From: Chroococcidiopsidaceae cyanobacterium CP_BM_ER_R8_30
Lineage (GTDB): Bacteria > Cyanobacteriota > Cyanobacteriia > Cyanobacteriales > Chroococcidiopsidaceae
NCBI GenBank assembly: GCA_019244235.1
Contig: JAFASY010000004.1
Coordinates: forward strand, 1 to 43,935
Length of the DNA: 43,935 bases
Direction: 5' to 3'
A program made the position numbers and the translations under genes. Positions 1 through 43,935 of the stretch are shown in pieces. How positions within the stretch are numbered: the stretch's first letter is position 1; each line of letters opens with the position of its first letter. The notes beneath the pieces were generated by a model. That model ran no database searches and was not told where the DNA came from. It saw nothing but the letters and a program-made list of their open reading frames with translations.

Positions 1-8
1 CAAAAGTT

Positions 9-932
9 ATGCAGGATTGGTGGCAAGCAACATTTCCGCAAGGGCGACAAACCCTAACTATTCCTGATGTTAGTGGGCAACCTGTATCAATTGCCTATGG
101 AGAAAAAGGTCAAGGCAAACCGCTGATTTTAGTGCATGGTATTGGCAGTTGGTCCTATAGTTGGCGTCACTGTATCAACCCACTATCGCAGCATTTTCGA
201 GTGATTTGTTTCGATGCCAAAGGTCACGGCTTTTCAACTAAACCAGAGTATGCTGAACACCCTGGTCATCAAGTTGTTGAGCTGGAGCGAATTATCCGGA
301 CGGTTTGTGATGAACCTGCTATTGTCATTGCTGAATCACTAGGGGCACTGACAAGTTTAGCCGTTGTCCAAGTTCACCCAGAGTTGTTTGCTCGGTTGGT
401 GCTCATCAATGTGCCTATTTTCCCCATCCGGTTGCCGAATCGGGGAATGCGATCGCTGTCTTATGTACCACTAGAACTGATTCAATTGATCGATCGTCTG
501 CGTTTAGCCTACCTGTTTTCTCCCCTAGTGCGAGCAATCGTGCGGGTAGAACGGCGTGAGGTGTTGGTGGATTGGTCAGGGGTGACGCCAGAAGAGGTTT
601 ACTGGATTACTTATCCATATATTTACTTGCCTGGTTCCGTTGCCAAGTTAACTGAAGAACTTCAACTAGCAGCACGAGAAATTGAACTTCTAGAGCAAAA
701 TCAACTCAATCTCATTAGTAACATCCAAAACAAACTGGCAACTATTACCTGCCCGACACTGATTCTATGGGGCGATCAAGACCGCTGGTTCCCTGCTACA
801 GATGGAGAGAAGTTGCGCGATCTTATTCCCAACTCCAGATTACAAATTCTCCACAACTGCGGTCACGATGCTTCCGCTGGTTGTCCAGAAGCAGTTAATG
901 CGGCAATTCTTGAGTTTTTACAAGATTCTTAA
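9..932 (+). CDS. alpha/beta hydrolase family protein
   Basis: A 307-residue alpha/beta-hydrolase fold protein. The oxyanion-hole segment HGIG is near residue 43, and the nucleophile elbow A-E-S-L-G places the serine at 110. The acid is probably D258 in GDQDRWFP, and the base is H286 in NCGHD. The substrate cannot be predicted; such soluble hydrolases act on esters, epoxides or C-C bonds. The ATG at 9 is so near the window edge that an upstream start cannot be excluded. The last 49 codons, from R259 onward and including H286, are duplicated almost identically at 1659-1805 beyond a Uma2 gene. The C-terminus here (DS-stop) therefore probably differs from the ancestral one, which in the second copy runs on as DSDCTGV. 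Confidence 0.85.
   Translation: MQDWWQATFPQGRQTLTIPDVSGQPVSIAYGEKGQGKPLILVHGIGSWSYSWRHCINPLSQHFRVICFDAKGHGFSTKPEYAEHPGHQVVELERIIRTVCDEPAIVIAESLGALTSLAVVQVHPELFARLVLINVPIFPIRLPNRGMRSLSYVPLELIQLIDRLRLAYLFSPLVRAIVRVERREVLVDWSGVTPEEVYWITYPYIYLPGSVAKLTEELQLAAREIELLEQNQLNLISNIQNKLATITCPTLILWGDQDRWFPATDGEKLRDLIPNSRLQILHNCGHDASAGCPEAVNAAILEFLQDS
783..929. repeat. 147-bp direct repeat, copy 1 (hydrolase 3' end)
   Basis: This segment recurs in the same orientation at 1659-1805 with four mismatches in 147 bp, counted by eye. Three differences are synonymous in the hydrolase frame and one changes R277 to K. Homology stops abruptly on both sides. The two copies bracket the Uma2 gene. Confidence 0.95.
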
Positions 933-943
933 GTGACCGCTGA

Positions 944-1534
944 TCATCGTCCCGCCCTCAGAAGCTGCTCGGCAGTCAATTGCAAGTTAGGGAATGTCCG
1001 AGACACGATTACATCACTGCCACGAAAATTCTTGGATTGATAAGCACCATTTTCTAGCTTCAACACCGTCACCACTGTCCGCTCTGGGTCAATTCGCCAG
1101 AACTCCGGAATCCCTCGCGCTGCATACTCGCGTGGCTTCTCCACATAATCGCGATCGTAATTCTCGCTGCCTGGATTGCCCGGAGACACAATCTCAATCA
1201 CCACTAGCGGTACGGGTGCATCTGCCGCAACCAACGCTTGCGGCAAGCCATCGATCGCTGCGAAGGACTCTTCCGAATGAACGATCAGATCTGGATCTCG
1301 CGCCGTCACCGAGGAACTGCTGACCGCAATCCACTGCCTGAATCCGATGCGATAAGCCGGAATCCCTAATTGAAGAAACGCAGCAAACAAAAAGCCAGCG
1401 ATGATCGTATTGGTTGTACTTTCAGCCCCCATATCGACTAACACCCCATTCATCAGTTCGTAACGGGTATTAGTACCATCGTCATACGCGAGAAATTCCT
1501 CAATGCTTGTGAATCGAGATTTAGTTTGCGTCAT
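944..1534 (-). CDS. Uma2 family putative endonuclease (DUF820)
   Basis: A Uma2-family protein with a restriction-endonuclease-like PD-(D/E)XK fold, a family greatly expanded in cyanobacteria and of unproven function. Seen here: an N-terminal YELMNGVLVDM, then DPDLIV, an acidic strand VVIEIVSP, and the late signature KPREYAARGIPEFWRID. The start is the ATG at 1534 (MTQTKSRF), which begins the conserved part. The open frame reaches 1732, but that extension is antisense to the duplicated hydrolase tail. The gene converges on the hydrolase, with only 11 bp between the two stop codons. It sits exactly between two copies of a 147-bp repeat, which suggests it arrived as a cassette. DNA cleavage activity is only an inference from the fold. 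Confidence 0.85.
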   Translation of the reverse strand: MTQTKSRFTSIEEFLAYDDGTNTRYELMNGVLVDMGAESTTNTIIAGFLFAAFLQLGIPAYRIGFRQWIAVSSSSVTARDPDLIVHSEESFAAIDGLPQALVAADAPVPLVVIEIVSPGNPGSENYDRDYVEKPREYAARGIPEFWRIDPERTVVTVLKLENGAYQSKNFRGSDVIVSRTFPNLQLTAEQLLRAGR

Positions 1535-1658
1535 GCTGCCTGCTCCTACTGAACAATCGTAGATTCGGTTGGCGTGCGATCGACCGCTCGCAGATTTGCC
1601 GTTGCAGACCTGCTGTTCTATTATCGCCCCTTTGTCCCAACGGTAGTGATATGGAAAT

Positions 1659-1823
1659 CGCTGGTTCCCTGCTACAGATGGAGAGAAGTTGCGCGATCTT
1701 ATTCCCAACTCTAAATTACAAATTCTCCACAACTGCGGTCACGATGCTTCTGCTGGTTGCCCAGAAGCAGTTAATGCGGCAATTCTTGAGTTTTTACAAG
1801 ATTCTGATTGTACTGGAGTTTAG
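1659..1823 (+). pseudogene. orphan duplicate of the hydrolase C-terminal tail
   Basis: Positions 1659-1805 repeat the hydrolase 3' end (783-929) in frame, from R259 through the catalytic His region. The frame then continues as DCTGV to a TAG at 1821-1823. There is no upstream hydrolase sequence and no start codon, so this is a tail-only fragment. Because three of four differences are silent and the other is R to K, the copies probably diverged while both were under selection in intact genes. That favours import or recombination with a second allele over decay of a dead duplicate. Confidence 0.85.
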
Positions 1824-1846
1824 ACTAAATAACTAGCCTTGAGCAG

Positions 1847-2074
1847 TTAATCTAAACCCAACTCTCGCTCAATCTCTTCTAAGGGGATTCCGCCCTTCTC
1901 CTTAAAACTTTGACGTGACCGTTCGAGAATCGCCTGGAACTTGGGATTGTTAGACAAAGCAATTGTCTCAGAGTCATCCTCAATTTCCACTTCCTGATTT
2001 TTAGGTACCCTCACAGGTTCTTCACTCGGGTAGGGGATTCTTTTCATTTCTCTTGGCTCTGTTGGCTTCGTCAT
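1847..2074 (-). CDS. antitoxin of a type II toxin-antitoxin pair
   Basis: A 75-residue acidic protein. The N-terminus is rich in Pro and charged residues (KRIPYPSEEP, EVEIEDDSE). The C-terminal half, NNPKFQAILERSRQSFKEK then GGIPLEEIEREL, resembles the toxin-wrapping tail of many cyanobacterial antitoxins. Its ATG overlaps the stop codon of the upstream toxin gene by 4 bp (ATGA, 2071-2074), so the two should be translationally coupled. The order is toxin first, as in HigBA-type operons. No DNA-binding domain is obvious, so autoregulation is uncertain. The assignment rests on tail similarity and gene context. Confidence 0.7.
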   Translation of the reverse strand: MTKPTEPREMKRIPYPSEEPVRVPKNQEVEIEDDSETIALSNNPKFQAILERSRQSFKEKGGIPLEEIERELGLD

Positions 2075-2367
2075 AGTTCTACCTCTTCACCTGCAATAAA
2101 GATGCGATTTCCTTCCTTGAGTCCAACGGCAACTACTTCTACTAACTCAGATGACTCAAAAACATTGTAAAACACGCGCAGGTTACCAATTCGCAGTTCC
2201 CATCCAGCCAGTGAGTTAGGACGCATCAGCTTGCGATTTCTAGCCAGCACCGTTGGCTCAAAACACAACTGCTGAGCAATTGCCTCCAAAACAATGCTTC
2301 GCTGGTTAGCATTTAGCATCCGCAGATGAGTTCTAGATTCCTCTGAAAATACCGGCTGGTACGCCAC
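2071..2367 (-). CDS. RelE/ParE-superfamily toxin
   Basis: A 98-residue protein of RelE/ParE-like layout: an N-terminal helical hairpin (ESRTHLRMLNANQRSIVLEA), a basic stretch RNRKLM, and the beta-sheet core WELRIGNLRVFYNVF followed by VVAVGLKEGNRI. The strand motif WELRIGxLRVFY with following VxAVGxKxG is typical of the family, which comprises ribosome-dependent mRNA interferases and gyrase inhibitors. The sequence does not show which activity applies. It is the first gene of a two-gene operon with the antitoxin overlapping its stop. The promoter should lie in the AT-rich 72 bp shared with the divergent gene at 2440. Confidence 0.75.
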   Translation of the reverse strand: MAYQPVFSEESRTHLRMLNANQRSIVLEAIAQQLCFEPTVLARNRKLMRPNSLAGWELRIGNLRVFYNVFESSELVEVVAVGLKEGNRIFIAGEEVEL

Positions 2368-2439
2368 AATATATAAAAAATTTCATATAATTTTGATTTA
2401 TGTGGAGTTTCATACCTAGTAGCTTAAGCTAGATAACTT

Positions 2440-3402
2440 ATGAATGACACTTTACTGGAACAGTTATTGAACGAAGATGAGAGTACAACGCTGGACTTTA
2501 AGGTAGCTCAATATCCCTTTGATGAAGCTAGTAATGAACAGAAAAGTGAACTTCTTAAAGATATATTAGCTTTTACTAATGCTTGGCGAAGAACAGATGC
2601 TTATATACTCATTGGAGTTCAAGAGATAAAGGGAGATAGAAGTCGTGTTGTTGGCATTCAACACCATTTAGACGATGCAAACCCTCAACAGTTCGTGAAT
2701 AGTAAGACACAACGCCCTATAGAATTCTGCTATAGAGGGTATCCATTTGAAGGACTTCAACTCGGTATCATAACTATACCAGTTCAGGAGCGTCCAGTAT
2801 TTCTAGACAAAAAAGATTATGGAAAATTGAGAAAAAATGTTGTTTATATTCGCCGCAGTACTTCAACAGTTGAGGCTAACCCAGACGAAATAGCAAGTAT
2901 GGGTGCTGCTGGGGTAACACGCAACTTAAAGGGAGATTCTAAACCCTTAGTACAATACAAGGAAAGATCAATAAATTCGCTTCCCTTTACTACAGAAAGT
3001 CTTATAAAATGGGGATCGTTTGGAATATTACCAGGTATCATTGGGCTAATCTGTACGTTATTTTTGCCCTCAAAAATCTTCTTGATTATCCCTTTTTGGT
3101 TATTGACTTCATTAAGTTTTCTAGTTTACGGAATCGGTTATTCTCTCAAGAAAAAAGGATACTATTCTATAAGTAAAATGACCTTAAAAAGCAACAAAAA
3201 TGGAAAGATATTCTTGATGGAAACTTACAGCACCTGTCCTTTCTATAGTGCAACCGTCAAGTTAAAAGTTATGCCTAAAGGCTCAGATCAAAGAATTATG
3301 GGTATCTGTCAGAGAAATCCTGAGCAGCATACTTTTTCTTTCGATTTTACAACGTTCACTGGACAGTATTATCCAATCGTCTGGCGCAAGCTTTCAACTT
3401 GA
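2440..3402 (+). CDS. AlbA_2 (Schlafen-like) domain protein with C-terminal membrane hairpin
   Basis: A 320-residue protein. Residues 1-150 match the AlbA_2/Schlafen-AlbA fold: the signature ESTTLDFK (14-21), a helix ending AFTNAWRR, then YILIGVQE, with later strands ending in VVYIRRS. Around residues 190-240 are two hydrophobic segments (GILPGIIGLICTLF and IIPFWLLTSLSFLVYG), followed by a soluble tail of about 80 residues that I do not recognise. AlbA_2 proteins are nucleic-acid-associated regulators or putative nucleases, and some belong to anti-phage systems; a membrane-anchored version is less usual. The gene is visibly richer in A+T than its neighbours and lies beside a toxin-antitoxin pair, so horizontal acquisition is likely. 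Function unknown. Confidence 0.7.
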   Translation: MNDTLLEQLLNEDESTTLDFKVAQYPFDEASNEQKSELLKDILAFTNAWRRTDAYILIGVQEIKGDRSRVVGIQHHLDDANPQQFVNSKTQRPIEFCYRGYPFEGLQLGIITIPVQERPVFLDKKDYGKLRKNVVYIRRSTSTVEANPDEIASMGAAGVTRNLKGDSKPLVQYKERSINSLPFTTESLIKWGSFGILPGIIGLICTLFLPSKIFLIIPFWLLTSLSFLVYGIGYSLKKKGYYSISKMTLKSNKNGKIFLMETYSTCPFYSATVKLKVMPKGSDQRIMGICQRNPEQHTFSFDFTTFTGQYYPIVWRKLST

Positions 3403-3481
3403 GTAGGAATATAAGCATTAATGAATTTTCATGGTTTGTCCAGTCTGTCCACTAGACAAACACTTACTTGAAACCCCATAT

Positions 3482-3512
3482 ATTTCCACATTTGAACAGT
3501 AAAATGTGAAAT
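3482..3512. terminator. hairpin between convergent genes, possible terminator
   Basis: ATTTCCACATTT (3482-3493) can pair with AAATGTGAAAT (3502-3512) with one bulged C, and a short T-run follows on the plus strand. It lies between the stop codons of the AlbA_2 gene and convergent ycf39. A second inverted repeat, GTTTGTC/GACAAAC, lies just upstream at 3434-3461. Confidence 0.45.
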
Positions 3513-3530
3513 TTTCACTATAGCTACTCT

Positions 3531-4508
3531 TTACTTTTTCATCGGACTCCTTTTTGCCGTCTGCTTTTTGGTTTTAGTTTTTTCATAATCCAACTCTTTC
3601 AGTTTTTTGAGAATTCGACTGAAGTACTCTTGAAGATAGTTTTCTAAGGTGGTAGTTGCTTGAGGATCTAATCCAAAGACTTGATAAACTTGCTCCATCT
3701 CGGCATTCAGCGGTTTACCATTGACTAAGACTTCTGTAAAAGCTAGTCGATCAGCTAGGTTCCAACCCCACTGAAAGAAGCGGGACACTCGACGCACTGT
3801 ACGTAATAAGTTGAGCGGCATCCGCGTCACTCTAGCTTCTCGTCCAGACAAGCGCTCACATATGCTAATGATCTCTTCTGCACTCCAGGCACGAGGACCA
3901 ACCACTGGAAAGGTTTTGTTTTCTGTCTCTGGCACTGAAAGAGCACGGATAGCAAACTTAGCGATGTCTTGTGTATCCATGTAGGCAATAGGAGAAGAAT
4001 TGCCTGTTACCCAAACAGCCTGACGCTCTAGAATGGGCACAGCATACTGGCTAATCAAGCCTTGCATGAAGCCACAGAGGCGTAGGATTGTGTAATTCAG
4101 ACCTACTTCTTCAAGGAAGAGTTCAGTACATCGCTTGATTTCCATCAGCGGTACATTGGGATATTCTTCCGCATCCAAAAGGGAGAAAAAGATAAAGCGC
4201 TCTACACCTGCAGCTTTTGCTGCTTGAATCAAGGCTACCTTACCCTCCCAGTCCACTTGTCTGATGCTAAGTGAATCTGTAGGACGGCTAGTTGCAGCAT
4301 CGATTACGGTGGTAATACCATCTAGAGCAGGTGGTAGACTTTGGGGGTCGCATAGGTCTCCTGGCACGAGTTCAGCGCCCCATTCTTTTAAGAAAGCAGC
4401 TTTCTTAAAACTTCGGACAAGACAGCGTACGTTATACCCCTCATCGAGAGCCCGACGAACTACCTGTCTTCCCAAGGTGCCAGTGGCACCGACAATTAAT
4501 AAGGTCAT
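3531..4508 (-). CDS. ycf39: Ycf39-like atypical SDR, photosystem II assembly factor
   Basis: A 325-residue NmrA/atypical short-chain dehydrogenase. The N-terminal Rossmann motif VGATGTLGRQVVRRALDEG is followed by NVRCLVRS and GAELVPGDLCDP, all characteristic of Ycf39/HCF244. In cyanobacteria Ycf39 acts with high-light-inducible proteins in D1 insertion and chlorophyll delivery during early photosystem II assembly. The length matches the family. The C-terminus ends in a lysine-rich tail (KTKTKKQTAKRSPMKK). The start is the ATG at 4508, directly before the dinucleotide fold. It lies downstream of petM on the same strand, a neighbourhood I recall from other cyanobacteria; about 265 bp of repeats separate the two. 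Confidence 0.9.
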   Translation of the reverse strand: MTLLIVGATGTLGRQVVRRALDEGYNVRCLVRSFKKAAFLKEWGAELVPGDLCDPQSLPPALDGITTVIDAATSRPTDSLSIRQVDWEGKVALIQAAKAAGVERFIFFSLLDAEEYPNVPLMEIKRCTELFLEEVGLNYTILRLCGFMQGLISQYAVPILERQAVWVTGNSSPIAYMDTQDIAKFAIRALSVPETENKTFPVVGPRAWSAEEIISICERLSGREARVTRMPLNLLRTVRRVSRFFQWGWNLADRLAFTEVLVNGKPLNAEMEQVYQVFGLDPQATTTLENYLQEYFSRILKKLKELDYEKTKTKKQTAKRSPMKK

Positions 4509-4597
4509 GAGGGATTAGTAACGAATCTTAATCTTTTTTAACTTATATAGTATCAGAATACTCAAGTTTAACAAAAGTTTATGAAGACATCACAAGA

Positions 4598-4658
4598 GGA
4601 CAAGGCGTAGCCGACGCAGCTCCTGGAGGGGACCTCCAGGAGAACGTCGGGGACAAGG
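4598..4658. repeat. palindromic dispersed repeat element
   Basis: Nested inverted repeats. The outer arms are CCGACG (4611-4616) and CGTCGG (4645-4650). The inner perfect 10-bp arms are CTCCTGGAGG (4620-4629) and CCTCCAGGAG (4633-4642) around a GGA loop. The whole is bracketed by direct copies of GGACAAGG (4598-4605, 4651-4658). This resembles the small dispersed repeats of filamentous cyanobacteria. It lies between petM and ycf39 and could form a strong RNA hairpin in a joint transcript. Confidence 0.75.
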
Positions 4659-4732
4659 TGATGGGGGGACGACTTGGGGAGGTAGAAGAAGAGGGACTTA
4701 GCAGAATCCACAGAGCCTTGAATAATTCCTGC

Positions 4733-4764
4733 CCTTTGTCCCCTTGTCGCCTTGTCTCCTTGTC
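4733..4764. repeat. tandem 8-mer repeat (STRR-like), four units
   Basis: Four consecutive variants of NCCTTGTC: CCTTTGTC, CCCTTGTC, GCCTTGTC and TCCTTGTC. Short tandem repeats of this type are common between cyanobacterial genes. The array begins 10 bp beyond the petM stop, so it would be part of the petM 3' untranslated region. Confidence 0.8.
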
Positions 4765-4774
4765 CCCCTTCCTC

Positions 4775-4888
4775 TTAAAGGGCTTCCTCGTTGTCACCCT
4801 GAATTCTAAGTAGTAGAAAGCCCATACCTATCCCCACTAGGATTAAAGTGAAGGACAAAACAGCCGCCTCGAACATCTCTCCGCCCAT
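4775..4888 (-). CDS. petM: cytochrome b6f complex subunit VII, PetM
   Basis: A 37-codon gene found by reading the minus strand from the ATG at 4888 to a TAA at 4775-4777. The protein begins MGGEMFEAAVLSFTLILVG, continues IGMGFLLLRIQGDNEEAL, and is a single transmembrane helix with an acidic stromal tail. Beginning, helix and the LLLxIQG exit closely resemble PetM of heterocystous cyanobacteria. PetM is a small peripheral subunit that stabilises the cytochrome b6f complex in the thylakoid membrane. It lies upstream of ycf39 on the same strand and is divergent from pdxA, with 114 bp between. Its shortness is the only reason an automatic caller would miss it. Confidence 0.88.
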   Translation of the reverse strand: MGGEMFEAAVLSFTLILVGIGMGFLLLRIQGDNEEAL

Positions 4889-5002
4889 GAGTGCAGTTAT
4901 CCCTTGCGAATGATTCTACTCAACTTGGTCTACCAGTGTCTTATTAACAATGAAGATTAGACCAATGAAAAGTATTGTAAATTAGTTTAGCCCATCTTTC
5001 CT

Positions 5003-6136
5003 ATGGAACAGTCATACAAAACAGCCCCCGTAAAATCAGGCCAACAAAACCTACCGCGTTTAGCACTCACGTTGGGAGATCCAGCTGGGATAGGACCAGA
5101 GGTGGTTTTGAAAGCTTTGGCAGATCCAGTCGTCACTCAGCAGTGTCAGGTAACAGTGGTAGGTAGCCAGTTAATATTGCAGGAAACCTACGCCAAGCTC
5201 GTTAAGCAACAACACGAGCCTTGCCCAGATGAGCTGTCTTCACCTTTGGCAGACCCAGCTCGGTTGTCTATTCTAGATATTGAACCGGATAGCGTACAGT
5301 TACGTCAAATTAAGACTGGTATGGGCAATGCTGCTAGTGGAGCAGCAAGTTTCGCCTATCTCGAAACAGCGATCGTAAAGACTCAAGCGGGTGAATTCCA
5401 AGGCATCGTGACTGGACCAATCGCCAAATCAGCTTGGAAAGCAGCTGGTCACAACTATCCAGGTCAAACTGAATTACTTGCACAGCACTCTAATGTAGAA
5501 CGCTTTGGGATGTTATTTGTAGCACAGTCCCCCTACAATGGCTTTGTCCTCCGCACTCTGCTTGCCACTACCCACATTCCTCTACGTCAGGTGGCAGATA
5601 CCCTGACACCTCAGTTATTGACAACAAAGCTCGACTTGCTAGTGGAATGCCTGCAACAGGATTTTGGTTTAGCATCACCAAGAATTGCAATTGCCGGGTT
5701 GAATCCTCACAGTGGCGAACAGGGTCAACTAGGACATGAAGAACAAGAGTGGTTAATCCCTTGGATAGAGCAAGAGCGTCAAGCTCGTCCTCACTTACAA
5801 CTAGATGGTCCAATTCCACCAGATACAATGTGGATCAGGCCAGCTCAAGCTTGGTACGGTAGGACTAGTCGCATCCAGGCTCATGATGCCTATCTTGCGC
5901 TCTATCACGATCAAGGCTTAATCCCTGTCAAACAATTGGCCTTCGATCGAGCCGTCAACACATCTATTGGCTTGCCATTCATCCGTACCTCACCCGATCA
6001 TGGCACAGCCTTTGATATTGCAGGTCAAGGAATTGCCGATGCCACTAGTATGAAAGCTGCACTAAAACTGGCGTCCGAGCTAGCTCAGCAGCGTTCAGTC
6101 CAAGAGAAGCTCTTTTCAGTAGGGACCATTAACTAA
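5003..6136 (+). CDS. pdxA: 4-hydroxythreonine-4-phosphate dehydrogenase PdxA
   Basis: PdxA oxidises 4-phosphooxy-L-threonine with NAD in the DXP-dependent pyridoxal phosphate pathway. Family landmarks: [12 protein letters not shown] at residues 23-34, VTGPIAKSA near 137, LLATTHIPL with H191, [10 protein letters not shown] near 232, and [10 protein letters not shown] with H302, then [14 protein letters not shown]191 and H302 correspond to two of the three metal-binding histidines of the E. coli enzyme. The third, normally in GHTE, is Q155 here (YPGQTE). At 377 residues it is somewhat longer than the E. coli form, partly through an insert near residues 65-100. Its 3' end overlaps the convergent GAF gene by 21 bp. 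Confidence 0.93.
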
Positions 6137-6673
6137 GAACAGTCCTAGTTGCATTGCGACGACCTTTGCAAGTTCAACCAGTTTCTGATCTTCGTCGCGA
6201 TCTTGGAACGTAAGAAACACAAGCACAGCTCTCACTTCCAATTCAGCAATGACTGGCACGCCAAATCCAGCTTTCACGCCGAAAGCTTTAGCGATTTGAT
6301 TGCGCAAAAAAAAGTTTTCTGACTGAGCTGAAGCATCACTAATCCATTCAGGTTGCTGTGATGACCAAACTCGTCCTGGTAAGCCAACACTTGGGGGAAA
6401 GATAAAGCCTTCACTGCAAAGCCGAAATTGCTCTAAGGCAAGTAGCTCAACTTTATCCCCACAATTTTTACACCAAGCTGGGCTTAGTTCTAGAACCGTG
6501 CCCTTCTGAGAGAGAATCCAAGCTTCTCCATATTCCCAGCTACTTATCTCACAGACTCGGCTCAACGCGACAGCTAGGGCGTTTTGAAAATCTGTTGCTC
6601 TACCAATAGCCTGGTATAGGGAATGCCAGACTTGGATTTCATCCTGGGGCAAGTTAGTAAAATTGGGAGACAT
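6116..6673 (-). CDS. stand-alone GAF domain protein
   Basis: 185 residues that form little more than one GAF domain: an opening helix ([20 protein letters not shown]), the sheet WEYGEAWIL, a central [18 protein letters not shown], and the closing strands [19 protein letters not shown]. This PGRVW-W-D pattern is frequent in GAF modules of cyanobacterial sensor proteins, but no kinase, cyclase or DNA-binding domain is attached. Cysteines are present (CKNC near residue 70), but no canonical bilin-binding motif is evident. It begins 3 bp after the ClC gene and so is almost certainly co-transcribed with it, which suggests a sensor partner for the channel. The 3' end overlaps pdxA. Confidence 0.8.
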
Positions 6674-6676
6674 GCG

Positions 6677-8035
6677 TCACGCACCTTTCGGGAGAACCGA
6701 CATCGGTAGCGGTGATTCCCCTACTAAGGCAGTACGCGATCGCTGAGTTTTAATCAAGCAGAGTTGGCTTGTCAGGACGAAACTGACAAAACTGGCAATC
6801 ACAATCACAGGTACCAATGCTGTATCAGATAACACGCTAAGGATCACAGTGGTACTAACAGGCGTTTTAGTGATTGCTACATTCACCGCTGCCATCATAC
6901 AGAGCATGCCAATTGTCGGGTGGACTTGAGGAACTGCTAGAGAGATTGCTAAGCCAACCGCTGCACCGATGTAGAACAGGGGGAAGATAAATCCTCCTCG
7001 GAAACCAGAGTGGAGAGTGCAGCTAATTGCCAGCATTTTAGCCAAGGCGATTAACAACAGTATTGTAATTCCAAAAGTTGCACCTGTCTCTACGATGGTG
7101 TTGATCTCTTTTTCACCGAAAAACAGTGTTTGCGGAAAAGCCAAAGCTATCAACCCGATAGATAGCCCCCCCAAAGTAGCAAGGAAAATTTTGCGGTGGG
7201 CGATATACTCACTTAGATGACCGATGCTGCGGAAGATTAAGACAAATAGTAAAGCTGTCAGCGCTCCTACTGCCCCCAGGAATGCTCCTTGACCTAGTTC
7301 GATTAATGAGATCTGAGGAATTGTCGTAAACTGATACAGACCGCCAATTGTCAATCCTGTATTGAACCGGAACACAAAAAAGCTCAAAATTGCTGAAAGC
7401 ACAGATGGGATAAGCGCTTCATAGTATTCCAGTCCTCGACGATGAGGAAGTTCCAGGGCAAATAGTGCTCCACCAAGAGGTGCTCCAAAAAACGCGCCCA
7501 GAGCAGCACTCATACCGCACAGAGTCAGGACTCGGCTTGTTGTTATGGTCAAATTGAGCTTCTCGCCCAGCCAGCTGCCAAAACTACCATTAACTTGGAC
7601 AAGAGGAGCTTCAGGTCCAGCACTACCACCAGCTGTAATCGAAACAAGCGAGGCAACAATCATCGCTGGTGTTTGGCGTACATCTATTTTTCCAGGAGAA
7701 TGTACCTTATCAACGACGAAAGCAACTTCACCAGGAAGACCCATTAAAACAAGTGTAAGACCAACCAGAAATCCGCCAACTGTGGTAGCAATCCAGACAT
7801 AGTTCCAAGCTGGGAACGTAGAAGGAAAGTATGGTTCTAAAAAATCGGGAACAGTATGCCAGACAAAATGTTGGCAGGCTTCCAGCACATAGTAATATAC
7901 CGTTGCCACCAGTCCTCCAGCAATGCCAATGACTGCTGAGCAGAGGATCATTTGCTGATAGGTGAGATCGCGAATCTCTCGATTAGCCGTTAGCATCTCA
8001 GCTGCTATGTTTTGAGTTGAAGCATTGGACGACAT
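6677..8035 (-). CDS. ClC-family chloride channel/transporter
   Basis: A 452-residue polytopic membrane protein with about ten hydrophobic segments. The selectivity/gating region GGSAGPEAPLVQ (residues 136-147) aligns with the GGSLGREGPTVQ consensus, so E142 occupies the external gating-glutamate position. Later GFRGGFIFPLFYIGAAVG matches the second pore motif GGxFxPxL. It lacks C-terminal CBS domains. ClC proteins exchange or conduct chloride, and some relatives carry nitrate or fluoride; the sequence does not decide which. It follows nrtP on the same strand after 64 bp, so an anion role linked to nitrate uptake is possible. The start at 8035 gives a plausible cytoplasmic N-terminus. Confidence 0.88.
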   Translation of the reverse strand: MSSNASTQNIAAEMLTANREIRDLTYQQMILCSAVIGIAGGLVATVYYYVLEACQHFVWHTVPDFLEPYFPSTFPAWNYVWIATTVGGFLVGLTLVLMGLPGEVAFVVDKVHSPGKIDVRQTPAMIVASLVSITAGGSAGPEAPLVQVNGSFGSWLGEKLNLTITTSRVLTLCGMSAALGAFFGAPLGGALFALELPHRRGLEYYEALIPSVLSAILSFFVFRFNTGLTIGGLYQFTTIPQISLIELGQGAFLGAVGALTALLFVLIFRSIGHLSEYIAHRKIFLATLGGLSIGLIALAFPQTLFFGEKEINTIVETGATFGITILLLIALAKMLAISCTLHSGFRGGFIFPLFYIGAAVGLAISLAVPQVHPTIGMLCMMAAVNVAITKTPVSTTVILSVLSDTALVPVIVIASFVSFVLTSQLCLIKTQRSRTALVGESPLPMSVLPKGA

Positions 8036-8099
8036 GGAATCTCCTCAATTTACAAACAAGAAGGGGAGCGCGAAGAGAGCTGCTTCCCCTGCTCTCTTC

Positions 8100-9587
8100 C
8101 TAATGCCCCACCATTGCTGCATCTTCCTCGACAAAATCCTTACTAAGAGCTGTCTGAGGTTCCTTTAAAAGAAAGGCACAGAGAAAGCAGACGATAATAC
8201 CTGCAGTTCCTAGGATTTCGAAGAGCCCTTGACCTCCTTCAGGACCTTTCGGTAACAAACTATAGATGGTTGTATAAATTACAGAGCCAACGCTGCCATA
8301 AGCACCAACATTCCCAGCAATTTGACCAGTAACCCGACGCTTGATCAGGGGCGCGATCCCGAAGGTTGCACCAGCGCCGCCAAACACAAAGAAGGCGCAA
8401 CTCATAGTTAGAATGACTGTCAGGGGTAATGGCCAACCACTGCCTATTCTGCTCATGAGGAAATAGCCAATCCCAAGGCCACCTAGCATGACTACCAATG
8501 TCCATTTGCGGCTACCGATCTTGTCAGAGATCAAGCCACCTGCGGGGCGAGAGACTAGATTCATAAGCGGATAAGTAGCCGCAATTGGTCCAGCTATCAC
8601 CTCACCGACATGAAAGGTATTCTCAATAAATGTAGGCAGCATTGACACAACTGCTAACTCCGAGCCGAAGCTAACGGCATAAGCTAGCTCTAGCAGGAAC
8701 ACTTGGCCCATCTTGTAACGGTCTTCCTGAGGATACTGCTTAGTACCACTCACCACTTCCCGATTCACCTGATAAGCCTGGAAGGCTTGGAATAAATATA
8801 GAAACAACAAGAAAACCCAAACGCCTAGCGCTGCGGTAGGGCTCAAGAACTTGACCTTTTCCAAGCGCCAAGTAATCAAAGCTAATGCCCCAACCAAGGG
8901 AATATTCGTGAGCAACAGAGCCCAAAAGCTTGTGGCACTGGTCACTTCCATTCCCCCGTCGCGAGCAGGTCGCTGGTAAACTTTGCCTGGAGGAGTGTTT
9001 CTAACACTGAGATAGAAGATTACTCCGTAAACGGCAGTAATAACTCCGGTAAGGCCGATGGCAAATCGCCAGTTCACATGACCAGCAGCTAAGACACCAG
9101 AGGCAACTGCAATCGAGGGGAGAATAGCCTCAGAGGCAAACGAGCCAAAGTTCCCCCAGCCGCCATAGATCCCCTGAGCAAAGCCAATCTCTCTAGACGG
9201 AAACCACTCTGCAACTAAACGGATGCCAACAACAAACCCGGCTCCTACTATCCCCATTGCAAGTCGACACCAGACCATCTGATTGAAGTCTTGGGCAAAG
9301 GCAGTACCTAAGCAGGGAATAGCAGCATAGATTAGCAGCATTGAAAAGGTGATGCGAGGTCCAAAGCGATCCAGCACCATTCCTATAATGATCCGAGCGG
9401 GAATTGTCAGAGCCAGGTTACAGGCAAGCAAAGTTTTGGCTTGTCCAGGGTTTAAATGTAGGTCATGTGCAACAGTTTTGAGAAAGGGAGCTAGGTTGAA
9501 CCAACACACGAACGTTAAGAAGAAGGCAAACCAAGCCAGATTTAAAATGCGGTAGCGACCTCTAAAAGTTAATAATCCTTGCAACAT
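8100..9587 (-). CDS. nrtP: nitrate/nitrite permease NrtP (NarK-type MFS)
   Basis: A major facilitator superfamily nitrate/nitrite porter of 495 residues. Diagnostic features are GMVLDRFGPR after helix 2, the glycine-rich nitrate signatures GIYGGWGNFGS and AGNVGAYGSVGS, conserved charged VRNTPPGK, and SRPAGGLISDKIGSRKW in the second half. NrtP is the single-component alternative to the NrtABCD ABC transporter. The ATG at 9587 (MLQGLLTFRG) is chosen because AAGGA stands 5 nt before it; an upstream in-frame start would add only seven residues. An NtcA promoter at 9802-9843 implies a leader of about 208 nt. The ClC and GAF genes follow on the same strand. Confidence 0.93.
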   Translation of the reverse strand: MLQGLLTFRGRYRILNLAWFAFFLTFVCWFNLAPFLKTVAHDLHLNPGQAKTLLACNLALTIPARIIIGMVLDRFGPRITFSMLLIYAAIPCLGTAFAQDFNQMVWCRLAMGIVGAGFVVGIRLVAEWFPSREIGFAQGIYGGWGNFGSFASEAILPSIAVASGVLAAGHVNWRFAIGLTGVITAVYGVIFYLSVRNTPPGKVYQRPARDGGMEVTSATSFWALLLTNIPLVGALALITWRLEKVKFLSPTAALGVWVFLLFLYLFQAFQAYQVNREVVSGTKQYPQEDRYKMGQVFLLELAYAVSFGSELAVVSMLPTFIENTFHVGEVIAGPIAATYPLMNLVSRPAGGLISDKIGSRKWTLVVMLGGLGIGYFLMSRIGSGWPLPLTVILTMSCAFFVFGGAGATFGIAPLIKRRVTGQIAGNVGAYGSVGSVIYTTIYSLLPKGPEGGQGLFEILGTAGIIVCFLCAFLLKEPQTALSKDFVEEDAAMVGH

Positions 9588-9623
9588 ATCAGTCCTTAGC
9601 AAACACAACTAGCCCGTCTTGCA

Positions 9624-9654
9624 ACTTGTCCTTGGATTAGTTATGGGGACAAGT
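9624..9654 (-). promoter_or_regulatory. hairpin in the nrtP leader
   Basis: An 8-bp perfect inverted repeat, ACTTGTCC (9624-9631) and GGACAAGT (9647-9654), lies within the predicted 5' untranslated region, 37-67 nt before the nrtP ATG. It lacks a following T-run in the direction of transcription, so it looks like a leader structure rather than a terminator. No known riboswitch class is recognised. Confidence 0.4.
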
Positions 9655-9801
9655 CATACTTTCTTTTGTTCGATTTCAAATTGAGAAACTACTTTGTCTT
9701 GACGTTGATATGAACTCAAGTGATTACTTGTAATGTCTGCTTTTACTTGCATCTACTCTGAACGTCAGGCAGGTTAAGTTTACTTCAACTCATCTCGACA
9801 T

Positions 9802-9843
9802 AAGTTAAAGCCATGCATCAGAGATAAATGTATTGGAAGTTAC
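9802..9843 (-). promoter_or_regulatory. NtcA-activated promoter of nrtP
   Basis: A perfect NtcA box, GTA-N8-TAC, lies at 9830-9843. On the minus strand exactly 22 bp follow and then TAACTT (9807-9802), fitting the TAN3T -10 element of class II NtcA promoters. Transcription should begin near 9795 toward nrtP. NtcA is the cyanobacterial CRP-family nitrogen regulator activated by 2-oxoglutarate. Confidence 0.85.
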
Positions 9844-9857
9844 TTTTTCGCTAAAAT

Positions 9858-9872
9858 TGCTGATGAACAGCA
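9858..9872 (-). terminator. small hairpin with T-run after the 37-codon ORF
   Basis: TGCTG-TTCAT-CAGCA on the minus strand, followed by ATTTTAG, begins 5 nt after the stop codon of the small ORF at 9878-9991. The stem is only 5 bp, so termination would be weak or partial. Its placement between the ORF and the proximal NtcA box is what makes it notable. Confidence 0.35.
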
Positions 9873-9877
9873 TAGAT

Positions 9878-9991
9878 TTATTGCAAATCTTGCATCGATC
9901 CAAAGGTACATTTTTGTAAGCTGACCATAACTCTTCCCTGTCTATCAGCATTCGTTAAGCCCGTTAAGGCATAAAACAGGATACCGCCCAT
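9878..9991 (-). CDS. candidate 37-aa NtcA-controlled small protein (or part of an sRNA)
   Basis: An ATG at 9991 opens 37 codons to a TAA at 9878-9880. The peptide begins MGGILFYALTGLTNADRQG and ends SMQDLQ. It starts about 48 nt downstream of the transcription start predicted from the distal NtcA promoter and ends just before a small hairpin. It thus fills the gap between two NtcA promoters in the same direction. No Shine-Dalgarno sequence is apparent, and the frame is open for 15 codons before the ATG without another standard start. I do not recognise the peptide. The transcript could equally be non-coding. Confidence 0.35.
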   Translation of the reverse strand: MGGILFYALTGLTNADRQGRVMVSLQKCTFGSMQDLQ

Positions 9992-10045
9992 CTGGTTAGT
10001 GGTTCTGCCAGAATTCCGTAAGGATTTTGGTTGTGGTTATATTTG

Positions 10046-10087
10046 AATCTACGTGATTCGGGGAAGTGAAACCGTAAGCATCGTTAC
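10046..10087 (-). promoter_or_regulatory. second, distal NtcA-type promoter upstream of nrtP
   Basis: A perfect GTA-N8-TAC box at 10074-10087 is followed on the minus strand by exactly 22 bp and TAGATT (10051-10046), again the class II arrangement. The predicted start is near 10039. Read on the plus strand, no TAN3T occurs at the right distance, so the promoter points toward the 37-codon ORF and nrtP, not toward the gene at 10468. Confidence 0.75.
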
Positions 10088-10467
10088 AGAGCTGTATCTA
10101 TACTTCGAAAATCTACCATTCGACGTAGGTGAGACTTATAACTCTCGATTGTGAGATGTTGGCAACCGCTTTTAAGAAATGAAGACACCTCATAGGTGAT
10201 GAATATTTTGACCAAAGCAGTTTTCCGTAGCTTATAATACAAAATATCTACTGCTCTTGTGTATTTCAGGTTCGTATTACATATAGTGTCACGCTGAACT
10301 AAAATTTTGCCGAATTTCTGTGCTCGCCTTGCTGTCTTTTCTAGAAAAGAACATCAAGCAATTGGACAGCTCACTAGTTGTGCATACAACTGTAGTACCA
10401 GACCCAAAACCATAATCAAAGACCTATTGATGAATTGTTAAACAGTTGCTTCAGTGCAAAATTAGCT

Positions 10468-10911
10468 ATGAAACCCAGACTTTTTAATCTTATAACTGTC
10501 TTTTTAGCTACTTCAGGGTTCTTCGCTTCAACTCAAGTCGCATTTGGGCAAACTCTGCATCAGCAGGTGAAACAGGGAGAAGTAGAGCATTTTACCTGTG
10601 TAAAACAGGCACATCAATTGACTTGTCAAGAGGAGACCAGTGGGGAGCAGTCTCATGCGACTCCTAAACAAGGAGCGATCACTGTACTACAGCCTCTAAG
10701 TCTACAAGAGCAAAAGTTGGTTGCCAAAGTTCTGATTTGGCTGAGCTATCTTCTCCCTAGTAGTTTGCTTTTATGGATCTTTTTGTCTAACGGTTATAGT
10801 GCTTATCGCTCTGCTGTACTTAAACGGCAGATTGAGCAGTTGGAGAAACTTTGGCAATCTGGTTCAGATAACGATGCCACCACAGATTCAGGACAGGGTA
10901 CTAGTAGCTAG
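10468..10911 (+). CDS. small exported/membrane protein of unknown function
   Basis: 147 residues from the ATG at 10468; the open frame extends 11 codons further to a TTG. The N-terminus (KPRLFNLITVFLATSGFFAS, then TQVAFGQ) looks like a cleavable signal peptide. A short extracytoplasmic part with two cysteines follows (HFTCVKQAHQLTCQEE). A transmembrane helix comes next (VLIWLSYLLPSSLLLWIFLS), then a cytoplasmic helix and an acidic Ser/Thr-rich tail. I do not recognise the family. It converges on nirA with no spacer: its stop ends at 10911 and the nirA stop begins at 10912. Location inside the nitrate cluster suggests, but does not prove, a link to nitrate or nitrite handling. Confidence 0.65.
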   Translation: MKPRLFNLITVFLATSGFFASTQVAFGQTLHQQVKQGEVEHFTCVKQAHQLTCQEETSGEQSHATPKQGAITVLQPLSLQEQKLVAKVLIWLSYLLPSSLLLWIFLSNGYSAYRSAVLKRQIEQLEKLWQSGSDNDATTDSGQGTSS

Positions 10912-12510
10912 TTATTGAGCTTCAACTGTAGCTGGCTGCTTGAGTTTTGCTCCAAAATGCTCGATCAGCAAATCTCGCAGTACTGGCTTGAGATCCTCAC
11001 AGGGAACTTTCTTCATCACCTCTTGACCAAAGCAAGCATTCTTCCCTACCTTCCCACCCATCCAGATATCCACAGCTTCCACAGTTTGATCCCCTTTGCG
11101 TGTCTTTGTCCCAATGAAGCCAATGTCCGCAATTTGCGGTTGACCACAGGAATTCGGACAGCCTGTCCAGTGAATTCGGACTGGACGGGGTTGAATGAGC
11201 TCTTGCTCCAGTTCCTGGATAATGGCTTGTGCTCGGTTTTTCGTTTCGACAATGGCAAAGCCACAAAATTCACGACCTGTACAAGAAACCAGTCCCCGGC
11301 TTAAGTTTCCTGGCTTGATCGAGAAACGTTCTTTAAGGAGTGGCTCTGCTAAGAGGGGCTGCAACCGTGAATCAGGGATGTTAGGTAAAATCAAATTTTG
11401 TTCGACGGTGAGACGAATCTCTCCGCTACCATACACTTCAGCCATCCGAGCAAGTTCAAACATTTCGTGGGCATACAAACGACCCACAGGCACATGTAGG
11501 CCAACATAGTTTAAACATGGCTGCTTCTGAGCATAAACGCCAATGTGGTCACGCTTATCCCAATCAACTTCATCTTTCTCTGCCGCTGCCTCTACTGGAT
11601 GCCCCAGTCGTTTTTCAACTTCTGCCCGAAACTTCTCCATGCCCCAGGCTTCAATGAGATACATCAGCCGACACTTTTGCCGATTCTCGCGTGGACCGTG
11701 GTCGCGATAAACTATCATCATCGCCTGGGTTAGAGCAACGACATCTTCAGGAGGAACCCAAGCATTGAGGGGAATTGCAGCTACATATTGATTGGGAGCA
11801 AAATATCCACCGACAATGACATTAAACCCTAACCGACGTTCAGATCTTTCTTTCTCCCCATCTCCCTTAAAAGCGGGGACAAAGCCAAGATCGTTAATCT
11901 CTGCATGGACAGAATTGTCGCGACCACCAGCAACGGCGATATTAAACTTACGTGGCAAGTTGCTGAACGCAAAGTTACCCTCTCCGTTACTTGTGATCAT
12001 ATCCTGGAGATTGCGGATGATGCCGCGCGTATCGATCAATTCATCTGCATCAATCCCAGCAACGGGTGAGCCTGTAATATTCCTGACGTTATCCATCCCC
12101 GACTGGACGCAAGTCAGACCAGCCTGCTGTAGACGGTTCAAGATATCTGGTATGTCCTCAAGCCGAATCCCTCGTAGCTGCAGATTCTGCCGAGTGGTGA
12201 TGTCAGCATTTCCTTGGTCTTGAAATCCTGCACCTTTTCCGTAGCGCTGTACGATTTCGGCTAGTACTCGCATCTGGCTAGTGGTCAAAATGCCATTCGG
12301 TATCCGCATCCTTAGCATAAATTTGCCAGGAGTGACCGTGCGATAGAAAAAACCGAGCCACTTAAGCCCCATATTTCGCTCAAATTCGTCCATTGCCTCC
12401 CAACCAATTTGGGCAAAATGCTCCAGCTCTTGCTTCAGCAACAGGGGATGTTTTTTAGCTTTGGCTTGTTCAATTTTGTTTAGTTTTTCCTTTTTGACTG
12501 TTTGTGTCAT
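10912..12510 (-). CDS. nirA: ferredoxin-nitrite reductase NirA
   Basis: A 532-residue nitrite/sulfite reductase-family enzyme that reduces nitrite to ammonium with six electrons from ferredoxin. The C-terminal half holds the siroheme/4Fe-4S ligands C410 and C416 (CTGREFC) and C451 and C455 (CPNSC), spaced CX5C and CX3C as in the family. Both ferrodoxin-like half-domains are visible (LRMRIPNGILT; QPCLNYVGLHVPVGRL). No C-terminal ferredoxin domain is fused. The ATG at 12510 (MTQTVKKEK) is chosen because AAGGAGG precedes it at 8 nt; a TTG at 12555 is less likely. It has its own NtcA promoter. Confidence 0.95.
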   Translation of the reverse strand: MTQTVKKEKLNKIEQAKAKKHPLLLKQELEHFAQIGWEAMDEFERNMGLKWLGFFYRTVTPGKFMLRMRIPNGILTTSQMRVLAEIVQRYGKGAGFQDQGNADITTRQNLQLRGIRLEDIPDILNRLQQAGLTCVQSGMDNVRNITGSPVAGIDADELIDTRGIIRNLQDMITSNGEGNFAFSNLPRKFNIAVAGGRDNSVHAEINDLGFVPAFKGDGEKERSERRLGFNVIVGGYFAPNQYVAAIPLNAWVPPEDVVALTQAMMIVYRDHGPRENRQKCRLMYLIEAWGMEKFRAEVEKRLGHPVEAAAEKDEVDWDKRDHIGVYAQKQPCLNYVGLHVPVGRLYAHEMFELARMAEVYGSGEIRLTVEQNLILPNIPDSRLQPLLAEPLLKERFSIKPGNLSRGLVSCTGREFCGFAIVETKNRAQAIIQELEQELIQPRPVRIHWTGCPNSCGQPQIADIGFIGTKTRKGDQTVEAVDIWMGGKVGKNACFGQEVMKKVPCEDLKPVLRDLLIEHFGAKLKQPATVEAQ

Positions 12511-12621
12511 GGATTGTCCCTCCTTGCTTACTGCCATCCGAGTTGATCTAGGCAAAATTGAGTAAATCTAGCTAGACTCTTGTAAAAATGCTTTTCCTTG
12601 AAAGTAGGAAGCTTGTTTGCT

Positions 12622-12663
12622 AACCTACTCAGCTTTGTTAACTGAGTTCGTAAGTTTTGCTAC
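12622..12663 (-). promoter_or_regulatory. NtcA-activated promoter of nirA
   Basis: A perfect GTA-N8-TAC box at 12650-12663, reading GTAAGTTTTGCTAC on the plus strand, is followed on the minus strand by exactly 22 bp and TAGGTT (12627-12622). The predicted start is near 12615, giving a leader of about 105 nt. The box lies only 43 bp beyond the narB stop, so nirA is expressed separately from narB. Confidence 0.88.
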
Positions 12664-12705
12664 TTAAGTGCATGAACCTATCTTTTGGAATAGCGTTGTG
12701 TTCCT

Positions 12706-14883
12706 CTACCGACTCTCTGCTAAGGAGTGCTGCTTGGAGGCTAAATCAGCAGTAATTGGTACAAGTTGCACAGCACAGACTTTTAATTCAGGTTGCAACG
12801 AGTCTGGGCAAGATTCTGCGTGGGTAAGAGCATTAACTTCGGCTTGCTCAGCCCAGAGAGTTCCCCAGTGCATTGGAACAAAAACAATGCCAGGAGTTAC
12901 CGCTTTCGTGATTGTGACGAGAAACTGGGCGCTGCCCCGGCGCGATCGCACTTTTACCCAGCCTTGGTCTTGAATTCCTAGAGCCTTAGCATCGTGAGGA
13001 TGAATTTCAATTAGGGGCTGAGGATAAAGAGAGCGAATTTTTTCAATCCGACCAGTACGAGTTTGGGTGTGCCAGTGACCGTAGAGCCTACCGTTGATCA
13101 GGACAAAGGGATATTCTTGGTCGGGAGGCTCCGCCAATCCGCGAGAGTGGTAGGCGGCAAACCGAGCCCGTCCATCAGGTGTAGGAAAGCGGTGATCGGT
13201 ATAGAGCCTTTCTTCTCCCCCAGCTCTCTTTCCAGGACATGGCCACTGGGTTGGACCAAGTTGCACCAGACTTTCATGGCTGATACCAGTCATATCACAA
13301 GGGCGATCGCGAGTGAGTTGCACAAATTCGGCAAATACCTCTCTTGCGGTGGTGAAGGGGAACTGGGCGGCAAAACCTAAACGACGTCCGACCTCTGCAA
13401 AAATTGCCCAATCGTCTCGTGCTTCATGTCGGGGTGTGCGGAAGGCAGGAGCCAAAGTCACTCGGCGTTCAGAGTTAATCATGGTGCCAGTTTTCTCACT
13501 CCACTGAGTTGCTGGCAGAAGCACATGAGCGTAGGCTGCTGTTTCTGTTGGGTAGTAGACTTCCTGGTAGACCGTAAAGGGCGATCGCGCCATGGCGGCT
13601 TTAGTCCGCTCTAGATCGGGCATGGTGACGGCAGGATTTGTAGCGACAATCCACAAAAACCCTACCTCTTCATTCTCTAGCCCAGTAATTATATCCCAGG
13701 CAGTCCGACCAGGAGCGGGCGAAATTTGTCCTGTCGGTAGTCCCCAAAACTGTTCGACTTCTGCGCGATCCTGAGGGTTAGTGACATAGCGAAAGCCTGG
13801 GAGTCCGTAAGCACTACCACCTGTCACCCGACCACCCATAGCATTCGGCTGCCCTGTAAGGGAAAATGGACCACATCCGGGCTTACCGATTTGAGCCGTC
13901 ATCAGGTGCAAGTTGATCAGGGTTCGCACCTTAGCAGTACCTGCAATAGACTGATTTAACCCCAACAACCATAGAGACATAACTCGCTCAGATTGAGCCC
14001 AATAGCGAGCTGCAGTCTCCAACTCGCTGACTCGAATTTCGCACCGCTCGGCTACGATCTCTGGTGGGTAATGCCGCAGCAACTCGGCAAAGGCAGGGAA
14101 GTTAGTTGTACATTCATCGATAAAGTTGGAATTAATTTTGCCCCAACGCATTAGCAAGTGAGCAATGCCGTTGAGCAGATCAATATCGGTTCCAGGTCGA
14201 ATAGCTAGATGCAAATCTGCTGCCTCGGCAGTTGTTGTCCGGCGAGGATCGACCACAATCATTTTGACGTGACGGTTTTTTTTGTGGTGCTTCTCTAAGC
14301 GATTAAAGATAATGGGGTGGCATTCGGCAGCATTGGTACCAAGCAAAAAGGCACAGTCTGTTAAATCTAGGTCATCGTAGCAGCAAGGTGGTCCATCATA
14401 GCCAAAGCTCTGAACGTACCCAGCAACTGCTGAAGACATACATAGGCGTGAGTTGCTATCAAAGTTGTTGGTGCCAAGACAACCTTTGAACAGTTTCTGT
14501 GCAAGGTAGTAGTCTTCTGTAGCAGATTGACCAGAGCCATACATACATAAGGCGTCTGGTCCCTGACTGGAAAGAACGGTTTGAATCCGAGCAACAACGC
14601 GATTTAGAGCTTCATCCCAACTAACTCGCTGAAATGGCTCATCTAAGGAATCTCTGACCATGGGGTAGAGAAGCCGGTCTTTTTGGACTGGTTCAGTGGA
14701 GGTAGCTCCTTTAACACACACCATACCAAGACTTGATGGGTGGGTGCGATCGCCTCGCACTTTCCAGATTGGGTTACCCTGGCTATCTCGATACGTCTCC
14801 CGTCCAGGTTGAGCTGGTGGCGACACTTCTAGTCCACAGCCAACACCGCAGTAGGGGCAGAGCGTTTTGATTGAGGCAGTCAT
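12706..14883 (-). CDS. narB: ferredoxin-dependent assimilatory nitrate reductase NarB
   Basis: A 725-residue molybdenum bis-MGD oxidoreductase that reduces nitrate to nitrite with electrons from ferredoxin. The N-terminal 4Fe-4S cluster cysteines are C9, C12, C16 and C56 (CPYCGVGC and MVCVKG). Then come [33 protein letters not shown] and [15 protein letters not shown], all typical of the NarB/NasA group, and a C-terminal molybdopterin-binding domain ([13 protein letters not shown] to VPMHWG). No extra flavin or ferredoxin domain is attached. The start at 14883 places the cluster motif at the expected distance from the N-terminus. An NtcA box lies 73 bp upstream. Confidence 0.95.
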
Positions 14884-14926
14884 TTAGAAATCAGTTTTGA
14901 ACTGGCTCTGAAACAAGCTGTCTCTT

Positions 14927-14969
14927 TATTTAGGCAGCTTATGTAGACTGAATCCGTAGATTTTGCTAC
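14927..14969 (-). promoter_or_regulatory. NtcA box and probable promoter of narB
   Basis: GTAGATTTTGCTAC at 14956-14969 is a perfect GTA-N8-TAC box and differs at only two bases from the nirA box. On the minus strand TAAATA (14932-14927) follows after 23 bp. This is an imperfect TAN3T element one base further away than in nirA and nrtP, so the -10 assignment is less certain than the box. The box sits in the region shared with the divergent kinase gene, but no TAN3T is placed for that direction. Confidence 0.72.
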
Positions 14970-15188
14970 AAAGCTGCGATCCTGCTCGTCGTGGCATGCG
15001 TGAATTGTTAACCTAAAAACTTTAGAGGGTATTTATTGTTACTTTCTCTATTCTCTTACACTTTCGGTTTAAATTTATGTCTTTTGAGAGATGAAAATTC
15101 GTTCTCAGCTTGTAGAAGGCAAGCTTGTCAGCTTAGACTAAGTTTATCTGAGGTTTTCCTCATTAACTCCTCCTTTGGTGGCTCTTTG

Positions 15189-16427
15189 ATGGATTTTAGT
15201 CAATTGCTTGCTCAAAAAACAGATGCGATTGTAGAGCGATGGATTGAGGCTGTTCGCAAAGACAAGCACATTGAGAGTGCTGATGCCTTACCCAGCGCCT
15301 CGGTCCGGGATCATATTCCTCACATTCTAGGGGCAATGGCAACTGTACTTTCTCCATCAGAGGAGAGTGATGTTGAACTGCTAGTGAGGGCAGGGTTGAA
15401 GCATGGAGTACTAAGGGCAGAACAAAGCTTTGAGCCAGCAGAAATCGCTCGAGAGTATCGTTTGTTACGCCAAGAGATATTATCTGCTCTAGAGACGGAT
15501 CTCAAGTTAGGAGCAGGTACAGAAGTCCTGCAAGTTGTTCGCAAAATTGACATTGTGGTAGACGAAGCCATTGCCCAGTGCTTTAAGAGCTACACTAATG
15601 AACGGTTGCGCGAACTACAGCAGTTGCAAAGCCAGCTGACGCTAACCAATCAAGAACTGAGCCGCTTACTTCGCGCCAACCGCGAGCAGCTCTCTCATCT
15701 AGCCCACGAATTGAAAAATCCTCTAAATTCAATTATTGGCTATTCCGATCTGTTTTTGCGCTCTTCACGACGGAGTACTGAAGTCAAGGATACAAGAGCC
15801 AATCTAGAACATATTGAGCGCGTACTCCGTAATGGCAGGCACCTACTGCGCTTGCTCAACGATGCACTAGAACTCTCCCGCTATCAGGCTGGGAAGATGA
15901 AATTACAGCCAGTACTAACAGATGTGCGGACTCTAATTTACAACGCCGTAGAAATGCTAGAGCCATTGGCGCGTGAAAAAGAGCTAAAGATGGAGGTGAC
16001 TAGCGATCGCGCACCCACTCAAGTTCTAACAGACCCGTTACGATTGCAGCAAATTGTGACGAATTTGCTCAGCAATGCTATTCGCTATACCGAAGCAGGG
16101 ACTATTCAACTAACGTGCTTTACCCAACCTGACGATATGTGGGCGATCGCTATTACAGATACTGGCATTGGCATTCCTGAAGAGGAGCAAGCTCACATCT
16201 TTGAACCATACTATCGAGTCAGCTTTAGTAATGGAGCCTACTTACCCGACAGTACAGGACTGGGGTTGGCAATCGTCTCGCAATTGGTTGAACTCATTCA
16301 AGGCAGAATTGAGCTGGTATCACAAGTAGGAGTTGGCTCTACCTTTACTGTCATCCTGCCATTGGATGTTACGAAGAACGAAAAAGCGATCGCTTCTGCA
16401 ATCGCAACAAGGCAAAATCCCGACTAA
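15189..16427 (+). CDS. orphan sensor histidine kinase with RsbRD-type N-terminus
   Basis: 412 residues from the ATG at 15189 (MDFSQLLAQKTDAIVERW). The N-terminal 150 residues look like the RsbRD_N globin-like sensor domain. A short coiled coil (NERLRELQQLQSQLTLTNQEL) leads to the HisKA domain with phospho-acceptor H173 in LAHELKNPLNS. The ATPase domain shows the N box LLSNAIRYTEAG, the G1 box ITDTGIGIP and the G2 box GLGLAIV. No transmembrane segment is present, so the kinase is cytoplasmic. The frame opens 51 codons earlier at 15036, but conserved sequence begins here. No response regulator lies nearby. It is divergent from narB. Confidence 0.85.
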   Translation: MDFSQLLAQKTDAIVERWIEAVRKDKHIESADALPSASVRDHIPHILGAMATVLSPSEESDVELLVRAGLKHGVLRAEQSFEPAEIAREYRLLRQEILSALETDLKLGAGTEVLQVVRKIDIVVDEAIAQCFKSYTNERLRELQQLQSQLTLTNQELSRLLRANREQLSHLAHELKNPLNSIIGYSDLFLRSSRRSTEVKDTRANLEHIERVLRNGRHLLRLLNDALELSRYQAGKMKLQPVLTDVRTLIYNAVEMLEPLAREKELKMEVTSDRAPTQVLTDPLRLQQIVTNLLSNAIRYTEAGTIQLTCFTQPDDMWAIAITDTGIGIPEEEQAHIFEPYYRVSFSNGAYLPDSTGLGLAIVSQLVELIQGRIELVSQVGVGSTFTVILPLDVTKNEKAIASAIATRQNPD

Positions 16428-16543
16428 CCGAGAGAAATAAGAGGCGTGATCTCTATGATTCAAGCCAGGACTCAGAACAGAAGAGATGTTTTTTCAGCTG
16501 ATCGACGAAGATAGAGACAAGAACGAGTGAGGCACGATCGCTT

Positions 16544-17131
16544 ATGACTCAGCTACTTGAAAAGACCACTGACCTGCGCATGATCTATCACGATCGCACT
16601 TGGGAGCAATTCAAGCTGATTCAAAAAGGTTTTGAAGGCTTGCCGGGTGTCCGATTGTCATATTACGAAGGAATGATCGAACTACTTATGCCCGGACAAG
16701 ACCACGAGCTATTTGGGTGCGTCATTAGGGCACTTCTGTTCAACTTCTTTGCTCAGAAAGGAATTTTCTTTCTTCCAAGCGGATCAATGACACAAGAGAG
16801 AGAGGGGAAAGCTTCGGTTCAGGCTGATAAATCTTTCTGTATTGGGAGCAGAAAGCCGATTCCTGATTTGTCGATTGAGGTCATCTTTACGAGCGGCAGT
16901 GAGAGCAAATTAGCTGTGTACCAGGCGCTAGGGGTTCTTGAAGTTTGGTTCTGGCAAGATGGCGTATTGAGATTGCATCACCTGCGCGAGTCAGGCTATG
17001 AAAGAATTGAGCGGAGCGAACTCCCAGGATTAGAAGACCTTGATATCGAACTGCTCAAACGCTGCATTCTGATTGCTGAGACAGATCCAGGTGAAGCAGC
17101 TAGAGTTTTTCAACGAGAAATTTTGCAATAA
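16544..17131 (+). CDS. Uma2 family putative endonuclease
   Basis: A 195-residue second Uma2 protein, clearly different from the one at 944. It shows YYEGMIELLMPG near residue 40, the D/E-rich strand PDLSIEVIFTSG, a conserved lysine in SESKLAVYQALGV, and VWFWQDG, which match the PD-(D/E)XK layout of the family. The C-terminal helix LLKRCILIAETDPGEAARVF is also usual. The start is the ATG at 16544. The gene stands alone between the kinase and the VOC gene, with no repeat of a neighbouring gene around it, unlike the first Uma2. Biological function of the family is unsettled. Confidence 0.82.
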   Translation: MTQLLEKTTDLRMIYHDRTWEQFKLIQKGFEGLPGVRLSYYEGMIELLMPGQDHELFGCVIRALLFNFFAQKGIFFLPSGSMTQEREGKASVQADKSFCIGSRKPIPDLSIEVIFTSGSESKLAVYQALGVLEVWFWQDGVLRLHHLRESGYERIERSELPGLEDLDIELLKRCILIAETDPGEAARVFQREILQ

Positions 17132-17284
17132 ACGAGCAAAGCGTCAATGTCAGTCTATGTCTTTTTCTCACGCTTCTCAAGCGAGCATACAAGTTATAGA
17201 TTTCCTGCTGCCTGCTAAATATTGCTCTGTGATTCATTTAAGCTCAGAATGCTACTCAACAGCACGCATTAGTTGAGTGGAAAC

Positions 17285-17662
17285 ATGAGGATTTACGCGA
17301 TTGAACATGTGCAGTTGGCAATGCCACCAAATGAAGAAGAACAAGCACGGGCATTTTACAGCCAGGTTTTAGGAATTCCCGAAATCCCAAAGCCTGCACA
17401 TCTTGCCCTCCGAGGCGGTACATGGTTTGAACAGGGGGCGCTCAAGGTTCATTTGGGTGTTGAGAAAGACTTTCGCCCAGCTTTAAAAGCACATCCTGCT
17501 CTTTTAGTAGAAGGACTAGATGCTCTGATCGAGCGTTGTGAACAAGCAGGTTATGCTGTGATTTCAGATGAACCACTTGAGGGATACCATCGTGTGTATG
17601 TTTCTGATCCCTTTGGGAATCGGATTGAATTGATGGAAGCGATTTTGGGGGCACCTATGTGA
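17285..17662 (+). CDS. VOC (glyoxalase/dioxygenase) superfamily protein
   Basis: 125 residues from the ATG at 17285 (MRIYAIEHVQLAMPP). The pattern is one VOC unit pair: an opening strand IEHVQLAM, a helix EQARAFYSQVLGIPE, then ALKVHLGVEKDF and the closing YVSDPFGNRIELME. The final Glu and an early His are the usual metal-ligand positions of the superfamily. Members include glyoxalase I, fosfomycin resistance proteins and extradiol dioxygenases; nothing here selects one. The frame opens at a TTG four codons earlier. It converges on mmsA with about 90 bp between them. Confidence 0.8.
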   Translation: MRIYAIEHVQLAMPPNEEEQARAFYSQVLGIPEIPKPAHLALRGGTWFEQGALKVHLGVEKDFRPALKAHPALLVEGLDALIERCEQAGYAVISDEPLEGYHRVYVSDPFGNRIELMEAILGAPM

Positions 17663-17750
17663 AGATGCCATGCGGATAACGTACCTTTCACTGGACGATG
17701 AAAACTGACGATATTGCTAACCTTGCCCTGAACTGGGAGTGCCTCTCTAT

Positions 17751-19223
17751 CTAAAACTGCCGAGACCAGTTCTTGGGCCACCGCTCTACAACTACCTTAG
17801 TTTGTGTGAAAAACTCAACGGCATGGCGTCCTTGACCATGGAGATCGCCAAAGAAACTTTCCTTCCAACCACTGAAAGGGAAAAAAGCCATTGGAGCTGC
17901 AACACCAATATTTATCCCAATGTTGCCTGCCTCAACTTTATAGCGAAACTTGCGTGCTGCAGCACCGCTACTTGTGAATAGACAAGCCATATTGCCATAT
18001 TGTCCTTGGTTGATTAGGTCTATTGCTTCATCAACGGTTTCTAGATGAATCAGGCTCAACACTGGTCCAAAGATTTCTGTGCGGGCCAGATCGCTCCTTG
18101 GATCTACATCTTGTAAAACTGTAGGGCGAACAAAGTAGCCTTCTTCATATCCTGGGATGCGAGGACTGCGTCCGTCTACTAAGAGCTTTGCTCCCTCATC
18201 CGCTCCTTTTTGGATCAGCTCCTCGATTCGAGATTTGCTATGGGCGGAAATCACTGTTCCCATCTGCACACCCTCATCAAGACCAAAACCAACTACCAAT
18301 GAGTCAGCAGTAGCAGTGATCGCCTCTGTAAAACGCTGCCGTGCCTCTCCTACAGTAATAGCAACCGATGCAGCTAAGCAGCGCTGTCCTGCACAACCGA
18401 AGGCGCTGTCTGCTACAATGCGGGTTGTCATTTCAAGATCTGCATCTGGCAGCACAATTATCGGGTTTTTCGCTCCACCCTGACACTGAGCCCGCTTACC
18501 GTTCGCAGCAGCACGACTGTAGACGTAACGGGCTACAGGAGTTGATCCCACGAAACTAATGGCTCGGATTTGAGGGTGATCTAAAATTGCATCTACAGTC
18601 TCTTTAGACCCATTAACGAGATTTAGCACCCCTGGCGGTAGGTTAAGCAGATCTAATAGCTCAAACACTTTTTGCATTGTTAGAGGAACTTTTTCGGAAG
18701 GCTTAATGATGCAAGTATTGCCGCAAGCGATCGCGTAGGGCAAAAACCAAAAGGGAATCATCCCTGGAAAGTTAAAGGGAGCAATGACTGCTGTAACTCC
18801 CAGAGGTTGGCGGATTAGTATTTCATCAATGCCACGAGCAATATCTTCTGAGTTGTAGCCCTGCATTAAAATTGGCATCCCACAGGCTACTTCCACATTT
18901 TCAATTGCTCGCTGTATTTCTTGGCATGATTCTGTTAGTGTTTTGCCACACTCCAGGGTAATTATGCGGGCTAGCTCGTCAATATGCTGTTTTAGAAGTT
19001 CTCGCAAATGAAATAGATAGCGTACTCGCTCAGTCACTGGCACATGATGCCAATCCTTAAAGGCTGCCACCGCTGCTGTCACTGCCTGATTAACTTCCAT
19101 AGCAGAAGATAAGGGGACTTGGGCGAGAGTCTCTAGCGTTGCCGGGTTCAAAATCGCCAATGTCTGGGTAGCCGATGAATGGTTCCACTGACCGTTAATA
19201 TAGTTTGCTAAAGTGTTAGTCAT
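17751..19223 (-). CDS. mmsA: CoA-acylating methylmalonate-semialdehyde dehydrogenase
   Basis: A 490-residue aldehyde dehydrogenase of the MMSDH type, which oxidises methylmalonate or malonate semialdehyde to propionyl- or acetyl-CoA in valine, beta-alanine or inositol breakdown. The NAD-binding segment [19 protein letters not shown] is MMSDH-like. The catalytic cysteine is C282 in GQRCLAAS. The motif QGGAKNP replaces the general-base Glu motif of ordinary aldehyde dehydrogenases, as expected for the CoA-dependent group. The ATG at 19223 is preferred to a TTG at 19256. No other gene of valine or inositol catabolism is in the window, so the physiological substrate is open. Confidence 0.9.
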
Positions 19224-19256
19224 ACTGATTTGGACTTTGCTTATCTTGTTGGTCAA

Positions 19257-19586
19257 AACCCTTATCCAGGCTGAAAGGCTAACTATTATTAAATTGGGTA
19301 AATTCTATAACAGAAGGACTTAAGTTCTTTCTTAACTTGGATATCTTTCCTGTACAAAACTGCGTTGCATATGGAAACTAGATTAGATGACCCGCTTAGA
19401 AATTTCTACTAGCAATAGAGTAAAAAATCTTTTGCAATCTGCACTTGTAGTAAGTGTTTCACATTGGTTTTTAGTAGAGTGTAGCATGTCGCAAGTTCAA
19501 GCCCGACTAAAGTATAGCAAATCACATTACAGCCATTCAGCAACTACTTAAAGTAGAGACACTGTAACCAGTTAATTGGAAGAGAC
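19257..19586. other. intergenic region without a recognised gene
   Basis: About 330 bp between the divergent mmsA and aquaporin genes. It must carry both promoters. I see no ORF, no GTA-N8-TAC box and no strong terminator. Confidence 0.5.
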
Positions 19587-20396
19587 ATGGATAGGTTCAA
19601 AGGGTGGAAACAACTGCACTGGCCTGAATACGGTGCCGAGCTGCTCGGAACTGCGTTTAATCTCTTTGTTGGATTCAGCATCATCATCTTCGATTTTGGC
19701 AAGGGCTTACCGATGGAGCGCCTCATACCCAATCCGAGCATTCGGTTGCTGATTAATGGCCTCATCTTTGCTGGGAGTGGCTCACTCTTTGCTATTTCAC
19801 CTCTAGGGAAACTGAGTGGTGCACATCTCAATCCCTGCTTGTCATTGGCATTCTGGGTACAAGGCAAGATGCATAAACTTGACCTGCTGGGATATATGCT
19901 TGGGCAATTCCTGGGCGCAACTATCGGCACCCTGCTGGTGGTGAGCCTGTGGGGAAGTTACGCTGCTTCCGTGAAAAATGGTATGACTCTACCTGGGGAG
20001 GGTTACGCGCTCTGGTACGTATTCTTAGCTGAAGTGTTTATGACATTTACGCTGGTGCTGTCCATATTTTTCTTCTTATGTAGTCGTCGGCTCATGCATT
20101 GGACACCATTCATGACCTGGCTTTTAGTGGCAGCAATGGTTTGGTTAGGAGCCCCAATCTCTGGTACTAGTCTGAATACTGCGCGCAGTATTGGACCAGC
20201 TTTAGTCACAGAGTTCTGGAAAGACCAGTGGCTCTACTGCATTGCTCCACCACTAGGAGCATTACTTGCTGTTGGAGTGTTTCGGCTTCTCTCGATGGGT
20301 AAACTAGAACTATTGACTGGTAAACTGTTTCACGTTCCTAATTACCGCTGTATTTTCAAAAACGTCAAGATACCACATCGTCTCCCAAGAGCGTGA
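19587..20396 (+). CDS. aberrant MIP/aquaporin-family channel (NPC and NTA motifs)
   Basis: A 269-residue membrane protein of the major intrinsic protein family with six transmembrane segments. The two pore half-helices are recognisable but changed. The first is GAHLNPCLSLAF, with NPC at 82-84 instead of NPA. The second is GTSLNTARSIGPAL, with NTA at 197-199 instead of NPA. The selectivity-filter arginine R200 is retained. Such changes usually alter pore width, so transport of something other than water (glycerol or another small solute) is plausible. The stop overlaps the GTG start of the debranching enzyme (GTGA), so the two are translationally coupled. First gene of a four-gene operon. Confidence 0.85.
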   Translation: MDRFKGWKQLHWPEYGAELLGTAFNLFVGFSIIIFDFGKGLPMERLIPNPSIRLLINGLIFAGSGSLFAISPLGKLSGAHLNPCLSLAFWVQGKMHKLDLLGYMLGQFLGATIGTLLVVSLWGSYAASVKNGMTLPGEGYALWYVFLAEVFMTFTLVLSIFFFLCSRRLMHWTPFMTWLLVAAMVWLGAPISGTSLNTARSIGPALVTEFWKDQWLYCIAPPLGALLAVGVFRLLSMGKLELLTGKLFHVPNYRCIFKNVKIPHRLPRA

Positions 20397-22591
20397 AGCT
20401 GAGCAAAATGGTTGCTGTGGAATCATTAAGAACAGTTATTGAGTTTGGACGCGCCGTTTGTGGCAACCTCAGTCAGGCAGAAGCGCGGGAGTGGTTGGTG
20501 ACTAATGGCATCGGTGGTTATGCTTCGGGAACAGTGGCGGGTCTTTTGACGCGCTGCTATCACGGATTACTGGTAGCAGCTCTAAATCCACCATTAGGGC
20601 GTACTCTGTTGCTCACCAAACTAGATGAGGTTGCTCAGTATGATGGTCGCCTTTATCAACTCTGCACCAATCGCTGGGCTAATGGTACAGTTGAGCCTCA
20701 TGGCTACCAGAATATCGAATGCTTTCAGCTAGAAGGAACAATCCCGGTATGGAAATTCGCCTGCGGGGATGCGCTGTTGGAGAAGCGGGTATGGATGCAG
20801 CCTGGTAGTAATACAACCTATGTCCGCTATGACTTGTACCGATCAATTAGACCACTGACGCTCTTCATTAAGGCGTTGGTCAATTATCGGGACTATCATA
20901 GCAGAACCAAAGCCGGAGACTGGCGGATGACCATCAATCCCTGTGAGCATGGAGTTGTGGTGAGCGCTTTTACTGATGCTGTGCCGCTTTATCTCTTAAG
21001 CGATCGCGGTGATGTTTTGTCTGCTCACGATTGGTATTACGAGTTTGATTTAGCAGTAGAACGATACCGAGGACTGAGCGACAAAGAAGATCACCTCCAC
21101 GCGGCTACCTTTAGCACGACTCTCCAGGCGGGTGAAGCACTTACAGTTGTTGCTAGTACTGAATCCCACCAATTAATTACTTCTGTTCTGGCACAAGAAG
21201 ATTACGGAGTTAAAAACCGCAGAGACGCCAAGATCACAACGGAAAGTCTGAGCGGAGGTCTCCTCCGTTCGCGCAGCGCTTCCGAAGGAAGCTCAGAACT
21301 TTCCAAGAGAGAGAAAGAGAATGTAGAGACATTGGTAATGTTAGAGCGGGGAGGGAATGGTAGCAAGGCAGCACTGGATCTACGTCGTGCCTACGAGCAA
21401 AAGTTGGTGGAAGTTGGGACTAGTCAATCAGCAGTAGCTCCTAATTGGGTACAGCATTTAGTACTTGCAGCTGACCAGTTCATTGTTAATCGATCTCTGC
21501 CTAGTGCTCCCGATGGTAAAACGATTATTGCTGGCTACCATTGGTTTAGTGACTGGGGTCGCGATACTATGATCAGTCTCCCAGGTCTGACGGTCTCGGC
21601 TGGTCGTCCAGAGCTGGCACGCCTCATTTTACGCACCTTTGCCCACTATACAGACCAAGGGATGCTGCCTAACCGCTTTCCAGATGCGGGCGAATTGCCA
21701 GAATACAACGCTGTGGATGCGTCCTTCTGGTACTTTGAAGCGGTTCGTGCTTATCATGCCGCAACTGGAGATGAAGAGTTACTACAAGAACTCTTTCCTG
21801 TACTCAGAGAAATCATTGATTGGCATTGTCGAGGGACACGCTATAACATTCACCTAGATCGTAGTGATGGTCTGCTCTATGCAGGCGAGAGCGGCGTGCA
21901 ACTCACCTGGATGGATGCTAAAGTTGGCGACTGGGTAGTGACACCACGCATCGGCAAACCCATAGAAGTCAATGCACTCTGGTACAATGCTTTGCGAAGC
22001 ATGGCAGTGTTTGCCCAGCAGCTTGGCAAACCCGACCAGGAGTATAAGCTGATGCAAGAGCAGGCTGCAACAGGATTCACTCGCTTCTGGAATGATGCGC
22101 TCGGTTACTGCTATGACGTTCTGGACGGCCCTCAAGGACACGATGATTCGCTGCGTCCAAACCAGATTTTTACTGTTTCGTTACCTGCATCCCCGCTGAC
22201 CTCAGTTCAGCAGCAAGGCGTCGTGGAGTCCTGTGCCCGGTTTCTGCTCACCTCGCACGGCTTACGCAGTCTTGCTCCCAACCATCCACAGTATCAAGGT
22301 CACTACGGCGGAAGTCCGCGTCAGCGGGACGGTGCCTATCATCAGGGAACTGTCTGGGGATGGTTGATTGGTCCATTTGTCTTGGCTCACCTACGTGTGT
22401 TTCAAGATCCGGTAAAAGCTCGTAGTTTACTTGAGCCGATGGCTAACCACTTATGCGCCCACGGTGTCGGCAGCCTGAGTGAAATTTTTGATGGCGATGC
22501 ACCAATGACCCCCCGTGGCTGCATTGCCCAAGCCTGGACAGTGGCAGAGGTGTTACGAGCCTGGATAGCAATCCAAAATTTCCAATCCTAA
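20393..22591 (+). CDS. glycogen debranching enzyme, bacterial/archaeal type
   Basis: 732 residues. The N-terminal domain (WLVTNGIGGYASGTVAGL and TRCYHGLLVAAL) and the C-terminal six-hairpin glucosidase domain (GYHWFSDWGRDTMISLPGL; GMLPNRFPDAGELPEYNAVD) identify the GDE_N/GDE_C amylo-alpha-1,6-glucosidase family. It hydrolyses alpha-1,6 branch points in glycogen-like glucans. The start is GTG at 20393, overlapping the aquaporin stop; an ATG at 20408 is the alternative. Between the domains a palindromic dispersed repeat (21241-21304) is inserted in frame and adds residues such as GGLLRSRSASEGSS, presumably a surface loop. The 3' neighbour begins 12 bp later. Confidence 0.9.
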   Translation: MKLSKMVAVESLRTVIEFGRAVCGNLSQAEAREWLVTNGIGGYASGTVAGLLTRCYHGLLVAALNPPLGRTLLLTKLDEVAQYDGRLYQLCTNRWANGTVEPHGYQNIECFQLEGTIPVWKFACGDALLEKRVWMQPGSNTTYVRYDLYRSIRPLTLFIKALVNYRDYHSRTKAGDWRMTINPCEHGVVVSAFTDAVPLYLLSDRGDVLSAHDWYYEFDLAVERYRGLSDKEDHLHAATFSTTLQAGEALTVVASTESHQLITSVLAQEDYGVKNRRDAKITTESLSGGLLRSRSASEGSSELSKREKENVETLVMLERGGNGSKAALDLRRAYEQKLVEVGTSQSAVAPNWVQHLVLAADQFIVNRSLPSAPDGKTIIAGYHWFSDWGRDTMISLPGLTVSAGRPELARLILRTFAHYTDQGMLPNRFPDAGELPEYNAVDASFWYFEAVRAYHAATGDEELLQELFPVLREIIDWHCRGTRYNIHLDRSDGLLYAGESGVQLTWMDAKVGDWVVTPRIGKPIEVNALWYNALRSMAVFAQQLGKPDQEYKLMQEQAATGFTRFWNDALGYCYDVLDGPQGHDDSLRPNQIFTVSLPASPLTSVQQQGVVESCARFLLTSHGLRSLAPNHPQYQGHYGGSPRQRDGAYHQGTVWGWLIGPFVLAHLRVFQDPVKARSLLEPMANHLCAHGVGSLSEIFDGDAPMTPRGCIAQAWTVAEVLRAWIAIQNFQS
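21241..21304. repeat. palindromic dispersed repeat inside the debranching enzyme gene
   Basis: The arms GGAAAGTCTGAGC (21241-21253) and GCTCAGAACTTTCC (21291-21304) are inverted repeats apart from one extra base. Inside are CGGAGG-TCT-CCTCCG, the core GTTCGCGCAGCG and CTTCC-GAA-GGAAG. A CGTTCGCGCAGCG core is familiar from dispersed repeats of Nostoc-like cyanobacteria. The reading frame of the host gene stays open through it. Confidence 0.8.
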
Positions 22592-22603
22592 TATAAAATC
22601 ATC

Positions 22604-25282
22604 ATGACTCAAGAAGAAGCAAGATTAGCCGCCAACCACAACCGCACAGCCTATTGGAGGCGCTGGGGACCATATCTAAGTGAAAGGCAGTGGGGCACAG
22701 TTAGAGAAGATTATAGCGCAACTGGAGAAGCCTGGGACTCCTTCCCTCATGACCAGGCTCGCTCCCGTGCCTACCGTTGGGGTGAAGATGGGATTGCTGG
22801 AATTTCTGATAATCATCAGCGGCTATGTTTTGCTGTTGCTTTGTGGAATGGTGCAGATCCTATTCTCAAGGAGAGGATGTTTGGATTGACGGGGAGTCAA
22901 GGCAATCATGGGGAAGATGTCAAAGAGTACTTCTTCTATTTAGACAATACCCCAACCCACTCTTACATGAAGTATCTTTACAAATATCCCCAAGCGGCTT
23001 TCCCCTATGACCAATTAGTAGAAGAGAATCGGCGACGTGATCGCCACAGTTTAGAGTTTGAATTACTCGATACAGGCGTATTCAATGAGGACCGTTACTT
23101 TGACGTTTTGATTGAGTATGCCAAGAATTCACCCGAAGATATTCTAGTTAAAATTAGTGTTACCAATCGGGGACCAGAAGCCACAACGCTACACTTACTA
23201 CCAACTCTCTGGTTCCGCAATACCTGGTCTTGGTTTCTAGAGCAAGAGAAGCCCTTTATTAAGGTCTTCAAATCTGACAATAGCTTTAGCGTCATTGAAG
23301 CCTCCCGTGCAGATCTTGGAGATAGATGGTTATATTGTGACGCTGCAACAGAACTACTGTTTACAGAAAACGAAACTAATTTTAAAAGGTTATATGGAGT
23401 AAATAATACTTCTCCCTATGTTAAAGATGGGATTAACAATTATATAGTAAATGGTTGCAAAGAGGCTGTTAATTCTAATCAAATTGGAACTAAAGCCTCA
23501 GCCCACTATGTTTTATCAATTCCGGCAGGTGAAACCAAAGTTGTACAACTGCGGTTGAGCGATTCTTCACTGTTTACCGAACCATTTGGTAACGAATTTA
23601 CCACTGTTTTTCAAAATCGCATCCAGGAAGCAGATGAATTTTATCAGCGCATCTGTCCCTTTAACCTGTCAGAAGATATGCGCAATGTACAGCGACAAGC
23701 CTTTGCTGGCATGTTATGGAGTAAACAGTTCTATTATTATGTTATTGAAGATTGGCTCAAAGGCGATCCTGCTGGTCCTCAGCCACCAGCTTCGCGATTG
23801 AGTGGCAGAAACCACGACTGGGTTCATCTGTTTAACGATGACATTCTCTCCATGCCTGACAAGTGGGAGTATCCCTGGTTTGCCACTTGGGATTTAGCGT
23901 TTCATACGATTGTGCTTGCCATGATCGACCCAGAATTTGCTAAGCGTCAACTGAGTCGCTTGACGCGGGAATGGTATATGCATCCTAACGGTCAGTTACC
24001 CGCTTATGAATGGGCTTTTGATGATGTCAACCCACCTGTACATGCCTGGGCTGCTTGGCGAGTATACAAAATTGAGCAGAAAATGTATGGTCGCAGCGAT
24101 CGAGACTTCCTGGAACGAGTTTTCCAGAAGTTACTGCTTAATTTTACTTGGTGGGTAAATCGCAAGGATATTGAAGGCAAAAATATCTTTCAAGGTGGAT
24201 TCCTAGGCTTGGATAACATTGGTGTATTTGATAGAAGTGCTACCTTGCCTACAGGTGGATATATCAACCAGGCTGATGGTACGAGCTGGATGGGTACATA
24301 TTCCCTAAACATGCTGACCATTGCTATAGAACTAGCCAAAACCGATCCAGCCTATGAAGACATTGCTAGTAAGTTTTTTGAACATTTTCTCCGAATCGCT
24401 GATGCCATGGATGGCATCGGTCATGCAGAAATAGCTCTGTGGGATGAAGAGGATGGCTTTTATTATGATGCATTGCATCTACCCGATGGTCATCAGTGTC
24501 CACTGAAAGTACGTTCCCTTGTAGGACTGATTCCATTATTTGCTGTCACTACTCTAGAATCAGCAAGCTTAAACCATTTTCCTGGCTTTAAAAAGCGAAC
24601 AGAATGGTTTATTCAGAATCGTCCTGACCTAACAGAAAACATTGCTTGTATGCGAGCTAAAGGTGTTGGTGAGAGAAGACTATTAGCGATCGCTGATCCG
24701 CCTAGACTCCAACGTATTCTGGAAATAATGCTGGATGAAAACGAATTTTTAAGTCCCTATGGTATTCGTGCTATTTCTAAAGTTCATGCTGAACATCCCT
24801 ACATCCTATCGCTGAACGGACAGGAATATCGGGTAGATTACGAACCAGCAGAATCTACTACTGGACTATTTGGTGGCAATTCCAATTGGCGTGGACCAGT
24901 CTGGTTTCCAATAAATTATTTAATCATTGAATCACTACAAAAGTTTCATCACTTCTTAGGTGATGAATTCAAAGTCGAATGTCCAACTGGTTCTGGTCAA
25001 ATGATGACGCTTCTAGAAGTGTCTAGGGAATTATCACAACGGCTGATTCAGACTTTCTTGAGAGATGCTTCTGGTAAAAGACCTATTTATAGCGGAACAG
25101 AAATATTTCAAACCAATCCTCATTGGCGAGATCTCATTACTTTCAATGAATATTTTCATGGGGATATTGGTGCTGGTCTTGGTGCTAGCCATCAAACTGG
25201 TTGGACAGGTTTAGTGGCAAAACTGATTCAGCAGTATGGAGAATATGCTATCGGAAATCAGGAGGACGTTATGATTGAATAG
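22604..25282 (+). CDS. GH63-like glucosidase (MGH1-type glycoside hydrolase)
   Basis: An 892-residue putative alpha-glucosidase with the (alpha/alpha)6 barrel of family GH63. The N-terminal sheet domain begins [20 protein letters not shown]. The barrel carries [19 protein letters not shown], whose Asp is a plausible catalytic acid, then [31 protein letters not shown], and [20 protein letters not shown] near the C-terminus, whose Glu is a plausible base. Bacterial GH63 enzymes act on alpha-glucosides, including glucosylglycerate and mannosylglycerate. Placement 12 bp after the debranching enzyme suggests a shared glucan or compatible-solute pathway. Substrate unproven. Confidence 0.85.
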
Positions 25283-25362
25283 TTGAGATGCTATCTATTT
25301 GGAGTAGAGACAATAAAGACCTGAAATTTAAAGTCAGGGTTAATGCTATCTGGTACCAAGTT

Positions 25363-25656
25363 ATGTTATCTAAGGTCTATTTCCTTATTTGCTCTAAAAC
25401 TAATGGTCGCTATCTTGTGGCTCACCCTAATGGTGATTCTGAACCCTCTGAATCGGGTTATCTACTACTATTTAACGAACACTTTGATGCCCTAAGTTAT
25501 CTAAACGCTCATGGTTCTGATGTCGCATCACACTGGGTAGTAGAATCTATTCCTAGTACCCAACTAGGAAGATTGCTCAAACGATGGGGTTTTACTGGGG
25601 TGGGCATAGTTCATGAGCCATTGTTACCAAAAGTTGAGTTTCTATCCCACCATTAA
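25363..25656 (+). CDS. small conserved cyanobacterial protein, function unknown
   Basis: 97 residues from the ATG at 25363 (MLSKVYFLICSKTNGRYLVA). The frame opens 25 codons earlier at an ATG at 25288, 5 bp after the glucosidase stop, so either start is possible; the part from 25363 on looks more conserved-protein-like. It has features of a compact alpha/beta protein: GYLLLFNEHFDALSYLNAH, then LGRLLKRWGFTGVGIV. There is no signal peptide or membrane helix. Fourth gene of the aquaporin operon. It converges on the helicase gene with a single base between stops. I do not recognise a domain. Confidence 0.6.
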   Translation: MLSKVYFLICSKTNGRYLVAHPNGDSEPSESGYLLLFNEHFDALSYLNAHGSDVASHWVVESIPSTQLGRLLKRWGFTGVGIVHEPLLPKVEFLSHH

Positions 25657-25657
25657 A

Positions 25658-27199
25658 TTACTCCTGGCGCATACCATCACCATTCTCCGAAGAACCTCCT
25701 CCCCACTTTGCCGACGAATCAGCAGCCCGCTTAGTAGCAAAACCCTCACCCCCATAAAGCGACAAAGGTACAACCTCCAACTGCCTTTTTCTTCCTTGCT
25801 CCCCCAGCTTCCCCTGCTCCCCCAGCTCTCTTCTCTCTCCCCGCCGCCGCACCGAAGTCCCCTCCTCACTCGTATCCTCAGCCACTACCTCATAGAGCCG
25901 AGCCAACTTATTATCTTCCTTTCCCCGACGCAGCACCCGTCCTAAACGCTGAATATACTCCCGTGCCGAACCCGTACCTGACAAAATAATTGCCACACTA
26001 GCCGCAGGCACATCCACCCCCTCATTCAAGACATGAGAAGCCACAAGCGTCTTGTATTCTCCCGCCCGAAACTTTGCCAAAATCTCATGCCGCTCCTTCA
26101 CAGGCGTCTGATGAGTAATTGCTGGAATCAGAAACTCCTCTGAGATGCGGTAAACCGTCGCATTATCAGCCGTAAAAATCAAAGTGTGTTCTGGGTAATG
26201 CCGAGCCATCAAATTAGCCAGAACTTGGAGCTTGCTATCTGTACCTAAAGCAATCTCCTTAGCCTCTCGGTGGGCTAACATGGCTCGACGTCCAGCCTGA
26301 CTTTGCGCACTAACCTGCACAAATCTCTGCCAACCTTGAATACTACCAAGAGAAATCTTGGCTGCTCGTAAAAAGTCGTTGCGTCTTTGAATCAATAGAC
26401 TATAGCGCTCTCGTTCTTGTTGCGTCAGACTCACTTTAATTTGCACCACCTCATGTTCAGCTAGTGCTTTCCCTGCCAGTTCTGCTGCCCCTTTACGGTA
26501 CACCTGTGAACCAATTAAAGCATCCAGATCAGTATGACGCCCATCTGAGCGGTCTGGTGTCGCGGTTAATCCCAGACGATAGGGGGCGATCGCATAATCA
26601 GCAATTACCCGGTTGAAATCCGTTGGTAAGTGATGACACTCATCAAACACGAGAAGCGCATAGCGGTTCCCTATTGTCTCAGCATGGATAGCTGCACTAT
26701 CATAAGTCGCAACAAGAATCGGAGCGTGATCGCGAGAACCCCCCCCCAACAAACCCACCTCAGCATCTGGGAACGCTAGCTTCAGGTGGGCATACCATTG
26801 GTGCATCAAATCCAACGTTGGCACGACAACCAAGGTGCTGCGGGGAGTCGCTTGCATTGCTAGTTGGGCTAAGTAAGTTTTACCAGCTGCCGTAGGTAAG
26901 ACTACTACACCTCGGCGTCCCGCCTGTTTCCAAGCTGTCAATGCCTCACTCTGATGAGGATAAGGCGTCATCTCTAAGCTAGGTACAAGTTCAAGCGCCT
27001 CAAATGCCTTTGCCTGATCGATAAAATTAGCCCCTTCTGCCTGCAGCGCTTCCACGAGAAGACGGTAATCCTTAGCAGGGATGCGGAACTTCTCTACCCG
27101 ATCGTCCCAGAGCGCGTACTCTACCCAAGTTTTGCCTCTTGGTGGCGGATGGAGAATTAGTGTTCCACGGTCGAAAGATAATGTAGGGATGCGAGCCAT
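25658..27199 (-). CDS. XPB/RAD25-like superfamily 2 DNA helicase
   Basis: A 513-residue SF2 helicase related to XPB and archaeal Hel308/XPB-like enzymes. A short N-terminal domain precedes the Q-like segment MTPYPHQSEAL. Walker A is LPTAAGKT with K107, Walker B is VFDECHH, motif III is LTATPDR, and motif VI is YIQRLGRVLRRG. It probably unwinds or remodels DNA in repair, transcription-coupled processes or defence. The C-terminal 60 residues, after the helicase core, are low complexity and contain two LGEQGK/R units encoded by an 18-bp tandem repeat (about 25790-25825). They end in a Gly/Ser-rich tail. Start at the ATG at 27199. Confidence 0.88.
   Translation of the reverse strand: MARIPTLSFDRGTLILHPPPRGKTWVEYALWDDRVEKFRIPAKDYRLLVEALQAEGANFIDQAKAFEALELVPSLEMTPYPHQSEALTAWKQAGRRGVVVLPTAAGKTYLAQLAMQATPRSTLVVVPTLDLMHQWYAHLKLAFPDAEVGLLGGGSRDHAPILVATYDSAAIHAETIGNRYALLVFDECHHLPTDFNRVIADYAIAPYRLGLTATPDRSDGRHTDLDALIGSQVYRKGAAELAGKALAEHEVVQIKVSLTQQERERYSLLIQRRNDFLRAAKISLGSIQGWQRFVQVSAQSQAGRRAMLAHREAKEIALGTDSKLQVLANLMARHYPEHTLIFTADNATVYRISEEFLIPAITHQTPVKERHEILAKFRAGEYKTLVASHVLNEGVDVPAASVAIILSGTGSAREYIQRLGRVLRRGKEDNKLARLYEVVAEDTSEEGTSVRRRGERRELGEQGKLGEQGRKRQLEVVPLSLYGGEGFATKRAADSSAKWGGGSSENGDGMRQE
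25790..25825. repeat. 18-bp tandem repeat within the helicase 3' end
   Basis: Two adjacent copies of an 18-bp unit resembling CTTCCCCTGCTCCCCCAG, translated on the minus strand as LGEQGK and LGEQGR. C/T-rich repeats of the same flavour occur at 43833-43864. Confidence 0.7.
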
Positions 27200-27711
27200 C
27201 TATAACTTACGGGTTGCGTGGCAAAATTTAAAAGTAGGTATGCTGGTATCCTACAAAAATTCACGCGTTACCGTAATTCTGGTACAACACAAGTGCCGTA
27301 GGTTTTGAGCGAGCCTAACCCCAACTAAGGCAATGCCTGAGTTAGGCTCGGCTTTTGAAGGACAGCTAGCAGTAGCGCAGAGGCGACCAGTTACCGCAAA
27401 AGCCTTTTTCGATCACATCCTTTGTCTCAGACACAAATAACTTTCTCTGCTGCAAAGGGCAGGCAGAGGTTTGGCGATGTAGACAAGTTGAACAATTCAT
27501 CAAGTTTTGTTGATCTCGATCGTCCGCGCCTATGCTAACAATAGAGGCAAATTATGACAACATTTCTTAAAACGATCCTAAAACTTTAACAACTCTCAAC
27601 AGTTTTCTCATGTTATCTCTCAACGCCACAAATATTGATACAAGATACTTAGAACTGAAACTTGTTCTGTCGCTAGAATTCATATTTGAACTATAAACGT
27701 CTCCTAAATGA
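27200..27711. other. intergenic region with one orphan hairpin
   Basis: About 510 bp between the divergent helicase and cysteine hydrolase genes. Apart from the hairpin at 27311-27349 I see no ORF. A near miss to an NtcA box (GTA-N7-TAC) is present near 27270. Confidence 0.5.
27311..27349 (+). terminator. terminator-like hairpin with no obvious upstream gene
   Basis: GAGCCTAAC (27311-27319) pairs perfectly with GTTAGGCTC (27341-27349), with a smaller AGGC/GCCT hairpin in the loop. GGCTTTT follows on the plus strand. No plus-strand gene ends nearby, so it may terminate an unannotated RNA or be a relic of a mobile element. Confidence 0.45.
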
Positions 27712-27738
27712 GTGGCTGAAATAGCAATTTTGCGAAAG

Positions 27739-28530
27739 ATGTATCAACAGGAAAACACTATAAATCGACCGCTCCTACCTCTGGGCTGCCCACCCAATGC
27801 TTGGGCAGTCAATACCGAAATTGCTGATATCACACGTCCTCCAATAGAGCCACGCCCCATCACGCTACCAACTGAGACCAAAACACTGCTTTTAGACTTG
27901 GCAAAGGCTACCATTTTGGTGATTGATATGCAAAATGATTTCTGTCACCCAGACGGATGGTTGGCTCATATCGGAGTGGATATCACACCCGCCCAGGCTC
28001 CCATTGACCCTCTAAAAACACTACTTCCAGCCCTAAGAACTGCTGATGTACCAGTGATTTGGGTCAATTGGGGAAATCGCCCTGATTTGATGAATATTAG
28101 TGCTGGTTTGCTCCATGTATACAACCCTACAGGCAAAGGTGTGGGACTGGGGGCTCCTCTGCCAGCTAATAATGCGTTGGTGCTAACTGCAGGCAGTTGG
28201 GCAGCTACAGTAGTAGAAGAGTTGAAGCAGGAGCCAAGAGACATCCTTGTGGACAAGTATCGGATGAGCGGGTTTTGGGATACTCCCCTTGATAGCATTC
28301 TGCGCAACCTAGGCAAAACTACACTCTTCTTTGCAGGTGTTAATGCCGATCAGTGTGTGATGACGACGCTACAAGATGCCAATTTTTTAGGGTATGACTG
28401 TATCTTAGTGAAAGACTGCACTGGAACAACCTCACCAGAGTTCTGTTTCCAAGCAACGCTTTACAACGTGAAACAATGCTTTGGTTTTGTAACTGATTCA
28501 GAAGCCATAATCAAGGCAATTGTAAAATAG
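27739..28530 (+). CDS. isochorismatase-fold cysteine hydrolase
   Basis: About 263 residues from the ATG at 27739; a GTG at 27712 would add nine. The fold is the cysteine hydrolase of isochorismatase/nicotinamidase type. In the numbering from the GTG the triad is D72 in VIDMQNDF, K182 in VDKYRMSGF and C215 in GVNADQCV. Members hydrolyse amides or ureides (ureidoacrylate, N-carbamoyl compounds, biuret, nicotinamide) or isochorismate. The N-terminal 50 residues are proline-rich and unlike the core. A cupin gene follows after about 36 bp, in the same direction. Substrate unknown; an amide or ureide is my guess. Confidence 0.82.
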   Translation: MYQQENTINRPLLPLGCPPNAWAVNTEIADITRPPIEPRPITLPTETKTLLLDLAKATILVIDMQNDFCHPDGWLAHIGVDITPAQAPIDPLKTLLPALRTADVPVIWVNWGNRPDLMNISAGLLHVYNPTGKGVGLGAPLPANNALVLTAGSWAATVVEELKQEPRDILVDKYRMSGFWDTPLDSILRNLGKTTLFFAGVNADQCVMTTLQDANFLGYDCILVKDCTGTTSPEFCFQATLYNVKQCFGFVTDSEAIIKAIVK

Positions 28531-28566
28531 TTTTTGGGTAAGCAATAACCGAGGCGGAAACTGCTG

Positions 28567-29019
28567 ATGGACGATTTTCGTTGCATGATTCCGGTTGCCA
28601 AGTCCCCTAAGGACTACCAAGCTTTTCGCATTAGTCCAGGCGATACTAACAAATTAGCACTCGTATTCGATACGGCTGCTGCTGATGTCTCCCTAACTTT
28701 TTGTGTAGAAATTTTTGATATTGGCGGCAAGACTCCTCCCAATCGACATCTATCAGCAGTGGAGATGTTTTTTATCCTCCAAGGGGAAGGACGAGCAACT
28801 TGTGACGGGAAAACTGTATCAATTAAAGCTGGTGACAGTTTATTAGTGCCAGCCACAGCTACGCACATAATTGAAAATACAGGTTCAACTCGCTTGTATG
28901 CTCTCTGCATCATGGTGCCAAATGAAGATTTTGCTGAGTTAATTCGTAGTGGAACGCCTGTGGAACTAGATGAGGAGGATTTAGCTGTGTTGCGTCGCCA
29001 TGCACCAGCTTTGTGTTAG
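28567..29019 (+). CDS. single-domain cupin protein
   Basis: A 150-residue cupin_2 protein. The two cupin motifs are visible: motif 1 around PPNRHLSAVEMFFILQGEG, with the typical His and Glu, and motif 2 around GDSLLVPATATHIIENTG, with the later His. These residues normally bind a divalent metal. Small cupins of this kind act as isomerases, dioxygenases or ligand sensors. It follows the cysteine hydrolase closely and probably forms an operon with it, so it may process a related compound. The start is the ATG at 28567. The stop overlaps a possible GTG start of the next gene. Confidence 0.82.
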   Translation: MDDFRCMIPVAKSPKDYQAFRISPGDTNKLALVFDTAAADVSLTFCVEIFDIGGKTPPNRHLSAVEMFFILQGEGRATCDGKTVSIKAGDSLLVPATATHIIENTGSTRLYALCIMVPNEDFAELIRSGTPVELDEEDLAVLRRHAPALC

Positions 29020-29033
29020 AAGAAGTCAAGAAT

Positions 29034-29447
29034 ATGGGTACAGTTCGAGCGAAAGTCAAGCTAACAAATGCAGTCGATGAAGAGCTAGTACGTAGAGGAC
29101 TGCTCACAGCTAACGAGGTGCGGGTGTATGAGGCGCAAGCACTTGTGGATACTGGCGCGGTAAGTTCAGTGCTACCCATTCATGTAGTGCAGCGTCTTGG
29201 TTTATCGATTCGGGGCCAACGGGTTGCTGAGTATGCTGATGGAAGGCAGGAAACTGTGGGAGTGACTGGACCTGTAGCAATTGAGTGTGAAGGGCGAGAT
29301 ACGCTAGAGGAAGCACTAGTTTTGGGTGATGAGGTGCTGATTGGTCAGACGGTGTTAGAGAAGTTAGATTTGTTGGTAGATTGTGTCAATCAATGTCTGC
29401 TTCCCAATCCAGCGCACCCTGACCAACCTGTGTCAATCGTAAAGTAA
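29034..29447 (+). CDS. clan AA (retropepsin-like) aspartic protease
   Basis: 137 residues from the ATG at 29034 (MGTVRAKVKLTNAVDEE). The frame opens at a GTG at 29013 that overlaps the cupin stop. The catalytic motif is ALVDTGAVSSVLP with the D-T-G aspartate at 39. The second-half features are GPVAIECEGR and LIGQTVLEKLDLLVD, the usual hydrophobic-Gly turn of retropepsin monomers. Such proteins act as homodimers and are widespread and poorly understood in cyanobacteria, often as stand-alone genes. The stop abuts the next ATG at 29448 directly, suggesting a co-transcribed group with the cupin and the glycosylase. Confidence 0.8.
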   Translation: MGTVRAKVKLTNAVDEELVRRGLLTANEVRVYEAQALVDTGAVSSVLPIHVVQRLGLSIRGQRVAEYADGRQETVGVTGPVAIECEGRDTLEEALVLGDEVLIGQTVLEKLDLLVDCVNQCLLPNPAHPDQPVSIVK

Positions 29448-30377
29448 ATGCAATTGTTTTCAGAATTAGGATATCTCACTCCAACTGCGCCTTTTGACTT
29501 TGCTAAGTCCCTGCAATTTTTGGGACTTTTCATGCCGATGCAAAATGAACAGGAGCTTTCTAGTCAGTCGCTAACCAAAGCAGTATGTATTGCTGGGCAG
29601 ACTATAGGCTTTCAAGTCACAGCAATTGGTACTGTTGAAGAACCAAAATTAGAATATACTCTCTTTTCAGCTCAACCGATTGCTCCATCAATAAAGAATG
29701 CTGTTATTGACCGCATAAGCTTTTTTCTAAGCTTGACAGATGAATTGCAGCCTTTTTATCAGGTTGCTGCCAAAGATCCACATTTTCTGCCCATCTTAGA
29801 ACAGCTTTATGGCTATCATCAAGTTAAATTTCTCACCCCTTTTGAAAATGCTTGTTGGGCTGTCTTATCACAACGCACTCCTTTGAATACTGCCCGGAAG
29901 ATGAAACAGGCAATTGTTGAGAAACTTGGCAGTTGTTTAACTGTGCAAGGCTCTATATATTGGGCTTTTCCTGAATCGGCTCAACTAGCTGTTGTTGACA
30001 CAGATGAGTTAGTGAACTTAATCAGAAATAAGCGGAAGGCTGAATATTTGAGTGCAGTAGCTAGAGCCTTTCAAGAAGTGGACGAAGAATTTCTGAGAAC
30101 AGCTGATTATGAAAAAGTGGAAGCCTGGTTAAGGAAAATAGTAGGTATAGGTACCTGGTCAGCAGCTTTCATCCTGCTGCGAGGATTAGGGAGAATGGAG
30201 CATGTTCCTTTAATTGAAAAGAAGTTAGTTGAGGTTGTGTCTCAAGTTTACGGGCAGGGCGAGACTATGACACATGTAGCCATTCAGAGCATTGCGCAGA
30301 GGTATGGAGCGTGTCTGGGTTACTGGGCACACTACTTGAGATTTGTTTCATGTTTTGCTGTGAAGCCAATGGTTTAG
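29448..30377 (+). CDS. AlkA-like HhH-GPD DNA glycosylase, catalytic Asp apparently Glu
   Basis: A 309-residue base-excision DNA glycosylase of the HhH-GPD superfamily. An N-terminal beta domain (residues 1-80) precedes the helical core, with PFENACWAVLSQRTPLNTAR near 131-150. The helix-hairpin-helix is LRKIVGIGTWSAAFILLRGL (228-247). In AlkA-type enzymes the segment after the hairpin carries the catalytic aspartate in D-x-x-P-x-x-D. Here it reads EHVPLIEKKL, so both acids appear as Glu (E251, E257). Activity on alkylated bases is therefore uncertain, though Glu might still serve. It starts directly at the stop of the protease gene. Confidence 0.8.
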   Translation: MQLFSELGYLTPTAPFDFAKSLQFLGLFMPMQNEQELSSQSLTKAVCIAGQTIGFQVTAIGTVEEPKLEYTLFSAQPIAPSIKNAVIDRISFFLSLTDELQPFYQVAAKDPHFLPILEQLYGYHQVKFLTPFENACWAVLSQRTPLNTARKMKQAIVEKLGSCLTVQGSIYWAFPESAQLAVVDTDELVNLIRNKRKAEYLSAVARAFQEVDEEFLRTADYEKVEAWLRKIVGIGTWSAAFILLRGLGRMEHVPLIEKKLVEVVSQVYGQGETMTHVAIQSIAQRYGACLGYWAHYLRFVSCFAVKPMV

Positions 30378-30516
30378 CTCACTAGCTAGCCATTCCTTAA
30401 ATAGCCTGTCAGAAATATCTTGATACCTTTCAAGTGTCAATTCTGCTGGAGTAACTAATTCATGCCCCGATCTGCTACTATCATTCGTCGGCGATTGTGA
30501 AACTATTCACTGCCAC

Positions 30517-31584
30517 TTACAAGCAGTTGTTAAAGCAACCCAACGATGCAAAAGCTTCAATTAAGGTTCGATTTTGCTCATCAGTGCCGACAGTAATCCG
30601 AAGTTTATCCTCCAATCCTGGCTGACGGAAATAGCGTACTAAGATACCACGCTCTTTTAGAGCAAGATAGAGGTGTTCGGCATTGCCTGCTGGAGAAGTT
30701 GCAAGGACAAAATTTGCCTGAGATTCACCCACTGTAAAACCCAAATTTTTCAAATCTACAACGAGTTGTGCCCGTGATGTCTTTACTTTTTCAGCACAGG
30801 CATTTTTGTAGGCTTGATCTCGCATTGCTGCTGCACCAACAGCAGTGGCGATCGCATCAACGTTATAACTATCCTTGACCTTAAACAAGCCAGTCAATAG
30901 CTTTGGCTTCGCAATACCAAAGCCCATCCTCAATCCTGCTAGCGAATACCCCTTAGAAAGGGTACGCAACACAATAACATTTTCCAACTCTTGCACCAGT
31001 GCCAGAGCAGAAGATTCGGCAAAATCTACATAAGCCTCATCAATTACCAAAACTCCTGAAATTCCTTGTGCCAACTCTCTCAACTCATCCAACGGTACAG
31101 AATGCCCTGAAGGACTGTTGGGAGACGCAATAAATGTAATTGCTCCCTGAGCTGCTATTAAATCCTCCACTGGCAAGCGAAAATCTGCAGGATAAGGAAT
31201 TTCAACGACTTGTGCAGGCTGTATTGCTGCTAGTGTGCGATACAACACGTAAGTTGGCATTGGATATACAACTTTACGCTCATGCCCCTCAGCACAGGCG
31301 CGAATTAACAGATTCAATACATCATCACTACCATTACCAACAATCACCCAATCTGCTGGTACGCCCAGTGCTTCGCTAACCGCGCTGCAAAACTCGCGGG
31401 CAAAGGGATCGGGATATCGCCGCAACCACTCACTATCCAGATTGTGCAACACCTCCATTGCCTTTGGAGATGGTGGATAGGGATTTTCGTTCGTGTTTAA
31501 CTTTATAATCTTCGTCCCCGGTTTTGGTTGCTCACCGGGAACATAGCCTGTCATGGCATCAATTGCAGAACGGAAGTAGTTCAT
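30517..31584 (-). CDS. hisC: histidinol-phosphate aminotransferase HisC
   Basis: A 355-residue fold-type I PLP enzyme that transaminates imidazole acetol phosphate in histidine biosynthesis. Landmarks are LNTNENPYPPSP near residue 30, GNGSDDVLNLLIRA near 83, ASPNSPSG near 153, IDEAYVDF near 181, the PLP lysine K211 in TLSKGYSLAGLR, and a C-terminal LRITVGTDEQN, where the arginine binds the phosphate or carboxylate. HisC and close relatives can also act on phenylalanine or tyrosine precursors, but the sequence is a standard HisC. The start is the ATG at 31584. It follows map on the same strand after about 31 bp, so co-transcription is likely. Confidence 0.93.
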   Translation of the reverse strand: MNYFRSAIDAMTGYVPGEQPKPGTKIIKLNTNENPYPPSPKAMEVLHNLDSEWLRRYPDPFAREFCSAVSEALGVPADWVIVGNGSDDVLNLLIRACAEGHERKVVYPMPTYVLYRTLAAIQPAQVVEIPYPADFRLPVEDLIAAQGAITFIASPNSPSGHSVPLDELRELAQGISGVLVIDEAYVDFAESSALALVQELENVIVLRTLSKGYSLAGLRMGFGIAKPKLLTGLFKVKDSYNVDAIATAVGAAAMRDQAYKNACAEKVKTSRAQLVVDLKNLGFTVGESQANFVLATSPAGNAEHLYLALKERGILVRYFRQPGLEDKLRITVGTDEQNRTLIEAFASLGCFNNCL

Positions 31585-31615
31585 GGTAATGGATATGGCA
31601 CTTTGATCTGAACAT

Positions 31616-32440
31616 CTATACTTGAGAGCGGTCCGTCAAAATCTCATAGCCATTGTCTGTAACCAGTACCGTATGCTCAAACTGAGCCGACAAGGAATTG
31701 TCTACTGTCACTGCCGTCCACCGATCTGGGAGAGTGCGCGTGAATTTAGAACCCGCATTCAGAATCGGCTCAATTGCTAACGTCATGCCAGAGCGGAGCT
31801 TGACATTTGGCATTTCGCGAGTGCGGAAATTAAAGACAGAGGGTTCTTCATGTAGATTGCGCCCGACTCCATGCCCAGTGAAATCCTCTACCACAACGAA
31901 GCCATTTGCTTCCACATGGTCTTGAATGGCACCAGCAATGTCAAGCAGGTAGTTCCCAGCTTTAACTTGTTCAATTCCCTTATAAAGAGCCTCTTCTGCT
32001 ACCCGAATGAGATGAGCGGCTGCTGGAGTCACTTCACCCATAGCAATGGTGATACAGGAGTCACCGTGATAGCCCTGCTGATATGCACCAGTATCTACCT
32101 TTAAGACATCACCTGCCCGAATCACCTTCTTATGACTAGGGATGCCATGTACAACTTCATGATTAATACTGGAGCATATAGAGGCTGGAAAACCATGATA
32201 GCCTTTGAAGCTAGGAGTTGCCCCCATCTCACGGATGCGTTTTTCTGCATAAGCATCCAAATCGGCAGTCGTCATTCCTGGCTGTACCAACTCAGAGATT
32301 TCTTTGAGTACCGTTGCCACAATCTTTGCCGATTGCCGCATGATTTCGACTTCCCGAGGAGATTTAATTTCAATGCCTCGATGTTTTTTGGGACGGGAGG
32401 ATTGAGCTGGCTGAGAAAGCAGATTGGTAAGAATGTTCAT
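31616..32440 (-). CDS. map: methionine aminopeptidase, type I
   Basis: A 274-residue enzyme that removes the initiator methionine from nascent proteins in the cytoplasm. The pita-bread fold is clear. The metal ligands are the two Asp in [15 protein letters not shown], the His in [13 protein letters not shown], and the two Glu in LAIEPIL and FEHTVLV. The start at 32440 gives a roughly 20-residue basic N-terminal extension ([14 protein letters not shown]) before [16 protein letters not shown]. It lacks the zinc-finger domain of eukaryotic MetAP1. Downstream on the same strand is hisC. Cyanobacteria usually have several map paralogues, so this may not be the only one. Confidence 0.93.
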
Positions 32441-32591
32441 GAAATTAAAAAGACGACTGACTGGATATGCCCCTGCATTGTCATTGCAATAGATTTCACA
32501 CTATTGCTCTCTTAAGCGCAAGCATCCTACCTAGGTTGATTCAGGAGTAGGCTCTCTTTTTAAATTAACCCATCTTTAACTCCTATTGCGC

Positions 32592-35375
32592 TTACTCTTT
32601 GCTTTGCGCAGCTAAACCAGGCGGTCCTACAGTCACAATCACTAGATTATTTGGTTGGATCAGCTCTTGATCTGCCTGATTGACCTGGGCAAGGGTGACA
32701 GACTGGATTTGCTCAGGAAATTGCCGCAGTTCATCTATTCCTAGCCCATCGACTTGATTCATCAACGTTATGCTAGCTATATTGTCTGGGCTTGCCAGAG
32801 AAACAATATAATCGCTAACAATTGAGCGTTTAGCTGCCTCCACATCAGCCATAGTCACACCTTGTTGATGGATCTGCTTAAGTAGGGTTATGGTGCTAGA
32901 AATCGCCCGTTGAGCATCTTCTGGAGCTGTCTGCATCTCAATTAGGAATGGACCCGCGTGCCTTCCAGCTTGGAAGGAGCTATAAATACCATAGGTCAAA
33001 CCTAAGCGATCGCGGATTTCAGTTCCTAGCTGACTAGCCAACGTATTGCCACCCACAATCTGATTCAGCACCTCTGCTGCATAATACCGTGGGTCATTGC
33101 GGCCGATTCCCCTGTAGCCCATAAAAGTGACAGCCTCAGTTTTACCAGGGAGGACAGGTTGGAGGTGAACAGTTTTCGCAGGCAGTGGCACAGGCGGATA
33201 ATTCAGTTGCGGAGATTGACTTGCCACTTGCCACTTACCTAGTTGCTGCTCAAGTAGCGATTGAACTTGGTTAGGCTCAAAATCTCCCAGGAGAGTCAGC
33301 ACTGTGTTTTCTGGTTGATAATGCTTTTGGTAAAACTGCACTAAATCGGCACGGCTAATATTCTTCAAGCTAGCTGCTGTCGGGAAGCTGTGGAATGGAT
33401 GAGTATCTGGATAAATTGCCTGTTGAAATGTTCGCTGTGCTAAAACCTTGGGGTTATCCAATTGCACCTGCAAAGCAGTCAGGGCACGTTGCTGACTGAG
33501 TTCAAACTCATTATTTGGAAACGTTGCATTTTGCAGCACATTATCCAGGACTTGCACAAGGACAGGTAGATCTGTTGCCAAGGCATAGCCAGCTATAGTT
33601 ACCCCCTCGCGACCAGCACTGAAGCCTAGATCTGCACCTCGGTTTGCTAGAGTTTGAGCAATAGCTAAGGCATCTTTGGTTTTAGTTCCATTCATTAGGT
33701 TTTCTGCCGTCAGACTGGCAAGCCCAGCCTTGGCATCAGAGTCAAACGCAGTTCCAGCCTGGACATAACCAGCAAGCGTTACAGTGGGGTTACTGTGGTC
33801 TGGTAACAGCAGAACTTTTAGACCATTTGCCAAACTAAACTGCTTTGGTAGCTCTTGGAAGCTAGTAGTCACTGTTTCCGGTCCTACAGGCGGGAGGTAC
33901 TTTGCTACCTCCGCTGGACTGACTGGTGGACCCAGATTGAAGTGTTCAACGGTTTGCGTCGCGCCTGCTGCCCCAGTTGGTTTACCTGCGACTTCAGTTG
34001 GCTCAAATAAGCCGACTGTACGTGAGGCAGGTGATAAATATTTCTTTGCCACTCTCTGCACTTCAGCAGCAGTCACTCGATTGACTACTGCCAGATATCG
34101 GTCTGTGTAACGATAGTCCCCGGCGACTGTTTGGTCATTAGCAAGCCGCGTTGCCTGACTCGTTACATCCCGATCTTGCAAAATTAAACCACTGCGCAAT
34201 TGTGTCTTGGCTCGGTTTAGCTCGGCTGTTGTTACACCTTTACTCTGTAGCCCTGCAACCGTTTGATTTAGTACTTGCTCAATTTCTGCCAAACTTTTAC
34301 CGGGTGCGGCAACTGCTGTCAGTTCATACCAACCGCCAGCAATCAAGTTCTGTGTTCCTCCCCCAAAGTCACCGGCTAACCCTGATTGCACCAGAGATTG
34401 ATAGAGTCGAGAACTTCTCCCTCCTGTGAGGATGTAGTCCATCACGTCTAGTATTGGTACATCTGGATTGTTGACAGACGGCAGTGGATAAACTTCCTGT
34501 AGCAATGGCGCACTTCCTGGCTGTCGCAATACAATTGGTGACTTAGCAGCAGGTGATGCAGGTATCGTCTGCTGATTATGAGAAGGTGGCGTAATTGCTG
34601 TTCCCCGATTAGGGACCTTACCAAAAATCTCTTTAACTGCGGCTATGGTTGGCTCTGTCTGAAAATCCCCCACAATCGCTAAAGTCGCATTGTCGGGGCT
34701 ATAGTAGGTTTCATAATATTTTTGGACTTCAGCAGGCGTAAACTTCTCTACATCCGACTTAGTGCCGCCCACTGGCAGACCATAAGGTTGGTTTGGGAAT
34801 GCAGCCCGCATCACTGCGCGGTCTAACCGATAGCTAGGGTTATTCTCATACCCTTGTAACTCAGAAATCACGACCCGCTTTTCGCTTGCGAGTTGACTTG
34901 GTCCTAAAAGAGAGTTGTGCATCCGGTCAGCTTCTAGTGTTAGCACCGCCTGTAGCTTGTTGCGTTCTACAGTATCAAAGTAAGCAGTTTCGTCATAGCT
35001 AGTGAAGGCATTAGAATCACTACCTAGGGCGTTAAACAGGCGACCAAACTGAATTGGGCGGTCTGTTGTGCCTTTAAACATCAAGTGTTCTAGCTGGTGA
35101 GCAATACCATTTAAGCCTGGAGCTTCATTACGCGATCCCACCCGATACCACACCTGCACGCTCACAACTGGGGCAGTATGTACTTCCTTTGTCAAGACAG
35201 TCAAACCATTTTCCAGCACAGTTTTGCGAACGCCCTCAGTGACAGATAGCGTTGGGGTAATTGCTGGTGAGGGAGTAGCGGTCATTTTGCCATTGAACAA
35301 CAGTACCGCACTCAAGCAAATGCCAAACAGTAGAAGCAGAAAACGATAGCGACGCAGCGAGGAAAACACAGACAT
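32592..35375 (-). CDS. double-domain M16 zinc metallopeptidase with N-terminal membrane anchor
   Basis: A 927-residue pitrilysin-family protein made of two M16 units. A basic start and the hydrophobic segment RFLLLLFGICLSAVLLF (11-27) act as signal or anchor, so the enzyme is periplasmic or membrane-attached. The first unit is active-type: the inverted zinc motif H93-Q-L-E-H97 with the third ligand probably E172 in VISELQ. The second unit (from about residue 500, LANGLKVLLLPDHSNPTV) lacks an HxxEH motif and should form the inactive half of the clamshell. Both halves on one chain is common in cyanobacteria. Start at the ATG at 35375. Confidence 0.9.
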   Translation of the reverse strand: MSVFSSLRRYRFLLLLFGICLSAVLLFNGKMTATPSPAITPTLSVTEGVRKTVLENGLTVLTKEVHTAPVVSVQVWYRVGSRNEAPGLNGIAHQLEHLMFKGTTDRPIQFGRLFNALGSDSNAFTSYDETAYFDTVERNKLQAVLTLEADRMHNSLLGPSQLASEKRVVISELQGYENNPSYRLDRAVMRAAFPNQPYGLPVGGTKSDVEKFTPAEVQKYYETYYSPDNATLAIVGDFQTEPTIAAVKEIFGKVPNRGTAITPPSHNQQTIPASPAAKSPIVLRQPGSAPLLQEVYPLPSVNNPDVPILDVMDYILTGGRSSRLYQSLVQSGLAGDFGGGTQNLIAGGWYELTAVAAPGKSLAEIEQVLNQTVAGLQSKGVTTAELNRAKTQLRSGLILQDRDVTSQATRLANDQTVAGDYRYTDRYLAVVNRVTAAEVQRVAKKYLSPASRTVGLFEPTEVAGKPTGAAGATQTVEHFNLGPPVSPAEVAKYLPPVGPETVTTSFQELPKQFSLANGLKVLLLPDHSNPTVTLAGYVQAGTAFDSDAKAGLASLTAENLMNGTKTKDALAIAQTLANRGADLGFSAGREGVTIAGYALATDLPVLVQVLDNVLQNATFPNNEFELSQQRALTALQVQLDNPKVLAQRTFQQAIYPDTHPFHSFPTAASLKNISRADLVQFYQKHYQPENTVLTLLGDFEPNQVQSLLEQQLGKWQVASQSPQLNYPPVPLPAKTVHLQPVLPGKTEAVTFMGYRGIGRNDPRYYAAEVLNQIVGGNTLASQLGTEIRDRLGLTYGIYSSFQAGRHAGPFLIEMQTAPEDAQRAISSTITLLKQIHQQGVTMADVEAAKRSIVSDYIVSLASPDNIASITLMNQVDGLGIDELRQFPEQIQSVTLAQVNQADQELIQPNNLVIVTVGPPGLAAQSKE

Positions 35376-35389
35376 GAATTTTGCTAAAA

Positions 35390-35442
35390 CCAGTGGAACT
35401 GACTATCAAGATTTTACCAGCGGAACTGATACCAAAATTTTA
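35390..35442. repeat. imperfect 26-27-bp direct repeat upstream of the M16 gene
   Basis: Two adjacent units share CCAG(T/C)GGAACTGA and end in an A/T-rich ATTTTA (35390-35416 and 35417-35442). The pair lies 15-67 bp before the M16 start codon and could be a duplicated binding site or a chance local duplication. Confidence 0.5.
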
Positions 35443-35469
35443 AACGCAGCGTTCTTACCCGATTGAGGG

Positions 35470-35898
35470 CTACAAAACCCGAATAAACTCTAGCGGTAGA
35501 CCATCAGCATCAGCGATGAAAGCTACCTCATAGACGCGATCGCCAATTTGTTGTTGCGTTGGCTCCAAGAGCACCTTCAATGGATGGAGTTCTGGTTGAG
35601 CCACAGACACCTTGACAAAGTGCTCCTGCAATGCGGTCAACCAGCTGGGTAAATCTATTGCTTGAGCGGTAATGTCAAATGACAAATGGTAGTAGCCAAC
35701 ATAATGCTCATCCCCAAAAGCATCGGGGGCAGGGTGCGGTTGAGGAATTTGGAGTAATTCAATTCGTCCACCTAGTCCTTCCATCCAGCAAGCTAAGGTG
35801 TAGCCAGTGGTAAAGCGTTCGCATACCTGAAATCCTAGCTGTTCATAAAACGCGATCGAGCGATGAATATCCGCAGTCCGGATTGAGGCGTGATGCAT
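35470..35898 (-). CDS. VOC (glyoxalase-like) superfamily protein
   Basis: 142 residues. The VOC pattern is plain: MHHASIRTADIHRSIAFYEQ with an N-terminal metal-ligand type His, then GLGGRIELLQ, a second unit opening with YYHLSFDI, and the closing DADGLPLEFIRVL with the terminal Glu. These features resemble glyoxalase I more than the VOC protein at 17285, but the catalytic role is not decided by sequence. The start is the ATG at 35898. It lies 10 bp after the next upstream gene on the same strand, so the two are probably one transcript. The M16 gene follows after about 95 bp. Confidence 0.82.
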   Translation of the reverse strand: MHHASIRTADIHRSIAFYEQLGFQVCERFTTGYTLACWMEGLGGRIELLQIPQPHPAPDAFGDEHYVGYYHLSFDITAQAIDLPSWLTALQEHFVKVSVAQPELHPLKVLLEPTQQQIGDRVYEVAFIADADGLPLEFIRVL

Positions 35899-35908
35899 CT
35901 ACCTATAC

Positions 35909-36418
35909 CTACTCAAACAACCGAAAATAGGGGTACCGGACTGGAACACCAGGCTCTTTTTCCAGGTCAAAATTGATCACTTCCCAGCATGGTTCCTCTG
36001 GGGACTCAGGGCTAAATTCTACTGGTAAACCGTACAGTCGCGGTCGAGTAGGCTCTGACTGACCGCGCCACGGCGCACTGCGCTCTAGGTAACCACTAAT
36101 CAATTCCTGATAGCGACGGGCGATAATCACGCGAGTGGCTCGATAACCTTGAGTATAGAGTCGGTCTAGCGCTTCATGAATTTCAAATCGAATTCCATCT
36201 GGATGGGTATGTTGCCGATACCATTGATTGTTCCAGCGTCGCCAGTGGCGTCCTGACTGGAGGTGCAGCAGTTCTTCAGTTTTGGGATCGGCTTCGAAGG
36301 CACCATGACGCGGACACAAATAAGTATCTGTCAATGTCAGTGCCGGAATAGTTTGGCGACAGTGAGGGCACTGAATTTCTGGGCCAAAAATTGGGTACTG
36401 CAAGCCTGGATTCATCAT
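35909..36418 (-). CDS. TIGR02652-like conserved cyanobacterial protein with a Cys/His cluster
   Basis: 169 residues from the ATG at 36418 (MMNPGLQYPIFGPEIQCP); the frame opens 12 codons earlier at 36454. Near the N-terminus are CPHC and, after about 15 residues, CPRHGAF, a zinc-ribbon-like arrangement. Then comes a Trp/Arg-rich stretch HWRRWNNQWYRQHTHPDG and a conserved C-terminus PYFRLFE. From memory the pattern matches the TIGR02652 family of cyanobacteria, whose function is unknown. A zinc-dependent nucleic-acid or protein interaction is a guess. It is co-directional with the VOC and M16 genes. Confidence 0.7.
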   Translation of the reverse strand: MMNPGLQYPIFGPEIQCPHCRQTIPALTLTDTYLCPRHGAFEADPKTEELLHLQSGRHWRRWNNQWYRQHTHPDGIRFEIHEALDRLYTQGYRATRVIIARRYQELISGYLERSAPWRGQSEPTRPRLYGLPVEFSPESPEEPCWEVINFDLEKEPGVPVRYPYFRLFE

Positions 36419-36725
36419 GAAGGGCGGACGACCATATTTTCTGAGCACCAGCACCAGTTGTTCTTTGACACTCCTGCATTGAAACAGCTGAGGATTTTTA
36501 GAACCACAGGCTACCTCAAAATCAGGTTTGCTGAGAGTGATATCCTGGTTTTGCAGTCTCGTGCCGACCTTTAGAGCAAGTCAATCAAGGGTTCGGAGAT
36601 GGCTTTGGCGACTCAAGAGCGCAAGCTCAATATAGTTGCCGAAAACAACTCCTAAGCTTACGTTGAGCAAGCTGAAGGTTTGGCGTTTCGACCGCATTCC
36701 TGGCTATCCTATCCAATATACTATC
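36419..36725. other. intergenic region without a recognised gene
   Basis: About 305 bp between divergent genes. The plus frame that runs antisense to the TIGR02652-like gene stays open to about 36574, and an 18-codon ATG frame lies at 36600-36656. Neither has a ribosome binding site or recognisable product. Start-site uncertainty of both neighbours may shorten this gap. Confidence 0.4.
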
Positions 36726-37259
36726 GTGTCTAACACATCCTACTGGCCTCTACCCGACCTTTCTCTTGCCGCCTTTGTCGCGGAGAACGCAGTTGTCATT
36801 GGCTGGGTCAAGCTTGCTGCTGGAGCTAGCGTCTGGTATGGGGCAGTTTTGCGCGGTGACGTAGAGCGAATTGAAATTGGAGAATGCACAAATATTCAGG
36901 ATGGAGCAATTCTTCACGGCGATCCCGGTCAACCAACAATTCTGGCAGACTATGTAACAGTAGGTCATCGTGCTGTAGTGCATTCGGCCCAGATAGAACG
37001 GGGCAGCTTGGTTGGGATCGGCGCGGTGGTGCTAGACGGAGTCCGGGTGGGAGCTAGCAGCATTATTGGTGCTGGGGCAGTAGTCAATAAAGATGTGCCA
37101 CCGCGATCACTAGTGGTAGGAGTGCCTGCTAAGCGGCTGCGCGAGGTTTCAGATATAGAAGCAGCAAACTTACTCGAACATGCGCGTCATTACGAGAAGT
37201 TAGCTTTGGTTCACGCCGGAAAGGGCACAGACTTAGGATTTTCTGTCGGTAGTTCCTAA
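36726..37259 (+). CDS. gamma-class carbonic anhydrase-like protein (left-handed beta-helix)
   Basis: 177 residues from a GTG at 36726 (VSNTSYWPLPDLSLAAFV), where family similarity begins; a TTG at 36636 would add 30 residues. Hexapeptide repeats of a left-handed beta-helix run from about residue 20 to 140. The three zinc-ligand histidines are present: H64 in ILHGD, then H81 and H86 in GHRAVVH. Gamma-class proteins include active carbonic anhydrases and inactive acyl-carrier or scaffold relatives. It lacks the RuBisCO-like repeats of CcmM, so it is not that carboxysome protein. The 3' end overlaps convergent cimA by 4 bp. Confidence 0.85.
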   Translation: MSNTSYWPLPDLSLAAFVAENAVVIGWVKLAAGASVWYGAVLRGDVERIEIGECTNIQDGAILHGDPGQPTILADYVTVGHRAVVHSAQIERGSLVGIGAVVLDGVRVGASSIIGAGAVVNKDVPPRSLVVGVPAKRLREVSDIEAANLLEHARHYEKLALVHAGKGTDLGFSVGSS

Positions 37260-38923
37260 GTTGCCGCTTCAGCAAGTTCTCCCCCCGTGGAAGGTTCGCT
37301 TTCTTCTCCATCCGCATTGGGTAGAGTTTGTTCTCGTACTTTCAACAAGCCGTACTCTAATCCCTCCACCACTGCTTGGTATGAAGCTGCCAAAATATTA
37401 GTGGACACGCCTACAGTCGTCCAACGTTGATGACCATTTCTTGATTCCACCAAAACACGGGTTTTAGCTGCCGTTCCACTGTGTCCATCTAGAATCCGTA
37501 CTTTGTAATCTGCCAGTTCAAAGCTAGCAATCTCCGGGTAAAAGTTGACGAGAGCTTTACGCAGTGCCGTATCTAGCGCTGCCACCGGACCATTTCCTTC
37601 AGCAGCTTCCAGAATGTCTTGCCCATTAACAGCAACCTTAACTGTAGCCAGGGCATTGCTCTTGCAGCTTTCTACCTCTGCTGCCAAGTCGCAGTGAACT
37701 TGAAAGCCCTTGATCTCGAACAACTGTTGCCGTCTTCCTAGCCCTTCACGCAGCAATAAATCAAAACTGGCTTCAGCTGCCTCAAACTGATACCCTTCAC
37801 TTTCGAGATCCTTGAGGCGTTGTAAGATTTGGCGAGCAGCTGGGTTATGTTTATCTAATTCAATGCCAAAGGTACGAGCTTTTGCCAAAACATTGCTAAG
37901 TCCAGCTTGCTCGGAGATAACAATTCGGCGGTTGTTACCAACATGACTTGGCTCAATGTGTTCGTAAGTTAAAGGGTTACGCTCAACAGCTGACACATGA
38001 ATGCCGCCTTTGTGGGCAAAGGCAGAGCGCCCGACAAAAGCAGCATGTTCATCGGGTGCAAGATTTACCACTTCACTGATGAAGCGACTTGCTTGTGTGA
38101 GTTGAGCTAGCTGATTATCCTGGAGGCAATTGTAGCCTAACTTAAGTTGCAGGTTAGGAATCAAAGAGCAGAGGTTGGCATTACCACAGCGTTCGCCATA
38201 ACCATTGATTGTGCCTTGAACCATCCTGGCACCTTCCATCACGCCAGCCAAGGCATTTGCCACTGCTGTATCTGCATCATTATGAGTATGAATACCTAGT
38301 TGAGTTTGAGGTGGGACTGTTTTAACAATGTCTCGAACAACACCACTAATTTCATGAGGTAGAGTGCCGCCGTTAGTGTCGCACAGCACCAGCCATTCTG
38401 CCCCGGCAGTGATCGCTGCCTCTAAGGTTTGAATAGCATAATCTGGATTGCGCTTATAGCCATCAAACCAGTGTTCTGCGTCATAGATCACATGCCGTCC
38501 GGCAAAACGCAGGAACTCAATCGTGTCCTGGATCATCGCTAGGTTTTCTGTCAGAGAACACTTCAACCCTTCAGTCACATGAAGGTCCCAAGACTTACCA
38601 AAAATCGTTACCCAACGAGTCCCGGCAGCGAGAATTGCTTGCAGCATTGGGTCTGTTGCTGCTGTAATACCAGGACGACGGGTGGAGCAGAAGGCTACCA
38701 CTTCTGCTTGAGTCAACGGTTCTTCTCGTAGTTGCCAGAAAAATTGTACGTCCTTAGGATTCGCCCCAGGCCATCCTCCCTCAATAAAAGGAATACCAAG
38801 TTGGTCTAGCCTCCGCGCAATTCGCAGTTTATCTTCAATTGACACGGATAGCCCTTCTCGTTGGGTGCCATCCCGGAGGGTAGTGTCATATATCCATATT
38901 TGATTTGAGGAAGCTGCAGTCAT
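37256..38923 (-). CDS. cimA: (R)-citramalate synthase CimA
   Basis: A 555-residue member of the isopropylmalate/homocitrate synthase family that condenses pyruvate and acetyl-CoA to citramalate, the start of the threonine-independent isoleucine pathway. The TIM-barrel active site begins YDTTLRDGTQREG (12-24). Metal-binding H212 and H214 lie in GIHTHNDADTAVAN. GYGERCGNANL and HKGGIHVSAVERNP are also present; the latter distinguishes CimA and its relatives from LeuA. The C-terminal allosteric LeuA-type domain (ILDGHSGTAAKTRVLVES) suggests feedback by isoleucine. Start at the ATG at 38923. Confidence 0.92.
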   Translation of the reverse strand: MTAASSNQIWIYDTTLRDGTQREGLSVSIEDKLRIARRLDQLGIPFIEGGWPGANPKDVQFFWQLREEPLTQAEVVAFCSTRRPGITAATDPMLQAILAAGTRWVTIFGKSWDLHVTEGLKCSLTENLAMIQDTIEFLRFAGRHVIYDAEHWFDGYKRNPDYAIQTLEAAITAGAEWLVLCDTNGGTLPHEISGVVRDIVKTVPPQTQLGIHTHNDADTAVANALAGVMEGARMVQGTINGYGERCGNANLCSLIPNLQLKLGYNCLQDNQLAQLTQASRFISEVVNLAPDEHAAFVGRSAFAHKGGIHVSAVERNPLTYEHIEPSHVGNNRRIVISEQAGLSNVLAKARTFGIELDKHNPAARQILQRLKDLESEGYQFEAAEASFDLLLREGLGRRQQLFEIKGFQVHCDLAAEVESCKSNALATVKVAVNGQDILEAAEGNGPVAALDTALRKALVNFYPEIASFELADYKVRILDGHSGTAAKTRVLVESRNGHQRWTTVGVSTNILAASYQAVVEGLEYGLLKVREQTLPNADGEESEPSTGGELAEAAT

Positions 38924-39192
38924 GAAACAAGATTGAGGAAGGCCAAGAAGCCAAAGACAACGTTTAAGGTACTGACAAAAATCTGTGCCCTAGCGTTTAT
39001 CATAAGGGATTTAGACAAAATTAACTTAAATTACTGATTTTCTACGACTTCGCAGTATACAAATTTGGGATTTTAGACCCTCTATAGCTCGGCTTTAATC
39101 AAGAATATTAAGTGTCTTTACGAATAGCTGTCTACATCTCGGCTATAGTATATTTCTCCCAACGTTTTTTTAGTAAATTCTTATATAAGTTT

Positions 39193-39972
39193 ATGGACTT
39201 GAAGACATTTATTGTTACAGCAACTGCGCTAGCGACACAATTTGGACTGAAGCTTTTAGGAGCAATTGCTTTCTGGGTAGTAGGGCAATGGTTGATTAAT
39301 TTTGCTGTTCGCTTGGTTAGAAGCCGTCTCAAAAGCAAAGTTATCGAGCCCAGCCTACTGCAGTACCTGACTTCTGCGCTTTCAGTTACACTCACTATCA
39401 TTCTGATAGTCGCTATCCTAGGTTTCTTTGGCATTTCAACCACCTCCTTTGCTGCCCTATTAGCTGGAGCGGGAGTTGCAATTGGAGCAGCTTGGGGCGG
39501 TTTACTAGCTAATTTTGCAGCCGGGGTATTCTTAATGATTTTCCGTCCGTTTAAGATTGGAGACTTTGTTACTGCTGGAGAAGTAACAGGAACAGTGCAA
39601 GAAATTGGTCTATTTGCGACTACTATCAACACTCCTGAAAATGTATTAACGATAGTAGGTAATCATAAAATCTCTGCTGGGAATATCCAAAACTTCTCAG
39701 CTAATCCCTATCGACGGGTAGATCTGGTGGCGCATCTTGATCATAGTATCAGTTATAACAGTGCCATCAGGCTACTCAAGGAAAAGCTGTGTCAAATTCC
39801 CAATGTCCTGACCAACCCTACACCTGATGTAGAGATTCTAGAATTAAGCCCGACTGGTCCTGTGTTGGCAGTGCGACCATATTGCAGCAATGAACACTAC
39901 TGGCAGGTCTACTTTGACACGAATAGAATGATTCTAGAGATGTTTGGGGAAGTTGGTGATCCTGCTCCCTAG
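39193..39972 (+). CDS. small-conductance mechanosensitive channel, MscS family
   Basis: 259 residues from the ATG at 39193 (MDLKTFIVTATALATQFG); a GTG at 39112 would add 27. It has three transmembrane segments: about 15-37, 55-80, and the pore-lining TM3 in AALLAGAGVAIGAAWGGLLANFAAG, with its Gly/Ala packing. The beta domain begins FRPFKIGDFVTAGEVTGTVQEIGL. It is the minimal E. coli MscS-type layout without extra sensory domains. It opens on membrane tension during hypo-osmotic shock. The glycosyltransferase gene begins 28 bp after its stop, so the two may share a transcript without a functional link. Confidence 0.9.
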   Translation: MDLKTFIVTATALATQFGLKLLGAIAFWVVGQWLINFAVRLVRSRLKSKVIEPSLLQYLTSALSVTLTIILIVAILGFFGISTTSFAALLAGAGVAIGAAWGGLLANFAAGVFLMIFRPFKIGDFVTAGEVTGTVQEIGLFATTINTPENVLTIVGNHKISAGNIQNFSANPYRRVDLVAHLDHSISYNSAIRLLKEKLCQIPNVLTNPTPDVEILELSPTGPVLAVRPYCSNEHYWQVYFDTNRMILEMFGEVGDPAP

Positions 39973-40000
39973 CAGCATTAAGTCATTTGGCACTTTGGTG

Positions 40001-41026
40001 ATGGCTCTTGCAGACCTATCGATTAATCGAATTGCTATTGTACGAGCGCTGCCAGGACTGGGTGACTTACTCTGTGCTGTCCCAGCCTGGCGATCGCTAC
40101 GAGCAGCATTTCCCAAGACGCAAATCACGCTGATTGGTCTACCTTGGACACAGAGTGTTGTAGAACGCTTTAGTCCGTATCTCAATCGCTTTCTGGAATT
40201 TCCTGGCTATCCAGGGATTCCTGAAGTAGCACCGCCTATCAGACAACTACCAGTTTACTTGGCTAATTTTCAGAAAGAAGACTTTGACTTAGCACTGCAG
40301 ATGCATGGTAGCGGCATTGTCAGTAATTCATTCACAGTATTGCTAGGTGCGCGTGTCAATGCTGGGTTTTATTTGCCTGGTCAGTATTGCCCAGATCCAA
40401 AGCGCTTCCTACCTTACCCAGCCAACGAACCTGAAGTATGGCGTCACCTGCATTTAATGAAGTTCTTAGGAATACCGCTTCAGGGGACAGAACTTGAATT
40501 TCCTTTACGGGAAGAAGACTTTTGGGCACTGCACAATATTGATGTAGTACGAAACCTGCAAGATAGTGAGTATGTTTGCGTTCACCCTGGGGCAAGTACG
40601 AGCGATCGTCGCTGGTTGCCAGAAAAGTTTGCTGTCGTAGCTGATGCTCTAGCTAGGCATGGTTTTCAGGTGATTCTAACTGGTACGGCGGCGGAAGCTG
40701 ACTTAACGCAGGCAGTACAAGAGCTGATGCAAACAAAGCCTATCGATTTAGCCGGACGAACTAGTCTAGGTGTGATCGCAGCTCTACTCAGTCAGGCTCG
40801 GCTACTCGTTTGTAACGATACTGGGATTTCTCATTTAGCAGCAGCACTAAAGGTCAAGAGCGTTGTTATCTTTACTGCGTCAGATCCCAACCGTTGGGCA
40901 CCTCTAGATACCGAACGGCACCGCGTTATTAGGGCGAGGAGGGAAGATGACCTTTCCATAAATGCTGTGCTGAATGAAGTGGAGGATCTGCTCTTAAAGG
41001 AAGTTTCTCATGTTAGACCAGGTTGA
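40001..41026 (+). CDS. family 9 glycosyltransferase (heptosyltransferase-like)
   Basis: 341 residues from the ATG at 40001 (MALADLSINRIAIVRALPGL); the frame opens at 39944 inside mscS. GT9 landmarks: the N-terminal RALPGLGDLLCAVPAWRSL, HPGASTSDRRWLPEKFAVVA in the C-terminal domain (sugar-nucleotide phosphate contact), and LLSQARLLVCNDTGISHLAAAL, with the conserved D-T-G-x-x-H. It probably transfers a sugar to lipopolysaccharide or another cell-surface glycan. It overlaps a second, truncated GT9-like frame by 17 bp, which begins with a good AAGGA ribosome site. Confidence 0.88.
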   Translation: MALADLSINRIAIVRALPGLGDLLCAVPAWRSLRAAFPKTQITLIGLPWTQSVVERFSPYLNRFLEFPGYPGIPEVAPPIRQLPVYLANFQKEDFDLALQMHGSGIVSNSFTVLLGARVNAGFYLPGQYCPDPKRFLPYPANEPEVWRHLHLMKFLGIPLQGTELEFPLREEDFWALHNIDVVRNLQDSEYVCVHPGASTSDRRWLPEKFAVVADALARHGFQVILTGTAAEADLTQAVQELMQTKPIDLAGRTSLGVIAALLSQARLLVCNDTGISHLAAALKVKSVVIFTASDPNRWAPLDTERHRVIRARREDDLSINAVLNEVEDLLLKEVSHVRPG

Positions 41027-41429
41027 CCCTCACCTATGGCAACATGTCTGTAAGGTGATCGCCATTCGCTTAGGCAGCCTTGAGGAAGTGACAGCAATTG
41101 CTCCAGCACTGCAAAAGCTACGTCAGTTACTACCGTATGCAGTCATTACTCTAATGACGAGTCAAGACAGTAGTCAGTTAGCTGAGCAACTGCCTTGGAT
41201 AAATGGCTTTTTGGTGTATGAAGAAACTCTTTTCACCACAAACGGCGAACGCGAACTGACTCTGATTGAAATGTTGTCGCATCAAGCCTTCGATGCAGCA
41301 GTCATCTTCACCAACGAGCAAGAATCACCCTATCCTCTAGCTTACATCTGCTACTTAGCAGGAATTCCTATCCGTATAGGGCAGTCACGAGAATTCGGCG
41401 GTGGAGTTCTTTCCCAATGGATCAGGTGA
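41010..41429 (+). pseudogene. truncated family 9 glycosyltransferase, N-terminal half only
   Basis: 139 residues resembling the first domain of a GT9 enzyme: VIAIRLGSLEEVTAIAPALQ, ITLMTSQDSSQLAEQLPWI, FDAAVIFTNEQESPYPLAYI, and IPIRIGQSREFGGG. It then ends at a TGA after LSQWIR, where homologues I recall continue for about 200 residues with the nucleotide-sugar domain. The pentapeptide gene starts 20 bp later, so the missing half is deleted, not frameshifted. AAGGA stands 8 nt before the ATG, so the fragment is probably still translated with the upstream gene. It could be a relic or a free-standing acceptor-binding domain. Confidence 0.6.
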
Positions 41430-41449
41430 AAAATTATTTCTATTAGATC

Positions 41450-42265
41450 ATGTCGCCAGATTTTTCCGCTCAGGATTTGCGAGGGCGCTCTTTTGCTGGT
41501 CTTGACCTATCTGGAGCTAACTTTAGTGCTGCTGATATTCGTGGCACAGATTTTTCCCATGCCATTCTCAGGGGTGCTAACTTCAGTCAGGTCAAAGCCG
41601 GACTGCCAAGTCACTGGTCCATTGGTTTAGTTCTCAGCTCATGGCTGCTGTCGGGATTTTCTGGGATGTGGACCGGATTAGGTAGTAATTTAGTTGCACT
41701 TTCCCTAGACGGTACTCACCCAAACAACTTCAATACTGGAGTGGTCTCCAGCATGATGCTGATCATTTTCTTAATTATTTTGCTCCATTACGGTCTGGGC
41801 AAAGAACTACTGGCTTTTATTTTTGTTATGGCTTTGGCTTTTGATATAGCTGCTGCTTTGGAGATAGCTATGCCGCTCGTCTTCAGTAGCTTATTAACTG
41901 TCACTTTGGCTGCGGCTGGTTCCCTTGCTGTAGGTGTTGCGGTAGCGCTAGCAGGTATTGGAGTCACAACTATGGCTTTTATGGTGGCTATGCTAATAGT
42001 TATCTGGGATGGCACTAGAGCTTTGGCGGTTGGGGTCACTGTTACTGTGATTCTATCTGGTGCTTGTGTGGGCTGGCGGACTAGGATTGGGGATGAAAAA
42101 TACACTTTGCTACAGGATCTGGTTAGGCTCTTAACTGTCAAAGGCACGAGCTTTCGGAGCGCTGACTTGACAGAGGCTAATTTCACCCAAGCCGAACTAC
42201 CGCAAACCGACTTACGCGATGCTATCCTAACTCGCACCTGTTGGGAGCAAGTCAAATGGCATTAA
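41450..42265 (+). CDS. pentapeptide-repeat protein split by a membrane domain
   Basis: 271 residues in three parts. The N-terminal about 45 residues are pentapeptide repeats (DLRGRSFAGLDLSGANFSAA). Residues about 55-215 hold several transmembrane segments (LVLSSWLLSGFSG, MMLIIFLIILLHYGLG, an Ala/Val-rich hairpin, and TRALAVGVTVTVILSGACVG). The C-terminal about 45 residues return to repeats (GTSFRSADLTEANFTQAELP). The two repeat blocks could stack into one beta-helix if the termini meet on the same membrane face. Function is unknown; cyanobacteria have many pentapeptide proteins in thylakoid, lumen and plasma membrane. Confidence 0.75.
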   Translation: MSPDFSAQDLRGRSFAGLDLSGANFSAADIRGTDFSHAILRGANFSQVKAGLPSHWSIGLVLSSWLLSGFSGMWTGLGSNLVALSLDGTHPNNFNTGVVSSMMLIIFLIILLHYGLGKELLAFIFVMALAFDIAAALEIAMPLVFSSLLTVTLAAAGSLAVGVAVALAGIGVTTMAFMVAMLIVIWDGTRALAVGVTVTVILSGACVGWRTRIGDEKYTLLQDLVRLLTVKGTSFRSADLTEANFTQAELPQTDLRDAILTRTCWEQVKWH

Positions 42266-42372
42266 CAGGGGTGATATGAACATCGCTGCAGCAGGGGCAA
42301 GGTAGGCACACTATTGTATCCTTATGATTTGAAAGGTGATGTTATTTGAGTTGAGCAGCGTTTAGAAGTATA

Positions 42373-43698
42373 TCAGCTTCTTTTGTAGAGACCTTCATTG
42401 CGACTGGTTGCCCCTAGCTGATTGGTAGTATCACTAGTTAGATGCGGAGTCAGAGCAGCAGGGAGCGTAAGCGCTGCTTGCCATTTCTGCAATAGATGTT
42501 GTAGCAACTGATCTTGCTGTGTACGGAAGCTATCTACATTGGAACCGTGATTGATAATGGCAAACCAGACTAAACCACGATCGCGCGTCGGCATAACCCC
42601 AGCGAGGGAACTCACCTCGTTTAAGGTACCAGTTTTAACTACTGTAGCATTTGGTATCTGACGGGTCTCGATTGTCCCTCGGCGATCACGTCCTGCTATG
42701 GCAAATAGGTCAGCTAAACTCAGATGATAGGACTGCAATTCCCGCTCAATCGCTCCCAGCATGGCGCAGACTGCCCGAGGCGAGAGCCGATTATTTACCC
42801 CCAACCCCGAACCGTTTACCATCTGAATTTCTGACTGCGGCACCCCAGATGCCGTGGCAGCTAATTGTTGTACTACCTGCGCTCCCCCCAAAGAGTCAGC
42901 TAACATTTGCGCCATTTCGTTATTGCTGTAGATGTTCATCTCCCTCATAATCTGCACCAGTGGTAAGGAGCGATGGCGTAGTAACAAGATTTGTTTTTGG
43001 GTAGATAATAAGTTTTCTCCCTCGACTTTGACAGTACCAGCGATAGCGACTTGAGGTCGGGGTGTGTTATGGGGAAAGTGTTGTAAAAATTCAACCGTAG
43101 TCACTGGTGACCACAAACGAGCATCCAATCCTTGCTTTAGCATTTGACCAGCTAAAAGGGGATTGGACAGGTAGTTCATCGCAAAATTGCCCGTAATCAC
43201 TAAATTACCCGTGACGCGTTTGATTCCTAAAGCATTCAGGCTTCTACCAAGGGTGATCGCTTCCTCCCAAATAAATAATGGATCGCCACCACCCTGAACA
43301 ACTAAATCTCCATGCAATACCCCATCCCTCAGCGCTCCAGTAGCACTAATTAGCGTCTCGAATCGGTAATTTGGTCCCCAAGTCTTTAAAGCCGCCAGAG
43401 CCGTCGCAATTTTAGTGAGCGAGGCAGCTGGCACAGGAACAGTCCCCCGATGATTAGCCAGTAGTATTGGTCCTGACTGCATCCACAACCCTTGATTTGC
43501 TGTCACTACCCCTTGGGCTGCCAGTCCCTGTAAATATTGCTGTACTGTAGTCATCCCAACTGGATTTGGATCGGGGACGAAAACCAACCCTGGGCTATTT
43601 GCCAAGGACATGATTTCCCTAATATTCATTGGTACGGTTTGAACCCCAGCAAACTTCAGCCACAGCGAAATCAACCCTGGTCCAAATAGTTGCAGCAT
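42373..43698 (-). CDS. dacB: D-alanyl-D-alanine carboxypeptidase/endopeptidase, DacB (PBP4, S13) type
   Basis: A 441-residue penicillin-binding protein that trims or cleaves peptidoglycan peptides in the periplasm. The three active-site motifs are S93-L-T-K96 (AASLTKIA), S258-N-N260 (IYSNNEMAQ) and K355-T-G357 (VVKTGTL). Features of S13 are GDLVVQGGGDPLF and VNGSGLGVNNRLSPRA. The N-terminus has a moderately hydrophobic segment (LFGPGLISLWLKFAGV) that may serve for export, though no standard signal peptidase site is clear. It converges on the pentapeptide gene. Start at the ATG at 43698. Confidence 0.9.
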   Translation of the reverse strand: MLQLFGPGLISLWLKFAGVQTVPMNIREIMSLANSPGLVFVPDPNPVGMTTVQQYLQGLAAQGVVTANQGLWMQSGPILLANHRGTVPVPAASLTKIATALAALKTWGPNYRFETLISATGALRDGVLHGDLVVQGGGDPLFIWEEAITLGRSLNALGIKRVTGNLVITGNFAMNYLSNPLLAGQMLKQGLDARLWSPVTTVEFLQHFPHNTPRPQVAIAGTVKVEGENLLSTQKQILLLRHRSLPLVQIMREMNIYSNNEMAQMLADSLGGAQVVQQLAATASGVPQSEIQMVNGSGLGVNNRLSPRAVCAMLGAIERELQSYHLSLADLFAIAGRDRRGTIETRQIPNATVVKTGTLNEVSSLAGVMPTRDRGLVWFAIINHGSNVDSFRTQQDQLLQHLLQKWQAALTLPAALTPHLTSDTTNQLGATSRNEGLYKRS

Positions 43699-43832
43699 GC
43701 TCCCCCATCCTCAAGAACTGTGCCAAACATCTGCCAGTCTAATGGTTAGTGTTTAAACATCGAGCAAAACTCCCTCAAATTGTGGCTGCTGATCATAAAA
43801 TTTATTTACCGATATTTCCCTTGCCCCCCCCT

Positions 43833-43864
43833 CCTCCACTCCTCCACTCCCCCACTCCTCTACT
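43833..43864. repeat. tandem 8-mer repeat (STRR-like), four units
   Basis: Four units of CCTCCACT-like sequence (CCTCCACT twice, CCCCCACT, CCTCTACT), preceded by a C-tract. Same type as the array at 4733-4764 but a different unit. Confidence 0.8.
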
Positions 43865-43915
43865 TAAGGGGAAGGGCATCTGGTAAAATTTTTAAGGTTT
43901 ATAGAGCTTTGAGCA

Positions 43916-43935
43916 ATGGGTTTGACTCGCGCACG
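43916..43935 (+). CDS. possible start of a gene running off the window
   Basis: An ATG at 43916 opens a frame (MGLTRA) that is cut by the window end. It follows the intergenic tract after dacB. Six codons are too few to identify the product or to be sure the frame is real. Confidence 0.25.

Follow-up and report, generated by a model that had tools for sequence, protein, structure and literature searches.

The window, by which we mean the whole stretch of DNA analysed here, is an entire contig (C117, 43,935 bp) of a 5.54-Mb draft genome in 328 contigs. The contig starts 8 bases ahead of the ATG (position 9) of an alpha/beta hydrolase gene, which lies on the forward strand (3–932) and was recognized by its match to Pfam Abhydrolase_1 (E 3e-29) and by its orthologues. 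This copy of the gene, here called B, is complete. Its 3' end forms the first copy (R1, 783–929, forward strand) of a direct repeat of 147 nt, of which the second copy (R2, 1659–1805, forward strand) follows at a spacing of 876. The two copies are 97% identical with four mismatches, and between them lies a Uma2 gene, as an earlier note on this DNA had described. R2 is an orphan hydrolase tail without stop or frameshift. When the flanks of the Uma2 gene were aligned against each other an E value of 3e-69 was obtained, so that the likeness of R1 and R2 is not due to chance. The repeat encodes the hydrolase C-terminus with a GHD motif. With the ATG at position 9 as codon 1, the His of this motif is His286, and we take it to be the catalytic His of the alpha/beta hydrolase fold. 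In agreement with the codon reading of the earlier note, one of the four mismatches exchanges R for K (AGA/AAA, Arg/Lys), and the other three are silent (TCC/TCT in two Ser codons, TGT/TGC in a Cys codon). The two copies end differently. The stop codon of the R1 copy (TAA) is supplied from the Uma2 side, and this copy is without the last five codons of the longer R2-side ending, DSDCTGV. The rest of that ending (DCTGV and stop, 1806–1823, forward strand) is continuous with R2 and was taken as the native end.

Between the repeat copies lies an inserted segment of 729 bp (930–1658, reverse strand), delimited by the repeat edges and on the left also by a Uma2 paralogue on another contig of the same genome (C82). 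It carries the Uma2 gene (PF05685; 944–1534, reverse strand, 196 aa), with a profile score of 86.4 bits against a curated cut-off of 27 and a match to the PADLOC family PDC-S03 (E 1.1e-64), where PDC presumably stands for phage defence candidate. A longer mechanical reading frame reaches 1732 and runs antisense into R2. The coding region is most likely 944–1534, because the C82 paralogue has equal length and the same start (MTQ). At the DNA level the paralogue is 71% identical over window positions 929–1535, a similarity that stops at the R1 edge on the left but at the Uma2 start codon on the other side, where the boundary of the insert is therefore defined by the repeat only. Between the two paralogues dN was 0.26 and dS 1.12, and we concluded that the Uma2 gene has been kept by selection. 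At E 1e-55 just two other places in 60 genomes, the same genome included, were matched, namely the C82 paralogue (66% protein identity) and one in genome G048 (50%), and for this reason the gene looks like an added part. The best plasmid match to the Uma2 protein was 60%. No donor joining a hydrolase tail to a Uma2 gene was found in a search that left plasmid and phage neighbourhoods outside. According to a published survey, Uma2 is probably a solo toxin belonging to the PD-(D/E)XK superfamily and is highly abundant in cyanobacteria (PMC2701414). The genome of the window holds 60 Uma2 profile matches, and a second, weaker match was seen in the window itself at 16622–17026 (E 5e-9). A Schlafen/AlbA_2 domain gene at 2440–3402 matches PADLOC family PDC-S50 (E 3.5e-15). 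It is adjoined by two small genes (1847–2367) that appear toxin-antitoxin-like by eye and had no Pfam or NCBIfam match.

The insert comprises 124 bp before and 14 bp after the Uma2 coding sequence. Its GC content is 51.3%, compared with 46.5% for the window, and 47 of 865 overlapping stretches of the same size were equally high. Besides the Uma2 gene, the only open reading frame of at least 60 aa was one of 109 aa on the opposite strand (994–1323), without a Pfam match; no transposase or integrase was present among these frames. An inverted-repeat search of 930–1658 gave no terminal inverted repeats pairing the ends of the insert. By-eye comparison showed no microhomology at either junction, the bases at both joints being different. 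Nor was a target deletion seen; the hydrolase end was duplicated instead, so that the cargo stands between two complete copies of the shared 147-bp segment with nothing lost. At each of the junctions 929/930 and 1658/1659 there is unique sequence on one side, and a mix-up of R1 and R2 during assembly should therefore not produce the bracketing of the Uma2 gene.

Full-length orthologues of the hydrolase were 73–75% identical in the six nearest genomes, and among named genomes that of Gloeocapsopsis crepidinum LEGE 06123 was the most similar (73%). The gene order ThrS-YihY-hydrolase was found in all six relatives with the most similar hydrolase. In each of the six nearest relatives further codons follow where R1 stops, for example DTGFTNT (in FLQDTGFTNT). 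Some more distant relatives (L012, L013, L015 and L021) end near the R1 end point. Because the six nearest all extend past it, R2 probably holds the native end of the hydrolase. R1 matched relatives at the DNA level in 20 loci, each time at one place; these loci include one or more pairs that represent a single place. The expectation in the earlier note, that relatives without the Uma2 gene would have an intact, repeat-free hydrolase with the long ending, was thus borne out in part: the relatives have a hydrolase without the repeat, but the DCTGV ending itself is unconserved, conservation does not extend to the downstream side, and the relatives compared are at best 75% identical, with no genome of the same genus among those drawn.

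Three approaches based on the relatives gave no answer. Polarising the four R1/R2 mismatches was uninformative. Placing the locus by downstream synteny failed, since the usual downstream neighbour of the hydrolase sits on contig C328 of the same genome and the ycf39 neighbours differ in relatives. A phylogenetic mosaic, in which the tail seemed nearer to other families than to the closest relatives, did not yield a foreign donor of the tail (site test of tail against head, 7 to 1 against 12 to 12, P 0.10, not significant). The hydrolase and its usual next gene are no more than 60 bp apart in G003, G011 and G020, but 1 kb in G043 and 10–11 kb in G014, G013 and G008 (L081, L083 and L085); this variable region behind the hydrolase is perhaps an insertion hot spot.

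The layout recurs in the same genome. In 844 kb of its unique sequence, with 785 genes, six loci including the window have a gene 3' end repeated beyond one or two genes; the contigs scanned are a non-random sample, C82 and C215 having been included because of earlier hits. On C215 an alpha/beta hydrolase tail (L095, 9585–11631; 73 bp, 89%) is repeated around an antisense FkbM methyltransferase gene. Contig C82 holds two loci, a hexapeptide transferase tail around an HNH endonuclease gene and an unnamed 119-aa gene (L241, 13769–15567, reverse strand; 107 bp, 90%) and the 3' part of a Gfo/Idh oxidoreductase gene around an antisense DUF6883/DUF4926 pair (L242, 5426–7850; 628 bp, 96%). Two others lie on C14, where an epimerase tail flanks an unnamed 104-aa gene (L257, 12250–13815, reverse strand; 166 bp, 90%) and the tail of a 689-aa gene flanks a DUF29 gene (L258, 5610–8542, reverse strand; 168 bp, 87%). 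An opposite-strand gene of 207 aa also has its end overlapped by one of the two copies at L258; the tail was assigned to the 689-aa gene because the frame of this gene is open in both copies. The orientation of the cargo opposes that of the target gene at four of the six loci.

Among the regions of relatives, mostly centred on Uma2 genes, one such locus was counted in 1.08 Mb. It lies in G011 (C46, L090 16522–18455, reverse strand), where a uppS tail (90 bp, 86%) is repeated around an antisense TacA-like antitoxin gene and a GNAT gene. Without the window the rate is 6.2 per Mb in the window's genome and 0.9 per Mb in the relatives (two-sided P 0.09, both samples being non-random). Ten other uppS loci were compared, from nine other genomes and the window's own, and in nine of them, G006 being the exception, uppS is separated from the next native stretch by 0–198 bp. 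The 2.16 kb found in G011 thereby establishes an insertion at this place, part of which, an ATP-grasp gene, falls outside the repeat. Empty sites were also sought for two of the sister loci, that with FkbM on C215 and that of the epimerase on C14, but no downstream match was obtained in relatives. The orphan tail carries a stop or frameshift at three of the seven loci (an in-frame stop at the C215 locus, a frameshift at the C14 epimerase locus, and G011), and at those three the far copy is therefore the decaying one. R2 in the window shows no such decay.

The nine rows of the own-contig scan include two each for L242 and L258, which are one locus each, and an immediate tandem without cargo (L252), which was rejected. 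From the 15 rows of the other scan, which held mostly regions of relatives, L099 (two rows), L137, L167, L166, L142 and four rows of L189 were not counted as cases, and the two rows of L122 coincide with L258. L099 represents tandem paralogues, and at L137 and L167 there is no gene between the repeat copies. L142 (1438–3615, C2 of G014) is an orphan-head candidate, where the start of a 115-aa gene is repeated upstream (65 bp, 74%) with a 131-aa gene between. L189 (C203 21000–31351 of the window's genome) is dense in short direct repeats, with genes that by eye are XisH/XisI-like and toxin-antitoxin-like; its candidates comprise a tail copy of 62 bp beyond intervening genes, an orphan head (76 bp, 87%) and paralogous pairs.

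According to the earlier note the layout might explain how the Uma2 family spreads. This was examined by a flanking-repeat comparison in the window's genome, G013 and G014, in which direct repeats of at least 40 bp were sought within 1.5 kb on both sides of a gene; genes over 1500 bp and those within 500 bp of a region end were left out. Such repeats flanked 5 of 116 Uma2 genes and 33 of 647 other genes, and are thus not commoner around Uma2. A neighbour's end on both sides was found for one of the 116, that of the window itself, and the proposal is not supported in this sample. The remaining four matches were discarded: L057 has intergenic repeats within a region rich in repeats, L067 a further copy of the end of the Uma2 gene itself, L147 (in G014) paralogous genes on either side, and L149 a repeat mostly inside the Uma2 gene. 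In the genes tested the layout is not tied to Uma2. Because it recurs around other small genes in the same genome, gene capture of this kind looks general and not peculiar to the Uma2 family. More widely, the analysis points to an insertion mode that duplicates gene tails and recurs in one cyanobacterial genome.

If the host's own 147 bp had been copied when the Uma2 gene entered the last codons of the hydrolase, by a staggered break with fill-in or by template switching, the two tails would initially have been identical. We find this long target duplication rather unlikely for the window. The anatomy is of the kind described for restriction-modification genes (PMC1643837, PMC3031569), just four differences are present in 147 bp, terminal inverted repeats are lacking, and the silent and replacement counts of the window agree with it. 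As a null we assumed duplication at insertion, an orphan tail without constraint and a gene copy changing silently, and calculated expectations at nine settings. For the window alone, with three of four differences silent, P was 0.14–0.28, and the differences are too few to tell. Pooled over the seven loci, however, 57 of 93 tail differences were silent, compared with at most 44.3 expected; P was 0.0057 at a transition weight of 9.6 with a fully constrained gene copy, and smaller at the other eight settings. This excess (P at most 0.006) is too large for duplication from the host's own tail, and the conflict is clearest at the Gfo/Idh locus on C82, where 18 of 26 differences are silent (P 0.001–0.026). 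Since the pooled silent excess exceeds this local-duplication null, the tails of the class appear to have accumulated at least part of their differences while in working genes. The same statement in the earlier note had been made for the window, which is too weak on its own to carry it; the pooled loci favour it for the class. Two histories fit the excess: the cargo arrived with an allelic tail, or there were two gene copies of which one was cut down.

The second history has to be weighed against an observation on contig C215, which ends about 120 bp into the 5' end of a second hydrolase gene (L073 1501–1621, corresponding to C215 45820–45940). This head, A, is 91% identical to that of the window hydrolase (11 of 121 bases different) and stands directly behind YihY and ThrS, a threonine-synthase-like gene (gene names assigned by eye), in the ancestral place. 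The ends of C215 and of the window contig share one gene without an exact overlap, and these contigs may adjoin in the genome, with two copies or alleles of the hydrolase lying where they meet. The repeat could then be the relic of two copies or alleles, A and B, near the Uma2 gene (which lay between or behind them), one of which was cut to its tail. For this speaks, besides the second 5' end in its ThrS-YihY context and a window contig beginning in the same gene, that silent-biased divergence equally fits two working genes, and that two paralogous genes enclose a Uma2 gene at L147 of G014. But the heads A and B are further apart (dS 0.35) than the tails R1 and R2 (dS 0.10; 11/121 against 4/147 bases, P 0.03), and R2 is therefore probably not simply the tail of the second copy. 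No orphan heads appeared in the own-contig scan, and none of the same gene lay within 3 kb upstream at the five other loci of this genome. The hydrolase was found at E up to 1e-100 in 110 of 388 genomes of the order, the window's included, with two copies in seven of the 110, always on different contigs; in this count, for which five first-look candidates from each genome were scored at that threshold, short relics would be missed. Two copies on one contig occurred in none of the 109 other matching genomes, though copies on split contigs, as in the seven, could still be neighbours. Tandem hydrolase genes in relatives, which according to the earlier note would make the tail a deletion relic, were thus absent from single contigs, while the second head on C215 keeps that case alive. 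All in all we consider the relic of two copies quite improbable.

An assembly or strain-mixture artefact, in which the tail or the second head represents two variants merged in the draft, would also account for two contig ends in the same gene at 91% identity without exact overlap, in a genome of 328 contigs. It is nevertheless very hard to believe, since both junctions of Uma2 and repeat have unique sequence on one side and since the same anatomy was found at five other loci (86–96% identity) and in another genome.

With a probability of roughly 0.4 we favour a homology-anchored insertion of DNA that carried a hydrolase tail together with Uma2. A Uma2-bearing segment would have entered the hydrolase gene at its 3' end, so that the last 147 bp of the gene now flank it on either side. 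Of the two tails, the first would complete the enzyme, its stop codon being supplied by the new DNA, and the second would be the displaced original end; the direction of these events is what we infer from the layout. The arriving DNA would have brought its own homologous tail beside Uma2, and homologous recombination may have anchored it in the resident gene. Either a circularised fragment of tail plus Uma2 could have entered by a single crossover, or a one-sided crossover could have been combined with an illegitimate joint. The single crossover of a circle would give exactly this layout without microhomology or loss. That the arriving DNA carries a replacement tail, as the earlier note had proposed, agrees with the repeat-free relatives and the pooled silent excess, but a foreign donor of the tail was not found. 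The window would then exemplify an insertion mode without integrase that recurs at gene ends in this genome and brings varied small cargo.

Families of the Uma2 type are abundant in cyanobacteria without an obvious transposase, and tail-duplicating insertion offers a testable route for their capture and loss, with orphan gene tails as traces of earlier arrivals that can be searched for. A tempting generalisation is also corrected, as in the genes tested the insertion mode is untied to Uma2. A broader proposal, which we regard as doubtful, is that cassettes enter this cyanobacterium integrase-free and fused to an allelic gene 3' end, recombine in, keep the gene working and leave the old tail orphaned. 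If this were true, insertion would be reversible, and recombination between the tails would release a cassette circle with a tail for the next genome. About six loci per Mb would then make it a major route by which small genes of a selfish or defence-like kind come in.

In the open-access literature no description of such a layout was found for Uma2 genes. The closest known kind is insertion with long target duplication, which Nobusato et al. (2000) reportedly described for restriction-modification genes of Helicobacter pylori. Three reports cite this work (PMC1643837, PMC3031569, PMC3154945). Like there, a cassette with nuclease-like cargo stands here between two long direct copies of the target. 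Unlike there, the cargo is a solo Uma2 gene, and at the sister loci a methyltransferase, HNH, DUF29 or toxin-antitoxin-like gene; moreover, what is duplicated is a gene's 3' end, and the pooled tails resemble diverged alleles more than fresh copies.

Homology-facilitated illegitimate recombination usually leads to deletion and mostly involves microhomology of 3–10 bp, and circularisation followed by a single crossover is documented as a fate of linear DNA in E. coli (PMC3240628). Another report proposes one-sided recombination with an illegitimate joint for displaced T6SS effector genes of Vibrio (PMC5361080). The window resembles homology-facilitated illegitimate recombination in that one end would be anchored by homology in a conserved gene and the other joined without it, with the old downstream part displaced and kept. 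It differs by a duplication in place of a deletion and by the lack of visible microhomology.

Integrative elements with integrases specific for tRNA genes or gene ends rebuild the 3' end of their target. In contrast to these, the insert described here contains no integrase, the repeats range from 73 to 628 bp and the targets vary by locus. As in these elements, the target keeps a complete 3' end, and the old end is found at the far side.
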